Origin: Candidatus Pyrohabitans jungbluthii
Lineage (GTDB): Archaea > Hydrothermarchaeota > Hydrothermarchaeia > Hydrothermarchaeales > BMS3B
Reading direction: 5' to 3'
Length of the DNA: 64,000 bases
Assembly: GCA_002010065.2 (NCBI GenBank)
Contig: MTMD02000002.1
Coordinates: forward strand, 556,740-620,739
This document shows, in pieces, positions 1 through 64,000 of the stretch. Under the pieces are notes generated by a model. That model was given only the letters and a program-made list of their open reading frames with translations, was not told the origin of the DNA and made no database searches. Within the stretch, counting starts at the first letter, position 1. Each line of letters opens with the position of its first letter. The position numbers and the translations under genes are program-made.

Positions 1-3000
1 GCTGACCTCCACCATTGTGCTAATGGGGCTTCCATTTTCATTGAGTATTTTTATGGAACTGGTGTTAACACCTGAGAGAAGGTCAGCAATGGAAGCGTTT
101 ACCCATAGTGAAGCGCCTGTGGTGAGATACTCGCTGCTAATGCTGATGTTCTCTACTCGTGGAGGTGTCACATCCAGTGCGGCAAAGCTGTGTTTTATGC
201 TCTCTGCGTTACCTGCCCTATCCACAGAATAGTATTCTATTGTGTGGTTTCCTTCAGTATCGATAAAAATCTGGTTCCCCTCCTGCCATGAGGAGTTGTC
301 TATCCTGTAATATGTATAATTGCAGCCCGATAGGTTATCGGTGCAGCTCAGATTTACCGTAAACTCTGACCTCTGCCATTCTGAGGGTGCATCGTCGCTG
401 GTTGAGGGAGCGCTAAGGTCTACGGTGAAGTTCCAGGATTCTGAGCTCTTTGAGTTTCCTGCGGAATCTGTACAGTTTGCATACCAGGTATAGACACCTT
501 CAGAAAGCTCTATGTAAGTCTGATTTGAAGAGTTGCCGGGCAGGTTAGAGAAGTTAAGCCTCAGGTTTTTCTCCCCGTTTATGTAAACATCGCAGTAGGA
601 AAAGTTGCTCAGATTCTCCTCTATGCTCAATCTGAAGAGTATGGAGCTTATATTGAAGATTTCCTCGCTCCTGGGAGTCTCTCTGTGCAGCGTGGGTGGT
701 GTGTTGTCCACCACAATTGTGAGCTGCTGGCTACTATTTACATTCCCGGCCACATCTCTTGCTGAGAAGTTGTAGGTGTGGAGCCCTTCGAGATAATCCA
801 CTGTAATCTCTGCCATAAAGGAACTTTGGCTTATGTTGTGCATCTGTGCCAAGACTGTGCCGTTTTCATAGAGGATGAAAACTGAGCTGTTATCCACGCC
901 AGAAGCTGCATCGTATACCTCGACAGTGACAGTGATAGTATCGCCCGTTCTTAAGTATGTTCTGCTTGCAATGGGATTCTCAAACTTAGGGGCCTGGTTA
1001 TCCAGCCTGTCCGTTAGAGGGAGATAATCTATGTTTGTTCCGCCTGAGATGTTGTAGGGTTGTTCTCCTATCCCGTCCCCATCTGTATCCCAGCCTTCGT
1101 AGCCAGAGTAGAAGTTGCCTCCTGTAGAGGAGTTCCAGTAGTTGGTGCCGCTGTCGTAGACGCTGCCGTATATAAAGTTACTGTAGATGAGGTTATTAAA
1201 ACACGCCAGCACTTTTAATCCATAATCCTGGTTTCCTGTGATGTTGTTTGAGCTAATGGTATTGCCGTGGCTTTTCTCCAGTGTTATGCCAAGGTAATTT
1301 TGCTCAACCTTTATATCCTGTATGCTCGAGCCGTTGGTGTTATACAGGTAGATTCCAGAGGCACCGCTTGCGTTTGCTCCCCTTATGGTGAACCCTGAGA
1401 TATTTACAGCAGAGGTGTTGCTAATTAGCAGGGCATGCGCTGAGGGATCAGCGGCTACGATAAATGTTGAAGTGTTCCCTCCGCCGATAAGGTTTATGCT
1501 CTTGTTCACGAATACGTTTTCAGTATAGGTGCCAGGGGCTACATACACCGTCTCTGCTGGTGTGGCATAATCTATGCCCGCCTGAATTGTAGGTACTTCC
1601 TCGGGCACTCTAATAACTGAGGCGTTTACCGTGAAGCTCACCGCTGAAGCATTTAGATTGCCCCAGCTGTCGTTGGCATACACAGTTAAGTTATGGAGAC
1701 CATTGCTCAGGAAAGAGAGGTTAAGTAGCAGTGTGTTGCCAGCAAAGGGGGTGCTGTTATCTCCGTCGTCCACCGAGTACCATATAAAGGTGGTGCTCTC
1801 ATCGGAGATACTAACGTTGAGTAGTGGTGTGTGGTCCCCCTGTACTGAGCCATTCGCTGGGGAATGTATTTGAATCTCTGGCGGAGCTATATCCACAGGA
1901 TTTACCCTTACGGTGAAGTTCTCAAAGCTTGAGGTGTAGTTCTCGTTTCCTTCAAAGGTGGCATTGAAGTAAAAGACTCCGCTGGTGTTCATTTGTATGA
2001 TAACCTCAAGGGGTGATGAGCCTGAAACCAGGACTTTGTCAACGCCATCGGAGTAGTTGGTAGTAACGGTGACATTTCCTGAGTCCGGCACCACCAAGAC
2101 GGCTGTAAAGTTCAGGGTATCAAACTGGTTCACAACCGCATCGCTACGGGTACCATTTATGTAGAGGTGAACCGAGGAGTCAGCCTTTAAAACCTCAAGC
2201 GCTTGGGAAACACTTCCGCTGGTGTAGTTCTGTCCGCCTGAGGTGTTGAATACGTAAATGTAAACCCCCGCAGCTAAGGTTGAGATATCAGGGTTCGCCA
2301 CTGGCGTGCCATTCCTGTATAAGGTGTATGTAACGTCCTCATCGCCTAAGTTGGTTTCCATGCCGGTTATGTTCGTCTCGCTCCCGTAGGTAACGCTCCA
2401 CCCTGGCGAAGCGGTTAGGTTGAGGGTAGGCGAGGCTTTGGAAACAGTGTAATAAAAGATGTCGGTGGCGTTGACCAGACCTTCGGTGTTGTTGGCATAC
2501 ATTCGCCACTGATAAACCCCTGCGGCAAGGGAGGGATAGGTGTAGGAGTAGGTTGACCCGGAGTAGCTGCTCACAGTGTAGTTGACCAAGCTTCCTGTGA
2601 AGTTGTGCTCTATTAACACGGTGTCAATTGCAGAATCCGGCTCGCTCCATGTTACATTGAACTGGTAGGTTTGGGAAAAAGAGTAGCTAACAGGCGCTGG
2701 AGGCGAAGCTGAGGGGTTGCTCCAGAGGGGAGGAGTGGTGTCTGCAGGTGCTGCTATCTCAATCGTCCTGGTCTCACTTACGTTGAGATTCCCTGCACTG
2801 TCATTAGCCCACACGCGATAGGTGTAATTCCCATTCGCCAGGTTGGTCTTGTTTATATACCAGTTCGTCCCGCTCCCGCTCATGCTCTCGTTGGTGCCGT
2901 TCCACTCTAACCAGGCTGTTCCAGGTTCGCTCAGAGTGACGTTTATGAAAGTGTATCTGCGGTCTGTTATTGTAGCTCCATCAGGGTCAGTTGGTGGGAC

Positions 3001-3663
3001 GAAGGTTATAGTGGGGGGTGTATTGTCGGGCGGTTGCCACGGCCAGACCACTAGAGGGTAGGGGTCCTCGTTGTTGGAATCTATGATGTAGGAACTGTCG
3101 CAGATGTTGTCCCCGTCCGAGTCAGTGCAGTCAGTGTTCTTCTCCCACTTATTGCCCACATTGTAGCCGTCGATGGTGGAGTACCAGGTGTTTGTAACTA
3201 AAAAAGTTAGAGAAATAGTTTCGTGATAATCTTCTTGGGTATTGTTGAGGTAGTTGTTGTAGTATGTAGCACCATTCCCGGTATTTTCAATACCATAGTA
3301 ATTGGAGGATATATTATTTCCTGTTATCACAGCGCTGGACCCTACTTGAATTCCTCCCTCCCAGTCGGTTATGACGCAGTTTCTTACCGTAACATTGACC
3401 AAGTCGGTGGGTATAGAAATTCCTATACTATTAGAATTATCAGTCCCATCTATTCTGTAACCCTGACAGTCAAGCACAACGTCACTTGCGGAGATAGTTA
3501 TGCAGGTGGAAGCGTAAGAGTCGATTATGTCACCTATTAGATAGTAAACACCTGAAGTGTCAATGTTAACCCCACATGAACTAATCGTCGCAGCACTACC
3601 CTCTCCAACAAGGGCAACAAAAGCTACCACCAAGCACAGGAGGAGTTGTCTTATTTTTTCCAT
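1..3663 (-). CDS. Large secreted beta-helix / Ig-repeat surface protein (partial, C-terminus outside window)
   Basis: An open frame of 1221 codons reads from an ATG at 3663 to the window edge without a stop. It starts with a signal peptide of about 24 residues (hydrophobic core LLLCLVVAFVALV). NosD/PbH1-type beta-helix repeats follow at about 30-190 and end in a Ca-binding-like DSDGDNICD motif. Several Ig/fibronectin-like modules come next, then a second beta-helix (about 684-880) ending in DTDGDGIGE, then more Ig-like modules. N-x-S/T sequons are very frequent, for example NGTNES and NKTN, so it is a likely AglB substrate. The ATG overlaps the end of the upstream surface-protein gene by 13 bp, so the two are probably co-translated. 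I infer a cell-surface adhesin or S-layer-associated protein; the ligand is unknown. Confidence 0.8.
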   Translation of the reverse strand, partial: MEKIRQLLLCLVVAFVALVGEGSAATISSCGVNIDTSGVYYLIGDIIDSYASTCITISASDVVLDCQGYRIDGTDNSNSIGISIPTDLVNVTVRNCVITDWEGGIQVGSSAVITGNNISSNYYGIENTGNGATYYNNYLNNTQEDYHETISLTFLVTNTWYSTIDGYNVGNKWEKNTDCTDSDGDNICDSSYIIDSNNEDPYPLVVWPWQPPDNTPPTITFVPPTDPDGATITDRRYTFINVTLSEPGTAWLEWNGTNESMSGSGTNWYINKTNLANGNYTYRVWANDSAGNLNVSETRTIEIAAPADTTPPLWSNPSASPPAPVSYSFSQTYQFNVTWSEPDSAIDTVLIEHNFTGSLVNYTVSSYSGSTYSYTYPSLAAGVYQWRMYANNTEGLVNATDIFYYTVSKASPTLNLTASPGWSVTYGSETNITGMETNLGDEDVTYTLYRNGTPVANPDISTLAAGVYIYVFNTSGGQNYTSGSVSQALEVLKADSSVHLYINGTRSDAVVNQFDTLNFTAVLVVPDSGNVTVTTNYSDGVDKVLVSGSSPLEVIIQMNTSGVFYFNATFEGNENYTSSFENFTVRVNPVDIAPPEIQIHSPANGSVQGDHTPLLNVSISDESTTFIWYSVDDGDNSTPFAGNTLLLNLSFLSNGLHNLTVYANDSWGNLNASAVSFTVNASVIRVPEEVPTIQAGIDYATPAETVYVAPGTYTENVFVNKSINLIGGGNTSTFIVAADPSAHALLISNTSAVNISGFTIRGANASGASGIYLYNTNGSSIQDIKVEQNYLGITLEKSHGNTISSNNITGNQDYGLKVLACFNNLIYSNFIYGSVYDSGTNYWNSSTGGNFYSGYEGWDTDGDGIGEQPYNISGGTNIDYLPLTDRLDNQAPKFENPIASRTYLRTGDTITVTVEVYDAASGVDNSSVFILYENGTVLAQMHNISQSSFMAEITVDYLEGLHTYNFSARDVAGNVNSSQQLTIVVDNTPPTLHRETPRSEEIFNISSILFRLSIEENLSNFSYCDVYINGEKNLRLNFSNLPGNSSNQTYIELSEGVYTWYANCTDSAGNSKSSESWNFTVDLSAPSTSDDAPSEWQRSEFTVNLSCTDNLSGCNYTYYRIDNSSWQEGNQIFIDTEGNHTIEYYSVDRAGNAESIKHSFAALDVTPPRVENISISSEYLTTGASLWVNASIADLLSGVNTSSIKILNENGSPISTMVEVS

Positions 3664-6239
3664 GGCACCCAAGCCTTAAACAGAGCTAATACTACTATAG
3701 AGATTAAAATAACCAGGTTAGGCCCGCAGATGCCCTTCTTCTCTGGTGATTCTCCTTCTTCAACGATTTCCTCTTTGACAACCTCCTCTTTTTTCTCAGG
3801 TGGTTGAGAATAATCTTTACCGGAAGAGGCGGCTTTCTTCTTTGCCTCTTTCACCTGCTTTTCGCTGAACATCATAATTCCAAACTCTTCAAATGGAACA
3901 ATGCTTCGGGTTTCCTGTACACTGTAGCCAGAGTTAGGGCTGCCTGAGATTGCGAAGAAACCAAACCTATCGGTTTTCACAATAAAGTAAACATATTCGT
4001 AATCCTCTGAATAGGGCATGGTTTCAAGCTCTATCCAGACATTATCTTCTTTTATGTAACCCTTGATAGTATTAACGCTTACATCATTATTTTCCAGCCA
4101 TGACTTTGCTATTCTGAATTTTATCTCTGCACTTGCAACATATGCATCAGGTTTATCAAAGTGTATTTTATAGTACCCATATACCTTTCCAGAAGGTTCC
4201 TCAAAAATGAAAGCTGGTTTTTCTTTGTGGGTATCCACACAGATCTTCGTATAGTACATATCCTGGGCTCCAATAATGCCTATTGAAGCCACATCCGGCA
4301 CTGCTTCGGGATCGAAAATCGCAGTGCCAGTGCTCCCAGCAAGTATCTTGGGAATTTCCATACAGTTCTCCGCAAGCCCGCCACCTCCACCGCCGCCCGC
4401 CGCTGGTGGAGGCGTCTCGCCCGGAGGTAGAGAAATCTCAGTAACGTTAATTGTCACCTCATCGCTCGCCACGTTCCCTGCTGTATCGCTGGCTTCCAGT
4501 TTGTAGCTCCTCAGCCCCACACTGGAGGTATCAACAGACCATTCTATTGTGCTGCCGGATGCATAGACCCCACTAACTAAGAGGGTTTCGTTTAGATATA
4601 TTCTGAAGTCTTTCGGGTGCTCCTCGGTAATTGTCCAAGTGATTGTTGTGGCGGTTCCCTGTTCAACTTCTGTTCCCGGACTAACGCTTCTGGTTATCTC
4701 AGGAGCCTCCAGATCTATCTCTATTGTTCTGCTCTCGCTGCTCCCCCAGTTTCCTGCGAGGTCTCTGCCATAAACCCTGTAGGTGTGTGTGCCGTGGGTA
4801 ATCCCAGACTTTGTCCCAGACCAGCTATCCCCAGAGCCGCTCATCGAGATATTTTCTACTCCATCCCACTCCAGCAACGCCTCGCTCAAATCTTCGGTGG
4901 CGGTTATGGCAACTGTAATACTGGTGTCAGAAGTTACTGCTCTGTCCTGAGGCGTGGGTGAAACAAAGCTTATACTTGGTGGAGAGGTGTCAGGAAGCTC
5001 AACAGTAAAACTCACAGAAGCCTCGGCGATGTTGTTCGCCAAGTCGACGGCTATAATTTTAATAGTGTGGCTACCCTCTGAGGCGTTGATGGTAATGGGC
5101 GGGCTGAAGGGCAGGTAGGCACCCCCATCTAGGGAGTAGAACCACCTTGCCACACCCTCGTCGGCGCTTACGTCGAGAGAAACCTCTGTGGAGGGGTATG
5201 TTATACTCTGGGGCGAGTTAATTGTTATCTGAGGCGGAGCTAGGTCCTTAAGTTCCTCTGGCGATGAAGTGGAATAGAGGGGTAGATTGTCACTTCCCAG
5301 AAGGCGGGTATAGGCATTGTAAGCAGAGTCTCCTATTCCATCGTTGTTGTTGTCGGTGCCGGTGTAGTCCCACCAGTAGTTGCCACCTATGTACTGCCCG
5401 CCGATGATATTTTCCCCCGAAGTTTTTGCGGTATTCCAGGTATTTGATGTATCTTCGCTTGCGGTGTTGTCCACGTATACGAAATTGTTGTAGAATAAGT
5501 TGTTTGAGGAGGAGGTTATAAAGATACCAACGGCATTCTCAACAGAAGAGTAGATAACATTGCTTTTAACAGTATTGGAGTTTGAAGAACTCTCCAAGAC
5601 TATGCCGCCATTTGATACCCCTCCCTTTATATCGTTGCCTTCTATTGTATTGGAAGAGGAGGAGCGCAGGTATATTCCCATGGATGAGCTTCCTATAATG
5701 CCGTTGTTTTTTACAATGTTTCCATCGGAATTCTTTATTCTTAGGGCCTCTCTGCTGTAGATAATCAAATTGTTTTCAACCGTCACGCTTGAAGCGTCTT
5801 CTAGCAGAATTGGATATGGGACTCCTATAAAAGCTGAATTTTTAATTGAAAATCCCTGCCCTGAAACTTTTATTCCAAATTTGGCTCCCTGGAAGACAAA
5901 ATTTGACACCTCTGCGTTGTCTGCGGTTACTGTAATCAGCGTGTCAGTTGTCCTGGGTAAAAGTATGGGGTTGTTTTTACCTAGAAGCTTTAGACTCTTG
6001 GATAGAAAAATCCCAGCCTCTTCCTCATATATACCATCGCACACCACAATCGCGTCATTGTTCGCAGCCTCGGCAACCGCCTTTCTAATAGGATTTGGGT
6101 ACTCGGAGGATGAGTAATAGCTATCTCCGTTTTCACAGGGGGCGGTCCCCTGGTAAACTACCAGAGTTGCTGCATTTACTAAAGAAAAACTCAGCATTAC
6201 AACAGCAAGCACCCACAGTTTCTCTGAATATCTATTCAT
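3651..6239 (-). CDS. Secreted NosD-like beta-helix protein with Ig-like repeats, PGF-pre-PGF-like domain and C-terminal anchor
   Basis: 862 residues from the ATG at 6239; a TTG 15 nt upstream is possible but less likely. A signal peptide (LWVLAVVMLSFSLVNA) leads into parallel beta-helix (PbH1) repeats up to about residue 290, closed by GTDNNNDGIGD. Three Ig-like modules (about 320-600) and a poly-Gly/Pro linker follow. The next 150 residues resemble the archaeal PGF-pre-PGF domain, ending with the pattern Y-x-Y-F-x-V-x-T-D-R-F-G-F-F-A-I-S-G. A charged stretch precedes Cys-Gly-Pro, a hydrophobic helix and a basic end, which resembles CGP-CTERM sorting/anchor signals. Its middle Ig module (WDG-V-E-N-ISMSGSG) is clearly related to one in the downstream gene. 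Inferred role: an anchored surface protein. Confidence 0.82.
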   Translation of the reverse strand: MNRYSEKLWVLAVVMLSFSLVNAATLVVYQGTAPCENGDSYYSSSEYPNPIRKAVAEAANNDAIVVCDGIYEEEAGIFLSKSLKLLGKNNPILLPRTTDTLITVTADNAEVSNFVFQGAKFGIKVSGQGFSIKNSAFIGVPYPILLEDASSVTVENNLIIYSREALRIKNSDGNIVKNNGIIGSSSMGIYLRSSSSNTIEGNDIKGGVSNGGIVLESSSNSNTVKSNVIYSSVENAVGIFITSSSNNLFYNNFVYVDNTASEDTSNTWNTAKTSGENIIGGQYIGGNYWWDYTGTDNNNDGIGDSAYNAYTRLLGSDNLPLYSTSSPEELKDLAPPQITINSPQSITYPSTEVSLDVSADEGVARWFYSLDGGAYLPFSPPITINASEGSHTIKIIAVDLANNIAEASVSFTVELPDTSPPSISFVSPTPQDRAVTSDTSITVAITATEDLSEALLEWDGVENISMSGSGDSWSGTKSGITHGTHTYRVYGRDLAGNWGSSESRTIEIDLEAPEITRSVSPGTEVEQGTATTITWTITEEHPKDFRIYLNETLLVSGVYASGSTIEWSVDTSSVGLRSYKLEASDTAGNVASDEVTINVTEISLPPGETPPPAAGGGGGGGLAENCMEIPKILAGSTGTAIFDPEAVPDVASIGIIGAQDMYYTKICVDTHKEKPAFIFEEPSGKVYGYYKIHFDKPDAYVASAEIKFRIAKSWLENNDVSVNTIKGYIKEDNVWIELETMPYSEDYEYVYFIVKTDRFGFFAISGSPNSGYSVQETRSIVPFEEFGIMMFSEKQVKEAKKKAASSGKDYSQPPEKKEEVVKEEIVEEGESPEKKGICGPNLVILISIVVLALFKAWVPWKK

Positions 6240-6362
6240 TCCACAGTCCCTCAAAACACTGGCACAACCTTTGAGACAAACCTAACCAGTTAAAACTTTA
6301 TCTTAAAAATTTTCATCATGATTAAAATAATTTTTTATTTTGGCAGTTTGTCAATTTAACAT

Positions 6363-6977
6363 TTATCCCTTCTTTCCCAGGTTTTTCAATCGGTTAAATA
6401 ACTTTTTCATCAATCTTACTTCATTTTTACCATTTGCAGCATATATATTTTGGTTTTCAGGTATTACATAATTAAAAACTTTAGCAAGGCAGTCATCACA
6501 GAAATATAGTGACTTTTTGTCTATTTCATAAACGCTGCTGGAGAACTTCATGTTGCAGTTCTCATTTGAGCAATGGTTTAATCCGAAGGTATGTCCCAGC
6601 TCATGAAGAGCCTCCTTCAGCAACCTTTCAAGGAAAATCTTAGAGTGGTATCCCCGGTAGTAACCCTCCATTAAGCGAACAGGTGAAATCACGGCGCACC
6701 TCCCTCCCAGGGAAGCTAATCCAAAAATATAGTCAAAGTTCGCAACTGTTATGTCCCTACTAATAACACCAAGCACTTTATCAGCTTTTGTGAATCGTAT
6801 AGTGAGGTCGTCTAAAAGGATATCTGCAAGCACCTGCCCCCTTTCATTAAACCAAAGAGGCAGTTCTTCCGGCGGAGAAATCAAAACATTTTCAAAATAC
6901 TCCTTCAACCTTAATTTCAGGTACTCAAGCCAGAACTTATTCACGTCACCAATTGGAAGAATTTCAAGAGCTACCAC
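6363..6977 (-). CDS. amzA: Archaemetzincin family zinc metalloprotease
   Basis: 204 residues from a GTG start. The diagnostic archaemetzincin pattern is complete: HELGHTFGLNHC (zinc ligands and the glycine turn), a second Cys and the Met-turn in CNMKF, then FCDDC about 17 residues on, giving the extra four-Cys zinc site. The family is a soluble metzincin aminopeptidase-like protease whose physiological substrate in archaea is unsettled. A TATA-like element at 7011-7020 sits about 35 nt upstream, so the mRNA leader is short. It is likely transcribed alone, upstream of the surface-protein pair. Confidence 0.9.
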   Translation of the reverse strand: MVALEILPIGDVNKFWLEYLKLRLKEYFENVLISPPEELPLWFNERGQVLADILLDDLTIRFTKADKVLGVISRDITVANFDYIFGLASLGGRCAVISPVRLMEGYYRGYHSKIFLERLLKEALHELGHTFGLNHCSNENCNMKFSSSVYEIDKKSLYFCDDCLAKVFNYVIPENQNIYAANGKNEVRLMKKLFNRLKNLGKKG

Positions 6978-7010
6978 GCCTAAACCCTGTGAGAGTAACC
7001 CGTTAAAATT

Positions 7011-7020
7011 TTTTTATACT
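7011..7020 (-). promoter_or_regulatory. amzA: TATA-box-like element for archaemetzincin
   Basis: On the minus strand the bases read AGTATAAAAA followed by more A/T. The spacing places a predicted transcription start about 10 nt before the GTG at 6977. This rests on sequence match only. Confidence 0.45.
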
Positions 7021-7079
7021 AATATAAAATCAGCCCAATATATGCCCTATTGCGCCGGTCAGAGGGTAAAAATTCTAGG

Positions 7080-8378
7080 CTAAGAGAAGCCCCACTTCCT
7101 CAGCTCTGCCTTCGCTTTCCTCCTTTTACCTTCTAATCTCGCTATCTTCTCCTCTGTCAGGGCGATGTAATCCTTAAGCTGCTTCTCAAGTTTTTCCACT
7201 TTCGCCAGCTCTATGCGTGACCTCTCATCGCTGCTCTCTCCAGAGAGTGAGTCTTTAAAATCGTAATACTTCTCCAGGCACTTCTCCATTATTCTGCGCA
7301 GACTGAAGCCGCCTAGGAGAATCATGGCATCAACGCTCTTACTCTCGGGAGAGGTGATCAAGCTGGTGTACCTCAGAATCCCTCCTCGCCCGCCTGCCAG
7401 GTGCTTCACAGCCCACTCGCGGGAGATGTCCTCTAAATCTTCCTGGGTAATCTCACCCTTCAGCACCTTCTCTTCAGGGGCGATAACTATTATGTAGGCC
7501 ATTGTGGCGGTGCCCTTGTCCAGGGGTACCATTGCGTTGTTGGAAGCGCTCTCTAGGATTGCGTCCAGGCTGAGCACATCTGGGTCATTCCCAAGGCTCA
7601 GGCAAGGGGTGAAATGGATTGTCCCTAAATTGCTGGGGAGCTGATAGTAGTCTGCGATATCTATCGTTGCCTTCGAGGCATAGGTGCTGGGCGCAATCAG
7701 CATGTGTATCGCCCTTATAATCTCCTCGTTTATCCTCTGGTAGCGCTCCTCCTTCTGCCCCCGCCCTAGGTCGAGAATATGCTCCACCTGTGAGTTGTCC
7801 ACAAGGATTACCAACGCAGCGTTCTGCTCGCCGTTATAGCGCAACAACCTTGAGAGGCCACAGATGGCGTTGAAATGCCTCTGCGGAGCCTCAAAGTCAT
7901 AGGGAAAGATGCCCAGCGCTATGAAGTTGTTTATCCTCTCCATGCCGAAGCCAGGGTTCCTCCTAACTCTGTGGATGATGTAGGGTAGCGACCCGTTGCC
8001 TGTGCCTCCTCCCAGGGTAGCGATACCAAGGAGCACATCGCTGCTCCGAAGCCTTAAGCTTGCGATGTATCTTCGTATGTTCTCGTAATCCTCAATTGCT
8101 TCTCTTTCGCCAAGAACCCAGTTGTTACCCGCGCCGCTTGGAGCCCTGCCAAAAATGCAAACCCGCTCGCGTTTTATCTTCTCGTACTTTTCCCTCAGCT
8201 CGGGGCTCTGCGCAAAGATGTGCTCCAGCGGCTTCTCGGGCTTAACGTCCGCCGGCGTTGTATTGAGGAGAAGCACTCTATCGCCGATGCTCGGATTTTT
8301 ATACTTCGCGTAGTAAAGAAAGGCTATGCGGTTTGCGCCCTGTCCGCTCGCTATTATACCCCATCTTGTAGCTTGCAT
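7080..8378 (-). CDS. Divergent tubulin/FtsZ-superfamily GTPase (second paralogue)
   Basis: 432 residues. GTPase-fold loops are recognisable. There is an N-terminal GxGQG-like loop (ASGQGANRI, 10-18) and a T3-like loop GAGNNWVLGE (82-91). The tubulin signature GGGTGNG lies at 123-129, and a T7-like ID-IAD with Asp240/Asp243 matches the catalytic Asp pair of FtsZ. Outside these it does not read as canonical FtsZ or CetZ. The C-terminal 70 residues are a charged coiled coil (EKLEKQLKDYIALTEEKIARLEG). It is the third gene of an operon with a coiled-coil membrane protein (4 nt gap) and another tubulin-like gene. I infer a filament-forming GTPase, possibly co-assembling with its paralogue. Certainty is high for the superfamily and low for the role. 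Confidence 0.8.
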   Translation of the reverse strand: MQATRWGIIASGQGANRIAFLYYAKYKNPSIGDRVLLLNTTPADVKPEKPLEHIFAQSPELREKYEKIKRERVCIFGRAPSGAGNNWVLGEREAIEDYENIRRYIASLRLRSSDVLLGIATLGGGTGNGSLPYIIHRVRRNPGFGMERINNFIALGIFPYDFEAPQRHFNAICGLSRLLRYNGEQNAALVILVDNSQVEHILDLGRGQKEERYQRINEEIIRAIHMLIAPSTYASKATIDIADYYQLPSNLGTIHFTPCLSLGNDPDVLSLDAILESASNNAMVPLDKGTATMAYIIVIAPEEKVLKGEITQEDLEDISREWAVKHLAGGRGGILRYTSLITSPESKSVDAMILLGGFSLRRIMEKCLEKYYDFKDSLSGESSDERSRIELAKVEKLEKQLKDYIALTEEKIARLEGKRRKAKAELRKWGFS

Positions 8379-8382
8379 GCTT

Positions 8383-9756
8383 TCAACCTTTGAGCTTTAA
8401 TGTTTTCTTCTCAAATTTAACCTCTGGATGTGTTTCGCTATAGCGTTTGAGGAAATCCTCGGCATAGCGCACCTTGAGTTCCTCTGCACTCACCTCGCCA
8501 TTCTCCCTGAGCTTCTGCTCTATAATCTTTTCTATCGCCGGGTAGTTTTTAGCTATCTTCACAGTCTTATATCTGGTGTCAAATTCGCCAGATAGGGTCT
8601 TAAGCACATCAAGCGCTTCCTTTGAAAACTTGGAGAAATCCTTTCTGGGGTCAAGCTTTGAGACGTACCTCTCAACCCCCTTCCTTCTTACCCCAGCCAC
8701 CTCCAGCTTTTTCAGCTCTTCTTCTAGGGCTACAATCTCCCTTGCGAGGGCTCTAGCAACCTCAAGCGTGAGCCTCTTTGCTTCTTCCCTGAGGGTGCTT
8801 AGTTCGCTGAGGTAGCCAGGGTCATCATAGCTCAGCACCTTCTCCCTAAGGCTTAAAACTGCGCGCTCCTCCTTTACAAAGTCCTCCTTGATAAACTTGA
8901 GAAGGCGCTCCAGGTAGCTAATTATCTCCTTCTTTTCCTGCAGGAAGGGCTTTGTAAGGTAGCTTGCAGCCTCGCTTCGCACCTTCTGAAGCTTGGGTAT
9001 AACCTCTACGCTATGTCGGCGCTCCTTAACTATCTCAAGCTCCTTTCTCAGGTGAACAACCTCAGCAGAGATGCTTTCGGCTGTATCTAGGAGAAACTCC
9101 GCTTCGCTGATGCACTTCTGAATTATCTTCAGATATACCTCCTCGCTTCGTCTGCGCTTTTCAAGTAGCTCTCCCAGCGTAGCGGAGGGCATCTTCACTA
9201 TTCGTCTCAGCTCTTCGTACTCCTCGCCCACAGAGAATCCGCTCTCAACCAAAGCTTTCGCGGCGCTGAGCAACTCTTCCATCCTCTTCGCTGCTGCTTC
9301 ACCATAGCTCGCAGCAGCCAGCGACTCCAGGCTGCGAAGCTGCTGCTCAACTTTCCTGCTCTCCAGCTCAATCGCGGTGAGCGTCACCTTTTCAATTTTC
9401 TTCTCGTTTACCTCAAAGTCCTTCGTGAAGAATCCTTTTGATATAAGCTCCTTCCTTATCCTCTTCAAATCCCTCATAAAGGGCTCAATGTCGATAAACT
9501 CAGAGGCTTCTTTTATGTTATCTTCTATCTTATCCAGCGCACTCCTAATTTTGTTCAGAATTTCAATTTTAAGAAGCATTACGGTCTTGTCGGTCTTGCT
9601 CTTCCACCAGGTGTAAATTAGGCTAGCAATGAGCACGGATACTATTACTCCAACCGCAAGGTAGGATACAAAGTTTATTCCAAATGTGAGGAGCAGGAAC
9701 AAGCCTGCACCCAGCGTGGCAAGGACTACCAGGGCGGTTATCACATATTCGTTCAT
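8383..9756 (-). CDS. Membrane-anchored long coiled-coil protein between two tubulin-like genes
   Basis: 457 residues. Two hydrophobic helices lie at about 5-27 and 31-51, followed by Trp-Trp-Lys and about 400 residues of charged heptad-rich helix rich in Glu, Lys and Leu, with no recognised enzyme motif. If the second helix ends inside, the coiled coil is cytoplasmic, next to the neighbouring GTPases. The layout resembles the bacterial FtsZ-binding protein EzrA (membrane anchor plus cytoplasmic helical bundles), but I see no evidence of homology. It is 2 nt after one tubulin-like gene and 4 nt before the other. Inferred role: membrane tether or regulator of the filaments. Confidence 0.72.
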   Translation of the reverse strand: MNEYVITALVVLATLGAGLFLLLTFGINFVSYLAVGVIVSVLIASLIYTWWKSKTDKTVMLLKIEILNKIRSALDKIEDNIKEASEFIDIEPFMRDLKRIRKELISKGFFTKDFEVNEKKIEKVTLTAIELESRKVEQQLRSLESLAAASYGEAAAKRMEELLSAAKALVESGFSVGEEYEELRRIVKMPSATLGELLEKRRRSEEVYLKIIQKCISEAEFLLDTAESISAEVVHLRKELEIVKERRHSVEVIPKLQKVRSEAASYLTKPFLQEKKEIISYLERLLKFIKEDFVKEERAVLSLREKVLSYDDPGYLSELSTLREEAKRLTLEVARALAREIVALEEELKKLEVAGVRRKGVERYVSKLDPRKDFSKFSKEALDVLKTLSGEFDTRYKTVKIAKNYPAIEKIIEQKLRENGEVSAEELKVRYAEDFLKRYSETHPEVKFEKKTLKLKG

Positions 9757-9758
9757 TT

Positions 9759-10958
9759 TTAAGCCTCGCTCTCAAGGAAATCTTTCTCGTATTCCTCAAG
9801 TACGCGCAGGGAGATATCTTTGTACTGGCTTGCAAGCTGGCTCAACGTCTTCAGGCGAGAAATCTGATTTGGGCGGTAGGTTAGCAACACAGTCGCCGTC
9901 GCTAGGTTGCGCTTTGTCAGGGCGACGCCGAAGTGGGTCTCTCCAAGGCGAGAGTGCTCCTCCATCACCTGCTTAGCCATGCTGGTGTTTATCCTGCCGC
10001 GCTTTGTCAGGTAAACAGGGGGGATGCGCAGCAGCACAAGGTTCTTCTCCGCGTGCTCTGGTCTAACGTCGGCGAGGGTGAGCTTCATGAAGCTCCTGTA
10101 GAGCAGGGAGATGACATCTATCTCCTTATACCCGCCGAAGGGGAAGATATAGTGCAGAAAGTTTCTCGTTCTCTCAGAAGCTCTGCCTAGGGCTGCGAAG
10201 CCAGGACGAGTGCGCTTTCCAAAGGAGAAGCTTGTCGCGGCTATCATGTCCTTGAGGTCAATCACAGGAGCGTAGCCCTCGTACTGCGATGGGTCCACAC
10301 GTTCTATCACAGTGCCTATGAGAATGTCCCGTATGCTCCTAGCAACGTACTCATTGTACCTCTGGAACAAGCTCTCGGCACTTTCTGCGTACGCAAGCTT
10401 CTGGTTGTCTACCAGAATCACAGAGTCCACGTGCTCTATGATCAGGTTTAAGCTTTCCACCGCATTTTTCGCTGTAAGACCGCCCTCATGCGTTGCTGGC
10501 AGCACAACTATGGCGATAACCGGAATTCTCATCTCCTTCAAAACGCTCGCAACCACAGGTCCAGCCCCACTCCCGGTGCCACCACCCAGAGCAAAGGCAA
10601 CAAAAGCCACGGGCACGCCTATACCCGAGCCCTCCTCGCTCTCGATGCTTAACCTCTCCACAATCGCCTCCTTCAGGTTGTCCCTGAAGCGCATGGCATC
10701 TTCCTCTGCCTTTGCGCGGTTCTTCCCGTAGCCCCCGCTCACAAAGTGCTCAAAGCCGTGGAGTGTGCCCGGGATGAACCCTCTATCCCTTGACATTCCA
10801 ATCCAGTGCTCTCGCTTTATGTTTTTGAGTGTCTGCAGGTCTAGGGTAGCCGAGTTTATGGCTATGGGCACGGCTATTTTGAACATTATCTCATCATAAA
10901 AAGCAGCGTCTATTATTGCTCCGCCGCACTGTCCCACACCTATAAAAGCGTATGGCAT
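9759..10958 (-). CDS. Tubulin/FtsZ-superfamily GTPase (CetZ/FtsZ-like)
   Basis: 399 residues from the ATG at 10958, chosen because GGTGA lies just upstream and the nucleotide-binding strand starts at once (YAFIGVGQCGGAI). A longer frame reaches 11048 but lacks similarity. T1 loop GVGQCGG is at 7-13, tubulin signature GGGTGSGAGP at 125-134, and a T7-like IDLKD with Asp234 and Asp237 at 233-237. The GQCGG element is more CetZ/tubulin-like than FtsZ-like. The first Asn of FtsZ's N-V-D-F-A-D is replaced by Val. It is the first gene of a three-gene operon that also holds a second tubulin-like gene. Inferred: a polymerising GTPase acting at the inner membrane face, in shape control, division or envelope organisation. 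Confidence 0.83.
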   Translation of the reverse strand: MPYAFIGVGQCGGAIIDAAFYDEIMFKIAVPIAINSATLDLQTLKNIKREHWIGMSRDRGFIPGTLHGFEHFVSGGYGKNRAKAEEDAMRFRDNLKEAIVERLSIESEEGSGIGVPVAFVAFALGGGTGSGAGPVVASVLKEMRIPVIAIVVLPATHEGGLTAKNAVESLNLIIEHVDSVILVDNQKLAYAESAESLFQRYNEYVARSIRDILIGTVIERVDPSQYEGYAPVIDLKDMIAATSFSFGKRTRPGFAALGRASERTRNFLHYIFPFGGYKEIDVISLLYRSFMKLTLADVRPEHAEKNLVLLRIPPVYLTKRGRINTSMAKQVMEEHSRLGETHFGVALTKRNLATATVLLTYRPNQISRLKTLSQLASQYKDISLRVLEEYEKDFLESEA

Positions 10959-10995
10959 GATTTCACCAGCTTGCTCTGAGGTAACCTCGCTGTTC

Positions 10996-11012
10996 GCTTT
11001 TATATTTATTTC
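10996..11012. promoter_or_regulatory. Divergent promoter with near-symmetric TATA element
   Basis: The A/T block TTTTATATTTATTT reads as AAATAAATATAAAA on the other strand. It lies about 40 nt before the minus-strand tubulin-like ATG (10958) and about 27-40 nt before the plus-strand ATG at 11039. It could serve both operons with very short leaders. A second A/T block (11020-11031) is too close to the plus ATG to be its TATA box. Confidence 0.45.
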
Positions 11013-11038
11013 AAAGGTCAAATATAAAATATTATTGC

Positions 11039-11989
11039 ATGGGCTCAAGGGTGCTTCTTCTCATTCTGTTCACGATTTCGTTGATTCCCAGTGTTCATTC
11101 TCTGGACTGTGGAGATGTCCTCGCGGAGCTTCGTGGCTTCACTTCGTCAGCCTTCGCTGCCTATCCAGAGCTTAGGCAGGTGAAGCAGGATACCTTGCTT
11201 CTGCTCTACTCCCAGCAACGCACAGCATGCGACATTCAGCTTTTGAACTTTGCCTCCTCTTCCATGGAGTATCTCAAAAGCATGGATGCCGCCTACCTTC
11301 TTGTAAGCAGCGCTGAGCTGGAGTCTCAGAGGGAGGGGGTGAAGAAGGCGATAGAGGCTGAGAGGTTTATCTCTGAGATGCGCTCAGATAGCACTGAGCT
11401 GGGAATCCTCGCTCAAGATGCGGTGCAAGAGGCTGAACAGGGGAGGGAGAACTTCCTACTTTCGCAGGCTCTGACCTTCGAGAGTAGGGCTGAGAAGGCT
11501 GAGAGCACAAGGGATAAGCTGGCAAACTTTGAGCTCGCCATAGCTTGCTACGAGGCGGCAGACGCTCTTCAGGCGAATAGCTTGAAGGTCAGAAAGCAGA
11601 GCTTAGAGGAGAAGTACATAGCTGACATAGTGGCAGCGCAGGAGTACCTGAGCGAAGCAATAGCTTTGCTCACGCGCGCAGAAAAGCTTGAGGTCGCCTT
11701 CCTCGGCTTTGTGGACGCGTACACCTTAGCAAGGGAAGCAAAGATGAGCCTTGTCAGGGCTAAAGAACTTTACCAGCTTCATCACGAGAAGGAGAAGCTG
11801 GCGGAGGTTGAGGAGGTCTCTATTAATGCTGAAGAAGTCTACTCCTCAACCAGAAAGAGGATTCTGATGCTATTTGCCATTGTTTCTCTAACTCTCACCT
11901 CGCTTTCGGTGTACATCCACAGCATAATTCTAAGCTGGGAAAGGGATACCTATGACTGCTATCTTGGTAACGAGCTTGTGGGGGCATAG
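11039..11989 (+). CDS. Secreted helical protein with C-terminal membrane anchor, divergent from tubulin-like operon
   Basis: 316 residues. A signal peptide (VLLLILFTISLIPSVHS) is followed by about 250 residues of charged, Ala/Glu-rich helix that look like coiled-coil or TPR-like repeats. A hydrophobic segment lies near the end (LMLFAIVSLTLTSLSVYI), with a short tail. The topology would put the helical part outside and a small tail inside. The last 130 residues before the membrane segment resemble the matching part of the next gene in pattern (AEKL...A...A+..Y..A..S+..A). The stop is 1 nt before the next ATG, so the two form an operon. No known family was recognised. Confidence 0.7.
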   Translation: MGSRVLLLILFTISLIPSVHSLDCGDVLAELRGFTSSAFAAYPELRQVKQDTLLLLYSQQRTACDIQLLNFASSSMEYLKSMDAAYLLVSSAELESQREGVKKAIEAERFISEMRSDSTELGILAQDAVQEAEQGRENFLLSQALTFESRAEKAESTRDKLANFELAIACYEAADALQANSLKVRKQSLEEKYIADIVAAQEYLSEAIALLTRAEKLEVAFLGFVDAYTLAREAKMSLVRAKELYQLHHEKEKLAEVEEVSINAEEVYSSTRKRILMLFAIVSLTLTSLSVYIHSIILSWERDTYDCYLGNELVGA

Positions 11990-11990
11990 C

Positions 11991-14021
11991 ATGCGCTTCT
12001 TGAGTATTCTTCTTGTTACGCTCTTACTCTTCGCCTCACCTGTGAGCGCCCAGGTTACGGCAAGCTTTGACTATGATGAGGTGGACTTTTACTTCGACAA
12101 GCCCAAAAATGAGGTCTCCTATTTTGAGGAGAACTTAACCTTGGAGTTCTTCAATGCAGACAATGAGAGCGCAGCGATACTCTCTGGTCTTGAGGCAACG
12201 CTCTCTGGCGAGGCGAAGGATAAGGGCATGAGTGTTGTCCTCGAGAAGAGCTATCTTCGGGTTGAACCCAACGATAAATCTTACCTCACCATTTCCTTCC
12301 GTGCACCCCCAAGCGTGCCTGAGGGCAGGTATGAAGCGAAGCTTGAGGTTAAGGGCAACTACACTTACATTACCAAGCAGGGTGTCCACACCCTACTCCA
12401 TGAATTCTACATCACAGTAAATGTTGACCACCCACCTGCGACGCTTGCGGCGAGCTGGGACCTTGCGGAATGGGGAAAGCTCAGAGCAGGGCAGAGCTTT
12501 GAGCGCACCCTCACCGTGAGGGAGGTTTATGGGTACGCTGGGGCAAGCAACGTTACGCTCTATCTCTCAAGAACAGGACCCGTGAACCTCACCTACACCT
12601 CGAGCTTAGGGGATATACCCGCAGGAGGGTCAAAGAGCATTAAGGTTAAGGTTCAGGTACCTGAGAGGTACCTTAGGCCGGGAGACTACAAAGTTGTTCC
12701 AAAGATTGTGAAAGATTACAAAACGCAGGTGTCAACGCTTGAGCAGGCTAACTATACCATCCCAAAGCCAGAGATGGCGATTTCCACCACTAAGTTAAAT
12801 TTCGGCAGGCTCACCTTTGAGGTTGGCAAGGATACAGCGACAGCAAGCATAACTGTCAGCGAGGTTGGTGGCTACACTCCAATCGAGGGTTTGAGCATCT
12901 CTCTGGTTAAGGGGGAGGAGGGGTGGGTGGGCTACACCCAGGTTAACTACATTCCCCCAGGGAGGAATGCAACAGTAAACTTTACCCTTATCCTGCCCCC
13001 GGATGCAAGCCTCGGAAAAAAAAGCTGGATTTTTGAAATAACTACTGTGCATGCCGGGAGTGTGGAGATTCTTGGGGAGGCTATAGTGTATTTCCCAGGT
13101 TTGGATGAGGCGGAGCGTTCCCTCGCTGCCCTGCCCTCGCTGCCCTCTCATCCAGAGGTCAAAGAGGCGGTGCAGAACCTGCGGGAGATGATAGCAGCCT
13201 CTAGGGATGTAACCGAACTCAGGGAGATAGCAATGGTCATGTCGGTGTACAGCGGCGTTAGCTCTTTTGTGAATATCCTAGCAGGTGCTGAAGGTAAGCC
13301 CCTTGAGGAACGCGTTGAGAGCATTATACTTGCAAAGAGGAGTCTCAACAGAGCAAAGATAGGAAGCGAGAACCTGGAGGACAGGAACTTAAAGAAGTAC
13401 GCTATACCCGCGGTTGAAGCCTTAGAGAACGTGTGGAAAAGGGAGGCAGGCTCAGCAGCAGAGGCTCTTGAGGCTGTGGTAAAGCAGAAGGAGGAAAGCG
13501 ATTACCGTGGCGCAGCGCTGGACTACAAGAGGCTTAAGACGCTTTATTCGCTGCTCGGTGAAGCTGAGAGTGCGAAGGAGTACGCCTCAAAGCAGGAGGA
13601 GATGGAGCGTGCCTATTTCAACTCCCTATCTGAGGCGATGTCCCTCCTCAGGCTTGCGGAGGAAAATGTAAGCGCAGCTAGAAGGCTCACCTTCAATATA
13701 AAGGAAGCCTCCTTTGTTATCAACCCCTTCCATTACGAGGCGGTTATGGCTTACTACGATGATGCTCTCTCCAGCGTTGAGAGGGCAAGGCTTCTTCTTG
13801 ACAGGGCGGGCGAAGATGAGGAGGCGAAGCTGCTTCAGAGGAGGATGAAAGAGCTCAAAGACAGGAAGCGCACCATTGAGAGAACCTTCAGGGTCTACCT
13901 TGCCTTCCTCACCCTCTTCTTCCTGTGGTTTGTGGCGAGGGTGACTCTGGGTCTGCTGCGCTGGATTCGTGACTCGGAGGCTCTTGCAGAGGGCGACGTG
14001 CTCCTTGGGGCCGAGGGTTAA
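11991..14021 (+). CDS. Secreted beta-sandwich plus helical protein with C-terminal membrane anchor
   Basis: 676 residues from the ATG at 11991, which begins a clean signal peptide (FLSILLVTLLLFASPVSA); an earlier in-frame ATG lies inside the previous gene. About three beta-sandwich/Ig-like domains fill 20-380, with NEW3-like phrases such as FRAPPSVPEGRYEAKLEVKG. Some 250 residues of helical, coiled-coil-like sequence follow, then a membrane helix (VYLAFLTLFFLWFVARV) and a roughly 25-residue inside tail rich in acidic residues. Its distal helical part resembles the preceding protein, suggesting partial duplication or a paired structure. It ends in a 4-bp overlap with the convergent propeller gene. 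Inferred: an external partner of the tubulin-linked machinery. Confidence 0.72.
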   Translation: MRFLSILLVTLLLFASPVSAQVTASFDYDEVDFYFDKPKNEVSYFEENLTLEFFNADNESAAILSGLEATLSGEAKDKGMSVVLEKSYLRVEPNDKSYLTISFRAPPSVPEGRYEAKLEVKGNYTYITKQGVHTLLHEFYITVNVDHPPATLAASWDLAEWGKLRAGQSFERTLTVREVYGYAGASNVTLYLSRTGPVNLTYTSSLGDIPAGGSKSIKVKVQVPERYLRPGDYKVVPKIVKDYKTQVSTLEQANYTIPKPEMAISTTKLNFGRLTFEVGKDTATASITVSEVGGYTPIEGLSISLVKGEEGWVGYTQVNYIPPGRNATVNFTLILPPDASLGKKSWIFEITTVHAGSVEILGEAIVYFPGLDEAERSLAALPSLPSHPEVKEAVQNLREMIAASRDVTELREIAMVMSVYSGVSSFVNILAGAEGKPLEERVESIILAKRSLNRAKIGSENLEDRNLKKYAIPAVEALENVWKREAGSAAEALEAVVKQKEESDYRGAALDYKRLKTLYSLLGEAESAKEYASKQEEMERAYFNSLSEAMSLLRLAEENVSAARRLTFNIKEASFVINPFHYEAVMAYYDDALSSVERARLLLDRAGEDEEAKLLQRRMKELKDRKRTIERTFRVYLAFLTLFFLWFVARVTLGLLRWIRDSEALAEGDVLLGAEG

Positions 14022-16561
14022 ATTATGCTTGCTTTGAGCCTTGAGAGCACCTCATCGTTGCGAAGCATGTCCTCTATGCACAGGAGGAGGTAATGGGAAA
14101 GGGCGAAAAATGCCCGAGCTTCGAGGTGGCTCCTCCTCCCGCCCTTCTCAAAGAGCTTCCTTGAAATCTGCCAGAGGGAAGCAAGAGGATAGGTGGAAAT
14201 CTCCTTTATTAGTGAGGTGATTTTCCTGTCCACTTCGAAAATCTCCCTCTCAAGCTCGTCCTTTGTCAGCTTTCCAAGAAGGAAGGCCACTGTTTCTTCT
14301 AAGGGTAGCGGAGGTGCACCGCAAGCTTCTGCTTTCTGCTTTGGCGAAGCTTGGTAGAGGGCGACATTCTTCCAGTCCTGCATGGCTTCGCAGAGCATTG
14401 GAACAGCCTTTTCTGCTGCACTTATAAGGGCATCCACGTGTGCCTTAGAATCACTAAATTCAGATGTCAGGGCAAGGACTTCGATGCCATCTATAATACC
14501 GTAGCCTATGCTTCTGAAGTAAGCTGGCAGGCATGGGTCGTGCTCGGCGACACGCTCATAGGCTTCGTCAAGGGAGCGGCGCAGCTCTTCAAGGCGCTCT
14601 TCTTCCTCCCTGCCAAGGCGAAGCGCAGGCTCAAGCTCCACCTCAAGCCTGTCTACTACGCTCTCTGGCGTGAATTTCTTGAATGCTGGTTTAAAGCCCT
14701 TCTTCTCCACAGAAATCGTCGTAGCTTCGGGCTTAATCCTGAGGGTGGCGAAGCCTTCTGCGTCGGTTGTAGCCTCAATGTTTCCGCTCTTTACCAGTGC
14801 TCCGGAGAGAGGCAGGCTGCTCTTTGAGCTTCTGACTCTTACCCGCAGGGTGCGAAGAGCCTCGCGAGGTTCTGTAACCTGTGCCTGAGGCTTAGCTGGC
14901 TTGCTCCTTTTAAGTAGGAAAAACAGTAGCGCAGCAAAAATTGCGAGGGCTGCAATCACAGCGGCTTTATTCCTGCTTGGCAGGCTTGTCCACCTCTCCT
15001 CGAAGAGAGGCACTGCCAAAATTTTTTCTCCAGATATTATGAAAATTCGGCTCGCGTCAGGGGAGATTGTGGCATACTTAACGCCCTTCTCAGGATAGTA
15101 CCGCCATATAAGCCTGCCTTGTTCCGCGTCGTACAGTTCAACGCTCTCTTGAGAAGCTGCAAGCAGGTAACCCCTGGCTGAGTGGAGTGAACTCATGTTC
15201 TGCTCCAGGGTTATATTCCAGAGGTGCTCACCTTTAGCAAAGGCGTGGATCTCATCCTTGAGCAGAGCGAAGACCACATCCTCATCCATGGTGACAGCAA
15301 GAATTGTTTTTTCAAAGCTTGTATTCCACACCAAAGCGCCGTCGTAGGTGTATAGATAAAGGGTGTCGTTCCCTGCAATGGCTATGCTCTCATTGGATAT
15401 CGCTAAGCTAGCTGGCTTGAACTCAAGCTGCTTTGTCCAGAGCAGCGCGCCCGCGGTGTTGAAGAGGTACAGAGTATTACCGGCAATCACGCTTGAGCCC
15501 CGAGGGGAAGCGGCGAGAAGCTCAGTATTCTTATCAATGCTCGCGTTCCACACCTTCTGAGTGCCCCTGTACATGGAGAGTAGGTTTTTCTCAGCCACTA
15601 AGGAGTACTCCTCCGAGGCTGCAATCATGGGTGAAGTTTTCAGTGTTATAGAGGCGAGCATCTCTCCCGTGGGCTTGAGGATGTACACCTCATTTCCCGC
15701 GACGGCGATAAGGTTCTGCGAGGTGGCGTGAAGCTGGGCAGGTGAGCGTGGAAGCAGTATCTCATAGAACTCAAGCCCCGCCTGAGAGAGGTTTACAAGG
15801 CGAACCCTTCTCGAAGCCTTGAAGCTCTGATTTCCCAGCGATACCACAACCTCTATTGGATACTCACCAGGGGGCAAGCCCGAGGTGTTCCAGTTGTAGG
15901 GCAGAGTCTCCGCAGTCTGGGTGCCGTTGATAAGCACAGCCACTGTCGCATTCTCTGGCACAATCGTGGCATTTATTGCAATGCTCTCGCCGGTGGTGAA
16001 AACCTCTCCAGGTTTGGGGGAAGTTATTTCCGCATAGAGCGCAGGTGTGGTGTTGAGTACCTTAACCTCTGCGAAGGCAAAGGCTACGGCACAGCGCCCA
16101 AGGGAGGAGCACTGCTGGGGTGAGCACAGGTTGCTCGCCTCGCTGTTTGAGGCAAAGCTGGTGTCGAAGGCAAACACAGCAGTGAGCCTGTAGCTTCCCG
16201 GCTTTCGTGGAGCAAAGAAGCTGAACTCCACTGAAACGCTCTGGTTGGGAAGGGCGCTACCTGAGTATAGCTTGGCTACCTCAGCTTTGCTCCAGTTTCC
16301 GAAGAGGTTGACCCTCGCTTCGCCGGTAGCGTAGTTTCCAAACTTCCATGAGAGAACACCCCTCACATGCTGCCCCGGAGCGACGCTTATGCTGCTCTGA
16401 ACCCCCTTTGCATTAGGGTCAAGGTCAAAGGAGGAGAGGGTTATCACTTCGAGGTTTTTTCCAGGGGTGGCGTAGTAGACATCCTTGGGGCATAGAGAAT
16501 AAGCCTGGGGAAGAGCAAAGGCTATGAGGATGAGAAGAACAACCTTCCTCAGCATGCACAT
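14018..16561 (-). CDS. One-pass membrane protein: external Ig and beta-propeller domains, internal helical domain
   Basis: 847 residues; GGGGGT lies 8 nt before the ATG. A signal peptide (VVLLILIAFALPQAYS) leads into a beta-sandwich region (to about 170) and an Ig-like domain (about 175-255, SPKPGEVFTTGESIAINATI). Seven or so PQQ/WD-like beta-propeller blades follow (about 265-525, repeated W-x-x-x-L/I-E/D units). One membrane helix is at about 535-555. Inside there is a carboxypeptidase-regulatory/PEGA-like beta domain (about 575-650, ALVKSGNIEATTDAEGFATL). A roughly 190-residue helical domain without recognised motif ends the protein. It could transmit an outside signal or load to the cytoplasm. 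It is convergent with the helical-anchor operon by a 4-bp overlap; its function is unknown. Confidence 0.72.
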   Translation of the reverse strand: MCMLRKVVLLILIAFALPQAYSLCPKDVYYATPGKNLEVITLSSFDLDPNAKGVQSSISVAPGQHVRGVLSWKFGNYATGEARVNLFGNWSKAEVAKLYSGSALPNQSVSVEFSFFAPRKPGSYRLTAVFAFDTSFASNSEASNLCSPQQCSSLGRCAVAFAFAEVKVLNTTPALYAEITSPKPGEVFTTGESIAINATIVPENATVAVLINGTQTAETLPYNWNTSGLPPGEYPIEVVVSLGNQSFKASRRVRLVNLSQAGLEFYEILLPRSPAQLHATSQNLIAVAGNEVYILKPTGEMLASITLKTSPMIAASEEYSLVAEKNLLSMYRGTQKVWNASIDKNTELLAASPRGSSVIAGNTLYLFNTAGALLWTKQLEFKPASLAISNESIAIAGNDTLYLYTYDGALVWNTSFEKTILAVTMDEDVVFALLKDEIHAFAKGEHLWNITLEQNMSSLHSARGYLLAASQESVELYDAEQGRLIWRYYPEKGVKYATISPDASRIFIISGEKILAVPLFEERWTSLPSRNKAAVIAALAIFAALLFFLLKRSKPAKPQAQVTEPREALRTLRVRVRSSKSSLPLSGALVKSGNIEATTDAEGFATLRIKPEATTISVEKKGFKPAFKKFTPESVVDRLEVELEPALRLGREEEERLEELRRSLDEAYERVAEHDPCLPAYFRSIGYGIIDGIEVLALTSEFSDSKAHVDALISAAEKAVPMLCEAMQDWKNVALYQASPKQKAEACGAPPLPLEETVAFLLGKLTKDELEREIFEVDRKITSLIKEISTYPLASLWQISRKLFEKGGRRSHLEARAFFALSHYLLLCIEDMLRNDEVLSRLKASII

Positions 16562-16587
16562 ATCTTTTACCCCCTCATTTATGAATC

Positions 16588-17370
16588 TTAGCCAGCTATC
16601 GGTTCGGCTTCAGCAAAGCCCCTCTTCAGCGCCTTAATCTTCACCTTCAGCCTCTCTCCTTTGCTGGCACCTTTAACGAATACCTTAACTCCGGCGATAT
16701 ACGCTATACCCTCGCCACGCCTGCTCACGTCCTGAACCACAGCCTCGTAAACCTCGCCCTTCTTCACAGGGGAGAAGCCCTTCGCAACCAGGTATATCTC
16801 TGCACTCTCGCTGCGGCTCGCCTTTGGTTTTGAGAGCTTAACGAAGGAGAAGCTTCGTTTAACCTTTTCAACAAACTCCTTAATGAGGTCACCCTGGAAC
16901 ACCTTGACCAGAAAGGCGCCCCCAGGGCTGAGATGCTCCTCTGCTATGCTCAGGGCTTCCTCGCAGAGCTCAACACTTCGAGCATGGTCGATGCTCCACA
17001 CACCACTTATATCCGGCGAGGCGTCGCTTATTACAGCCTCGCAGCTTGCGATAATCTCCTTCAGCTTTTCTCTTACCTCTGGGGAGGTGAAGTCACCCTT
17101 TATAAACACCACATTATCGTAGGACAGGGGCTCTATCCTCTGCAGGTCTACACCAACCACGAAACCAGAGTCGCCTACAATTTCGCGGGCAGCCTGTGTC
17201 CAGCCCCCAGGCGCTGCACCAAGCTCCAGCACGCGATCGCCAGCTTTCAAAATTTTGAAGTGCCGATTGAGCTGGAGAAGCTTGTACGCCGCTCGGGAGC
17301 GGTACTTCTCAAGCTTTGCCTTCCTGTAGTAGTAGTCCCGTCTTTTCTCAACTAGCCAACGCTTTCCCAT
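16588..17370 (-). CDS. rlmE: FtsJ/RlmE-type 23S rRNA 2'-O-methyltransferase with TRAM domain
   Basis: 260 residues from the ATG at 17370 (MGKRWLVEKRRDYYYRKA), the usual archaeal start; a TTG further upstream is less likely. SAM-binding motif LELGAAPGGWTQAA and the K-D-K-E tetrad of the family are present: Lys in SRAAYKL, Asp in ISDASPD, Lys in LVKVFQG and Glu in SAEIYLVAKG. The last 55 residues form a TRAM RNA-binding domain (GEGIAYIAGVKVFVKGASKG), a known archaeal fusion. It methylates a uridine of 23S rRNA in the family. It sits 26 nt after the propeller gene start on the same strand but is probably functionally unrelated to it. Confidence 0.92.
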   Translation of the reverse strand: MGKRWLVEKRRDYYYRKAKLEKYRSRAAYKLLQLNRHFKILKAGDRVLELGAAPGGWTQAAREIVGDSGFVVGVDLQRIEPLSYDNVVFIKGDFTSPEVREKLKEIIASCEAVISDASPDISGVWSIDHARSVELCEEALSIAEEHLSPGGAFLVKVFQGDLIKEFVEKVKRSFSFVKLSKPKASRSESAEIYLVAKGFSPVKKGEVYEAVVQDVSRRGEGIAYIAGVKVFVKGASKGERLKVKIKALKRGFAEAEPIAG

Positions 17371-17416
17371 AAACTCTTTAATCAATGTTAATCATCGTGG
17401 GTATTATTGAAAGAAC

Positions 17417-18250
17417 ATGGAAAGGCTTCTCTACCTGGGATGCATGATTTACAACCGCTTTCCTGACTATGAGCTCTCAGCAAAAGCGGTGCTTTCAAAG
17501 CTTGGGGTCAAGCTCAGAGACTTTCACGAGTTTTCGTGCTGCTCCTCTACCTTCATACCTTCTGCAAGCGATGAGTGGATTTACCTCGCCGCTTACAACC
17601 TCGCCCTTGCGGAGAGACAGAACGCTGCGATAATCACCCTATGCGGAACCTGCACAAGCACCTTCAAGCGGGCGAACCTTATGCTCCAGGACGAGAAGCT
17701 TCTGGAGAAGGTCAACTCTCGCCTGGGTGAGGTTGGACTCAGCTACTCTGGTAAGGTGAGTGTGAACCACCTGCTTGAGGTGCTGAAGGAGAAGGAGAAT
17801 AAGATAAAGGTGCTTGTAAGACAACCTTTAAAGCTCAGGGTTGCGCTTCAGCACCCGTGCAATGTCTTCCGCCCAAGCTACGTTGCTCGCTTCGACGACC
17901 CCGCGAAGCCACGAGCTATGAGGGAGATTGTCACCCTTACAGGAGCAGAGATTGTGGACTACGCCGAGGAGTACGAATGCTGCGGCTCCACGCTGCTGCT
18001 GACCTCACAAGCCTTAGGGATTGGCGCGGGGGCAAGCAAGCTCGCCTCCGCTCAAAGGGCTGGGGCAGAGGCTATGGTGGTAGCCTGCGGCAACTGCGCC
18101 TATCTCTTTGACAGGCATAAGGAGGAGATAAAGAAGCGCAACCCAAGCGCAGAGCTTCCCACCCTCTTTATCACGCAGCTTCTGGGGTTGGCTTTCGGGC
18201 TGAGCAGGGAGGAACTCGGCTTGGACATAAGGGGGGTTGAGCTTGGGTGA
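17417..18250 (+). CDS. HdrB-like CCG-domain iron-sulfur protein
   Basis: 277 residues. Two cysteine-rich CCG-type modules are visible: CMIY near residue 8, SCCSS near 38 and CGTC near 75, then HPC near 145, ECCGS near 179 and ACGNC near 217. This is the HdrB pattern that binds noncubane [4Fe-4S] clusters in heterodisulfide reductase, but the first module has SCCSS instead of CCG. The protein is shorter than the HdrB at 36.8 kb. It is followed by an HdrC-like gene, so the two likely form a B-C electron-transfer unit. The thiol/disulfide substrate cannot be told from sequence, and no hdrA is near. Confidence 0.8.
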   Translation: MERLLYLGCMIYNRFPDYELSAKAVLSKLGVKLRDFHEFSCCSSTFIPSASDEWIYLAAYNLALAERQNAAIITLCGTCTSTFKRANLMLQDEKLLEKVNSRLGEVGLSYSGKVSVNHLLEVLKEKENKIKVLVRQPLKLRVALQHPCNVFRPSYVARFDDPAKPRAMREIVTLTGAEIVDYAEEYECCGSTLLLTSQALGIGAGASKLASAQRAGAEAMVVACGNCAYLFDRHKEEIKKRNPSAELPTLFITQLLGLAFGLSREELGLDIRGVELG

Positions 18251-18611
18251 GCAGAGCAAGGTCTGCACCCGCTGCTCCGCGTGTACGCGGGTGTGCATCG
18301 CCACAAGGCTGGGCGTTCCCACGGGTGCAAGCGTGCTTGAACGCGAAGATAAATTCACCTGTGCTGGCTGTTGGAAGTGCGCTGAGATTTGCCCTCAGGG
18401 CATAGACATCTACAAATTAATGATGGAGGCTCGTCGCAAGGGTGAGCTACCGGAAAGCTTCAGAATGGGCATAAGGAACATCCTGGAAACCGGATACGCC
18501 ATGCCCATGCGGGGGGTAAATGCGATACGCGAGATGTATCGTCTGCCTCCAATTGAGAGGGTTAAACCAGAGGTGGTAAAAAAACTCCTGCGCGGAGTTA
18601 GCGTAGCCTGA
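18243..18611 (+). CDS. HdrC-like 2x[4Fe-4S] ferredoxin-domain protein
   Basis: About 122 residues. Two cluster motifs, CTRCSACTRVC and CAGCWKCAEICP, followed by a helical tail ending PPIERVKPEVV match small HdrC proteins. No ATG is available; TTG at 18243 fits a G-run Shine-Dalgarno at 18231-18236, and TTG at 18237 is an alternative. It overlaps the end of the HdrB-like gene by 8 bp, implying translational coupling. Inferred: it passes electrons to the CCG partner. Confidence 0.82.
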   Translation: MGEQSKVCTRCSACTRVCIATRLGVPTGASVLEREDKFTCAGCWKCAEICPQGIDIYKLMMEARRKGELPESFRMGIRNILETGYAMPMRGVNAIREMYRLPPIERVKPEVVKKLLRGVSVA

Positions 18612-18612
18612 G

Positions 18613-18822
18613 CTAAGGCTGCTCCTCTATTAGCTTGATTGCCTCTTCAACCAGCTTTTTGTGGCGCTCCTCAGATTCTATAAGCTCTGAAATAAAATTT
18701 TTTAACTCCTCATCCTCAAGCTCATTAAAGAGTTCCCTGTACACCTCCCGTGCGTTCTTCTCTATGTCGGCGAGGTTTCGCAGGGTGCCTGGAATTACAT
18801 CGCTAGAACTCATCCACATCAC
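18613..18822 (-). CDS. Small ferritin/rubrerythrin-like two-helix protein
   Basis: 69 residues, almost wholly helical. Glu21 and Tyr28 in the first helix (IEKNAREVY) and Glu51-x-x-His54 in the second (ESEERHKKL) reproduce half of a ferritin-like diiron site, so two chains would be needed for a full four-helix bundle. The start is uncertain: ATG at 18822 follows GGGGCGTG closely, and ATG 18813 is possible. It overlaps the upstream small helical gene by 20 bp. Inferred: a metal-binding or peroxide-handling dimer; the function is unproven. Confidence 0.6.
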   Translation of the reverse strand: MMWMSSSDVIPGTLRNLADIEKNAREVYRELFNELEDEELKNFISELIESEERHKKLVEEAIKLIEEQP

Positions 18823-19042
18823 GCCCCTTAATCTTCTCCATCATCTGAAGTATTGCTGTTTTGTGTCCTTCCGACTCCCTCCTAATTATCTCTGCTATCT
18901 CAAGGATACGTGCCTTTTTTTCCTCGGGTAGTTCACTCCTCTCAATAAATTTTATGAGAGAATGGGTTATAAGTGCAACCCCCTCATCCTCCAACTTAGC
19001 GATGTTTTCAAGTTTCTTAAGCAGCCTGCTCTTTTGTATCAT
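18803..19042 (-). CDS. Small two-helix protein, possible partner of the ferritin-like protein
   Basis: 79 residues, two long helices separated by ELPEEKK. Its second helix ends RRESEGHKTAI, resembling its neighbour's SEERHKK, but the spacing is not a clean E-x-x-H, so metal binding is less sure. AGGTGA precedes the ATG well (about 8 nt). It is first in a two-gene operon, divergent from the MgtC-like gene. It may be a half-ferritin fold that pairs with the next product. Confidence 0.55.
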   Translation of the reverse strand: MIQKSRLLKKLENIAKLEDEGVALITHSLIKFIERSELPEEKKARILEIAEIIRRESEGHKTAILQMMEKIKGRDVDEF

Positions 19043-19077
19043 GTCCTCTTCACCTAATTTATAGTTTATAGAACCTT

Positions 19078-19100
19078 TAATATAACCAACCTTTATATAA
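19078..19100. promoter_or_regulatory. Divergent TATA elements between small helical genes and MgtC-like gene
   Basis: On the plus strand CTTTATATAA (19091-19100) lies 26-35 nt before the ATG at 19126, giving a leaderless or near-leaderless transcript. On the minus strand TTATATTAAAGG (about 19074-19085) suits the gene starting at 19042. Confidence 0.45.
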
Positions 19101-19125
19101 CCACGCCTTCCATACCATTAGCTTA

Positions 19126-20367
19126 ATGGTGGACACCGAGTTCATAAAGATGCTGTTGATCTCTGCGCTCGTTGGTGGACTTCTTGGCGTGGAGCGCGAG
19201 CTTAAGGTGCAGGTAATCGCAGGTACGCGCACCTTCATGCTGATTTCAATCACCGGAACCCTGAGTGTCTATCTTGCAACAAAGGTAGCTACGCCTTGGG
19301 TTATGAACCTCACCCTCCTAGGGGTTGTCTTTATTGTACTCCTGCTCGGTATAATAAAGAACTTCAGAACTTTCGATATAGGCATAACCACGCCCGTGGC
19401 TTTCTTCCTTGCCTACCTAATAGGCATACTTGTTGGCTTGGGATTGTACATCGAAGCCATAAGCGCAAGCATAGTCGTTACGAGCATCCTGGTATTCAAG
19501 AAGTACACCACCATCCTCTCCGAAGCCCTGGGTCACGAGGAGATGCGCTCAGCTATGGAGTTCGGTTTAATTGCCTTTGTGCTCTATCCCGTGGCACCGG
19601 ATTATCCCATTGACCCCCTGGGTTTGATAAACCCAAAAATGCTGGTGCTTGCCATAATAGTGGTCTCAACCATAGGCTTTGCGGGCTTCCTCACGCTGCG
19701 CTTGGTTGGCCTTGAGCTTGCCCTCACCCTAGTTGGAGGAATAGGCGGACTTGTGAACAGCCAGGCGACGATAAGCGCCCTTGCTGACAAGGTTAGGAAG
19801 AGCGCTGAGATTGCGCCCAACGCACTGCGGGGCATGATTTTGGCGAATGCAGTAATGCTGGTTAGAAACCTTGCGCTGGCTAGCTTGCTGAGCATTGACC
19901 TTTTAAGGCTTCTGCTTCTTCCGACGCTTGCCATGTGCCTACTCGGCGTCGCGCAGAGCTTCCTTATAAAGACCAAGAAGACCTTGCGCGAGGTTGAGCT
20001 TCCTTTAGAGTCGCCTTTCGCAATCCTGCCCTCGATTAAGTTTGCCCTCATCTTTGGGGTTATAACCTTTCTATCCTACTATGCCCAGAACATTGGCGTG
20101 GGTGGGATTTACCTCACAGCTCTTGCCGGAGGTCTGGTCTCCAGCGCCGCTGTCGTGGCGTCGCTTGCATCACTCGTAGCCTTGGGCAAGCTCGGGACTG
20201 AGGTAGCCGCCCTTGGGGGCGTTCTCGCTATGGCTTCCAGCAGCATCAGCGGTGTATTCATAGCCAAGGTGAGCGGCACCTCTGAGTTGGCGAAGAGATA
20301 CCTGCGCGTTGTTCTTGTGAATATAGCTGCTGGCGTTACGGTGGCTGCGATTATGTTCCTCGGGTAG
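19126..20367 (+). CDS. MgtC/DUF4010-family membrane protein
   Basis: 413 residues with roughly 12 hydrophobic helices. The N-terminus has the MgtC/SapB signature LISALVGGLLGVERE...AGTRTFMLI. The C-terminal two-thirds match the DUF4010 membrane domain (GGLVNSQATISALA, GGLVSSAAVVASLA repeats). This full-length two-domain protein is common in archaea and bacteria. A role in ion homeostasis is suspected from MgtC but not shown for this form. It has its own promoter just upstream. Confidence 0.85.
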   Translation: MVDTEFIKMLLISALVGGLLGVERELKVQVIAGTRTFMLISITGTLSVYLATKVATPWVMNLTLLGVVFIVLLLGIIKNFRTFDIGITTPVAFFLAYLIGILVGLGLYIEAISASIVVTSILVFKKYTTILSEALGHEEMRSAMEFGLIAFVLYPVAPDYPIDPLGLINPKMLVLAIIVVSTIGFAGFLTLRLVGLELALTLVGGIGGLVNSQATISALADKVRKSAEIAPNALRGMILANAVMLVRNLALASLLSIDLLRLLLLPTLAMCLLGVAQSFLIKTKKTLREVELPLESPFAILPSIKFALIFGVITFLSYYAQNIGVGGIYLTALAGGLVSSAAVVASLASLVALGKLGTEVAALGGVLAMASSSISGVFIAKVSGTSELAKRYLRVVLVNIAAGVTVAAIMFLG

Positions 20368-20427
20368 GTAACGCTGCCTTATTCCATTATTTCTATTGTT
20401 AATCTGAGCCGTCTATTTTGAAGAATA

Positions 20428-21507
20428 ATGCATGATTTGGAAAAATTGAAGGAACAGGTTAGGTATAATTGTGAAATCAGTAATGCCCAGTTCTGGGGGG
20501 TTTATTCGATTTGCGGACTCTTAATGCGGCTTCGCAGCCAGTATAGATTTGAGCACTCCCTCAAGCCCTGGCAAAAAATAGACACAGCAAAGCTGATGGA
20601 GTGGGTAGGTGAGAAAGAAAAGCTGTGGCAAAGCTTGAAGGGCAAGCTCCTGGAGCCTCTGCGCCTTGGAGGAGAGGTGATAGACCCCTTCGACGTTGAA
20701 AGCGTTGAAAGGTATCTCCCCCCTAACATGTGCTACGGCGCTGGCTACGCTACGGGGATGAAGCCCAGCTTCTTCCTGGGTGAACTCGGAGATAGCTACA
20801 CTGAGCGTGGCTTCTTTGTGCGCGTGGTGGAACGCGAGTTTGTACGAGACCTATTTGTCTCGCCTGCGATGCTCAGGGGAGATACCATATACCTCCGCCT
20901 TCAGGTGTTTGAGGAGTACCTATGGGAGAAGATTGAGGAGCTTCGTCTGGGTAAGGGCAGGCAGGCGCTCTGGGATGCCTTTGAGTACTATGGTCTTCAC
21001 AGGGAGGAACTCATACAAGACCCTTCGAGGTTGGAGGAGGATATCAAAAGGATAGCAAGGAAGGAGAGCTACGCGGTGGTGGCTCATGAGATGGGTGAGG
21101 CTCTGGAAAGCGGTTTTCCAGAAGAGCTTTGGCAGAGCTTTGTGCACTCCTCGCAGTTTCTTGAGCGCTTAGCTCGAGGAATACGCGACCTGCTTGCAGA
21201 CACCCACGCTGAGGGTATGCTTTCAGCGATAATTAAACGCCGCAGCTTGGCTTCGCTTGCCTTCTATGTAGCAGCGTTGGACGGCTTCAGGAAGGAGCTT
21301 TTCCCAGAGATTTTCGAGGCTTACGCGGAGGCTAAGCAGGGTGACTGGGGCAGCGTGGAGAGCGCAGCTAAGCTTGCTCGCGATAGAGCGCTTGAGTGTG
21401 TGCGCACCCTCGTGGAGATAAACCGCAGGTCTCGAGGCAGGGGGGAAGCTTGGCTTCGCCGCGAGGTGAGGCGGGAGCTTCTGCAGCCTCTGGGGATAAA
21501 TTTATAA
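20428..21507 (+). CDS. Conserved protein resembling the Sfum_1244 family
   Basis: 359 residues, soluble. The opening (VRYNCEISNAQFWGVYSICG, then LRSQYRFE) and the phrases DPFDVESVERYL, FFLGEL and VSPAMLRGDTIYLR look like the Sfum_1244 family of unknown function. HEMGE near residue 220 and DTHAEGM near 255 could bind metal, but this is inference. It lies between the MgtC-like gene and aIF1 on the same strand. Confidence 0.6.
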   Translation: MHDLEKLKEQVRYNCEISNAQFWGVYSICGLLMRLRSQYRFEHSLKPWQKIDTAKLMEWVGEKEKLWQSLKGKLLEPLRLGGEVIDPFDVESVERYLPPNMCYGAGYATGMKPSFFLGELGDSYTERGFFVRVVEREFVRDLFVSPAMLRGDTIYLRLQVFEEYLWEKIEELRLGKGRQALWDAFEYYGLHREELIQDPSRLEEDIKRIARKESYAVVAHEMGEALESGFPEELWQSFVHSSQFLERLARGIRDLLADTHAEGMLSAIIKRRSLASLAFYVAALDGFRKELFPEIFEAYAEAKQGDWGSVESAAKLARDRALECVRTLVEINRRSRGRGEAWLRREVRRELLQPLGINL

Positions 21508-21565
21508 ACCCCTTCGCCTAAAAATAAGATGCCCAAAAAAACCGAAAGGATGGGATCGATAAGGA

Positions 21566-21871
21566 ATGGAGATATGCTCTGTTTGCGGACTGCCAGAGGA
21601 CTTGTGCATCTGTGAAGAGATTGCAAGGGAGACCCAGAAAATCACCATATCCCTAGCCAAGCGTAAGTTTGGTAAGTCGATGACCGTAGTAGAGGGTATA
21701 AGCGAGAAGTCCATAAACATCACAGACCTTGCAAAGAAGCTCAAGGGAGAACTCGCCTGCGGGGGTACTGTCAAGGACGGGAGGATAGAGCTTCAGGGCG
21801 ACCATCGCCAGCGGGTGAAGGAGTTTCTCATAAAGCACGGCTACTCTGAGGACCTTATTGAGGTGAAGTAG
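21566..21871 (+). CDS. Translation initiation factor aIF1 (SUI1 family)
   Basis: 101 residues. An N-terminal Cys cluster ([13 protein letters not shown]) is followed by the SUI1 fold with [20 protein letters not shown] and the closing GYSEDLIEV. It helps the small ribosomal subunit select the start codon. It is five nucleotides ahead of scpB and the two are probably co-transcribed. Confidence 0.95.
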
Positions 21872-21876
21872 CTGGG

Positions 21877-22377
21877 ATGCATGCCAAGCAGGTTATCGAG
21901 GCTGCGCTTTTTGTTTCTTCAGAGCCTCTGTCCGTGGATAAGCTTGCGGAGGTAAGTGGCAAAACCAGGGACGAGGTTCGTGCGATTGTTGAGGAGCTGC
22001 GTAGAGACTATGCCAACCGCGACAGCGCCATTGAGATTCGAAGCATAGGTGACGACCATTACCTAATGCAGGCAAAGGAAGCTCTCTCTGGAATGCTCAT
22101 TGAGCTGGTAAAGCCAGCGGTGGCTCAGGAGACTCTTAAAACACTCTCCCTCATAGCCCTTCGCCAGCCAATTACTCAGGCTGAAGTTGTCAAGGCTCGG
22201 GGCAGCGCTGCATACGCGCACATTAGAGAACTCATTGCCAAAGGATTCGTCTTCGCTTCGCCTGCGGGCAGAACAAAGATGCTCACCACCACAGAAAAGT
22301 TCTCTGATTATTTTGGCTTCAGCCGTGACATAGCGGAGGTGAAAAAGCAGATAGGCGAGCTTCTCATGAAGAGGTAA
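21877..22377 (+). CDS. scpB: Segregation and condensation protein B
   Basis: 166 residues. The typical ScpB start (QVIEAALFVSSEPLSVDKLA) gives tandem winged-helix domains, the second containing LSLIALRQPITQAEVVKARG. ScpB binds ScpA and an SMC protein in chromosome compaction. GAGGTGA precedes the start. Neither scpA nor smc is in the window. It overlaps a convergent small membrane gene by 14 bp. Confidence 0.93.
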   Translation: MHAKQVIEAALFVSSEPLSVDKLAEVSGKTRDEVRAIVEELRRDYANRDSAIEIRSIGDDHYLMQAKEALSGMLIELVKPAVAQETLKTLSLIALRQPITQAEVVKARGSAAYAHIRELIAKGFVFASPAGRTKMLTTTEKFSDYFGFSRDIAEVKKQIGELLMKR

Positions 22378-22540
22378 TGTCGCTCTTCAGCTTCAGCACT
22401 TGCTTCTTTATCTTCTCACTTTCTCTTCGAATGGTAAATATTTCTTTTTCAAGGGACTTGATTTTAATGTAGTGATAGACATTCAGCAACAGCAATGCGG
22501 CAGCAATTATGTATATCACCGTTGTGATTGAATCTGTCAT
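22364..22540 (-). CDS. Small membrane protein with coiled-coil tail
   Basis: 58 residues from the ATG at 22540 (AGAGGTG upstream). One membrane helix (VIYIIAAALLLLNVYHYI) is followed by a charged coiled coil (SLEKEIFTIRRESEKIKKQV). No family was recognised. It is convergent with scpB, overlapping its end. It is short, but its ribosome-binding site and structured composition make it plausible. Confidence 0.6.
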   Translation of the reverse strand: MTDSITTVIYIIAAALLLLNVYHYIKIKSLEKEIFTIRRESEKIKKQVLKLKSDITSS

Positions 22541-22624
22541 GCATACACCTCTTCCTTTTAACAAAAGGGGAAGCGTAACATTAAAATAGGAATTCGTCTA
22601 TATTGACGGTGGCTTGGTGGTGAA

Positions 22625-23998
22625 ATGGAGTACGACGTGGCAATAATAGGCGCAGGGCCAGCGGGGCTCTTCGCAGCATATGAACTGGCGGAGAAGAGTA
22701 AACTCAGAGTGGTTATTGTAGACATGGGAAAGGATGTGAACAAGCGCATTTGTCCAATGGAGAAGACTGGCGTTTGCGTGAAGTGCAAACCGTGCAACGT
22801 GATGAGTGGTGTGGGTGGCGCCGGTGGACTGAGCGATGGTACTCTGAACCTTCGTCCTGACATTGGGGGTAATCTCTACGAGTTTCTGCCTGAGAATGAA
22901 GCCTGGGAGCTGGTACGCTACGTGGACAGCATCTACGTGAAGCATGGCACGCCAACGAAGCTTTACGAAGCCACGAGCGAGGAAGAGGAAGAGCTCTCGC
23001 GCAAGGCTGCGAGCGCGGGCATAGAGTTTGTGCAGATACCCCAGCGCCATATAGGCAGCGATCACACACCAGAGGTTATAAACAGCATAGCGCAGCACCT
23101 CCGCAGAAAGGGCGTGAAATTCCTTCTTGAGACACAGGTTGAGGAGATAACCCCTGAGCTTGAGCTTGTTCTGGTGGGAGGTAGGAGAATCAAGGCTAAG
23201 TATGTGATCGCTGCACCGGGGAGGAGCGGCGCACCATGGATGGTGAAGCAGGCGCAGAGGCTGGGCTTGAAGATACGCCACGGCCCTATCGATGTAGGGG
23301 TGCGTGTTGAGGTACCTGCGGTTATAATGGAGCCTGTGTGCAGGATAAACCGCGACCCTAAGTTCCACATCATAACTAAAACCTACGACGATTTTGTGCG
23401 TACCTTCTGCGTGAACCACCGCGGCTTCATGGTAAAGGAGAGCTACAAGGGCTACGTTGGCGTCAACGGCCACTCACTGCGCGATAAGCAGAGCAACAAC
23501 ACCAACTTCGCCTTCCTCACGCGGATTGAGCTTACCGAGCCTGTGGAGAACTCTACTGAGTATGGGGAGAGCATAGCTAAAACCGCTACGACGCTCGGCG
23601 GGGGTAATCCCCTGATTCAACGCCTCGGCGACCTGCGCAGAGGGAGACGCTCCACGTGGAAGCGCATTAACTCAGGCTTAGTTAAGCCCACGCTGCGTGC
23701 CGTAACCCCTGGAGATATCGCCATGGTCATGCCTCACCGTATAGTTACCAACATCCTCGAGGGATTGGAGCGCCTGGATAAGGTTATACCCGGCGTTGCC
23801 AGCGACTCAACGCTTCTCTACGCGCCTGAGATTAAGTACTACGCGATGCGCGTTGAGGTTGGCAAAACCATGGAGACCTCCATACCAAACCTCTTCGTCG
23901 CAGGCGATGGCGTTGGCGTTTCCCGCGGCATAATCATAGCCTCAGCAACTGGCGTACTCGCTGCGAGGGGGATAATGGAAAAGGAGGGTGTGCTTTAG
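22625..23998 (+). CDS. FAD-dependent dehydrogenase (COG2509-type)
   Basis: 457 residues. The Rossmann dinucleotide motif IIGAGPAGLFAAYEL is at 7-21 and the Cys-rich segment CVKCKPCNVMSGVGGAGGLSDG at about 57-78. A C-terminal FAD motif NLFVAGDGVGVSRGI completes the pattern of the widespread uncharacterised FAD-dependent dehydrogenase family. Substrate and partner are unknown. It is probably a single-gene transcript. Confidence 0.85.
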   Translation: MEYDVAIIGAGPAGLFAAYELAEKSKLRVVIVDMGKDVNKRICPMEKTGVCVKCKPCNVMSGVGGAGGLSDGTLNLRPDIGGNLYEFLPENEAWELVRYVDSIYVKHGTPTKLYEATSEEEEELSRKAASAGIEFVQIPQRHIGSDHTPEVINSIAQHLRRKGVKFLLETQVEEITPELELVLVGGRRIKAKYVIAAPGRSGAPWMVKQAQRLGLKIRHGPIDVGVRVEVPAVIMEPVCRINRDPKFHIITKTYDDFVRTFCVNHRGFMVKESYKGYVGVNGHSLRDKQSNNTNFAFLTRIELTEPVENSTEYGESIAKTATTLGGGNPLIQRLGDLRRGRRSTWKRINSGLVKPTLRAVTPGDIAMVMPHRIVTNILEGLERLDKVIPGVASDSTLLYAPEIKYYAMRVEVGKTMETSIPNLFVAGDGVGVSRGIIIASATGVLAARGIMEKEGVL

Positions 23999-24003
23999 AT
24001 TCA

Positions 24004-24087
24004 GGGGAAAAACCACCTTCCAGGTGCCGTTTATTGAGACTAAATCTATGTACCTTATCCTCCAGCTCTCGCAGGTGGATTTTCCCT
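24004..24087 (+). repeat. Long imperfect inverted repeat with competing short hairpin
   Basis: Bases 24004-24018 pair with 24073-24087 (13 Watson-Crick pairs, one G-U, one A-A mismatch) around a 54-nt loop. Inside the left arm, CACCT (24014-24018) can instead pair with AGGTG (24022-24026) over a 3-nt loop. It lies just after the FAD gene stop and before the phosphohexomutase gene. Confidence 0.4.
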
Positions 24088-24172
24088 AACTTCTCAATGG
24101 AGCAAGAGATGAGATTGATTGATGACAAAAGTAAAATAGGGGGAGAGGAGATAGTTGGGGTTAGGTGGTTGG

Positions 24173-25540
24173 ATGGAGTACATATTTCGCGCTTACGATG
24201 TTCGCGGAGTGTTCAATGTGGATGTCACGGCGGAGGCAGCCGCGCGAATAGGCATGGCTTTTGGCACCTTCTTGGGTGGTGAAGGGCGCGTTCTTGTCGC
24301 ACGAGACCCTCGGGTAACAAGCGAGATATTCGAGCGTGCCTTCTCCTCCGGGCTCGCCTCGACCGGCATTGACGTTTACCTCACCGGGATGGTGCCTATA
24401 CCTGTGGCGAACTTCGCCACCGCGAGGCACAGCTACGACGCCGGAGCTTACATCACCGCTTCACACAACCCACCAGAGTACAACGGCGTTCGCTTTCGCC
24501 ATGGAGATGGCACTGGCTACACAAAGGAAAATGCCGAGGTCAAGGAGATTTTCTTTAACGGCGAGTTCAAACTTGCGAAGTGGGGTGATGTGGGTGAAAT
24601 AGTAGAGCTCAGCCCGCGCCAGACTCTGCGGGAGTATGAGGATTACCTCCTCTCAAGGCTCAAGCTTGAGCGCGAGCTTAAAGTGGTTCTCGATGCGGGT
24701 AATGGCGCGGCTGGTGTAATAGCGCCCTATATATTTCGAAAGGCAGGGGCAAAGGTTACGACGCTTAACGCTCAGCCAGATGGAACTTTTCCAGGGCGAA
24801 AAAGCGAGCCAAATGCAGAGAGCTTAGCTGACCTCGCGCGTGTGGTTTCTAGCATCGACGCCGCCTTTGGCGCTGGCTACGACGGCGACGCCGACCGCGT
24901 TGTGTTCGTTGACGATTTAGGTAGAGTGGTGCAGACGGAGAAGGTGGGCATAATTATAGCCCGGGAAATTTTACGTGAGAAGGGTGGAGGCGTGGTAATA
25001 GCTAACGTGGAGTGCTCCCAGATAGTTGAGGAGGAGATTTCAAAGCATGGGGGCGAGGTTAGGCGGGTACGCGTGGGCGATGTGTTCGTGTGCGAGGCGA
25101 TAAAGCAGCATGGCGCTGTCTTTGCAATGGAAACCTCGGCGCACTACTTCTACCCCGACTTCTACCCCTTCGACGACCCTATTCTGGTAAGCCTGAAGCT
25201 GGCTTCAATTCTCTCACAGCGAGGTGAGAAGCTTTCCCAGCTTGTGGATGAGATACCCAGCTACCCCAAGCTCCACAAGAACTTTCCCTGTGACGACAGG
25301 ATAAAGTTTCAGGTGATGGAGAAGATTATCCAGAGCTTGAAGGAGAAGGGCTACACCCTCGACATGACCGACGGTGCACGTGTGGTCTTAGAGGACGGCT
25401 GGGCTCTGCTGAGACCGAGCAACACCTCGCCATTGATAAGGGCGAGCATCGAGGCTACAAGCGAGGAGCGCGTGCAGGAACTTCTCCGCCTTGTGGAGAG
25501 GGAATTTGAGGAAGCGCTGAGAAAAACGAAAAGGGATTGA
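24173..25540 (+). CDS. Phosphomannomutase/phosphoglucomutase family enzyme
   Basis: 455 residues from the ATG at 24173, with AGGTGG four nt upstream. All four alpha-D-phosphohexomutase sites are present: phosphoserine loop TASHNPPEYNG, metal loop DGDADR, sugar-binding METSAHY and phosphate-binding RPSNTSPLIR. It interconverts hexose-6-P and hexose-1-P. Whether it prefers mannose, glucose or glucosamine is not decidable here. It would feed GDP-mannose or UDP-sugar supply for the glycan genes further right. Confidence 0.9.
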   Translation: MEYIFRAYDVRGVFNVDVTAEAAARIGMAFGTFLGGEGRVLVARDPRVTSEIFERAFSSGLASTGIDVYLTGMVPIPVANFATARHSYDAGAYITASHNPPEYNGVRFRHGDGTGYTKENAEVKEIFFNGEFKLAKWGDVGEIVELSPRQTLREYEDYLLSRLKLERELKVVLDAGNGAAGVIAPYIFRKAGAKVTTLNAQPDGTFPGRKSEPNAESLADLARVVSSIDAAFGAGYDGDADRVVFVDDLGRVVQTEKVGIIIAREILREKGGGVVIANVECSQIVEEEISKHGGEVRRVRVGDVFVCEAIKQHGAVFAMETSAHYFYPDFYPFDDPILVSLKLASILSQRGEKLSQLVDEIPSYPKLHKNFPCDDRIKFQVMEKIIQSLKEKGYTLDMTDGARVVLEDGWALLRPSNTSPLIRASIEATSEERVQELLRLVEREFEEALRKTKRD

Positions 25541-25557
25541 AACGTTAGCCCCTCGCC

Positions 25558-26571
25558 ATGTTGTATATGCAGCTTGAAAGCGTGGTCAAGGAGATAAGAA
25601 GCCGCGCACTGGAAGAGCTTCGGGGAAGCGGAAAATTCGCAGCCTGGCGCGAGAGGGATTTCCTTCATGGTGAAGAAGTTGACGCAGGTGTTATTGTACT
25701 CTCTACTCGTGGCTGTGCTTGGGCGCTGCGCGGAGGCTGCACCATGTGCGGTTATGTTTATGATTCCTCTCGCGGCGCTTCTCAGGCAGAGGTGCTGCAG
25801 CAGTTTAAAGAGGGGCTTGCCAAGGTTGGAGAGGTCGCCTACCTCAAGGTGTTCAACTCGGGCAGCTTCTTCGACGAGGGCGAGATTTCGCGAGAGACAA
25901 GGCTCAAGATATTCCAGGAGGTCAACGCTCTTGGAGTTAAACGCCTTCAAGTGGAGTCCCGCCCTGAGTACATAACCCGCGAGGTTCTAGAAGAATCAGT
26001 CAGTGTGCTGGAGCCGGAGCTTGAGGTTGGCATTGGTCTTGAAACCACAAACGACTACATACGCGAGGTGTGCATCAACAAGGGCTTCACCCTCGCAGAG
26101 TTCACTCGCGCCTTCGATGTGTGCAAAAGCGCAGGGGTTAAAACAAAGGCGTATCTCCTCATAAAGCCGCCCTTCATAACAGAGGCTGAGGCGATAGAAG
26201 ACGCTGTTAGGAGTGGTGTGGAGGCGGCTCGCCTCGGCGTAGAGCGGCTGAGCTACAACCCCCTCAATGTGCAGCGGGGCACGCTGGTGGAGGAACTTTT
26301 TAATAAGCGGGAGTACCGCCCGCCGTGGCTGTGGAGCGTTGTAGAGATTATAAAGCGCGTGAAGGAGCGCGTGAGCATACCCGTGGTGTGCTCTCCTTCC
26401 GGAGCGGGCACAAAGCGGGGCGCTCACAACTGCGGGAAGTGCGACTCCCGCGTGCTCGCCGCTATACGCAGGTTCTCTTCTACGCAGGAGCTTCGCTACA
26501 TTGAGGAGCTAACCTGTACCTGCAAGCAAAGGTGGAAGGAGGAGCTAAACCTGGAGGTATTTGAGAGGTGA
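25558..26571 (+). CDS. Archaeosine biosynthesis radical SAM protein RaSEA
   Basis: 337 residues. The N-terminal Cys motif (RGCAWALRGGCTMCGY) is the variant radical-SAM cluster site of this family. The body is a TIM-barrel-like domain (YLKVFNSGSFFDE, QVESRPEYI, GIGLETTND). The C-terminus has zinc-type CGKC and CTC motifs. RaSEA works with ArcS to turn the preQ0-lysine adduct in tRNA into archaeosine. It overlaps the next gene by 4 bp (GTGA). Confidence 0.9.
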   Translation: MLYMQLESVVKEIRSRALEELRGSGKFAAWRERDFLHGEEVDAGVIVLSTRGCAWALRGGCTMCGYVYDSSRGASQAEVLQQFKEGLAKVGEVAYLKVFNSGSFFDEGEISRETRLKIFQEVNALGVKRLQVESRPEYITREVLEESVSVLEPELEVGIGLETTNDYIREVCINKGFTLAEFTRAFDVCKSAGVKTKAYLLIKPPFITEAEAIEDAVRSGVEAARLGVERLSYNPLNVQRGTLVEELFNKREYRPPWLWSVVEIIKRVKERVSIPVVCSPSGAGTKRGAHNCGKCDSRVLAAIRRFSSTQELRYIEELTCTCKQRWKEELNLEVFER

Positions 26572-26966
26572 GGATAAAGGTCAGGAAGATTTCTGCCGGC
26601 ATCGCAGAAGGTGAGGCTGTAGTAACCAGAGAGGCGATCACCTTTCTCGGCGGCGTGGATGCTAAGTGGGGCGTGGTGGTGGAGCGCGGGCATGAGCTTG
26701 AAGGCAGAAGCATAGCCGGTAAAATCCTGGTGCTTCCCCACACCAAGGGCTCGACGGTTGGGAGCTACGTGATATACCAGATGAAGAAGCTTGGCACCGC
26801 GCCTCTCGCCATAATTGCTGTTAAGGCTGACGAGATGCTCGCCACCGGGGCGATAATCTCGGGCATACCTCTGGTGGACTCCCCCAGTGAAGACGTGCTG
26901 AGCATACCCCAGGGCGCTAAGCTAAGGGTAAACGCCGACGAGGGCTACGTAGAGGTGAAAGATTGA
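26568..26966 (+). CDS. Phosphomevalonate dehydratase small subunit (aconitase X swivel domain, DUF126)
   Basis: 132 residues from a GTG start overlapping the previous stop. The swivel domain has KISAGIAEGEAVVTREAITFLGG near the N-terminus and LPHTKGSTVGSYVIYQM in the middle. In archaea this subunit joins the AcnX large subunit to dehydrate 5-phosphomevalonate in the modified mevalonate pathway to isoprenoid lipids. The large-subunit gene is not in this window. Confidence 0.9.
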   Translation: MRIKVRKISAGIAEGEAVVTREAITFLGGVDAKWGVVVERGHELEGRSIAGKILVLPHTKGSTVGSYVIYQMKKLGTAPLAIIAVKADEMLATGAIISGIPLVDSPSEDVLSIPQGAKLRVNADEGYVEVKD

Positions 26967-28060
26967 ACGACCTTGACTCCGTCACCCGCAGCTTAGCTGC
27001 GGATAACTTTGAGGAACTCATTGCAAGAGGGTTTATTATAAAAGCGCGCTACTTTGGCAAGCTTGTAAGCTATGAAGTGGAGCCTCTCTTTGGGCATGAG
27101 CGCAGCTTTGAACTTGTGCTCCAGGGCTTCGAAGGCTCAGGCTACTATCCCCTCTACAGGGAAAAGAATGGTAGGTACTTTATCACAGTGGTTAAGAAGG
27201 ATAAAAGGGGCTTCTCCCCTCCTGAGTGGGCTCACGTCCTTCTCTTCCTCGCCACGCTGGTTACTGTCACCCTCGCTGGGTACATCTGGTGGGCAGATGG
27301 TGATATCTACCTGAGTGTGCTCTTCGCAGCCTCGCTTATGCTTATCCTCGGAGGGCATGAGCTGGGGCACTACCTCGCGGCGAGGCGTCGCAATGTCGCG
27401 GCGACTCTGCCGTTCTTCATCCCCGTGCCGCCAAACATATTCCCCTTCGGTACCATGGGGGCTGTAATAACAATGCGCTCTCCCATTCCGGACAGAAAAG
27501 CGCTAATGGAGGTGGGCATCGCAGGACCTGCGATGGGCTTTCTCCTCGCGCTACCCTTCATAGCCTACGGTTTAATGCACTCCACACCAGTGCCTATAGA
27601 AGAAGCAAAGGACGAGATAACCTTCTTCATGCCCCTTGCCATGCAGGCAATAGCAAAGCTGGTGCTCGGCGACATCGGCGAGGCGAGCCTTGACGCTCAC
27701 CCCCTCGCGATGGCGGGCTGGATAGGCTTATTCGTCACCTCCCTCAACCTCCTTCCAATGGGGCAACTCGATGGCGGGCACGTGGTTCGCGCTCTGTTTC
27801 CCAGGCGATACCGTGCCGTTTACCGGGGCGTTTTTGTGCTGCTCCTTTTATCCTTTGTGGTGTGGCCGGGTTGGCTATTCTGGGCGGTGGTGGCGTATAT
27901 AATAACCCGGCTGGAGCATCCAGGTCCACTCAACGACGTCTCCCCCTTAGACACAAAAAGAAAGCTCCTCGGCGTGCTGATGCTTCTGCTCCTCATCCTC
28001 ACCTTCATGCCGGTGCCCTTCATCTCCACGGAGCTTCTGGTGGAGATTTCCAGAAGATGA
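26963..28060 (+). CDS. Site-2 protease family (M50) membrane zinc protease
   Basis: 365 residues from a TTG overlapping the previous stop by 4 bp. A soluble N-terminal region of about 85 residues is followed by 6-7 membrane helices. Zinc site HELGH (GGHELGHYLAARR, about residue 131) and the third ligand in NLLPMGQLDGGHV are intact. The Pro/Phe-rich loop FFIPVPPNIFPFGTMGAVI is typical of the EGY/archaeal S2P subgroup. It cleaves peptides within membranes; the substrate is unknown. Confidence 0.9.
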   Translation: MNDLDSVTRSLAADNFEELIARGFIIKARYFGKLVSYEVEPLFGHERSFELVLQGFEGSGYYPLYREKNGRYFITVVKKDKRGFSPPEWAHVLLFLATLVTVTLAGYIWWADGDIYLSVLFAASLMLILGGHELGHYLAARRRNVAATLPFFIPVPPNIFPFGTMGAVITMRSPIPDRKALMEVGIAGPAMGFLLALPFIAYGLMHSTPVPIEEAKDEITFFMPLAMQAIAKLVLGDIGEASLDAHPLAMAGWIGLFVTSLNLLPMGQLDGGHVVRALFPRRYRAVYRGVFVLLLLSFVVWPGWLFWAVVAYIITRLEHPGPLNDVSPLDTKRKLLGVLMLLLLILTFMPVPFISTELLVEISRR

Positions 28061-28080
28061 CCCTATTAGAAGGTTGCAGA

Positions 28081-28143
28081 TGAGAGAGTCAAAGCTTGAG
28101 AAAGAGATCGAAGGGTTCAAAGCCAAAATCTGGCTGGAGTAAG
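28081..28143 (+). CDS. Very short possible peptide gene
   Basis: A 20-codon frame (MRESKLEKEIEGFKAKIWLE) has AGAAGG 6 nt upstream and begins 20 nt after the protease stop. The peptide would be a charged amphipathic helix. There is no other support; it may be a chance frame. Confidence 0.2.
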
Positions 28144-28164
28144 GTGGTGTGTGTTATTTAATGC

Positions 28165-28926
28165 TTACCTGCCAAACCTGCGCTGTCTCTGCTGGTAGGT
28201 GCGCAGGGCGCGCAGGAAGTCTATTTTCCGAAAACCCGGCCAGTAGGTTTCGCAGAAGTAGAGCTCAGCATAGGCACTTTGCCACAACAGAAAGCCAGAG
28301 ATGCGCTCCTCGCCAGAGGTTCTGATTATTAAGTCTGGGTCGGGCATGCCGTTAGTGTACAGGTGCTGAGCTATGATTGCCTCGCTTATATCCTGGCTAC
28401 TCATCTCCCCTCTCTCTATCTTCTCCGCCATCTTCTTAAAAGCGTCCACTATCTCCTGCCGTCCGCCGTAGGCGACGGCGACGTTAAGTATGAGGTTGTC
28501 GTAGTGCTTCGTCTTTTCCTCCGCGTAGGCTATCGCCTTGCGAACGCGCTCCGGGAAGCGCTCCACCTTGCCTATAGCTCTAATCCTGACGCGGTTGCGG
28601 TGTATGCGCTCGTCCTCGGCGACTTTGTAGAAGTACTCCTCGAAGATGTCGAAGAGCTTTTCCACCTCCTCCTTTGGCCTCGAGAAGTTCTCCGTAGAGA
28701 AGGCGTAGGTGGTGATGTTTTTTATTCCCAGCTGCACGCACCACTCCAGGAACTCTTCCAGCTTCTGTGCTCCAAGGCGGTGACCCACCCAGGGCGGCGA
28801 GCCCAGCTTACGAGCTAAGCGGCGGTTTCCGTCCATTATCACAGCTATGTGCTGGGGCATAGGCTTTGACTTCACCTGCCTCTCCAGCAGCCACTCGTAC
28901 AGCTTATACACTGGATATAGAATCAC
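28165..28926 (-). CDS. uppS: Cis-prenyltransferase (undecaprenyl/dolichyl diphosphate synthase family)
   Basis: 253 residues. The family signature PQHIAVIMDGNRRLARKLG with catalytic Asp is at the N-terminus. TTYAFSTENFSRP and the C-terminal RTSGEERISGFLLWQSAYAE are also present. It elongates isoprenyl diphosphate to the polyprenyl carrier that lipid-linked glycan assembly needs, so it supports the AglB pathway. It overlaps the upstream zinc-ribbon membrane gene by 4 bp. Confidence 0.94.
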   Translation of the reverse strand: MILYPVYKLYEWLLERQVKSKPMPQHIAVIMDGNRRLARKLGSPPWVGHRLGAQKLEEFLEWCVQLGIKNITTYAFSTENFSRPKEEVEKLFDIFEEYFYKVAEDERIHRNRVRIRAIGKVERFPERVRKAIAYAEEKTKHYDNLILNVAVAYGGRQEIVDAFKKMAEKIERGEMSSQDISEAIIAQHLYTNGMPDPDLIIRTSGEERISGFLLWQSAYAELYFCETYWPGFRKIDFLRALRTYQQRQRRFGR

Positions 28927-29246
28927 TCTTCAGCCACCTCCTGCACAGTAAGCGGAGCGCCGCAGGAGCCGCAGAACTTGCCCGCGCTGGCTATGGGAGC
29001 ACCGCAGGAGGGGCACTCCTGGGGCAGGCTCACCTCCTGCATTGGCTCAGTCTTTTTTCGTTCTCGAGGCTTGTAAAGGAGGAGGTATAAACCTGCGCCC
29101 ATTGCGACGAGACCTAAACTCCAGTATATCACTATGAACATTTCATCCTGCTCGATGTAAGCCTGGTAGAGGAGGAGTATACCCACGGCTACGCTAACAA
29201 GGCTGAGCAGAATCTTCTGAGAACTCTGTGTTTCTGCCATAGCCAC
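28923..29246 (-). CDS. Small membrane protein with C-terminal double zinc ribbon
   Basis: 107 residues. Two membrane helices (LLSLVSVAVGILLLYQAYI and IVIYWSLGLVAMGAGLYLLL) are followed by a zinc-ribbon tail with CPSCGAP and CGSCGAP. The function is unknown. It is coupled to the cis-prenyltransferase gene by a 4-bp overlap, suggesting co-expression. Confidence 0.72.
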   Translation of the reverse strand: MAMAETQSSQKILLSLVSVAVGILLLYQAYIEQDEMFIVIYWSLGLVAMGAGLYLLLYKPRERKKTEPMQEVSLPQECPSCGAPIASAGKFCGSCGAPLTVQEVAEE

Positions 29247-29289
29247 CCCTTTAGCTTTTTATGAGCCCCTGCATTATAAATTTAACGAC

Positions 29290-29535
29290 TTACGGGCTGA
29301 GAAAAAACAGAATAACCCCTGCCAGGAGTATCGCAGCTATGTAAGCGGCAAGCACATGGCTGAGCATGTTTTCTTCGGCTGAGGTATAGCTAAGCCCGCC
29401 GAGAAAGCTCCCAAGCCCAAGGATGAGAAGCCCGCTGCTTAGAGCCGTGTTCGAAGGTAAAAGCCGCAGTCCGTGAGCAAGCAGAAAAGCGCCTGCAAAC
29501 ACCGCCAGGTTGCGCAGGAATACTCTGACGTGCAA
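29290..29535 (-). CDS. Small hydrophobic membrane protein
   Basis: 81 residues with about three membrane segments (LAVFAGAFLLAHGLRLL, GLLILGLGSFLGGL, VLAAYIAAILLAGVILFFL). No family was recognised. It starts 4 nt after the phosphoesterase stop on the same strand, so it is probably its operon partner. Confidence 0.6.
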   Translation of the reverse strand: MHVRVFLRNLAVFAGAFLLAHGLRLLPSNTALSSGLLILGLGSFLGGLSYTSAEENMLSHVLAAYIAAILLAGVILFFLSP

Positions 29536-29539
29536 AGCG

Positions 29540-30031
29540 TTACACCTCTATTACCTCTGCCTTGAGGCTTTTTAAATCTAAGATGCACAGTGTGCGTTTC
29601 CCAGTCAGGTAGCCGCAGAGTTCCCCAGGATTAACCGCAACACAAGCGTTGCTACGGCTAACTTCTATTTTGTGGGTATGCCCTGTAACCACCAAGTCGT
29701 AGCGCCCGCTTGCCACTAACGCAGAGGTAATCGCAGCTACGGTACCGTGGTAAACTGCAATTTTGCGATTGGCCAGCTCGAGTTCTGCAAAATCAGCTAT
29801 GCTTGCCCCCATCTCAGTGAGGCGTTTCGCAAGCAGTGCTCGCTCCCCATCGTTGTTCCCATAGACGCATGTCAGCTTTGCTTCCAGCTTCGCAAGTTTC
29901 GACGCTGCGAAGGGCGCCACCATGTCGCCGGCATGAAGCACATGCTCCACGCCCTCGCGGTTTAGCAGCTTTACTGCCGCCTCAAGCGCAGGCAGGTTGT
30001 CATGAGAGTCGGAGATTATCCCCACAAGCAT
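29540..30031 (-). CDS. YfcE/MJ0936-type metallophosphoesterase
   Basis: 163 residues. Calcineurin-like motifs are complete: SDSHDN, HAGDMV, GNNDGE and GHTHK. The small archaeal members hydrolyse phosphodiesters with two divalent metals; the natural substrate is unknown. It is the first gene of a two-gene unit. Confidence 0.9.
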   Translation of the reverse strand: MLVGIISDSHDNLPALEAAVKLLNREGVEHVLHAGDMVAPFAASKLAKLEAKLTCVYGNNDGERALLAKRLTEMGASIADFAELELANRKIAVYHGTVAAITSALVASGRYDLVVTGHTHKIEVSRSNACVAVNPGELCGYLTGKRTLCILDLKSLKAEVIEV

Positions 30032-30098
30032 GGAGTAAATCTTTACCCCCGCCCATAAAATTTTTTTGTCGCGATGCTGAGTAAGCGTAGTGGTTTAA

Positions 30099-31238
30099 AT
30101 GAGGTTTGCAAAGCGGTTGAGCTACATCGATATCTCCGGAATAAGGAAGATGTTTGAGCTGGCAAAGGCTGAAGGGGTTATAAACCTTGCTTTAGGAGAG
30201 CCCGACTTCGGCATACCTCCCAGCGCCAAGCAGGCGATAATCTCAGGTTTAGCCCAGGATTTCACCCACTATACGCCGAATAAGGGCATCGAGGAGCTTC
30301 GCAGCGCCATAGCCGAGAAACTGCGTAAAGAGAATGGCATAGCCTCGAGCGGCGAGGACATAATTGTCACCTCGGGTGCGAGTGAGGCTCTTCACTTGGC
30401 GATTCTCGCCCTGATTGAGCCTGGAGACGAGGTGCTGGTGCCCAACCCGGGCTTTGTGTCCTACTCGCCCTTGGTGAGGCTCGCTGGTGGCGTGCCTGTG
30501 AGCTACGAGGTAGCCGAGAGCAATGCCTTCGAACCAAGAGTAGAGGAAATAGAGGAGAAGCTTACTAAGCGCACAAAGCTCATAATAGTCAACTCTCCAA
30601 GCAACCCCACTGGAGCGGTTTTCTCCCGACGAACAGTAAAGGAAATCGCAAAGCTTGCGGAGAGCGAAGGCTTAGCGCTGCTGAGCGATGAGGTTTATGA
30701 AAAGATAATCTACGAGGGCGAGCACCACAGCTTTGCCCGCTATTACCCCGAGACGATAACAGTGAACGGCTTCTCAAAGAGCTACGCCATGACGGGCTTG
30801 CGCCTGGGTTATGTTCACGCACCCAGTGAGGCGATAGAGGAGATGCTCAAAATCCACCAGTACATTCAGGCAAGCACCGTCTCGCTCTCTCAGCTCGCAG
30901 CCTTAGCGGCGCTGGAGCAGGGAGAGGAGCACGTTAAGGAGATGGTGACGCGCTTTAAGCAGAGGCGGGATTTGATAATGAAGGAGCTTACGGGGCTTCC
31001 GGGCGTTACCTGCCTCTCACCGCGAGGCGCTTTCTATGCCTTCCCCAACTTCTCTACTTATGGCTCTTCTCAGGAGCTTGCCATGGAGCTGCTGAGGCAA
31101 GCAAAGGTAGTGGTTACTCCAGGCACGGCCTTTGGAAGCGCTGGCGAGGGCTACCTGCGCTTTTCCTTCGCCACAAGCGAGGAAAATATTATAGAGGGGA
31201 TGCGTAGAATTAAGCATTACCTGGAGGCGAGGCAATGA
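30099..31238 (+). CDS. Class I/II PLP-dependent aminotransferase (aspartate aminotransferase-like)
   Basis: 379 residues. The fold-type I landmarks include INLALGEPDF, TSGASEAL, NSPSNPTGAVFS and the PLP lysine in NGFSKSYAMTGLRLGY, with the substrate carboxylate arginine near YLRFSFATS. Archaeal relatives act on aspartate, aromatic or broad substrates. It overlaps the M42 peptidase gene by 4 bp (ATGA). Confidence 0.9.
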   Translation: MRFAKRLSYIDISGIRKMFELAKAEGVINLALGEPDFGIPPSAKQAIISGLAQDFTHYTPNKGIEELRSAIAEKLRKENGIASSGEDIIVTSGASEALHLAILALIEPGDEVLVPNPGFVSYSPLVRLAGGVPVSYEVAESNAFEPRVEEIEEKLTKRTKLIIVNSPSNPTGAVFSRRTVKEIAKLAESEGLALLSDEVYEKIIYEGEHHSFARYYPETITVNGFSKSYAMTGLRLGYVHAPSEAIEEMLKIHQYIQASTVSLSQLAALAALEQGEEHVKEMVTRFKQRRDLIMKELTGLPGVTCLSPRGAFYAFPNFSTYGSSQELAMELLRQAKVVVTPGTAFGSAGEGYLRFSFATSEENIIEGMRRIKHYLEARQ

Positions 31239-32269
31239 AGTTACTCAAGAAGCTTAGCGAGGCGCACGGCGTGCCCGGTCACGAGGATAAGGTGCGCAAG
31301 CTTCTGCGCGAGGAGTTAGAAAGAACCTGCGACGAGGTTTTTGTGGATAAGCTCGGCAACCTCATAGCAAGGAAGGGTGAGGGCAAGCGCAAGGTGATGC
31401 TTGACGCGCATATGGATGAGATAGGCTTAATGGTGAAGCATATAGACAAGAAGGGTTTCATACGCTTCACCACGCTGGGCGGCTTTTTCGATCAGACATT
31501 GCTAAACCAACGCGTGGTGGTGCACACCCGCAAGGGTGAGGTTCTTGGGGTTATAGGCTCCAAGCCCCCGCATCTGATGAAGGAGGAGGAGCGTAAGAAG
31601 GTGGTTAAGGCTGAGAACATGTTCATAGACGTCGGCGCAGGTGATGCCGAGGAGGTGAAGAAGCTCGGCGTTCGCGTGGGGGACTACATAACCTTTGACA
31701 GGAGCTTCGCTGAGCTTGCCGGCGAGCTTGTCACTGGCAAAGCCTTCGACAACCGCATAGGCTGCTATGCCATGGTCGAGATAATGCGCCGCTTAAGCGT
31801 TGATGCTGAAGTTTATGCCGTTGCCACTGTGCAGGAGGAGGTCGGGCTAAAGGGTGCGCGCACCGCCGCATACAAGATATACCCTGACCTCGCGATTGTG
31901 CTCGACGTGACCACCACGGGCGATTACCCAGGTGTTCGAGAAGAGGAAAGCGCCACCAAGCTCAACGGCGGTCCCGCAATTACTCTAGTTGACGCAAAGG
32001 GGCGCGGGCTTATCACCCATCCTGAGGTGAAAGAGCTTTTAATCTCTACCGCAGAGGAGGAGAAGATACCCTACCAGCTCGAGGTTGGTGAAGGTGGAAC
32101 CACAGATGCCACGACTATTCATTTAACCAAAGAGGGCGTGCCCGCAGGCGTCGTTTCTGTGCCCACGCGCTACATCCACTCTCCCGTAGAAGTAGCAAGC
32201 GTAAAGGACATAGAGCGCGTGGTAGAGCTTGTCGCGAAAGCGGTGGAGAGGTGGGCAGAAAAGGGTTAG
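31235..32269 (+). CDS. M42 family metallo-aminopeptidase (TET-like)
   Basis: 344 residues. Metal ligands and catalytic residues are visible in DAHMDEIGLMV, GKAFDNRIG, VATVQEEVGLKGA, VLDVTTT and YIHSPVE. The family forms dodecameric tetrahedral aminopeptidases that trim peptides released by the proteasome. It is coupled to the aminotransferase gene. The 3' end overlaps the convergent GfcR-like gene by 4 bp. Confidence 0.92.
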   Translation: MKLLKKLSEAHGVPGHEDKVRKLLREELERTCDEVFVDKLGNLIARKGEGKRKVMLDAHMDEIGLMVKHIDKKGFIRFTTLGGFFDQTLLNQRVVVHTRKGEVLGVIGSKPPHLMKEEERKKVVKAENMFIDVGAGDAEEVKKLGVRVGDYITFDRSFAELAGELVTGKAFDNRIGCYAMVEIMRRLSVDAEVYAVATVQEEVGLKGARTAAYKIYPDLAIVLDVTTTGDYPGVREEESATKLNGGPAITLVDAKGRGLITHPEVKELLISTAEEEKIPYQLEVGEGGTTDATTIHLTKEGVPAGVVSVPTRYIHSPVEVASVKDIERVVELVAKAVERWAEKG

Positions 32270-32895
32270 CTTCCCAAATCTCTAACTATTCCCACGCTCA
32301 CAAGCGCCTTAACCGGCTTTCCACCGACCTGGCTTAAGCCTTTCTTGTCGATCATGACCACCGCCGCAAGGGGGGTTGCACCCTTCTCGGTGAGGAAGGC
32401 TATTGTATCGCTCAGCGTTGTCCCCGTCGTAGCGATATCATCGACGATCACAACCTTCTTGCCTTCCACGCCTGCGAAGTTGGATAGGATAAAGCCCTGC
32501 TTCGCCTCACTCTGGGGTTCCCACATGTGCTTCTTTGGGCGAATAATGCACAGCTTGGCGTTGAGCTCTTCTGCGATGATCGTCGCCAGAGGCACGCCGC
32601 TCACAGCTATGCCTGCGATAACCTCTGGCTCGGGCAGCGAGTTCTCCTCCAGTATCTCCCTTATGAGTTCCGCCATGGCAAGGGCGACGTGACGCAGAAC
32701 CACAGGGTTAGAGCCAACGTTGCGCCAGTCTATGTATATATCTCGAGGAGCGGCGCCGCGCTCTTCTTCGGTGTGGGTAACCAGCCAGAGCGCAGTCTCA
32801 CGGCTAACGTTAAGCTCATCGGCAATCTCGCCGGTGGTTAATCCTCTCTTCTTCAGCTCTCTCGCTCGCTTTATGAGCTCTGAAATGTCGCGCAT
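32266..32895 (-). CDS. GfcR-like regulator: HTH fused to orotate-PRTase-like domain
   Basis: 209 residues. An N-terminal helix-turn-helix (LKKRGLTTGEIADELNVSRE) is fused to a phosphoribosyltransferase domain with the PRPP loop VVIVDDIATTGTTLSD. This is the archaeal PyrE-like family, one member of which (GfcR) is a sugar-metabolism transcription regulator in haloarchaea. A ligand-sensing regulator is more likely than a true PyrE, because the HTH is intact. Confidence 0.85.
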   Translation of the reverse strand: MRDISELIKRARELKKRGLTTGEIADELNVSRETALWLVTHTEEERGAAPRDIYIDWRNVGSNPVVLRHVALAMAELIREILEENSLPEPEVIAGIAVSGVPLATIIAEELNAKLCIIRPKKHMWEPQSEAKQGFILSNFAGVEGKKVVIVDDIATTGTTLSDTIAFLTEKGATPLAAVVMIDKKGLSQVGGKPVKALVSVGIVRDLGS

Positions 32896-32962
32896 GGTTA
32901 ATATTCACCTCCCCTCCTATATATACTTTGTATCTATGGTTCCTGGAGGTAAACCCGGAGGA

Positions 32963-32988
32963 GTTACCCTGAACTTGTTCAGGGTGAC
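32963..32988. repeat. Short perfect palindromic hairpin between two minus-strand genes
   Basis: GTTACCCTGAAC-TT-GTTCAGGGTGAC: 12 paired positions including one G-T wobble around a 2-nt centre. It sits in 110 bp between the Nob1 stop and the GfcR-like start and is flanked by GGTTCCTGGAGG and GGAGGTTCC. There is no T-tract after it, so it is not a typical terminator. It resembles REP-type palindromes. Confidence 0.5.
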
Positions 32989-33005
32989 GGAGGTTCCTAT
33001 TATCC

Positions 33006-33506
33006 TTACCTCCTCTTTACCCTTGCTTTCACCTTAGCGCCACACACCTCGCAGGTATCGCTGGCATAACTCGCGCTGTACCTGCGCCCGCATCCCACGC
33101 AACGCTTATACCAGCGAAATCGTCGCCTTATCCCCTGCTCCATCACCGGCGAAAAGCGCAGCTTCAGAAACTTCGCCACGTTCTGCACCGCGTAGTCGTC
33201 TGTAACTATAGTGACCTTCTCTCCCTGCGAAGCGAACTCCAGGGCTAAGGCGAGCACCGCCATGTCAGCCCGCGAAAGCAGTGCCACGTCACCAGTTTGC
33301 GTCGCCGCTTTTTTTACAAGCTGCATATACTTCTCCTGTGGGGTACGCACCTCCAGCAGGCCGCTCTCCTGCGCGAGCCTTGCCTTAAGCTGGCGGTACT
33401 CCTCCTTAAGCTCCTCCATCACCTCCGGCACTGTGTACGCGCGCTTCCGCAAAGCCAGGGGCTCCAGGCCAGCGAAGAAGGCGCTTGTATCGAGCACGAG
33501 TATCAT
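33006..33506 (-). CDS. nob1: Endoribonuclease Nob1 (PIN domain plus zinc ribbon)
   Basis: 166 residues. PIN-domain acidic residues are in VLDTSAFFAG, PEVMEELKEE, LSRADMAVLALA and TDDYAVQNVA. The C-terminal zinc ribbon has CVGCGRRY and CEVCGAK. Nob1 cuts the 3' end of pre-16S rRNA in archaea. It overlaps the NAD kinase gene by 4 bp. Confidence 0.93.
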   Translation of the reverse strand: MILVLDTSAFFAGLEPLALRKRAYTVPEVMEELKEEYRQLKARLAQESGLLEVRTPQEKYMQLVKKAATQTGDVALLSRADMAVLALALEFASQGEKVTIVTDDYAVQNVAKFLKLRFSPVMEQGIRRRFRWYKRCVGCGRRYSASYASDTCEVCGAKVKARVKRR

Positions 33507-34324
33507 AGCCTCTCCCTTATCCTCTCGTAGAAGTCCCGCCTGAACTTTACAAGCTTTACAACGCTGTGGGACTTTCTCAGGGTTACCTCCTGCTCCGGTT
33601 CAAGGCTGAGCACCTTCTGTCCGTCTATAACCAGAAGCGCTCTTTCCTTGGCATCTACAACCTTAACCCTAATGGGGAGGTGCTCCGGCACGACGATGCT
33701 TCGAGCGGAGAAGCTGAAGGGGCATATTGCGGTTACCACAATCGCGGGGGTGCGGGGGTCAAGTATAGGTCCGCCGGCAGACATGGAGTAGGCGGTTGAG
33801 CCCGTGGGTGTAGCTACAATAACGCCATCGCTGCGAAGCTCCTGCGCTAAAGCTTCGTCGATGTAGATGTGCAGGTGGAGCATCCTTACCGGCGAAGCGC
33901 TGGCTATGACTGCTTCATTGAGCGCCTCGCCCACCTTCTCACCGGCTACAAGCACAGAGAGCTTGCTCCTCTCCTCTATGAAGTACTCGCCTGCGAGCAG
34001 CTTCTCCAGCGAAGCACGCCATTCCTGCGGTCTGGCTTCTGTAAGAAACCCCATGGTGCCGAAGTTGAAGCCCAGGATGGGCGCTGTATTACCTGCACCC
34101 TTTGCGGCAGCCTTGAGAATCATACCGTCGCCGCCCAGCACCAGATAAAGGTCCACCTTCATTGCCTCGATTTCACACCCCTCTACGCCAATATCTCGTG
34201 CACACTCCGCGTCGTACACCACATCTATGCCTTTCTGCAACAGGTAGCTCGCTATCTCCTGTGCTACGCGTTGCGCCTCTGGGGTACGCTTTACAATCAG
34301 CCCCACCTTTTCCATTTTTTTCAT
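33503..34324 (-). CDS. nadK: NAD kinase
   Basis: 273 residues from the ATG at 34324. The frame stays open further upstream, but that part is antisense to the tRNA-Gly gene. Key motifs are LVLGGDGMIL (GGDG), LNEAVI and TPTGSTAYSMSAGGP. It phosphorylates NAD to NADP. It forms an operon with nob1. Confidence 0.93.
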   Translation of the reverse strand: MKKMEKVGLIVKRTPEAQRVAQEIASYLLQKGIDVVYDAECARDIGVEGCEIEAMKVDLYLVLGGDGMILKAAAKGAGNTAPILGFNFGTMGFLTEARPQEWRASLEKLLAGEYFIEERSKLSVLVAGEKVGEALNEAVIASASPVRMLHLHIYIDEALAQELRSDGVIVATPTGSTAYSMSAGGPILDPRTPAIVVTAICPFSFSARSIVVPEHLPIRVKVVDAKERALLVIDGQKVLSLEPEQEVTLRKSHSVVKLVKFRRDFYERIRERL

Positions 34325-34360
34325 GTTATCTCTATTTATCTCAAGTTGGTATATAATAGT

Positions 34361-34431
34361 GCGGGTGTAGTCTAGTGGCAGGACCCGAGCCTCCCAAGCT
34401 CGTGACCCGGGTTCGAATCCCGGCACCCGCA
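34361..34431 (+). tRNA. tRNA-Gly (anticodon CCC)
   Basis: A full cloverleaf is present: acceptor GCGGGTG/CACCCGC with discriminator A, anticodon stem CGAGC/GCTCG with loop CTCCCAA giving anticodon CCC, and T arm CCGGG-TTCGAAT-CCCGG. The 3' CCA is not encoded and no intron is seen. It is divergent from nadK; TATATAA at 34350-34356 lies just 5' of it. Confidence 0.95.
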
Positions 34432-34500
34432 TAACCCCCTATTTCTGTATGCACTAAATACTGGGAAATAATTTAATACCTCTCTGACCAACCTCTATCC

Positions 34501-35784
34501 ATGCTTATAAAGAATGCGAAAATTGCTACGCCGAGTGGCATAATCTCTGGTGAGATACTCATCGAGGGGGAAAAAATCGCTGCCGTTGGAAAAGCCATTA
34601 AGGCGAGGGGGGAAGAGAAGCTCAACCTTAAAGGAAAGCTGGTAATCCCAGGCATAGTCGACATGCACGTGCACATGCGCGATTTTACCGAAAGGCATAA
34701 GGAAGACTTAACCAGCGGAAGCAGGGCAGCGCTCGCCGGTGGGGTTACCACCTTCTTTGAGATGCCAAACACAAGGCCAGCGATAACCACTGCTTCAACC
34801 TACCAGCGACGCTTAGCCCTCGCTAATCGGAAATCACTGGTAGACTTCGGCATATACTTCGGTGTTACTAAGGAGAACCTTCCAGAGCTTGCCAAGCTCT
34901 CACCCAAAGCTTGCAAAATTTACCTCGACGGCACTCTTGGTGAGGTGGATTACACCACCGTAGAGGAGGCTCTTAAAATAGCAAGCTTCGTGGCGGTGCA
35001 TGCTGAGGACGGCGCAACGATAGCGCGCAATATGAAGAAAATCAAAAGCGTGGGAAACGACTTCACAAAGCACTGCGAAATTCGAAGTCCGGAGGCTGAG
35101 AGCATCGCCGTGGAGAAAGTTGCCCAGATTGCCGCGAGGTTAAAAAAGAGGGTGCACATCTGCCACATCTCAGCTGCAAAGGCTTTAGATTATCTCAATG
35201 AGCACACCACCTGTGAGGTTACCCCGCATCACCTTCTTTTAACCAGAAAAGCCCTCGCAGAAATGGGAAGCTATGCAAAGACCAATCCTCCGCTGCGCTC
35301 CACTGGCGATGTAGCAGCGCTGTGGAGTGCGCTTAAAGAGGGCAGAATCTCATGCATAGCCAGCGACCATGCTCCTCATTCGCTTGCGGACAAAGATGAT
35401 AGCCCTCTCGAGGCAGCCTCAGGCATTCCCAATCTTGAGACAATGCTTCCACTCCTCCTCACCATGGTAAACAGGGGAAGGCTGAGCGTGAGCGAGCTGG
35501 TGAAGCTCTGTTGCGAGGCGCCGGCAAAGCTCTTGGGGCTTGAGAATAAGGGTTCCATTCTTCCTGGTAAAGACGCTGACCTTGTTGTTGTGGACATGCG
35601 CCGCGAAGGTGTGGTTAGCGCCGAGGATTTCCACTCGAAGGCGAAATATTCCCCCTTCGAGGGGTGGCGTCTCCGTGGAGCCGTTGATACGGTTCTACTG
35701 CGCGGAGAAATAGCATACCAGGATGAGGACTTTCTTGTTAAGCCCGGATATGGCAAGCCTGCGCTAGGGCTCCTCTCGCACTGA
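34501..35784 (+). CDS. pyrC: Dihydroorotase
   Basis: 427 residues, class I type. Metal and catalytic motifs are MHVHMRDF (first HxH), EMPNTRPA, the lysine region KIYLDGTLG, VHAEDG, HICHIS and the late Asp in ASDHAPHS. It closes carbamoyl-aspartate to dihydroorotate in UMP synthesis. An A/T-rich TATA-like stretch lies about 25-35 nt before the ATG. Its end overlaps a convergent membrane gene by 21 bp. Confidence 0.93.
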   Translation: MLIKNAKIATPSGIISGEILIEGEKIAAVGKAIKARGEEKLNLKGKLVIPGIVDMHVHMRDFTERHKEDLTSGSRAALAGGVTTFFEMPNTRPAITTASTYQRRLALANRKSLVDFGIYFGVTKENLPELAKLSPKACKIYLDGTLGEVDYTTVEEALKIASFVAVHAEDGATIARNMKKIKSVGNDFTKHCEIRSPEAESIAVEKVAQIAARLKKRVHICHISAAKALDYLNEHTTCEVTPHHLLLTRKALAEMGSYAKTNPPLRSTGDVAALWSALKEGRISCIASDHAPHSLADKDDSPLEAASGIPNLETMLPLLLTMVNRGRLSVSELVKLCCEAPAKLLGLENKGSILPGKDADLVVVDMRREGVVSAEDFHSKAKYSPFEGWRLRGAVDTVLLRGEIAYQDEDFLVKPGYGKPALGLLSH

Positions 35785-36300
35785 ACCCCTCTCCCTCTCT
35801 CGCGAGACCACTTCCTTCAGCGAGGTTTTCGGCGTTACCTGCTTTCGTCTGCGCCTCTTTTTCTTCTCCTTCTTTTCTGGCTTAAAAATTGCTTTTATGT
35901 CCTCTTCATCGAGTTTGCACTCCTTGGCTCGCTCATAAATCTCGCGAACCCTCTTCTCTACCTTGAGCACTTCGTACACTAAAATAATCGCCGCAAGTAT
36001 AACCAGGATGTCGGCAGCTATACCCACGCTGGTGAATATCATTACCGCACCTATCACTGTAATCTCAAAGAGGAGAACTACAATGCTGGCGATTATTATC
36101 TTCTGGAAGTTTCTTACGGGGTTCTCCCTTATGAGAAGGTATGAGATAGCAAAAAGGAAAAAGAAGAGAGCAAGAACCTGCGGAAAGGATATGCCTTTAA
36201 TAAAGATACCTACAAAAAAGGTGACAACTAGCACTCCTATTAACATGAACAGTGCAGCGAGCACATAGCCAAGCACCTGAAAACCCTTCGACGCCTGCAT
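35764..36300 (-). CDS. Four-helix membrane protein with basic cytoplasmic tail
   Basis: 178 residues. About four membrane helices fill 8-110 (GYVLAALFMLIGVLVVTFFV and others). A charged tail contains a Lys/Arg cluster (EKKEKKKRRRRKQ) and ends RERERGSVREEP. No family was recognised. The tail could bind nucleic acid or acidic lipid, but this is speculation. It is divergent from the DUF4177-like mini-gene. Confidence 0.65.
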   Translation of the reverse strand: MQASKGFQVLGYVLAALFMLIGVLVVTFFVGIFIKGISFPQVLALFFFLFAISYLLIRENPVRNFQKIIIASIVVLLFEITVIGAVMIFTSVGIAADILVILAAIILVYEVLKVEKRVREIYERAKECKLDEEDIKAIFKPEKKEKKKRRRRKQVTPKTSLKEVVSRERERGSVREEP

Positions 36301-36321
36301 CTACCACCTCTCCAAAAGCCA

Positions 36322-36335
36322 GATTTATATTGCGC
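36322..36335. promoter_or_regulatory. A/T element likely serving two divergent genes
   Basis: ATTTATATTGCG on the plus strand reads CGCAATATAAAT on the minus strand. It is 22-35 nt before the minus ATG at 36300 and about 35-45 nt before the plus ATG at 36368. A second TATA-like TTTATAATTT follows at about 36342-36351 on the plus side. Confidence 0.35.
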
Positions 36336-36367
36336 TTATGTCTTTATAATTTATCAGGAGGTGTGGT

Positions 36368-36520
36368 ATGGATACCTTCGAGTATGAGGTAATTAACGTC
36401 AGGCACGCTAAAGAAAAAGGCATGCTTAGCCTGGAGAACCTTCTAAATAAAATGGGAAAAAAGGGCTGGGAGCTTGTGGGCATAGATGGAGACCACTATA
36501 TATTCAAGCGTAGGGTTTGA
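36368..36520 (+). CDS. 50-residue DUF4177-like protein
   Basis: A short gene with a very strong Shine-Dalgarno (AGGAGGTG, 36356-36363) before the ATG. The product starts MDTFEYEVINV and has LENLLNKMGKKGWELVGIDG then HYIFKRRV. This is the beta-helix-beta pattern of DUF4177 (-Y-V, L-x-x-L-N-x-x-G-x-x-G-W-E-L-V, F-K-R). Its function is unknown. It ends 9 nt before the convergent histone gene stop. Confidence 0.75.
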   Translation: MDTFEYEVINVRHAKEKGMLSLENLLNKMGKKGWELVGIDGDHYIFKRRV

Positions 36521-36529
36521 GCTTTGAGC

Positions 36530-36730
36530 CTACCTGCTCGCCAACTTGATATCACTGGCTTTGACGGTCTTCCTCTTCGCGTGTTTGGCGAGCTTTCCAG
36601 CTTCGCTCGCGATCTCAGTGCCTATCTCCTCAAGCAGTTCAGCAAGCACAACCGCAGCGTCCCTGCCCACACGCATGTTTGTCGCTTTCCTGATAATCCT
36701 ACCACACGCAGCTACAGGTAATTCTCCCAT
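36530..36730 (-). CDS. Archaeal histone
   Basis: 66 residues, the minimal histone fold with no tails. [14 protein letters not shown] starts it; [18 protein letters not shown] with the conserved RKT DNA-contact motif ends it. It forms dimers that wrap DNA. AGGTGG lies before the ATG and a TATA-like AAGCTTTATC is about 45 nt upstream. The usual Pro of the opening APxGRI is Ala-Cys-Gly here, a minor change. Confidence 0.96.
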
Positions 36731-36795
36731 AAATCAACCACCTCATGATTATTTTTTAGTCTCATTCAAGATAAAGCTTTCGCTTAAAGAAATCG

Positions 36796-37698
36796 CTACT
36801 CTGCCTTTGCCTTTACCATTTTCTTTGAGTACTTTTGGACTATCTTCTCTGTGCTCACTATGTTCTTGTCCAGTCCAAGCTCCGCATATGGCTCAAGACC
36901 TAAAGCTAAGCCTATTAGCTGGGTGATGTAGAGCACTGGTATACCCAACTCCTCACCGTAGTGCTTCTCAATCTCAGGCTGCTTGGCGTCCAAGCTCATA
37001 TGGCACAGGGGACAAGCGACGATTATAGCCTGCGCTCCCGCTTCCTTCGCTTCCTTGATTATCTCGTAGCTCAGCTTGTGCATCGCCGCTTCGTTGCTCA
37101 CCATCACGGGTCCGCCGCAGCACCGTGTTTTTCGGGTAAAGGGCAGTACCGTAGCGCCCAAAGCCTGGATTATCTTGTCCATGCTGGTAGGGTTCTCCAC
37201 ATCGTCGAAGCTCTCCTTGCCTGGCGGACGGGTGATGTAGCACCCGTAGTAGGGCACAACCCTCAAGCCTTCCAACGGCTCAGCAACCTTCTCTGCGAGA
37301 GCCTCTATGCCCAAGTCATTGACCAGTACATCGAGAGGGTGCCTTACCTTTACCTCACCCTTTACCTCTAGACCCGTACCCTCGAGAGCCTTGTTGAGCT
37401 TTGCGCGATTCTCCTCACTTTCAAGCACGTACTCGCGAGTTTGCTTAAGGTTCTGGTAGCACGCTGGGCAGGGTGCGACAACCTCCTTACCCTGCGCCTC
37501 AGCGCGTGCAAGGTCGCGAGCCGGAAGAGCAAGCGAGAGGAGCTTGCTCGTGGCATGCGCCGCCGAAGCTCCGCAGCAGCTCCAGTCTTCGAGCTCCTCA
37601 AACTCTAAGCCTAAAGCAGTAAAAACACTCCTGAAGCTCAGGTCATACTCCCTAGCAGTAGCCTCCAGAGAACAGCCAGGGTAGTAAGCATAGCTCAT
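36796..37698 (-). CDS. hdrB: Heterodisulfide reductase subunit B-type protein (HdrB)
   Basis: 300 residues with two full CCG domains: YYPGCSLE, WSCCGASAAH and CPACYQN, then YYGCYITRPPG, TRCCGGPVM and CPLCHMSLD. These ligate the two noncubane clusters that reduce a disulfide such as CoM-S-S-CoB. It is coupled by a 4-bp overlap to hdrC upstream. No hdrA or hdrD is nearby, so the electron donor is unknown; methanogenesis cannot be inferred from this pair alone. Confidence 0.9.
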   Translation of the reverse strand: MSYAYYPGCSLEATAREYDLSFRSVFTALGLEFEELEDWSCCGASAAHATSKLLSLALPARDLARAEAQGKEVVAPCPACYQNLKQTREYVLESEENRAKLNKALEGTGLEVKGEVKVRHPLDVLVNDLGIEALAEKVAEPLEGLRVVPYYGCYITRPPGKESFDDVENPTSMDKIIQALGATVLPFTRKTRCCGGPVMVSNEAAMHKLSYEIIKEAKEAGAQAIIVACPLCHMSLDAKQPEIEKHYGEELGIPVLYITQLIGLALGLEPYAELGLDKNIVSTEKIVQKYSKKMVKAKAE

Positions 37699-38327
37699 TC
37701 TCCAGCCTCCATCTTAGCCACGTTTTCGAATATCTTCTTAACCTCATCGCCACGGGCGATTTTCACCGGTTTAAAGGGCAACTTACCCTTTTTCATGAGT
37801 GTGATTCCAAAGGGGGCGTTCTTTAGAAGGTAGCCCAGCTTTGAGGCGATGCCCTCTCTGCTACCCAGTGTAGCCTTCAACAGAAGCAGAGGCTCAAATT
37901 GCCTTCCAAGATTAGCCACGATTTCGTTGAAGTTCCTGTAAAAGGACACTGCCCTTGGATTGGCAATGTTCGAGTTGTACCCCTCCTTCATGGCTATGCT
38001 CTTAAGCGCCGCCATTACCTCGGTTATCTTAACCTCTCGTGGGCATCGCACCTGACACTGATAACACGAGGCGCACAACCAGATGGTGCGACTGCTCAGC
38101 ACGCGATCGCGCATACCAAGGTTCACCATGCGGATTATTTGCCTTGGGGTATAATCCATAGCTGAGACAGTGGGGCAACCTCCACTGCAGGTACCGCACT
38201 GGTAGCATGCGGTAATGCCCTCGCCACCCGCTGCAATAACCTCACTCTTAAAGTCCACGCCAGACAAAGTGATGCCTCCTAGCAGCTTTACGAATTTATC
38301 ATTATTGTTCATTATATACTTTTGCAT
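37695..38327 (-). CDS. hdrC: Heterodisulfide reductase subunit C-type protein (HdrC)
   Basis: 210 residues. Two [4Fe-4S] motifs, CYQCGTCSGGCP and CASCYQCQVRCP, lie in the N-terminal half, followed by a helical region typical of HdrC. The start is ATG 38327 or 38312; AAATATATTC about 25 nt upstream of 38327 suits a leaderless start there. It passes electrons between HdrA (not here) and HdrB. Confidence 0.9.
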   Translation of the reverse strand: MQKYIMNNNDKFVKLLGGITLSGVDFKSEVIAAGGEGITACYQCGTCSGGCPTVSAMDYTPRQIIRMVNLGMRDRVLSSRTIWLCASCYQCQVRCPREVKITEVMAALKSIAMKEGYNSNIANPRAVSFYRNFNEIVANLGRQFEPLLLLKATLGSREGIASKLGYLLKNAPFGITLMKKGKLPFKPVKIARGDEVKKIFENVAKMEAGE

Positions 38328-38395
38328 AACATTAAAAAGTTTTCCATAATGAATATATTTGATGAGGTCAAAGTAGAGGCAAAGTATGCCACCAA

Positions 38396-38467
38396 GCCGG
38401 GGTAGTCTAGAGGCGAGGCGGCGGACTGCAGATCCGCTTTACGTGAGTTCAAATCTCACCCCCGGCT
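38396..38467 (+). tRNA. tRNA-Cys (anticodon GCA)
   Basis: Acceptor GCCGGGG/CCCCGGC with discriminator T (U), anticodon stem GCGGA/TCCGC with loop CTGCAGA giving GCA, and T arm GTGAG-TTCAAAT-CTCAC. A U discriminator is the identity base for tRNA-Cys. No CCA and no intron. It ends 25 nt before the AglB start. Confidence 0.95.
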
Positions 38468-38492
38468 TTCACATTTTCTATTGTAATTTGTT

Positions 38493-40676
38493 ATGGTTGC
38501 AGGGAAAAATTTATTAGAGTGGGTGTTGGATTCTGAAATCACTATGGGAGAAGTTGACTGGCGGAAGCTCATGAGGTCAAAGAGATTCAAGCAGTTTTCT
38601 TTAGTTTTTGCCATCTTTCTCATCGGTTTTGCCACGCGTTACATAACAAAGCACCAGCTGCTCTTTGACCCAGACAGCTACTGGTGGTACCAGCTTGCCA
38701 TGTACTTCGCAGGTATAGACGACGGGCGATTGCAGTACTTTCACAAAGTGGGTGGAAAGACGATATATGAGCTAGCATACTACCCCACGGGTAGGGTACT
38801 GGAAAAGGAACTTCTCCTCCTTCCATTCACCATCGGCTTTTCATACAAAATTCTGGGCATTTTTGGCGCGCCTCAAACCCCAGAAGGACTTCTTAACTAT
38901 ATGTTTTTCTTTGGTCCCTTCTTCGGCGCCCTCACAGCTGTTTTGGCATATTTCCTTGGCAAGGAGCTTACTGGAAGTGATAAAGCGGGATTCGTTGCAG
39001 CGGTGTTCTATTCCTTTGCTCACTTTGCAATGACGAGAAACACAGCTGGCGATACTGGACAAGAGAGCTTGGGTAGTTTTTTCCTGTTTTTAATGGTCTA
39101 TCTGTTCATTGTCTCCGTGAAGCAAAAGGAATTGAAGCTTAACGTTGGCTATGCAATAGCTTCTGGAATAGTATTTCTGCTTGCTGCGAATACATGGGGT
39201 GGAACGAGCTTCTACTGGGGGTTGATAGCCTCTGCAGTTTTTGTATATCTCGCAGTTAACGTAGCGCTCAACCGTCCTTTAAAGGAGTACAAAAGCGTGT
39301 GCGTTAGTTTTCCTGTATTCATCCTCATCGGCGTTTTTATACCCTCACTCTTTGGTATCGGCAACTCCTATGTTATTGGAAAGATGAGTACCCACAATGT
39401 CTTCCAAAATCTATCTTACCTTATTGTGATCATCTGCCTCTTTTTGATAGGTTATGAGGAGTTGAGAAAAAAGAAAGAACTTTCGCTTCAGCCGAGGGTT
39501 ATTTTTCTTGGAACTATTGTGATTGTTGTACTTGGTCTTTTTGCCACTGGCAAGTTTGTTATATTTGAGAGGATCTCCGATTTTATATACAGACTCATTT
39601 TTGCCCCTGAAGAGAAGGGGCTAACTGGCAAAACCGTTGCTTACTACCGCTCCACTGGTTTTACGGAATTTAAAGGTACCTTTGGCGCACTACTGCTTGC
39701 GATCCCTGCAGGCTTTCTCCTAATAGGATATGATCTCTATAAAAAGAGGGAATTCACAAGCTTATTCATGATATTTTTCATGATCCTTGGCATAGTTGCC
39801 TTCAGGTGGATGATTAGGCTGTCATACCTCATGGCTTTCATCCTGCCCCTTTTCATTGCATTCCTGTTTGCCAGATATATAGACAAACAAAAGCCACAGT
39901 TGAAACATGCAAGACCTAAAAAGAAAAAAGATGCTCAAGAGAGCCAGGGCATGCGAAGGTTTAATATAGTAATAGGCTTCGCTGTGCTCCTCTTTCTTAT
40001 CTCTCCGATACTGGTTACAAGCATCCAATCACTCAAAGCTCAGAAGTTTGCAGACCAGAGCGTCATGCCTTGGAAGGATGCTGGTGAGTGGATTAAAAAG
40101 AATACTCCAGAAAACGCCTTGCTCATCCACTGGTGGGATTACGGCTACCACCTGCAGACCTTCGCCATACGAAGAACGATCGTTGATGGTGGTAATATAG
40201 GACCGATTATAACAGGCAAACATAGAAATATCGATGTAGCCAAAGCCTTCACGTCGCCTGAAGAGGATTTTTACAAATACATAGCTCCCTACAATCCAGA
40301 TAATCTGCCTATCTACGTCCTCGTAAGCGTGGAGGAATTCGGCAAAAGCGGGGCGATAAACTTCCATGCCCAGGATGAGCTCTTCATCAGCCCTTTCCGG
40401 GTACAGAGAACTGGCGACCCAAAAAGGGACAACGCAAATATTCAGGCAATCTTACAACGCTATGGGTTTACTACCTATGCGCTGGTTAACGCGGGCAACA
40501 GCTATATGATATGGGGGCTTCACCAGCGCGATGCTCGTGGCAACTACCACCCAGAGTGGGCGAATAAGGTCTTAGCCAAACTCCTGCCCTTCAACACAGG
40601 CATGGGCAAAGGAATGAAACATTTCAGGCTGGTTTATCATAATGGTTACGTTTATATTTACAGGTATATCCCCTGA
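38493..40676 (+). CDS. aglB: Oligosaccharyltransferase AglB (STT3 family)
   Basis: 727 residues. An N-terminal membrane helix is followed by the first external-loop acidic motif FDPDSYWW (Asp59, Asp61). RNTAGDTGQES and about 12 further membrane helices follow. The C-terminal domain has the WWDYGYHLQ motif at about 547. AglB moves the lipid-linked glycan to Asn in N-x-S/T outside the cell. ATG 38544 (MGEVDW) is an alternative start with an A/T element upstream. It heads a run with UDP-glucose dehydrogenase and UDP-xylose-synthase-like genes, the expected sugar suppliers. Confidence 0.94.
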   Translation: MVAGKNLLEWVLDSEITMGEVDWRKLMRSKRFKQFSLVFAIFLIGFATRYITKHQLLFDPDSYWWYQLAMYFAGIDDGRLQYFHKVGGKTIYELAYYPTGRVLEKELLLLPFTIGFSYKILGIFGAPQTPEGLLNYMFFFGPFFGALTAVLAYFLGKELTGSDKAGFVAAVFYSFAHFAMTRNTAGDTGQESLGSFFLFLMVYLFIVSVKQKELKLNVGYAIASGIVFLLAANTWGGTSFYWGLIASAVFVYLAVNVALNRPLKEYKSVCVSFPVFILIGVFIPSLFGIGNSYVIGKMSTHNVFQNLSYLIVIICLFLIGYEELRKKKELSLQPRVIFLGTIVIVVLGLFATGKFVIFERISDFIYRLIFAPEEKGLTGKTVAYYRSTGFTEFKGTFGALLLAIPAGFLLIGYDLYKKREFTSLFMIFFMILGIVAFRWMIRLSYLMAFILPLFIAFLFARYIDKQKPQLKHARPKKKKDAQESQGMRRFNIVIGFAVLLFLISPILVTSIQSLKAQKFADQSVMPWKDAGEWIKKNTPENALLIHWWDYGYHLQTFAIRRTIVDGGNIGPIITGKHRNIDVAKAFTSPEEDFYKYIAPYNPDNLPIYVLVSVEEFGKSGAINFHAQDELFISPFRVQRTGDPKRDNANIQAILQRYGFTTYALVNAGNSYMIWGLHQRDARGNYHPEWANKVLAKLLPFNTGMGKGMKHFRLVYHNGYVYIYRYIP

Positions 40677-40689
40677 TTGAGGTGAATCC

Positions 40690-41979
40690 ATGAATATCTC
40701 TGTTATAGGTACCGGTTATGTTGGCCTAGTAACTGGAGCATGTTTTGCAGAGCTTGGAAATAATGTTATATGCGTGGATGTAGACGCTGAGAGAGTAAAA
40801 AAAGTAAATAAGGCAGAGGCACCGATTTATGAGCGTGGTTTGGACAAACTTCTTAAAAAACATGTGCCAAATGGAAAATTAAGGGCAACATTGGACATCT
40901 ATGAAGCCGTTAGGGATACAGATGTTACATTTATCTGCGTTGGCACACCCTCCGGGCTAATGGATTATATAGACCTCAAGTACGTGGAGCAGGTGAGCAG
41001 GGATATAGGGGGGGTACTAAAGGATAAGGATGATTTCCACGTGGTGGTGGTGAAGAGCACAGTAGTGCCAGGTACAACTGAGCATACAGTTACTCCTATA
41101 ATAGAGGAGTACTCAGGTAAAAAAGCTGGCAATGACTTCGGCATAGCCATGAATCCTGAATTTCTACGAGAAGGCAGCGCCGTTGAGGACTTCATGAATC
41201 CCGACAGAATCGTTCTTGGTTATACCGATGAGAAAACAGGTAAAATACTTCGAGAACTTTATAAAGATTTTACCTGCCCAATAATGGAAACCGATCCTAA
41301 AACCGCAGAGATGATTAAGTATGCCACCAACTCCTTCCTTGCAGTGAAAATCAGCTTCATAAATGAAATAGGAAACATCTGCAAACTTCTGGGCATTGAT
41401 GTATACGAAGTGGCTAAAGGTTTAGGCCTGGACCACCGTATCTCGCCTCACTTTCTTCGCGCTGGCTTGGGCTTTGGCGGAAGCTGCTTCCCTAAAGACG
41501 TTAAAGCTCTTGTGGGCAAAGCTAAGGAAGCTTACTACCGCCCAATCATCCTCAACGCAGCTCTTGAAGTTAACGAGTCTCAGCCTTTGCGCTTGATAGA
41601 ACTTCTTGAAAAGCGGGCAGGAAATTTGCGAGACAAAGACGTTACGGTGCTTGGACTTGCCTTCAAGCCAGGTACAGACGACATGCGTGAAGCTCCCTCC
41701 ATAAAAATTATTCATACTCTTCTTACGAAAGGAGCAAGAGTGCATGCCCATGACCCTAAGGCGATAGAGAATGCGAAGAAGATTTTTGGGACTCACGAGA
41801 GGCTGTTTTACTACAAAAAGGCAGAGGAAGCGGTGTCAAAAAGCAAGTACGTGCTTTTAGTCACTGAGTGGGACGAGTACAGAAAAAAGGAGCTTTATAA
41901 GGGCAAAGAAGTGTTCGACGGTAGGAGGGTGCTCGAAGCAAAGGAGCTGAGCGACTACTACGAAGGGATATGCTGGTGA
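40690..41979 (+). CDS. aglM: UDP-glucose 6-dehydrogenase
   Basis: 429 residues. NAD motif ISVIGTGYVGLVTGACFAE is at the N-terminus, the substrate-contact FLREGSAVEDFMNPDRIV in the middle, and the catalytic Cys in GFGGSCFPKDVKAL near 262. It oxidises UDP-glucose to UDP-glucuronate. It lies 13 nt after aglB and 4 nt before the decarboxylase-like gene. A UDP-aminosugar dehydrogenase is a less likely alternative. The symbol is by analogy with haloarchaeal AglM. Confidence 0.88.
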   Translation: MNISVIGTGYVGLVTGACFAELGNNVICVDVDAERVKKVNKAEAPIYERGLDKLLKKHVPNGKLRATLDIYEAVRDTDVTFICVGTPSGLMDYIDLKYVEQVSRDIGGVLKDKDDFHVVVVKSTVVPGTTEHTVTPIIEEYSGKKAGNDFGIAMNPEFLREGSAVEDFMNPDRIVLGYTDEKTGKILRELYKDFTCPIMETDPKTAEMIKYATNSFLAVKISFINEIGNICKLLGIDVYEVAKGLGLDHRISPHFLRAGLGFGGSCFPKDVKALVGKAKEAYYRPIILNAALEVNESQPLRLIELLEKRAGNLRDKDVTVLGLAFKPGTDDMREAPSIKIIHTLLTKGARVHAHDPKAIENAKKIFGTHERLFYYKKAEEAVSKSKYVLLVTEWDEYRKKELYKGKEVFDGRRVLEAKELSDYYEGICW

Positions 41980-41983
41980 GGTC

Positions 41984-43003
41984 ATGATCGAAGAGGACGT
42001 GGATGCTATAATCAGAGGGCTTGAGAAAGACAACATTTCTTTTGAAGATAGGAAAGTGCTTGTCACAGGCGGCGCAGGTTTTCTGGGCTCGTGGATATGC
42101 GACGTGCTTGTCAAGCAGGGTGCTGAGGTTACGTGCTTAGACAACTTCGCCAGTGGGTTGCGTTCAAATATAGAACATCTTATGGAGAAGGAGAATTTCA
42201 CCTTTGTGGAGCACGACATCTCTAAGCCCATCTTTTTCGATAAGCGCTTCGACTTAGTGATGCACCTCGCCTCTCGTGCTTCGCCCTTTGAGTTCGAAAA
42301 GTTCCCCATCCAGATATTAAAGGCAAATACTCTCGGGATATGGGTAGCCCTCGGCATTGCGAAAAAGCATCGTGCAAGATTTCTGTACGCTTCCACAAGC
42401 GAGGTTTATGGCAACCCCCCAGCGAGCTTCATCCCAACTCCTGAAACCTACAACGGCAACGTTAACCCTGTAGGACCCAGAAGCTGCTACGATGAAGCGA
42501 AGCGTGCCGGCGAAGCTTTTGTCATGGCTTATCGCTTGGAGCATGGATTGGATACCCGCATTGCTAGAATTTTTAATACATATGGTCCCAGAATGCGTGC
42601 CGGCGATATCTATGGTAGAGTTGTTCCCCGCTTTATAGAGCAGGCACTGAACAATAAACCCATAACAGTCTTTGGTACAGGTGAACAGACAAGGAGTTTT
42701 ACTTACGTGAGTGATGAAGTGGAAGGATTGCTCAGGCTAGCTGGTATCGAGGGGCTGGGGGGAGAGGTGGTAAATATAGGGAATAATAAGGAGACGACTA
42801 TTCTTGAGCTCGCCGAGCTTATAAAAAAGCTGTGTAATTCAAGCTCAGAGATAGTTTTCCTTCCTCTGCCAAAAGACGACCCTTTGCGACGCTGCCCCGA
42901 CATTAGCAAGGCGAAAAAACTTTTAAAATGGAAACCAAAGGTTTCACTGGAGGAGGGATTAAAGAAAACTATAGAGTGGTTCAAATATTATAGTAGCTCT
43001 TGA
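41984..43003 (+). CDS. UDP-glucuronate decarboxylase-like (UDP-xylose synthase) SDR enzyme
   Basis: 339 residues. NAD motif [18 protein letters not shown] is present. Family-like features are MHLASRASPFEFEKFP, the Y-x-x-x-K pair in CYDEAKRAGEAF, and RIFNTYGPRM. With the dehydrogenase just upstream, UDP-glucose to UDP-glucuronate to UDP-xylose is the most likely route. It overlaps the convergent epimerase by 23 bp. Confidence 0.8.
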   Translation: MIEEDVDAIIRGLEKDNISFEDRKVLVTGGAGFLGSWICDVLVKQGAEVTCLDNFASGLRSNIEHLMEKENFTFVEHDISKPIFFDKRFDLVMHLASRASPFEFEKFPIQILKANTLGIWVALGIAKKHRARFLYASTSEVYGNPPASFIPTPETYNGNVNPVGPRSCYDEAKRAGEAFVMAYRLEHGLDTRIARIFNTYGPRMRAGDIYGRVVPRFIEQALNNKPITVFGTGEQTRSFTYVSDEVEGLLRLAGIEGLGGEVVNIGNNKETTILELAELIKKLCNSSSEIVFLPLPKDDPLRRCPDISKAKKLLKWKPKVSLEEGLKKTIEWFKYYSSS

Positions 43004-43925
43004 TCCACTCAATTTCCCTCTTCAGCCCCTCTTTTATATCGACGCGTGGATTATAACCAAGCTCCTTCTTGGCTTTGGAAATATCTGCATAGGTGTCTCT
43101 TACGTCGCCTTTTTGTTTTTCAATGTATTTTACTTTCGCTTTCAGTCCAGTAAGCTCTTCCAGAATCCTTATAACTTCGTTGATTGATATCCTGTTGCCA
43201 CCACCAATGTTGAATACTTCACCGCTTTTTGCATATTTTACCGCAAGAATGTTTGCTTCGACGATGTCCCGAACATATGTGAAGTCCCTCGTTTGCCTTC
43301 CATCACCATATACTACAATTTCGTCTTGCGTGAGAATCGCCTTTATGAATCTGTGAAATGCCATGTCTGGACGCTGTCTCTCACCGTAAACCGTAAAGTA
43401 GCGCAGAGATACTGTGGGCACGCCAAAGTTTTTCCAGTAAAGGTAGCAGAGGTGCTCACCTGCCAGCTTGCTCACGCCATAGGGGGAAACCGGACGTGGA
43501 TTGTCGGTCTCACGCATGGGCAGAGAATCTACGTCGCCGTAAACTGAAGAGGAAGAGGCATATACGAACTTTTTTATATTAGCATCCTTTACAGCCTCCA
43601 GCAGCGCCTGCGTTGCAAGAATGTTGCTGTCAGTGTATATCTTAAAGTTTTCTCCCCAGCTCGCTCTCACCCCAGCCTGCGCAGCCTGGTGAAAAACGTA
43701 ATCAGCGCCCTCAACTATCTCCTTAAGATTAAGGTTGTTAATGTCCTCCTCGATGAGCTGAAATCCCTCTGCTTCCAACAAATTTTCTATGTTCTTCTCC
43801 TTTATCTCTTTCGGGTAGTAATCTGAGAAGTTATCTATGCCCACGACCTCATGGCCTTCTTTTAGAAGCCTCTCAGCAAGGTGCGATCCGATAAAGCCTG
43901 CGCAGCCTGTTACTATTGATTTCAT
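42981..43925 (-). CDS. UDP-sugar 4-epimerase (UDP-glucuronate or UDP-glucose epimerase)
   Basis: 314 residues. IVTGCAGFIGSHLAERLL binds NAD; the catalytic Tyr-x-x-x-Lys is in SPYGVSKLAGEH. QAAQAGVRASWGENFKIYTDSN and QKGDVRDTYADISKA resemble glucuronate 4-epimerases more than GalE. It would make UDP-galacturonate (or UDP-galactose) for the glycan. It faces the UXS-like gene tail to tail. Confidence 0.82.
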   Translation of the reverse strand: MKSIVTGCAGFIGSHLAERLLKEGHEVVGIDNFSDYYPKEIKEKNIENLLEAEGFQLIEEDINNLNLKEIVEGADYVFHQAAQAGVRASWGENFKIYTDSNILATQALLEAVKDANIKKFVYASSSSVYGDVDSLPMRETDNPRPVSPYGVSKLAGEHLCYLYWKNFGVPTVSLRYFTVYGERQRPDMAFHRFIKAILTQDEIVVYGDGRQTRDFTYVRDIVEANILAVKYAKSGEVFNIGGGNRISINEVIRILEELTGLKAKVKYIEKQKGDVRDTYADISKAKKELGYNPRVDIKEGLKREIEWIKSYYNI

Positions 43926-43947
43926 GGTTATACCACAATTTGTCGTG

Positions 43948-44154
43948 CTATAGATACCCCAAACCTCTCAGCCTCTCTTTGACCTGCTCCTCTTCTTCTT
44001 CGCTGTAGACCACCTCTGCCTCTTCTTCCTCATCTTTCAGTATTTCTTCGAGGACAAAATTCACGTACTCTTCCACAGAGCTGAATTCTTCGCTTTCGTC
44101 GACACGCTTCTTTATCTCTTCATATATCTCATCCTTTATCTCGATTTTTGCCAC
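43948..44154 (-). CDS. Small acidic protein with LGYL tail, possibly ribbon-helix-helix-like
   Basis: 68 residues. The first 40 (IEIKDEIYEEIKKRVDE, then SSVEEYVNFVLEEIL) resemble ribbon-helix-helix proteins. The acidic linker and ending SEEEEEQVKERLRGLGYL match the C-terminal tail seen on some alkaline-phosphatase-superfamily proteins. The same tail type ends the phosphodiesterase at 48.6 kb. It lies 9 nt after the phosphodiesterase gene that lacks this tail. It may be a regulator or a detached tail partner. Confidence 0.6.
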   Translation of the reverse strand: MAKIEIKDEIYEEIKKRVDESEEFSSVEEYVNFVLEEILKDEEEEAEVVYSEEEEEQVKERLRGLGYL

Positions 44155-44163
44155 GCTACCACC

Positions 44164-45765
44164 TCAAATCTTTCTCTTTGCTTTAAGTCTCCTCAACTTA
44201 CCTCTAATTACCTCTTTCTCATAACTTGAATATCTTATCTCTCTCTTTGCAAATTCACTATCAGGCTTAAATATTTCTGTTAGCACGCGCCCATCCATGT
44301 ATTTTGGTATTGGAAGCCCAAACATGTGGAGAATGGTTGGGGCAAGGTCCATAATACTTGCTTTCACCTCTCCATGATTTATCCCTTCTCCAGAGCAAAT
44401 TAGAATGCCATATAAGCTGTGATTACCAGAACGACCTGATTTAACAGTAGAAAAAATCCTTCCCTGTATATAAGTAGAGGGTGTATAACCATTTTTAAGT
44501 AGAAAAACTAAATCTGGAGCATCTGATAGATAAGGTCCTGAATACAGCTCCTCTTTCCTGTATACTTTTTCTACTATAGGATTACCGTTTTCTGGATCAC
44601 GCACTTCTTTTAACTCCTTTTTTATCTGTTCTACAACACTATCATATTCTTCAGGGGTAACTATACCATAAGGTTGGCGGCCTTTAAGGTTTATGAATAT
44701 CCCGCCCCCAAAACCAAAAGAATAAGCTTTTGTTCTTTCCCAGTCACAATTTGAAATTCGAATGAATTTACTGGGCAGTCTCCTCTTTACCACATCTTTT
44801 AGTTTCTGAGGCAATCTATTTTTTATATTTTCCAGACCAAGGCGAAGCATTAAATCTCTTATACCCTCTCTACTAATAATCTTGGTTTTTACCTTTTTTG
44901 ACTTTTTCAATTTGAGCATACCGATTTTAATTAAAAAATCGTTTACATTAAATGTTTTGTAATTGCCTTTCTGGCCATGATCTGACATTATTATAGTTAT
45001 AGTATCCTCGCCCGCTGTTCTGACTATGTTCCCTATGTATTTGTCCAAAGTTTGATAATACTCCTTTATAAAACTGCCATACCTCTCATTTTCTTTGTAA
45101 GCAGGGTGATTCCTATCCATATATTTCCAGAAAAAATGTTGGATTCTGTCTGACTCTGTGAATACAGTCATAAAAAAGTCCCAGTCGTATTTTTTCATAA
45201 GATACTTCGTTGTTCTCCATCGTTTTTCAGTTATTTCCAGTACTTCCTTTATAAACATGTCTTTGTTCTCTGCATCGTTATAAACCGCATCACTCAAATT
45301 TATAGAATAGTTGAAGCGCTTTAACAATTCCTTTTTTAGTTCCTTGGGATATGTAAATTCAACATGCTCTCCAGGCGTAAGAAAACCGCTAACAATAAAA
45401 CCATTTACTCTCTCTACGGGGTATGTTTGTGGAACATTGATTACCCCAACTTTCTTACCATGCTCAGATAGTATTCGCCATAACGTTTTCATTTTCCTGT
45501 CAGCTGTAGTGACAACTTCTATTCCGTCAACATTTCTGCTGTCCTGTCGGAACCTGTAAAAGTCGTATATTCCATGTTTTCCGGGATTAACTCCTGTCAT
45601 AAAGGAACTCCAAGCGGGACCCGAATGAGGTGGAATGGTGGAGTGTAATCTGCCATAGGAGCCACTGTCCATAAGTTTTTTAATATTTGGAAGATATCCT
45701 TCCTTAGCCCATTTGAACACAAAATCTGGTGGTGCTCCATCTATTCCAATTACTAGTATTTTCAT
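44164..45765 (-). CDS. Type I phosphodiesterase/nucleotide pyrophosphatase (alkaline phosphatase superfamily)
   Basis: 533 residues. Metal sites include the opening VIGIDGAPPDF, the nucleophile region PPHSGPAWSSFMTGVNPGKHGIYD, TESDRIQHFFW, IIMSDHGQKG and the late SGNHSLYG. No signal peptide, so it probably acts in the cytoplasm. Such proteins recur in archaeal surface-glycan clusters and may hydrolyse or transfer phosphorylated sugar or lipid intermediates. One of three in this locus. Confidence 0.85.
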   Translation of the reverse strand: MKILVIGIDGAPPDFVFKWAKEGYLPNIKKLMDSGSYGRLHSTIPPHSGPAWSSFMTGVNPGKHGIYDFYRFRQDSRNVDGIEVVTTADRKMKTLWRILSEHGKKVGVINVPQTYPVERVNGFIVSGFLTPGEHVEFTYPKELKKELLKRFNYSINLSDAVYNDAENKDMFIKEVLEITEKRWRTTKYLMKKYDWDFFMTVFTESDRIQHFFWKYMDRNHPAYKENERYGSFIKEYYQTLDKYIGNIVRTAGEDTITIIMSDHGQKGNYKTFNVNDFLIKIGMLKLKKSKKVKTKIISREGIRDLMLRLGLENIKNRLPQKLKDVVKRRLPSKFIRISNCDWERTKAYSFGFGGGIFINLKGRQPYGIVTPEEYDSVVEQIKKELKEVRDPENGNPIVEKVYRKEELYSGPYLSDAPDLVFLLKNGYTPSTYIQGRIFSTVKSGRSGNHSLYGILICSGEGINHGEVKASIMDLAPTILHMFGLPIPKYMDGRVLTEIFKPDSEFAKREIRYSSYEKEVIRGKLRRLKAKRKI

Positions 45766-45822
45766 GGCTATCCCTCTTTTCGAATTACCATTGCATAGCT
45801 AATTCTACCTACTTTAAGAAAA

Positions 45823-46479
45823 TTATACCATCTGTGCTTCTACTAAATATCCAAATGCGAAGCGACGTTTAGATTCTTTACTTTTTAAATTCAATATTAA
45901 ATCTAAAGTTATACTAATAGTAGCAATTAATAAATTGATTAATCTAAAAAAAATATTATTTGGAAATATGACATTTATCATCAAAAAAGCAACTGAAAAT
46001 GGGCCCCAACCTACAGGAATCACTTTAACAACGAATCCTTCCTCTTCAAACATTTTTTTTAGTGCCATATCAGTAAATCTGTGGAAGTCCTGTGGGTCTG
46101 CGTGAAAAGGATACAAAAATGGTACATATGCATAAAATTTGCCATCCTTTTTTAAAACTCTCTTAACTTCCTTAATGACTTTTTTAGTGTTATATATATG
46201 CTCTAAAACTCTAAAAGCAACACATACATCAAATGATTCATTTTTAAAAGGCAGGAAACCTTCAGCGGTTCCAATAACATTTGGTCTTTTCTTGTTAACA
46301 ATGTTCAATGATACTATTTCTAAATTAGAAAAATTTTCAAACTTCCTATAATATATATCCCTGCCGGAGCCAATATCAAGTACTCTTCCTTTAATTCTAA
46401 GACGTTTTATGGTAAGGTCTGAAGCTATTCTAGACAAACTCCTATTATTTCTAATTATCTCTATTAGTATAGAGTCCAT
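45823..46479 (-). CDS. Class I SAM-dependent methyltransferase
   Basis: 218 residues from the ATG at 46479, chosen because AGGAG lies 8 nt upstream; a longer frame to 46536 runs into the flippase gene. SAM motif GRVLDIGSGRDIYYRKFE, LEHIYNTKKVIKEVKRVLKK and YPFHADPQDFHRFT are present. The C-terminus is hydrophobic. It probably methylates a glycan or glycolipid. It closely resembles the methyltransferase at 47.9 kb (shared PFHxDPxDxxRF-like block), suggesting duplication. Confidence 0.8.
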   Translation of the reverse strand: MDSILIEIIRNNRSLSRIASDLTIKRLRIKGRVLDIGSGRDIYYRKFENFSNLEIVSLNIVNKKRPNVIGTAEGFLPFKNESFDVCVAFRVLEHIYNTKKVIKEVKRVLKKDGKFYAYVPFLYPFHADPQDFHRFTDMALKKMFEEEGFVVKVIPVGWGPFSVAFLMINVIFPNNIFFRLINLLIATISITLDLILNLKSKESKRRFAFGYLVEAQMV

Positions 46480-47821
46480 GCAATCTTCTCCTAATGTTAT
46501 CGTATATCTCTCTAATAATTTTTTTGTCATATTCATCTATTTTGAAAATCTCTCTCCAAGATATACACATATTTGGCTCGAGTCTTATTAGAAACCTATA
46601 CTGCAAGACTGCAATAAATATAGTGTATAACACCCAACTTAAAGCTGAGCCAATTAAACCAAATAAATACGTTAGCACTGAGAATACTGCCACATAAAAA
46701 GGAAGAGAATAAAACAACACAGAAAATATATATCTCTGACCGCGAAGAGCGTAAAGAGAGGGGGTTACTACAACAAAAAGAGGTGACAACAAAAGGACCA
46801 AAAGAAGTATTCTCACCAAATTAACAGCTTCCATGTATTCTTTGAATGCAAGTTTGAAAAATAGTGGCATTAAGATAAATGAAATAAGGGAAATAATAAA
46901 AGATAGAATGCCAGTATATTTCATTCCCCTCATAGCAACCATGTGTATTCTACTTCTATCTCTAGCCGAGACTTCAGAAAGCACAGGAAAGAGCACTTTA
47001 TTTAGTGGCATCAAAAGCCCTCTTAAAAATGAAATCACTTTCAATGCTACTGAAAAAACTGCAACCATTTCTACTCCAAGGAAATACTGTATAATCCAAA
47101 CAGGCATCTCAGCACGTACTTTTTTCAAAGGCACATTCGCTACTACAAACTTACCATGTGCTTTGTATATCCTCAATATTATCCCTTTCACTTCATGACT
47201 TGTAGGCAAAGATTGGATTATATTCAGGAAGTAGGGCGAGAATATCATCACAGCTATAAGCATAGAAATAGGATATATTGCAATAGCAATGAGCACACCT
47301 CCTCCTAGATATAACACTAAAAAAGCAAGTACGCATTTTGCTACACCATTTAATATCTCCCTACCTTGATGGAGCTTAAACTTTGTGAAACCATAAAATG
47401 TTACTGAGAAGATATTATCTATTGCCTTTATAGCCACCATAAATGAAACAATCCATAGTAAGTTCGTAACTTCCTTGCTGTAATTGTTTTTAATCAAAAA
47501 GCTTATGATAAAGAGCACCAATGATATTGTTACTCCCAATAAAATTTGCAAAATTGCGAATTCTCTTATAATAGATTTAGCAATTTCTGGATTTTCCTTC
47601 CTGTATCTGGCAATTTCCGATGGAATCAACACAAGACTTCCCAAATCAAGAAAAATTGTCGAAATAGTAAAGACAGAAAGAGCAAGGGTTAATAATCCAT
47701 ATTCGAACTTCCCAAGTGCCTTTATGAGGAAGAATGCTGTTAGAAAACCTAGAAAATTATTCAAGAAGTTTCCAATGGTATATACCGCCGTGCCTTCTGC
47801 GATTTTTCTTGTTAAGGACAA
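46451..47821 (-). CDS. Polysaccharide/lipid-linked glycan flippase (MOP superfamily)
   Basis: 456 residues with about 12-14 membrane helices (FLNNFLGFLTAFFLIKALGK, then EYGLLTLALSVFTIS). It has the Wzx/RfbX-type N-terminus. It would move the lipid-linked glycan across the membrane to AglB. It overlaps the methyltransferase start by 29 bp. Confidence 0.87.
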   Translation of the reverse strand: MSLTRKIAEGTAVYTIGNFLNNFLGFLTAFFLIKALGKFEYGLLTLALSVFTISTIFLDLGSLVLIPSEIARYRKENPEIAKSIIREFAILQILLGVTISLVLFIISFLIKNNYSKEVTNLLWIVSFMVAIKAIDNIFSVTFYGFTKFKLHQGREILNGVAKCVLAFLVLYLGGGVLIAIAIYPISMLIAVMIFSPYFLNIIQSLPTSHEVKGIILRIYKAHGKFVVANVPLKKVRAEMPVWIIQYFLGVEMVAVFSVALKVISFLRGLLMPLNKVLFPVLSEVSARDRSRIHMVAMRGMKYTGILSFIISLISFILMPLFFKLAFKEYMEAVNLVRILLLVLLLSPLFVVVTPSLYALRGQRYIFSVLFYSLPFYVAVFSVLTYLFGLIGSALSWVLYTIFIAVLQYRFLIRLEPNMCISWREIFKIDEYDKKIIREIYDNIRRRLHGLYTNRDN

Positions 47822-47849
47822 CTATAACCACCTATATTTCATTTTTAGT

Positions 47850-48536
47850 CTATCTTATTTTCTTTCCCTTATAATAAAATGTTGAAGCTAAATGCCAGAA
47901 TCTTTCGTTTTTTATGAAAAAACGATCCAGAGGTTTCATTAAACTAAAAGGTAATGAGACAATCAATAAGACGATATTATAGACTATTCGATTAGAGAAA
48001 AAAGAAGCAAAAAATCGTGGTATAATCTTTCCTAATGTGACTATGGGCCCAGAAGCCACTCCGAGTTCTATAGTTTTGAATTTCTCATTGAAAAACTCCG
48101 AAACCCCCTGATGAGAGAACCTATATAAATCATATGGATGAGGATGAAATGGTTGTAAGAAGGGGACTTCACAATATAAAATTCCCCCATTTTTCAAAAC
48201 TCGATATATTTCCTCAGATGCCTGCCAAGGTTTTCTAATATGTTCAAGCACTGAAGTAAAAATAATGAAATCAAAAGTTTCATATTTAAAAGGTAAATAA
48301 TGAATATCCGCCACAATATCCGGAGATGCCTCAGGCTCTATGTCTACTCTAACAATGTTATTTCCATATTTCCTTTTTCCTGCTCCAATATCTAAACCAC
48401 AGCCTAGGTTAATTAACTCACCAATTTTCTTTTCTCTTACCCAATTAGTAGATGTTTTGAAAAAAAAGCTATAAAATTTACTCTTAAAAAAACTTTCAGA
48501 AATTTTGTATACAATATAGTGTAAAAACTTCTTCAT
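47850..48536 (-). CDS. Class I SAM-dependent methyltransferase
   Basis: 228 residues. SAM-binding GCGLDIGAGKRKYG, ADIHYLPFKYETFDFIIF, LEHIRKPWQASEEIYRVLKN and FLQPFHPHPYDLYRFS are present; the C-terminal part is hydrophobic. It is a likely paralogue of the methyltransferase two genes away, with the flippase between them. The acceptor is unknown. Confidence 0.8.
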   Translation of the reverse strand: MKKFLHYIVYKISESFFKSKFYSFFFKTSTNWVREKKIGELINLGCGLDIGAGKRKYGNNIVRVDIEPEASPDIVADIHYLPFKYETFDFIIFTSVLEHIRKPWQASEEIYRVLKNGGILYCEVPFLQPFHPHPYDLYRFSHQGVSEFFNEKFKTIELGVASGPIVTLGKIIPRFFASFFSNRIVYNIVLLIVSLPFSLMKPLDRFFIKNERFWHLASTFYYKGKKIR

Positions 48537-48571
48537 TTTATCACCTTTAACTTAAAGATCATATTCATCGG

Positions 48572-49491
48572 TTAGTCTATATATCCAAGAGCTTTAAGCC
48601 TTTCTATTATTTTTTCCTTTTCCTCTTCAGATAGCTCTTCTTCTTTCTCTATTACGCTCTCTTCTTCTTTTTTCCCTATCCATGCCAGTATTAAATCATG
48701 GAAGTCAGTTATATGTGGCATGCCAATATTCAATTTCTTATTAAGCGAGTAAAAGGCATTCTCATTATGCTTATATATGCTATTTTTATCTGGAACTCCA
48801 TGGTCAGACATGAAGAGTATTATATCGAATTTTTCTCTAGCCTTTATTTTAATTTTTCTTGCAAGTTCATCCATTTCTTCATACAATTCCCTTATCTTTT
48901 TTTCATTATACTCTCCAGATCTAGCTTCAGTACCAAAAAGGTGCTGATACACATCTGGCTTCTGAAAATGGGCCATCAACAAATCATATCCTTTATCAAT
49001 TTCAGTCCATAACTCACTTTTTACCCAAACAAATTCCATCTCTGTTAATTTGATTACGTCAGATATAGATCCATAGAGTTGCAGAGGTTTGAAGTATTCG
49101 CCAAACAAAGGACTCGTAGTATAAGACGGAACATTTATGGCCTTAGAATTTCTTATCTTATCAAATAAAGTTTGCATAGTGACTTTCTGTGGTATTCTTT
49201 CAATGCCCAGAAATCTGTATATACCCCACCTCAGTCTCTTAAACCGATTCAAAGGACCAAGTTTTTCAATGAGACTCTCTAACCTTTCAATGTACCTATT
49301 ATTCCATACTTTCATTTTTTGAAGACCATGAGTATCTGAAGTTTCTCCGGTTAAGAAAGAAGCAAATAACTCTGGGGTTATAATATTTTTAATGTTAGTA
49401 TGGTTATCTATCCTGCCGAATTCTTTTTGCATTATATTTTTGCAATTATACTCCTTAATGAGTTCATAATCTAGTCCATCAAAGCTAATTA

Positions 49492-49507
<16 letters not shown>
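48572..49507 (-). CDS. Short alkaline-phosphatase-superfamily phosphodiesterase with LGY tail
   Basis: 311 residues, shorter than the other two. LIISFDGLDYELIKEY, ITPELFASFLTGETSDTHGL, MAHFQKPDVYQHLFG and LFMSDHGVPDKNS mark the metal-binding core. It ends with an acidic helix and IIERLKALGYID, the same tail type as the small protein at 43.9 kb. Its Shine-Dalgarno (GGAGATGATGAGA) lies inside the truncated methyltransferase frame, with a 16-bp overlap. Confidence 0.8.
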
Positions 49508-51692
<2,185 letters not shown>

Positions 51693-51700
<8 letters not shown>

Positions 51701-52799
51701 TTTTAATCCCCAGATATATCCTACTAAGTCTGTCTCCTATTACTCTATCAGAAAGATTTTTCTCTGCGAATTTACGTGCATTTTCTCCTTGTTCTATTAA
51801 TTTTTGTGGTTGTTTTTTATAAAGTGAAAAATAATACAGTATAGATTGAGCTAGTAATTCTGCATTTCCCGGTTCGATTACAGTCCCACACATAGCTTTT
51901 TCTATTATTATCCTTACATCGTTGACATCAGTTGCAATTACTGGCCTACCTACAGCAAGATACGCAGAGAGCTTTTGTGGATATTGTAAATTTGCGACAG
52001 GTTCCCCTATTCTTGTAGAAAGTAGTATATCACAATCTGCAATTTCTATAAAATACCTCAAATCATCAACTTTTCCAAGAAATTTGATATTTTTTTTATC
52101 AGAATATTTATTCTTGGGCACTCCAATAATATTAAACTGAATATCTTTATATTTTTCCAACAATTCTGCAGCTTTTAGAATAATATCGAATCCTTGCCAA
52201 AAAGAATCATTTCCACCATAACCGACAATGAATTTTTCTTTTATTTTTGGTTTTTTATATGGTATAATATCAAGATTTATAGGACCCCACATAACATGAA
52301 CCTTATCATCAACAGCCCCATAATGTGATACTACAAATTCTTTCATTGGATAGGACATTACAATAATCTCGTCTGAGAATTTACATCCTATTTTATCTAG
52401 TAGAGTATAAAATAACCTTCGTATAAAGTTTGTGTTATGTAGCTCAAATTCAGATATTCCATGCATTTCAAAAATTATTTTTGTTTTTTTATTAAAAAGG
52501 AATTTGTAAATTAATGCAGGTAAAACAGCAGTTGTAGTAAAGCAATGTATTGCGATTGGTTGTTTTTTTTGTGAAAATAATGTCTTAATTATAGATAACC
52601 ATAAGAAAAATGTCTTAAATGGCAGATATTTTGGCACATATATGTTTAGATTGACGTTATTTTCGTCGAAATCTCCCATTGACAACACTAAAACCTCAAA
52701 TCTCTCAGATATCCTTTTAATTATTGTTTTTGCCCTATATGGGGTTCCTCTTTTCCAGTTAAGGTCAAATGGACAAATAAATACAATTTTATTATTCAT
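51693..52799 (-). CDS. Glycosyltransferase family 4 protein
   Basis: 368 residues, GT-B fold. The N-terminus ([20 protein letters not shown]) forms the acceptor domain; [20 protein letters not shown] and the late [17 protein letters not shown] with [11 protein letters not shown] form the donor domain. The E-x7-E motif is weak (Arg-Ile-Gly-Glu-Pro region). Donor and acceptor are unknown. It is part of a minus-strand run of overlapping glycan genes. Confidence 0.8.
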
Positions 52800-53833
52800 C
52801 TCCTCACGCTCTCAAAAATCCTAACCAAATTTTCTACAAGATTTTCAACGCTATGATTTTTAACAATAATTTCCCTTAGCCTTTTCCTTAGCTCTTTTTC
52901 CTCATTTTCCATAAAATACTCAATTTTTTCTGCAAGTTCTCTGTAATTTTCTTTTTCAAAGTAGCATTTTTCTTTCATTTCCTCATCAAAAATCTCCAGA
53001 AAAGCTTCATTGCAGACTATAACTGGTAATGAACATGACATCGCCTCAAGTGTAGTTTTATCCAGGCTGCCAGTGGTACTGGCACTGGCATAGATATAAG
53101 CATCTTTATAAATCTTTTCAACCTTGGAAAAGGGTATTGCTCCAAGAAAAACAACTTTTTCTTCAAGTTTATATTTTTTGATTAAGTGTATTAACTCCTG
53201 ATAGTAACCATCATCATAAACAGGACCGAGTATTTTCAATCTAATGTCTTTATGTTTCTTATTTACAAGAATATCAACAGCTCTAATAAGAATGTCATAG
53301 CCTTTAATTTTGTCTATCCTACCTACAGAGAGTATCTCAAAATCTCCTCCTACCTTCCTTTCATCAGGCTTAAATTTCTTTGTATCAATCCCTTGCCCGA
53401 TTATATTTTTTTTTGGTGTATCTATATTAAAACCCCGCTCAGATGAAGTAACTACTCTGTCAACCAGGTTTGCAGCCAGTTTTTTCTTAAAATCCACATG
53501 CCCATGAGCATTAAACATAATCAACGGCTTTCTGAATACCTTTGCATAAGGTGCAGCTGCAATAGGAAGCCAGGGGTACATGTGGGTAAATACCACATCA
53601 ACCTTAGGCGTGAGGCTGAGAAGAAATCTGTTCAACTTAAGGAATTTTATTGGTTGATATTTAGAGTAAGCAGAGTAAAGATTTACATTTTCTCTTAAAT
53701 CCGTTTTACCAACTTTGAACGTTATAACATCCAGACGCTCTACTCGTTTAGAGAGTTCATCCACCCAGCTATGGATGAACCCGAAAACGTCGTGTTCCAT
53801 ATCTACCCGGGGGGTAATCATCAGTACCTTCAT
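52796..53833 (-). CDS. Glycosyltransferase family 4 protein
   Basis: 345 residues. ILSVGRIDKIKGYDILIRAV and the E-x7-E-type SLDKTTLEAMSCSLPVIVC motif mark a retaining GT-B enzyme. It is coupled by 4-bp overlaps to genes on both sides. The substrate is unknown. Confidence 0.85.
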   Translation of the reverse strand: MKVLMITPRVDMEHDVFGFIHSWVDELSKRVERLDVITFKVGKTDLRENVNLYSAYSKYQPIKFLKLNRFLLSLTPKVDVVFTHMYPWLPIAAAPYAKVFRKPLIMFNAHGHVDFKKKLAANLVDRVVTSSERGFNIDTPKKNIIGQGIDTKKFKPDERKVGGDFEILSVGRIDKIKGYDILIRAVDILVNKKHKDIRLKILGPVYDDGYYQELIHLIKKYKLEEKVVFLGAIPFSKVEKIYKDAYIYASASTTGSLDKTTLEAMSCSLPVIVCNEAFLEIFDEEMKEKCYFEKENYRELAEKIEYFMENEEKELRKRLREIIVKNHSVENLVENLVRIFESVRR

Positions 53834-55317
53834 AGATTCTTCCTCTTGATTATTTTCCTTATTCTTTCACGTTCTCTACCATACTTTCTGGTATCCTCAC
53901 GTATGCAGGGTAGTATTTTACCATCCATATCGCCTGAGTAAGGGACGCCGAAGAGGGAGAGTATGGTTGGAGCCAGGTCGAGGATGGATACCTCTTTTAT
54001 TTCTCTAATAATTACATCTGGTCCACATGCAGCAAAAATGCCATAACGCCTGTTTTCGGCGCGCCAACCAGAAGTAGATTCGAAAATACTTTCGTTGCCC
54101 ACACCACCTCTTATATGCGTGCCGGGAGCCTGATCTATTATTATGTCTGGAGCCTCAGATAAGTAACTCCCGGAATAAATTTCTTCCTTAGTGTAAACTT
54201 TTGAAGCCACTCTTTTACCGGTAGTGGGGTTCACCAAGCTCTCTAACTTCCGAATTAATTCGTTCACCAGCTCTCCTTTTTTATCATTTTCCACATTAAG
54301 ATACACCGGCCCTTGTCCGCTGGCAATCGCCACGGTATTATCCCAGTCCACCATCGGAGCTTTGCCTTCCCTCTCTACGGTTCCCGAGTCTGTGGGGAGT
54401 GATGCGACAACCGATTTAGGGATTATTTTTTTTATTATTTGTAACATTCTGAGCGTTTGAGCTAAACGCCACATATTTTGCTTTGTGATTCCCAAACTAT
54501 GAAGCAATTTAGTTGTGTACATTCTTTTTAATTTCAAATATCCTTCTTTTTCCAACCATGAGTTTATATAGAAGACCTGCTCAATCTCATTTGTGCCATG
54601 GTCTGACATGAGAAATATGTTGGTATCGCTGCCAAGAAATTTACCTATGTTTTTATCTATAATTTGCCACCCCTTTTCCACGTATTCATTATTCCAGAAA
54701 TAATGCTGCAGGGTATTTATGTAAAAAACGGTTAAATGTAGAAAATCTGGCTGGTATTCCTCTATAAGCATTTGTGCTGCGTCAAATCTGCTTTGAATTA
54801 GTTGGTATATTTCCTCTACTGCTTTTTCTTCATCTGTTTTTATATGATTTAGCCACCTCGCATTTACTCTGTAATTAAACTCTCTTTTCAATCGTGATTC
54901 TATCTCTTTAGGATAGGTGTAATCCTTTTCTCCTGCATCTGGGCCGCCGGAAACCATAAAGCCCCTTACCTTCTTTGGGGGATATGTGAGGGGCATGTTT
55001 ATAACCCCAACTGTATAACCATTCTCCCCTAAATAATCCCAGATTTCTTTATGTTTATATATCCGCTCCCTGGGGAAGTACACCCTCTTCTTCTTCAAAT
55101 CTATATTTTCCCACCAGAAGATTCCCAGCTTGCCGGGGTTCTTTCCGGTAGAATAACACTTCCAGTTGGGAGATGTCACAGGCGGCAAGCAACTCTCCAT
55201 ATCCGAGTGCACGCCCTCACGAAGAATTCTCTCAATATTGGGAAGCTTCCCCTTTTCTATCAGTGGTTTTAAAAGATTAAAGGATGCTCCATCAAGCCCA
55301 AAGACAATAGCACGCAT
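53830..55317 (-). CDS. Type I phosphodiesterase/nucleotide pyrophosphatase
   Basis: 495 residues. VFGLDGASFNLLKPLIEKGK, LPPVTSPNWKCYSTGKNPGKLGI, FYINTLQHYFWNN and FLMSDHGTNEIEQ mark the alkaline-phosphatase core. The layout follows the 533-residue protein at 44.2 kb closely, so they are paralogues. No LGY tail. It probably acts on a cytoplasmic glycan or lipid phosphate. Confidence 0.85.
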   Translation of the reverse strand: MRAIVFGLDGASFNLLKPLIEKGKLPNIERILREGVHSDMESCLPPVTSPNWKCYSTGKNPGKLGIFWWENIDLKKKRVYFPRERIYKHKEIWDYLGENGYTVGVINMPLTYPPKKVRGFMVSGGPDAGEKDYTYPKEIESRLKREFNYRVNARWLNHIKTDEEKAVEEIYQLIQSRFDAAQMLIEEYQPDFLHLTVFYINTLQHYFWNNEYVEKGWQIIDKNIGKFLGSDTNIFLMSDHGTNEIEQVFYINSWLEKEGYLKLKRMYTTKLLHSLGITKQNMWRLAQTLRMLQIIKKIIPKSVVASLPTDSGTVEREGKAPMVDWDNTVAIASGQGPVYLNVENDKKGELVNELIRKLESLVNPTTGKRVASKVYTKEEIYSGSYLSEAPDIIIDQAPGTHIRGGVGNESIFESTSGWRAENRRYGIFAACGPDVIIREIKEVSILDLAPTILSLFGVPYSGDMDGKILPCIREDTRKYGRERERIRKIIKRKNL

Positions 55318-55329
55318 GCTGCGACTCTC

Positions 55330-56286
55330 CTAAAGTTTACCGAATAGCTTATATCTAAGTATATGGAGATTGGATATCACATATCTGTTAAAAAAATCAT
55401 AACGTCTAAAGCTATACCACGGATAGACTTTTAGAGCGTTATGGGGTAGGTCTAAGAAATATGGCTGGTACTTATTTTTCTCCCAGAGCTCCCCCGCTTC
55501 ACTTACAGTTAGGGTCTTGTACTCATATTTAGATAAGCATTTCATAAAATGTTCTCTTCTTTTAGCCTCCCACTCTCTAATCTTTCCACTCGGTGTGAGA
55601 GGTTTCCATGAATGAGTGGTGAAATATACAATGACCGGTTCTTTAATTTCCTGAGCTTTAGCTGCTAATGTCTTTATGCCTTTTTCAATTAATACATCCT
55701 CATACCTATTTTTTTTATGAATTCCTATCCCAAGTCTTATGTCTGTAACCGGAATAACAAGCACGCTTGCGCTGCCGGGTTTGGTGATATCACTGTAGCT
55801 CGGGTGATATGGAGAATCCGGGATATTATAAAACTTCTTATTCCCGATTGTTATTCCCTTGAGAGGCGAAGCATCAAATTTTATCCCAAGCTCTTCAAGA
55901 ACCCTTATGGTGTTCTCGTTTGTGAAATACCACCCTGCCCTGAAGGATTCAATATTATATCCCCTTTCTTTTAACCTATTGTAGCCAGACCTTATCTCTT
56001 TTTTGCGCCTCTCATAACTTTCTTCTTTTATGTGGACATGGAGGGAGACCTCTTGACCGTAATCGTCAATCATATCATAGAGCTTGGGGTACCTCTCAAT
56101 AATGCTGAGCTCGGGATTCGCTTGCTCCTGCATATGAAGGGTTGCATGAATGCCGTGCTCATGGAAAAACTCAAGCAAAAGAGGTAGCCCCTTCGTAAGA
56201 CCTAGGTTATTCCTGCTCGCTTCCAATTTATTGTATCTGAGCTGATCGAACTCAACATCCACGTCGGTGATTAGCCAGAGGGTCAT
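55330..56286 (-). CDS. NodB-like polysaccharide deacetylase-family protein
   Basis: 318 residues. LITDVDVEFDQL (Asp cluster), VSLHVHIKEESYE (His-x-His), SFRAGWYFTNENTIRVLEELGI and FDASP outline a NodB fold. A histidine lies in FTTHSWKPL. It likely deacetylates an N-acetylated sugar intermediate. It shares the DVD, HxH and FR(A/S)G plan with the protein at 61.0 kb. Confidence 0.72.
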   Translation of the reverse strand: MTLWLITDVDVEFDQLRYNKLEASRNNLGLTKGLPLLLEFFHEHGIHATLHMQEQANPELSIIERYPKLYDMIDDYGQEVSLHVHIKEESYERRKKEIRSGYNRLKERGYNIESFRAGWYFTNENTIRVLEELGIKFDASPLKGITIGNKKFYNIPDSPYHPSYSDITKPGSASVLVIPVTDIRLGIGIHKKNRYEDVLIEKGIKTLAAKAQEIKEPVIVYFTTHSWKPLTPSGKIREWEAKRREHFMKCLSKYEYKTLTVSEAGELWEKNKYQPYFLDLPHNALKVYPWYSFRRYDFFNRYVISNLHILRYKLFGKL

Positions 56287-57449
56287 TTTCGATTAATCTC
56301 CAGTAGTGTTTCATAAATCTTTCTTTGTAGCATTGCATTGGATTTTATATCTTGAGTTTCAAGTGCAAATTCCTGTGCCTTCCTACCAACTTCAACTCTC
56401 AAAGATGGGTTCTCTATAAGATAACAGAGTTTATCGGCAAGAGCTTTATGGTTCCTTACTGGGACAATAAATCCTGTTTTTTCCTCCTGGATAACATCAT
56501 CGACACCGCTAACCTCAGTTGAAATAACGGGCTTCCCTGCAGCCATGGCTTCTATCAGCACCATAGCTCTACCCTCATGGTCAGAAGGCAAAACAAAAAC
56601 ATCGCAAGCTTTGTAGTAGGCAGGTAGCTTATCATGCTCCACCTGCCCTTCAAAAACAACATTTTCTTCAATTTGTAATTTTTTAGCTAATCGCTCTAAT
56701 TTTTCTCTTTCTGGACCATCACCAACAATTAGAAGGAGTGTTCGCGGGAATTTTTTTATAACAATGGCTGCGGCTTTGAGGAGATTTGGGATGTTCTTTT
56801 CTTTGGCTAATCTACCTACAAAGAGGACTATATTATCGTAATGTGAAAATCTCCGCCTTATCTCCTCTCCACCTCTGGCATCTGAAAATTTTTTCACGTC
56901 TATATATATAGGTAATTTGAATATCCTCCTCTCCTCAATGCCCATGTTCATTATTCTCTTTTTTACCCTTTCGCTCACCACCCTTATACCGTCCGCCCTT
57001 CTCAAAACAAACTTGCCTATAACATTGAGCAGGTAGCGTATCTTCCTCTCTCTGAGCCAGTATTTATTGTCTAGGGAATCGCCATGCACCTGCACAAGGA
57101 GTGGCTTTTTATACTTATATTTGATTGCCAAGCCTACGATTCCACAAAATATTGGATCCTGAGTGGTAATTATATCTATATCTTCATTCCTGCAGATTCT
57201 CGATGCAATTCTATATGCATCCCACGTAAAGAATACTATATTCCGGGATAGAGAGGGAATAACCTCCACTTTGTCGCTTAGCTTTTGATGTCTGTACAAG
57301 GCATTCTCCCTGGGTGTGTAAGTAACACAATAAAGATAATCTAAGTGCTTCCCATACTCCACCAGTCTCTGCTGTAAGTTACCAATATGCTTTCCCTTCT
57401 CAACCGCCGCCGCAGAGGGATCAAGGCTAATCATTAACACTTTCAACAT
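56283..57449 (-). CDS. Glycosyltransferase family 4 protein
   Basis: 388 residues. MISLDPSAAAVEKGKHIGN at the start, LFVGRLAKEKNIPNLLKAA and LPSDHEGRAMVLIEAMAAGK (E-x7-E) in the donor domain are typical. It overlaps the NodB-like gene by 4 bp. Confidence 0.88.
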   Translation of the reverse strand: MLKVLMISLDPSAAAVEKGKHIGNLQQRLVEYGKHLDYLYCVTYTPRENALYRHQKLSDKVEVIPSLSRNIVFFTWDAYRIASRICRNEDIDIITTQDPIFCGIVGLAIKYKYKKPLLVQVHGDSLDNKYWLRERKIRYLLNVIGKFVLRRADGIRVVSERVKKRIMNMGIEERRIFKLPIYIDVKKFSDARGGEEIRRRFSHYDNIVLFVGRLAKEKNIPNLLKAAAIVIKKFPRTLLLIVGDGPEREKLERLAKKLQIEENVVFEGQVEHDKLPAYYKACDVFVLPSDHEGRAMVLIEAMAAGKPVISTEVSGVDDVIQEEKTGFIVPVRNHKALADKLCYLIENPSLRVEVGRKAQEFALETQDIKSNAMLQRKIYETLLEINRK

Positions 57450-57467
57450 TTATCACCTAATATAAAA

Positions 57468-58607
57468 TTATTTCATAACTTCTTCTAAAGCAGCAATGTG
57501 ATTTTCCCAGCTATTCTTCTCTTTAACTGCCTCATAAGCTCTTTCAGCAATGGTGTTTAAATCTTCTCTGTCTAAAATGTCCGAGATTTTTTGCTCAATC
57601 TCCCGAGAGTTGAGGTTTACCAAAAAACCAGTTTCTCCATCTTTTATTAATTCTCTGTTAGGTGGTATATCACTGGCTAAGACAGGGGTTTTACAGCTCA
57701 TAGCTTCAAGAATAACGTGAGACATACCCTCATAATACGAAGGTAAAACAAATAAATCAGAGGCACATATATATTTAAGCGTTTTGCTTTTTGGCATTCT
57801 GCCGAGCAGATAAACATTTTTTAAGTTGAGTCTCTTTATTAATTCTTCAAGATTTTTTCTGTACGGCCCCTCGCCGATAATCAAATAGTTAACCTCCTTA
57901 TCAAGATTTTTAATGGCTTCGATCACCAAATGAAAACCCTTCCAAGATACCAACCTCCCAACACTCACCAGAGTGATCCCACTCAATCCCAATTTTTTCC
58001 TGTATTTATCTTTGTCACAGGGATAAAATTCAATGGCATTTGGAATGACTTCCACAGGCGTTTTGATATTCCATTTTTTTATTATTGATCTCAGGTAATT
58101 ACTCGGTGTTATTATTTTCCTGCAGTTTTTACCTACTAGTTTTTGAAGGAATATCATTGCTGTGGTGTAGATATTAGGGCTTTTTGAATTATAAAAATCA
58201 TGCAAAAATTTGTCTGTCCATCCTCTTGGAAAAGCGATCTCCCATGCCCAGTCTCCGACGTACTTGAAATACATGGGCTTGCCGGTGAGTTTTTTTGCTA
58301 TTAGCCCCACCAAACCAGAAAGGTATTCCTGCGCATATATTACCTCGAGGTTATATTTCTTTACTACTTTTGCGCAAAGTAAACCAGCTTTAACTATACG
58401 CAAAGGGAAAGCGAGAAATTTCGGAAGCGCTGGATAGGCTTGGCGGTGAATAAAATAGCCATCCCTCTCCTCGTACTTTGGCATGCCGAAAGTGACAACA
58501 TGAACCTCATGACCCCTAAGCGTGAGGCGCTTTGCAAGCTCAGGCACATAGGTTGCAGGGCCGCCTATCTCGGGTGGAAATATTGCTACGGGTATACATA
58601 ACTTCAT
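57468..58607 (-). CDS. Glycosyltransferase family 4 protein
   Basis: 379 residues. PPEIGGPATYVPELAKRLTLRG is the typical GT4 glycine-rich start. VGRLVSWKGFHLVIEAIKNL and LPSYYEGMSHVILEAMSCKT complete the donor site. It is first in the minus-strand run, divergent from the GT4 gene at 58.7 kb. Confidence 0.88.
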   Translation of the reverse strand: MKLCIPVAIFPPEIGGPATYVPELAKRLTLRGHEVHVVTFGMPKYEERDGYFIHRQAYPALPKFLAFPLRIVKAGLLCAKVVKKYNLEVIYAQEYLSGLVGLIAKKLTGKPMYFKYVGDWAWEIAFPRGWTDKFLHDFYNSKSPNIYTTAMIFLQKLVGKNCRKIITPSNYLRSIIKKWNIKTPVEVIPNAIEFYPCDKDKYRKKLGLSGITLVSVGRLVSWKGFHLVIEAIKNLDKEVNYLIIGEGPYRKNLEELIKRLNLKNVYLLGRMPKSKTLKYICASDLFVLPSYYEGMSHVILEAMSCKTPVLASDIPPNRELIKDGETGFLVNLNSREIEQKISDILDREDLNTIAERAYEAVKEKNSWENHIAALEEVMK

Positions 58608-58695
58608 ATAAATGCAACTCCGTCTTTAGTTGATAAAGATATATTTCACTAAAGGCAAAGATTATGTTAATAACTAAAAAGGTCGAGGAAAAGCC

Positions 58696-59823
58696 ATGAA
58701 CATATTAATGATATCGCCATATTTCTACCCCGAAATAGGTGGTGCAGAGTTTGCTGCCTATGAGGTTTCCAAATGGTTGGCGCAGAAGGGGCATAAGGTA
58801 AGAGTAGTTACAAAGCACTTTGGTGAATTTAAGGATTATGAAGTTTTAAATGGGGTTGAAGTATTTAGAGTCAGAGCAAAAAAAATTAAGGGTTTGCAAT
58901 CCCTCTCTGCTTTTCCTCAAATGCTCAGGTTATCAATGAGATTCGCCGAAGATGCTGATGTTATCCATGCGCACATCCCATATCCCAGTGCGATAATAGC
59001 CTATATTATCAAAAAAGTAAAAAATAAACCTTATTTAGTGACCTCCCAGGGATCTGAGCTACTTGATTATCCAGAAGAGAAACCTTTACGGGTAATAAAG
59101 CCGATAATTGGAGTAACCTTAAGAAACGCAGACCACATCCATGTAATATCAAGGGCGCTAAAGAATAGTATTGTAAAAAACTTTGGTGTACATCCAGAAA
59201 AAATTACTATAATACCAAATGGAGTTGATTTAAACTTGTTTAATCCATCTAGAGGAAAGAAAGACCCTCGCCGCAAGGAGAAAATTATTGTAAGTGTTTC
59301 TAGATTAACAGAAAAGAATGGTTTGGATTATTTAATAAAAGCCATGCCGGAAGTGCTTAAAAAAATTGATTCGAAGCTTATTATAGTGGGTGACGGGGAT
59401 CAGAGAAAGGATTTGGAGAACCTGATAAAAAAACTCGGGATTGAGAATAAAGTTGTGCTCAAGGGCTGGGTAAAATATGAAGAGGTTCCAAAAATCATAG
59501 CTTCTGCAGATCTCTTTGTAAGAACAAGTATAACTGAGGGACTTGGCACAGCCTTTCTTGAAGCTATGGCATGCGCTACGCCTGTGATTGGCTCGAGAGT
59601 ACAGGGGATTCTGGATATAATTCAAGATGGGTATAACGGGATTCTCGTTAGTCCTACGGACGTTCATGAGATTTCCAAGAGTATCATTAGAGTTTTAGAA
59701 GATGACAACTTAAGAGAGAGCCTAATAAAAAATGGACTAAAATTTATTGAAAAATATAGATGGGACAATATAAGCAGACAGTATCTTGAATTATATGAAA
59801 AAATATTGTCACAATCTTCTTAA
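58696..59823 (+). CDS. Glycosyltransferase family 4 protein
   Basis: 375 residues. SPYFYPEIGGAEFAAYEVSK, VSVSRLTEKNGLDYLIKAM and TSITEGLGTAFLEAMACATP (E-x7-E) are present. An A/T-rich spacer of 88 bp separates it from the divergent run. Its 3' end overlaps the convergent aminotransferase by 15 bp. Confidence 0.88.
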   Translation: MNILMISPYFYPEIGGAEFAAYEVSKWLAQKGHKVRVVTKHFGEFKDYEVLNGVEVFRVRAKKIKGLQSLSAFPQMLRLSMRFAEDADVIHAHIPYPSAIIAYIIKKVKNKPYLVTSQGSELLDYPEEKPLRVIKPIIGVTLRNADHIHVISRALKNSIVKNFGVHPEKITIIPNGVDLNLFNPSRGKKDPRRKEKIIVSVSRLTEKNGLDYLIKAMPEVLKKIDSKLIIVGDGDQRKDLENLIKKLGIENKVVLKGWVKYEEVPKIIASADLFVRTSITEGLGTAFLEAMACATPVIGSRVQGILDIIQDGYNGILVSPTDVHEISKSIIRVLEDDNLRESLIKNGLKFIEKYRWDNISRQYLELYEKILSQSS

Positions 59824-60966
59824 TTCCTTATTTATGTTATTAGTGATAAAATCAACATCTTTTTTATTATAATTTGAATGGATGGGTAAGGTAATAATGC
59901 CATTCGCAGCACTAACTGCATTTGGATAATTTGAAACATTAACTTTAAAGGTTCTTCTGACTCGAGAGGAAAATATTATTGCATCATGCCATGTTTTATC
60001 AGCCATTATTCCTTTTTTCCTGAGTTTTTTCAAAATATGATCTCTTGCCTCAGGAACCTTAACTATTAGTGGATAACTCTGCCTCGATGATATATTATCT
60101 GTCAAAATTTTCTGTTTAATTACTTTATCTGAATATATCTTCTGATCAAACAGTCGTCCTACTCTGTTTCTGCCAGATACTTGTTCTTCAAGAGTTTTAA
60201 AAAAATAATTAAAAATCGCAAGATCAAAATCGCTGCATCTTTCAATAGGGGCTTTTCTCATACTTCCTGATTCATATACTAACCTTCTATTCTTGAATGA
60301 TTCTTTAAGCCTGAATATAATCGGATGAAAAATATCAATTATATATAGAAGCCTTAAGAGGTTTTTTAAGTTAAATGCTTCCTTTTCATACTTTACGTCT
60401 GTTAAACTATTTTTAGATATGAGAAAACCTCCTGCAATAGTTGGAAAGTATTTATACATTGAAAATATTGAAAAATCTCCAAAAGTACCTACTAATTTAC
60501 CTTTATATTTTGCCCCGAGAGCATGAGCACAATCCTCGATTAAGAGAGCATTATAGTCCTCCTTCAAATCAATAAGTGCAGAGAGATCACAGGGGTTGCC
60601 GAAGGTATGCACAGCAAGAATGGCATCTACGTCTTGCGTCATCGCCTCCTGTGTTTTCAACACGTCAATATTCAGAGTTTCAATATCTATATCAACAAAA
60701 ACCGGTTTTATTTTTTTCTGAATCAGCACATCCTCAAATATAGAGCATAGAAATGCAGGCATTAAAATTTTTTTAATTTTCTGGGTTATAACAATATGTG
60801 CAAAAGCACTTCTTGCCAGATTAAAGTCAAGAACATTCTTGGTATTAAAATAATCACTAACTTCTTGATAAAAAATATCCCTTTGTTGATCTCTTTTCTG
60901 AAGGTAACGGTAATAGATATATAAGAGTCCTTTCAAAGAGAGCGTATTTGTCTGGGAGTAGAACAT
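59809..60966 (-). CDS. DegT/DnrJ/EryC1-family sugar aminotransferase
   Basis: 385 residues from ATG 60966, which suits the promoter near 61.0 kb; a longer frame to 61026 would cross it. PLP-fold motifs are LNIDVLKTQEAM, VHTFGNP, LIEDCAHALGAKYKG and the PLP lysine in FSIFSMYKYFPTIAGG. Members put an amino group on keto-sugar nucleotides, or act as related dehydratases. It implies an aminosugar in the glycan, fitting the NodB-like and FemAB-like genes nearby. Confidence 0.82.
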   Translation of the reverse strand: MFYSQTNTLSLKGLLYIYYRYLQKRDQQRDIFYQEVSDYFNTKNVLDFNLARSAFAHIVITQKIKKILMPAFLCSIFEDVLIQKKIKPVFVDIDIETLNIDVLKTQEAMTQDVDAILAVHTFGNPCDLSALIDLKEDYNALLIEDCAHALGAKYKGKLVGTFGDFSIFSMYKYFPTIAGGFLISKNSLTDVKYEKEAFNLKNLLRLLYIIDIFHPIIFRLKESFKNRRLVYESGSMRKAPIERCSDFDLAIFNYFFKTLEEQVSGRNRVGRLFDQKIYSDKVIKQKILTDNISSRQSYPLIVKVPEARDHILKKLRKKGIMADKTWHDAIIFSSRVRRTFKVNVSNYPNAVSAANGIITLPIHSNYNKKDVDFITNNINKELRRL

Positions 60967-60991
60967 AATAGAACAGTATAAGTAAGTAAGA

Positions 60992-61007
60992 GAATATAAA
61001 TATAACC
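60992..61007. promoter_or_regulatory. Shared divergent TATA-like element
   Basis: GAATATAAATATAACC reads GGTTATATTTATATTC on the other strand. It lies about 26-40 nt before the minus ATG at 60966 and about 15-29 nt before the plus ATG at 61021. It could drive both genes. Confidence 0.4.
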
Positions 61008-61020
61008 GGAAGGTAATTTG

Positions 61021-61845
61021 ATGCACGCGTACATCACCTTGGACGTGGACCCTGATTTTACAAACAAAAATAAAGCTTGGGAAAATGCAAGAGAAGGAAT
61101 TGAGAGGTGTCTTGCGCTCTTTAAGGAGTTTTCACTGGAAGAAAACATAACTTGGTTTGTGAACAATGCAGAGCTTGAATTTACCTCACGGAGGAGTGAT
61201 TACCTGTCAAAAATGTCTGATGGTGAAATTGCTTTACATCTTCATCTTGACAGGCCTCCATGGTCAAGCAATTATTACTATCTACCTGAAAAGGAAGAGA
61301 ATATACATGCTGCGATTAAAAAAGAGAAGAAAATGCTGGAAAGCTGGACTATTAAACATTTGGATGCACAGGTTGTTAGCTTCAGGTCTGGTGATCTTCT
61401 GACAAGCGATAAGCTTTTCAGGGTTCTTAATCGGCTGGGAATAAAAATAGACTCTTCGCTACCATCGCAATTTGACTGGAGTCTAAAAGAAATTGGCAGG
61501 AAGATTTTGAGCTACATGCCGCTAAGCGTAAAATTAGCTGTTTCCAAGATTTTGGTAAATAAACGCGCCTATCCTACACTCCCACTGGGTGCAACTCCTT
61601 TCATGATAGGGCAGGTATTGGAAATGCCAATACACGTATACGCTGGAGGGAGTAATCTCAAAAGCGGGGTTAAATGGATAAAAAAACGCACAGCGGAACA
61701 GATAAAAAGGGGTGTAAAAGACCTGGTAATTTACTGGCATCCCCATGAAATTCTAGGTAAAGAAAGAATATTTTTTGATTACATAGAATATCTTCTTGAG
61801 CAGGGATTTAATTTCAGAAAGATGGGTGATAATTATTGGAAATAG
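61021..61845 (+). CDS. NodB-like polysaccharide deacetylase-family protein
   Basis: 274 residues from the ATG at 61021 (GGAAGGT upstream). YITLDVDPDF, ITWFVNNAE, IALHLHLDRPPW (His-x-His), FRSGDLLTSDKLF and YWHPHEIL give the fold's metal and catalytic positions. It is related in plan to the NodB-like gene at 55.3 kb. It overlaps the FemAB-like gene by 10 bp, so the two are expressed together. Confidence 0.74.
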   Translation: MHAYITLDVDPDFTNKNKAWENAREGIERCLALFKEFSLEENITWFVNNAELEFTSRRSDYLSKMSDGEIALHLHLDRPPWSSNYYYLPEKEENIHAAIKKEKKMLESWTIKHLDAQVVSFRSGDLLTSDKLFRVLNRLGIKIDSSLPSQFDWSLKEIGRKILSYMPLSVKLAVSKILVNKRAYPTLPLGATPFMIGQVLEMPIHVYAGGSNLKSGVKWIKKRTAEQIKRGVKDLVIYWHPHEILGKERIFFDYIEYLLEQGFNFRKMGDNYWK

Positions 61846-62795
61846 CTACACTCAAAAACCTGAATAAAAGGAGATGGAATCGAATCGTTGCAAAGTCAGA
61901 AAATGCAACAGTATTTCATAGCCTGAAGTGGCTGACAATCCAGAAAAAAATTTTTTCACTTGAAGAAATGCTTTTATATTCAGAGACATGCATTTTTCCT
62001 ATTTTTATTAAAAGAAAAGGACCCTTTAAGATTTATGGGAGTCCAGTTCCTGAAACCGGAGCATTTTATGGTGGACCCATCTGTCTTAACAGAGAGGGAT
62101 ACATCGATGCTCTTAACCATTTTAAAAATTTGAGTGCTTTTTCGGCACTCTTTATCAAAACTCCCAATAACTTTAATATCAGCATATTCAAAGATGGGTA
62201 CAAAATAGAACCAGTAGGTAATTTCATTGTTGACCTCAAGAAAACTGAAGATGAGCTATGGATGAATTTAAATAAAAAGACACGAAATGCGGTAAGAAAA
62301 GCAGAAAAAAGTGGTGTGAAAGTTGAATTTTGCGATAGCAGTTATCTTGATGAATATTACAAAATGGTAGAGGAAGTCGCTCGGAGAAGTTCTATTGTAC
62401 CACTCCCTAAAGAATTCATGAAAGAAGTAATTGAGTCCGGACTTGGAAAATTAATTCTTGCCTTTTATAGAGACCAACCGGCTGCTGGGGGGATTTTCCT
62501 GACCTTCAAAGATACAGTAACCTACTGGGACGGTGCGTCGCATTATAAATTTCGCATATATCAGCCCTCCAACTTACTTCAGTGGGAGCTAATAAAATGG
62601 GCAAGGGAGAAATACAGCTATTACGACCTTGGAGGTGCTGGTATTCCTAGGATAACTAGATTTAAAAAAGGATGGGGTGGAAAATACGTTGAATATTACA
62701 GGGTGTATAAAGAGGGACCGTTAGCAAGAGCTGCAAGAATAGCCTATCGAAAGTTAAGATATTATCCATGGGTAAGCAGAATTTTCAGGTCTTGA
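61836..62795 (+). CDS. FemAB/GNAT-like aminoacyl- or acyltransferase
   Basis: 319 residues from a TTG inside the end of the previous gene. ATVFHSLKWLTIQKKIF at the start, NKKTRNAVRKAEKSGVKVEF in the middle and YYDLGGAGIPRITRFKKGWGG near the end match the FemAB/FemX family. Bacterial members add amino acids from tRNA to peptidoglycan; archaea lack murein, so an acyl or aminoacyl transfer onto an aminosugar is the likelier role here (inference). Confidence 0.8.
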   Translation: MEIATLKNLNKRRWNRIVAKSENATVFHSLKWLTIQKKIFSLEEMLLYSETCIFPIFIKRKGPFKIYGSPVPETGAFYGGPICLNREGYIDALNHFKNLSAFSALFIKTPNNFNISIFKDGYKIEPVGNFIVDLKKTEDELWMNLNKKTRNAVRKAEKSGVKVEFCDSSYLDEYYKMVEEVARRSSIVPLPKEFMKEVIESGLGKLILAFYRDQPAAGGIFLTFKDTVTYWDGASHYKFRIYQPSNLLQWELIKWAREKYSYYDLGGAGIPRITRFKKGWGGKYVEYYRVYKEGPLARAARIAYRKLRYYPWVSRIFRS

Positions 62796-62815
62796 GAAAT
62801 ATGTAGTGAGCAAAA

Positions 62816-63946
62816 ATGAAGATTTTGATCCTCGGCTCAAAGGAGTACCCACTGGGTACAAGTGACGACCCAATAAAATCAGGTGGCATTGAGGTTTACA
62901 CTCAGAATCTTGTAAAGCATCTAAAAGAAAAAGTGGAAAGGATAATAATTGTTACCAGACGGTTCAGAGGTACTAAAATCTATGAAATGCAGGAGAACAT
63001 TGAAATTCATCGGGTACCATGGATTAGAGGTTTTTATTTACGCAACCCAAGCTTTAACCTCTTTGCTTTTTTAAAAGCCCTATTTTTGGATTTTGATGTG
63101 ATATTGGCGCAGGGGCCGGTAGCCTCTTTTCTTGGTGCCTTGCTTTCCATCATTAAAAGAAAAAAAATTGTGGCATGCCCTGCTGGCATAGCTTATGTCC
63201 AGCCTCAATATAGGAAAATTGTTAAGAGACTTCTTTTCATTTTTGAAAAAATAACCTATCGTTGCGTTGACGCTGTGATATTTTTATCTGAAGTTGAAAA
63301 GGAACAGTTCAAAAAGAAGTTGGGTTATCTTCCAAAGCACCATTTTATAATCCCTCCGGGAATTGAAATTCTTAAAGTTTCTAAAAAAGAGGTTGAAAAA
63401 ATTAAAAAAGAGTTAGGTATCAATAAGTACACAACTTTAACTTTTGTGGGTAGGCTGATAGGCGTAAAAGGGGTTAAAGTTTTCATTCATGCTATGAAAG
63501 ACCTAAATAGAGACTTTAAAGCTGTAATTGTAGGCGATGGTCCAGATAGAAAAAAGCTTGAAAACCTCGTGAAGGAATATAATCTCGAGAATAGGGTGAT
63601 TTTCACTGGGTGGAGAGACGATGTGCCTGCGATTCTTGCAGCAAGCGATATCTTTGTTCTTCCCTCCTACTCAGAGGGCCTACCTATAGCTCTGCTCGAG
63701 GCCATGGCTGCAGGAAAAGCTTGTGTGGTTACAGATATTGGCTTACCTGTCGAGAATAGGAGAGACGCTCTCGTTGTGAAAGCAGGCGATGCAGAAAAGC
63801 TTAGAAAGGCTCTGGAAGAGCTTATTGAAAATGAAGAGCTTAGAAAGAGACTGGGTGAAGAGGCAAAGAAGAAGGCCATGAGAGAATTTTCTTGGGACAG
63901 AGCAGTAGAAATCTATCTCAAGCTCTTTAAAGAACTTACTTCCTGA
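62816..63946 (+). CDS. Glycosyltransferase family 4 protein
   Basis: 376 residues. IKSGGIEVYTQNLVKHLKEK, LTFVGRLIGVKGVKVFIHAM and LPSYSEGLPIALLEAMAAGK (E-x7-E) are classic. It is 20 nt after the FemAB-like gene on the same strand. Its end overlaps the convergent partial epimerase gene by 34 bp. Confidence 0.9.
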   Translation: MKILILGSKEYPLGTSDDPIKSGGIEVYTQNLVKHLKEKVERIIIVTRRFRGTKIYEMQENIEIHRVPWIRGFYLRNPSFNLFAFLKALFLDFDVILAQGPVASFLGALLSIIKRKKIVACPAGIAYVQPQYRKIVKRLLFIFEKITYRCVDAVIFLSEVEKEQFKKKLGYLPKHHFIIPPGIEILKVSKKEVEKIKKELGINKYTTLTFVGRLIGVKGVKVFIHAMKDLNRDFKAVIVGDGPDRKKLENLVKEYNLENRVIFTGWRDDVPAILAASDIFVLPSYSEGLPIALLEAMAAGKACVVTDIGLPVENRRDALVVKAGDAEKLRKALEELIENEELRKRLGEEAKKKAMREFSWDRAVEIYLKLFKELTS

Positions 63947-64000
63947 AACCACTCAATGGTTTTTACAAGACCCTCGTCGAGGTTGTATTTTGGGTTATAG
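63913..64000 (-). CDS. C-terminal fragment of an SDR-type NAD-dependent epimerase/dehydratase (cut by window edge)
   Basis: The minus strand carries 28 codons ending in a TAG at 63913. They read YNPKYNLDEGLVKTIEWFQE, then a short tail. That is the usual end of nucleotide-sugar epimerases/dehydratases, like the ends of the UXS-like and 4-epimerase genes in this window. The rest lies beyond the right edge. Confidence 0.7.
   Translation of the reverse strand, partial: YNPKYNLDEGLVKTIEWFQEVSSLKSLR

Follow-up and report, generated by a model that had tools for sequence, protein, structure and literature searches.

Six neighbouring genes of Candidatus Pyrohabitans jungbluthii are best read as encoding one dual-tubulin machine that spans the cell envelope and remodels the membrane or organises surface proteins; we give this reading a probability of about 0.6. 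Among the tubulin-family filaments of archaea, FtsZ serves division and CetZ serves shape, and to our knowledge few membrane partners are known for either. Here, gene order across phyla links two catalytically intact GTPases of the family with a putative tether and with putative receptors or couplers at the surface; in haloarchaea, the same set is linked also to ESCRT-like genes. This amounts to a concrete parts list for an archaeal cytoskeleton-to-envelope machine, and it offers a route to asking whether, beyond the eukaryotes, modules of the tubulin and ESCRT types work together. The question is approachable by simple gene removal, since culturable haloarchaea, among them relatives of Haloquadratum, Halorubrum, Halorussus and Natrinema, carry the block, and two haloarchaeal genomes have it without the Vps4-like ATPase.

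The window, that is, the whole stretch of DNA analysed, comprises 64,000 nt (GCA_002010065.2, contig MTMD02000002.1, positions 556,740 to 620,739 of the forward strand). Its host is a hot-vent archaeon of the Hydrothermarchaeota. The block occupies window positions 7080 to 16561, and all six open reading frames lie where a reading made from the sequence only had placed them; TubA and TubB are tubulin-like, and CC, E1, E2 and E3 are membrane or cell-surface proteins. The features are as follows.

TubB, 7080 to 8378, minus strand: tubulin-superfamily GTPase of 432 aa, with GGGTGNG, D240xxD243 and a helical C-terminal tail.
CC, 8383 to 9756, minus strand: membrane anchor of 457 aa, with two N-terminal TM helices, cytoplasmic helical bundles and a putative C-terminal winged-helix-like domain.
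TubA, 9759 to 10958, minus strand: tubulin-superfamily GTPase of 399 aa, ATG start at 10958, with GGGTGSG and D235xxD238.
Shared divergent promoter, 10959 to 11038, no strand: two facing TATA-like elements at about 10996 to 11041.
E1, 11039 to 11989, plus strand: signal peptide, outer helical domain, one C-terminal TM (275–293) and a short inner tail.
E2, 11991 to 14021, plus strand: signal peptide, Ig/NEW3-like domains, E1-like helical domain and one C-terminal TM (637–655, in the 676-aa form).
E3, 14018 to 16561, minus strand: signal peptide, two outer Ig domains, outer 7-bladed propeller, TM 529–551, inner TTR-like beta-sandwich and helical domain.

The six genes form three transcription units, with gaps of 4 nt between TubB and CC and of 2 nt between CC and TubA. 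The A/T-rich shared promoter that had been proposed is backed by an element, GCTTTTATATTTA...TTAC-AAGGTCAAATATAAAACATTATTGCATG, which hardly differs between five genomes of the genus amid flanking DNA that varies. The E1 transcript is probably leaderless. The likely start of E2 is 11991, with the signal peptide MRFLSILLVTLLLFASPVSAQ, rather than 11952, and E3 likely starts at 16555.

TubA and TubB are members of the tubulin/FtsZ superfamily. The G-box GGGTGxG and the T7-like Asp-x-x-Asp reported for them are present in both, as LGGGTGSG and D235-LK-D238 in TubA and as TLGGGTGNG and D240-IA-D243 in TubB. The Pfam Tubulin model matches TubA with E 8.6e-24 and TubB with 1.4e-7, the latter at 32.5 bits against a cut-off of 33 (0.5 bit short in one scan). 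Both GTPases keep the GTP loop and the T7 aspartates over large distances: GGGTGNG and both aspartates are invariant in 55 of 55 TubB homologues, and the TubA equivalents are near-invariant, the exceptions being one haloarchaeal sequence with E-x-x-D and the solitary ANME-2 and Altiarchaeal paralogues, of which the ANME-2 proteins have lost the canonical motifs. In the tree, TubA and TubB each form a clade of their own (support 100/100 and 100/99, respectively), left out both of the FtsZ clade (FtsZ1/FtsZ2, 100/100) and of the CetZ-like clade (99/94), whose reference rows are haloarchaeal genes assumed to be CetZ1 and CetZ2. Neither protein is therefore assigned to CetZ. An identity as FtsZ is rejected on the same ground and on scores of 79.7 bits (TubA) and 38 bits (TubB) against the cut-off of 295.2 for the NCBIfam equivalog TIGR00065; membership of FtsZl1/Tubulin_2 fails at PF13809 (cut-off 27 bits), to which TubA scores 11.7 bits and TubB has no match. 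In the PDB, TubA matches 4b46 best; we take this entry to be a CetZ structure deposited as FtsZ, and the likeness is one of distant kinship only. As to a phage origin, the tubulin-type matches in PHROG, to PhuZ and to one family of unknown function, are all weak, and this origin was rejected.

CC had been described as a two-helix membrane protein with about 400 residues of coiled coil. The two N-terminal TM helices stand (residues 5–23 and 29–47); the coiled-coil stretch is better described, from the AF2 model (mean pLDDT 90.1), as successive helical bundles with a winged-helix-like domain at the end. This putative domain, at about residues 403–457, is assigned by structural comparison only (Z 7.0 over 55 residues); a sequence-profile search of the PDB with it gave no match, and Pfam gave one weak unrelated match only (L27_2). 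With CC as query, Foldseek returned nothing below E 0.28, and comparison with known filament tethers gave no strong fold match. The fold identities suggested for the rod by VIA-align (argininosuccinate lyase-like helices, EzrA, PRC1 and ALIX) all lie within the noise for helical bundles, including EzrA at Z 7.7 (rmsd 32 Å over 263 residues) and PRC1 at Z 7.4. EzrA is a bacterial FtsZ-binding membrane protein with a spectrin-like rod, and it shares with CC an N-terminal membrane anchor and a cytoplasmic helical-bundle rod adjoining a tubulin-family GTPase. CC differs, however, in its two TM helices and its predicted C-terminal winged-helix-like domain, and the fold match is weak; we regard the resemblance as analogy, not homology.

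The outer proteins agree largely with what had been proposed. E1 is a secreted, C-terminally anchored helical protein, as its signal peptide, helices and TM indicate. For E2, the anchor and the helical domain are confirmed, but "helical" is an incomplete description because Ig/NEW3-like domains stand before the helical domain and the TM. E1 and the membrane-proximal part of E2 are homologous (hhalign 96.7%, E 4e-10). E3 has the outside propeller (260–520), the single TM and the inside helical domain (651–844) ascribed to it, and in addition two Ig domains and an inner beta-sandwich (570–643). The Ig domains and the propeller lie outside; the sandwich, the helices and the CC rod lie inside. Very many propellers tie at Z 25–27 with that of E3, so the comparison singles out no functional neighbour. 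PADLOC gave just one weak match in the block, to PDC-S28 (E 0.0027), and a defence system was rejected.

The clustering of the six genes exceeds chance. Every Hydrothermarchaeota genome that carries CC (14/14) has TubA, CC and TubB side by side, the divergent E1–E2 pair lies next to them in all 10 relatives whose contig is long enough, and E3 is at the block in 7 of the 8 testable relatives; the synteny persists in relatives at only 30–40% protein identity. All six families recur as one block in 17 of 17 long haloarchaeal loci, and again in two further haloarchaeal genomes without the Vps4-like ATPase, with the same membership and an altered strand order. The haloarchaeal counterparts are matched by hhalign for CC (99.6%, E 5.5e-25), E1 (E 1.3e-19), E2 (100%, E 3.7e-39, 609 columns) and the inner C-terminal half of E3 (99.0%, E 6.2e-18). 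The sequence-only reading had staked the linkage on two points; the genes are indeed neighbours in related genomes, both in Hydrothermarchaeota and, in another phylum, in haloarchaea, and no envelope gene belongs to a family known for an unrelated role. In Altiarchaeota, orthologues of the block genes are present but scattered, and ANME-2 holds traces only, with an E1-like and a TubA-like gene lying head to head. In both ANME-2 and Altiarchaeota, TubB stands alone; therefore, this GTPase can work without the neighbourhood. Likewise, CC is missing from several Hydrothermarchaeota, one of them 98% complete, and the system is thus dispensable. A scan of genome contigs with the exact patterns PSGAGNNW and TLGGGTGNG, which is no census, gave at least 53 loci.

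In most haloarchaeal genomes with the block, homologues of all six window genes adjoin the Vps4-like ATPase of Halo_adaptin, a Vps4/ESCRT-like locus for which the accessible text of Makarova et al. 2024 (PMC10936438) lists one CetZ-like protein, a membrane protein and two further Ig proteins. Each of the six window families has its haloarchaeal counterpart within a single block, compared with the published proteins by the descriptions in that text; the haloarchaeal locus has three tubulin-family genes, TubA, TubB and a zinc-finger-containing TubX, against the one given there. Genomes bearing CC are about 10% of the haloarchaea sampled. The Vps4-like ATPase occurs in 13 of 15 haloarchaea with CC and in 0 of 20 without it (about 7e-8, shared ancestry ignored), and it is unlinked to the block in three haloarchaea that have both. 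The Hydrothermarchaeota differ, as do two haloarchaea, in having the six-gene core without this ATPase: a search for its orthologue in Hydrothermarchaeota gave generic AAA matches only (E about 1e-10 to 1e-4, against a yardstick of 1e-75 or better for haloarchaeal matches), and the Snf7 model for ESCRT-III, insensitive by its controls, had no match at E 0.1 in the host genome and eight family relatives. Judged by the Vps4-like ATPase, the ESCRT link does not reach Hydrothermarchaeota.

Other published systems share parts of this architecture. Santana-Molina et al. 2023 (PMC9871819) described quasi-tandem Halo.Tub genes with coiled-coil neighbours, and CetZ-like sequences in Altiarchaeota and relatives of Methanosarcina. 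Compared by description, these divergent archaeal tubulins resemble TubA and TubB, but they appear there as single proteins of unclear context, and a core of two GTPases, tether and envelope proteins is not defined. The FtsZl1 (Tubulin_2) operons of Makarova and Koonin 2010 (PMC2875224), for which membrane remodelling was proposed, also join a divergent tubulin-family GTPase to predicted coiled coils and membrane proteins; TubA and TubB, however, lie outside that family and keep T7, and vWA, OmpA and kinase neighbours are absent. The claim that the system was undescribed must accordingly be qualified for the haloarchaeal counterpart, which lies inside or co-occurs with the Halo_adaptin locus as given in the accessible text of PMC10936438, with coiled-coil neighbours of Halo.Tub also noted (PMC9871819). 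On the ESCRT-free six-gene core common to several phyla, we found no literature.

That the six genes link cytoplasmic GTPase filaments to the envelope had been the central proposal, and gene linkage, topology, motif conservation and co-occurrence, which are shown, support it in part; polymerisation and envelope contacts we infer from the conserved catalytic motifs, the gene linkage and the shared domains. TubA and TubB, as distinct GTP-hydrolysing proteins, most likely polymerise on the cytoplasmic face of the membrane, in joint or parallel filaments. CC would tether both, through a membrane hairpin of two helices, a cytoplasmic helical-bundle rod and a winged-helix-like end. E3 would couple inside and outside, with its surface propeller and Ig domains joined by one TM to the inner beta-sandwich and helical domain, and E1 and E2 would be surface proteins with a common juxtamembrane helical domain, whose binding partner is probably E3, the S-layer or a ligand. 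At places that the surface proteins mark, the filaments would gather or deform the membrane. In haloarchaea, a Vps4/ESCRT-III-like and adaptin-like module would have joined the core, and the likely output there would therefore be cargo-selected budding or other remodelling; in Hydrothermarchaeota, the core would operate without the ESCRT-like module. It is tempting, if tentative, to propose that an ancient, self-contained and ESCRT-independent machine, with two GTPase polymers on one tether acting on a receptor-like surface coupler, was later recruited by the haloarchaeal ESCRT. If so, tubulin- and ESCRT-based remodelling would be fused in one archaeal system.

The competing explanation that survives best, unlikely as we consider it, is morphogenesis or motility in the manner of CetZ: the tubulins would shape the cell or position pili, archaella or secretion, without budding or cargo sorting, and the envelope proteins would anchor filaments to the S-layer. 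The related tubulin CetZ controls shape and motility in Haloferax, the minimal core occurs without a Vps4-like partner in Hydrothermarchaeota and two haloarchaea, and the architecture of E1, E2 and E3 resembles that of surface structural proteins. CetZ has also been linked to type IV pili (PMC9856176). However, TubA and TubB fall outside the CetZ clade, genes for pili, archaella or chemotaxis were not seen beside the block in the window and its syntenic relatives, and the tight haloarchaeal co-occurrence with ESCRT-like genes points to remodelling or sorting.

We find it improbable that the block builds a second ring for division or abscission, with its own tether, acting with or after FtsZ1, FtsZ2 and SepF. 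Tubulin-family GTPases with a membrane tether do share the FtsZ–SepF logic, and the Vps4/ESCRT-like partner of haloarchaea could supply scission. Nevertheless, the clades are separate, CC is not a SepF (it has no PF04472 domain), and the host encodes FtsZ1, FtsZ2 and SepF away from the block (SepF at G000:C14), so the six-gene system is additional to the division set. Its patchiness, at about one-tenth of sampled haloarchaea and with absence from near-complete Hydrothermarchaeota, also argues against this role, which does not predict a large surface propeller. More doubtful still is a receptor or cell-contact module in which E1, E2 and E3 would detect an external ligand or an adjoining cell, with the tubulins as a GTP-dependent cytoplasmic switch without long filaments. 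The large outer Ig and propeller domains and the single-pass couplers would suit it, but the catalytic T7 aspartates are conserved in both GTPases, and the core showed no gene for a kinase or regulator. In the known tubulin superfamily, these aspartates act at the polymer interface, although they could equally serve a dimer-stimulated GTPase. Chance proximity of six unrelated genes, to which the three transcription units and the scattered Altiarchaeal orthologues might point, is already refuted by conservation of the block across the order and, with changed strand order and the same members, in haloarchaea.

For the dual-tubulin envelope machine, a cytoplasmic complex is hinted at by a MAG labelled Micrarchaeota, in which CC, TubB and the inner half of E3 are adjacent with TubA nearby, and in which TubA is fused to a copy of the inner beta-sandwich of E3. 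The haloarchaeal CC, with its weak match to the domain type of that sandwich, may hint at the same complex.

The six open reading frames that the sequence-only reading had located here are present, and TubA and TubB are both members of the tubulin superfamily. Their arrangement is as follows.

7080-8378, minus strand: TubB, tubulin-superfamily GTPase
8383-9756, minus strand: CC, two transmembrane (TM) helices and cytoplasmic helical bundles
9759-10958, minus strand: TubA, tubulin-superfamily GTPase
80 bp between TubA and E1: divergent promoter region
11039-11989, plus strand: E1, type I membrane protein
11991-14021, plus strand: E2, type I membrane protein
14018-16561, minus strand: E3, convergent with E2

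The promoter region carries two TATA-like elements that face each other and are near-identical across five genomes of the genus, despite variable DNA on either side. The host genome (1.99 Mb, completeness 99.95%) has its relatives in the Hydrothermarchaeota, the closest named match being Candidatus Pyrohabitans JdFR-17 (TubB identity 89%). Beyond TubB lie genes for a NosD/beta-helix surface protein (3651-6254) and an M54 archaemetzincin (6363-6977); beta-helix proteins and M54 adjoin the block in most of the genus and not outside it.

CC was detected in 14 of 61 Hydrothermarchaeota genomes, which belong to a single taxonomic order, and is flanked by TubA and TubB in all 14. The divergent E1-E2 pair comes next in 10/10 relatives with contigs of sufficient length, and E3 is present in seven of eight relatives, being undetected in G006. 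CC is missing from some members of the order, including one 98% complete genome (G005). Identity to the window proteins within the phylum is 68-95% for TubA and 56-89% for TubB, and falls to 30% for CC.

The two N-terminal TM helices of CC are followed by helical bundles in succession (AlphaFold2, mean pLDDT 90) and a C-terminal H-E-H-H-E-E unit, which overlays the winged helix of BrxR (Z 7.0, rmsd 2.2 Å, 55 residues). We regard the predicted winged-helix-like end as a structural assignment, because a sequence-profile search with this unit recovered no winged helix. After its signal peptide, E3 has two Ig domains and a 7-bladed propeller, then a TM helix (529-551) followed by a beta-sandwich and by a helical domain (the mean pLDDT of the model is 82); the propeller lies outside, judging by this signal peptide and by basic residues that follow the TM helix. 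E1 and E2 have a juxtamembrane helical domain in common (hhalign 96.7%, E 4e-10), and E2, unlike E1, also has Ig/NEW3-like domains.

In a tubulin tree of 60 rows, in which some long branches leave the deeper joins unsure, TubA (support 100/100) and TubB (100/99) form two clades, neither of which falls with FtsZ1/FtsZ2 (100/100) or in the clade that contains haloarchaeal CetZ-type genes (99/94). The GTP loop GGGTGNG and the T7 aspartates are invariant in 55/55 TubB; TubA keeps both motifs, the exceptions being the solitary paralogues of ANME-2 and Altiarchaeota and a single haloarchaeal sequence with E-x-x-D. In known family members, the T7 aspartates of one subunit complete the active site of the next, and their retention thus makes it likely that TubA and TubB both polymerise.

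Distant relatives were sought by a TubB-based genome-wide pattern scan, which matched haloarchaea as well as Altiarchaeota, ANME-2 and a MAG labelled Micrarchaeota. With a profile for each family, all six were located as one block in 17/17 long haloarchaeal loci, in the order TubA-(secreted protein)-CC-TubB-E3-E1-E2. The pairing of window and haloarchaeal counterparts is borne out by profile-profile comparison, with E-values of 5.5e-25 for CC, 1.3e-19 for E1, 3.7e-39 for E2 and 6.2e-18 for the inner half of E3. In the Micrarchaeota-labelled MAG, CC, TubB and the E3 inner half adjoin one another, with TubA (L057:14818-16440) close by and bearing an additional C-terminal domain similar to the E3 inner beta-sandwich (E 4e-6); the E3 gene of this MAG encodes the TM helix and inner part alone. 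Altiarchaeota have TubA, TubB and CC orthologues at separate sites, and apart from these a paralogue cluster (L132:1560-15126) that combines two divergent tubulin-like genes with E1-like, E2-like and propeller-TM genes.

In ANME-2, TubB is solitary and a TubA-like gene stands head-to-head with an E1-like gene. The TubA-like proteins (L134:8571-9623, the copy facing the E1-like gene, and L065:17284-18318) have degenerate G-box and T7 motifs and are possibly non-polymerising derivatives. At L062:8436-11263, L065:7882-10705, L069:7062-9904 and L070:8440-11263, the solitary TubB faces, head-to-head, a conserved 475-480-aa gene, which we take to resemble the acetyl-CoA synthase beta subunit CdhC.

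The haloarchaeal block adjoins the Halo_adaptin ESCRT set. In the accessible part of its description by Makarova et al. 2024 (PMC10936438), this set comprises a Vps4-like ATPase together with an ESCRT-III-like protein, adaptin-like propeller proteins, winged-helix proteins and Ig proteins, as well as a membrane protein and a single protein related to CetZ. Full-length CC occurs in 15 of 145 haloarchaea sampled, and the ATPase in 13/15 with CC versus 0/20 without. The ATPase is unlinked to the block in three haloarchaeal genomes (loci of two examined), and in G417, one of these, the boundary has tubulin/envelope genes on one side and ESCRT-like genes on the other. The two CC-bearing haloarchaea without the ATPase have the core of six genes but neither TubX nor the two membrane or coiled-coil genes adjoining it. 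From the unlinked and ATPase-free genomes, it follows that the haloarchaeal locus has three parts: a core of tubulin and envelope genes, an extension, and a module of ESCRT-like genes. TubX (L079:2014-3675, L081:1151-2740, L088:1052-2899), upstream in these loci, is a very divergent third tubulin-family gene with a cysteine-rich, zinc-finger-like N-terminus and no canonical G-box. No Vps4-like ATPase orthologue was found in the Hydrothermarchaeota examined, nor Snf7 in the window's genome by an insensitive test.

Gene linkage, topology, motifs and co-occurrence are matters of observation; for the six-gene system we infer filaments, contacts and an output. Most economically, TubA and TubB would form polymers on the inside, tethered by CC, with E3 as coupler and E1/E2 as outer partners. 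The output may be membrane remodelling or organisation of surface proteins, to which ESCRT-like genes, where present, would add scission.

Parts of this are already known: Halo_adaptin with one CetZ-like protein (PMC10936438) and, in the accessible part of Santana-Molina et al. 2023 (PMC9871819), quasi-tandem copies and coiled-coil neighbours of the divergent haloarchaeal tubulins (Halo.Tub). In the open-access literature, we found no definition of the ESCRT-free six-gene core, of its two GTPase clades, or of its occurrence in Hydrothermarchaeota.

FtsZ1, FtsZ2 and SepF are located elsewhere in the host genome, and division is therefore already served. With TubA, TubB and three CetZ-clade genes, the host has seven tubulin-family genes in total. 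The three are clustered outside the window (G000:C2:455352-459550; L036:10352-14550), a 272-aa, probably secreted protein being encoded between two of them, and CetZ-type genes in tandem are also present in most of the Hydrothermarchaeota that were searched. Within the window, 41984-63946 is a surface glycan island, a mostly low-GC run (0.33-0.40) of genes for sugar epimerases and glycosyltransferases, together with one flippase-like gene and phosphodiesterase-like genes.
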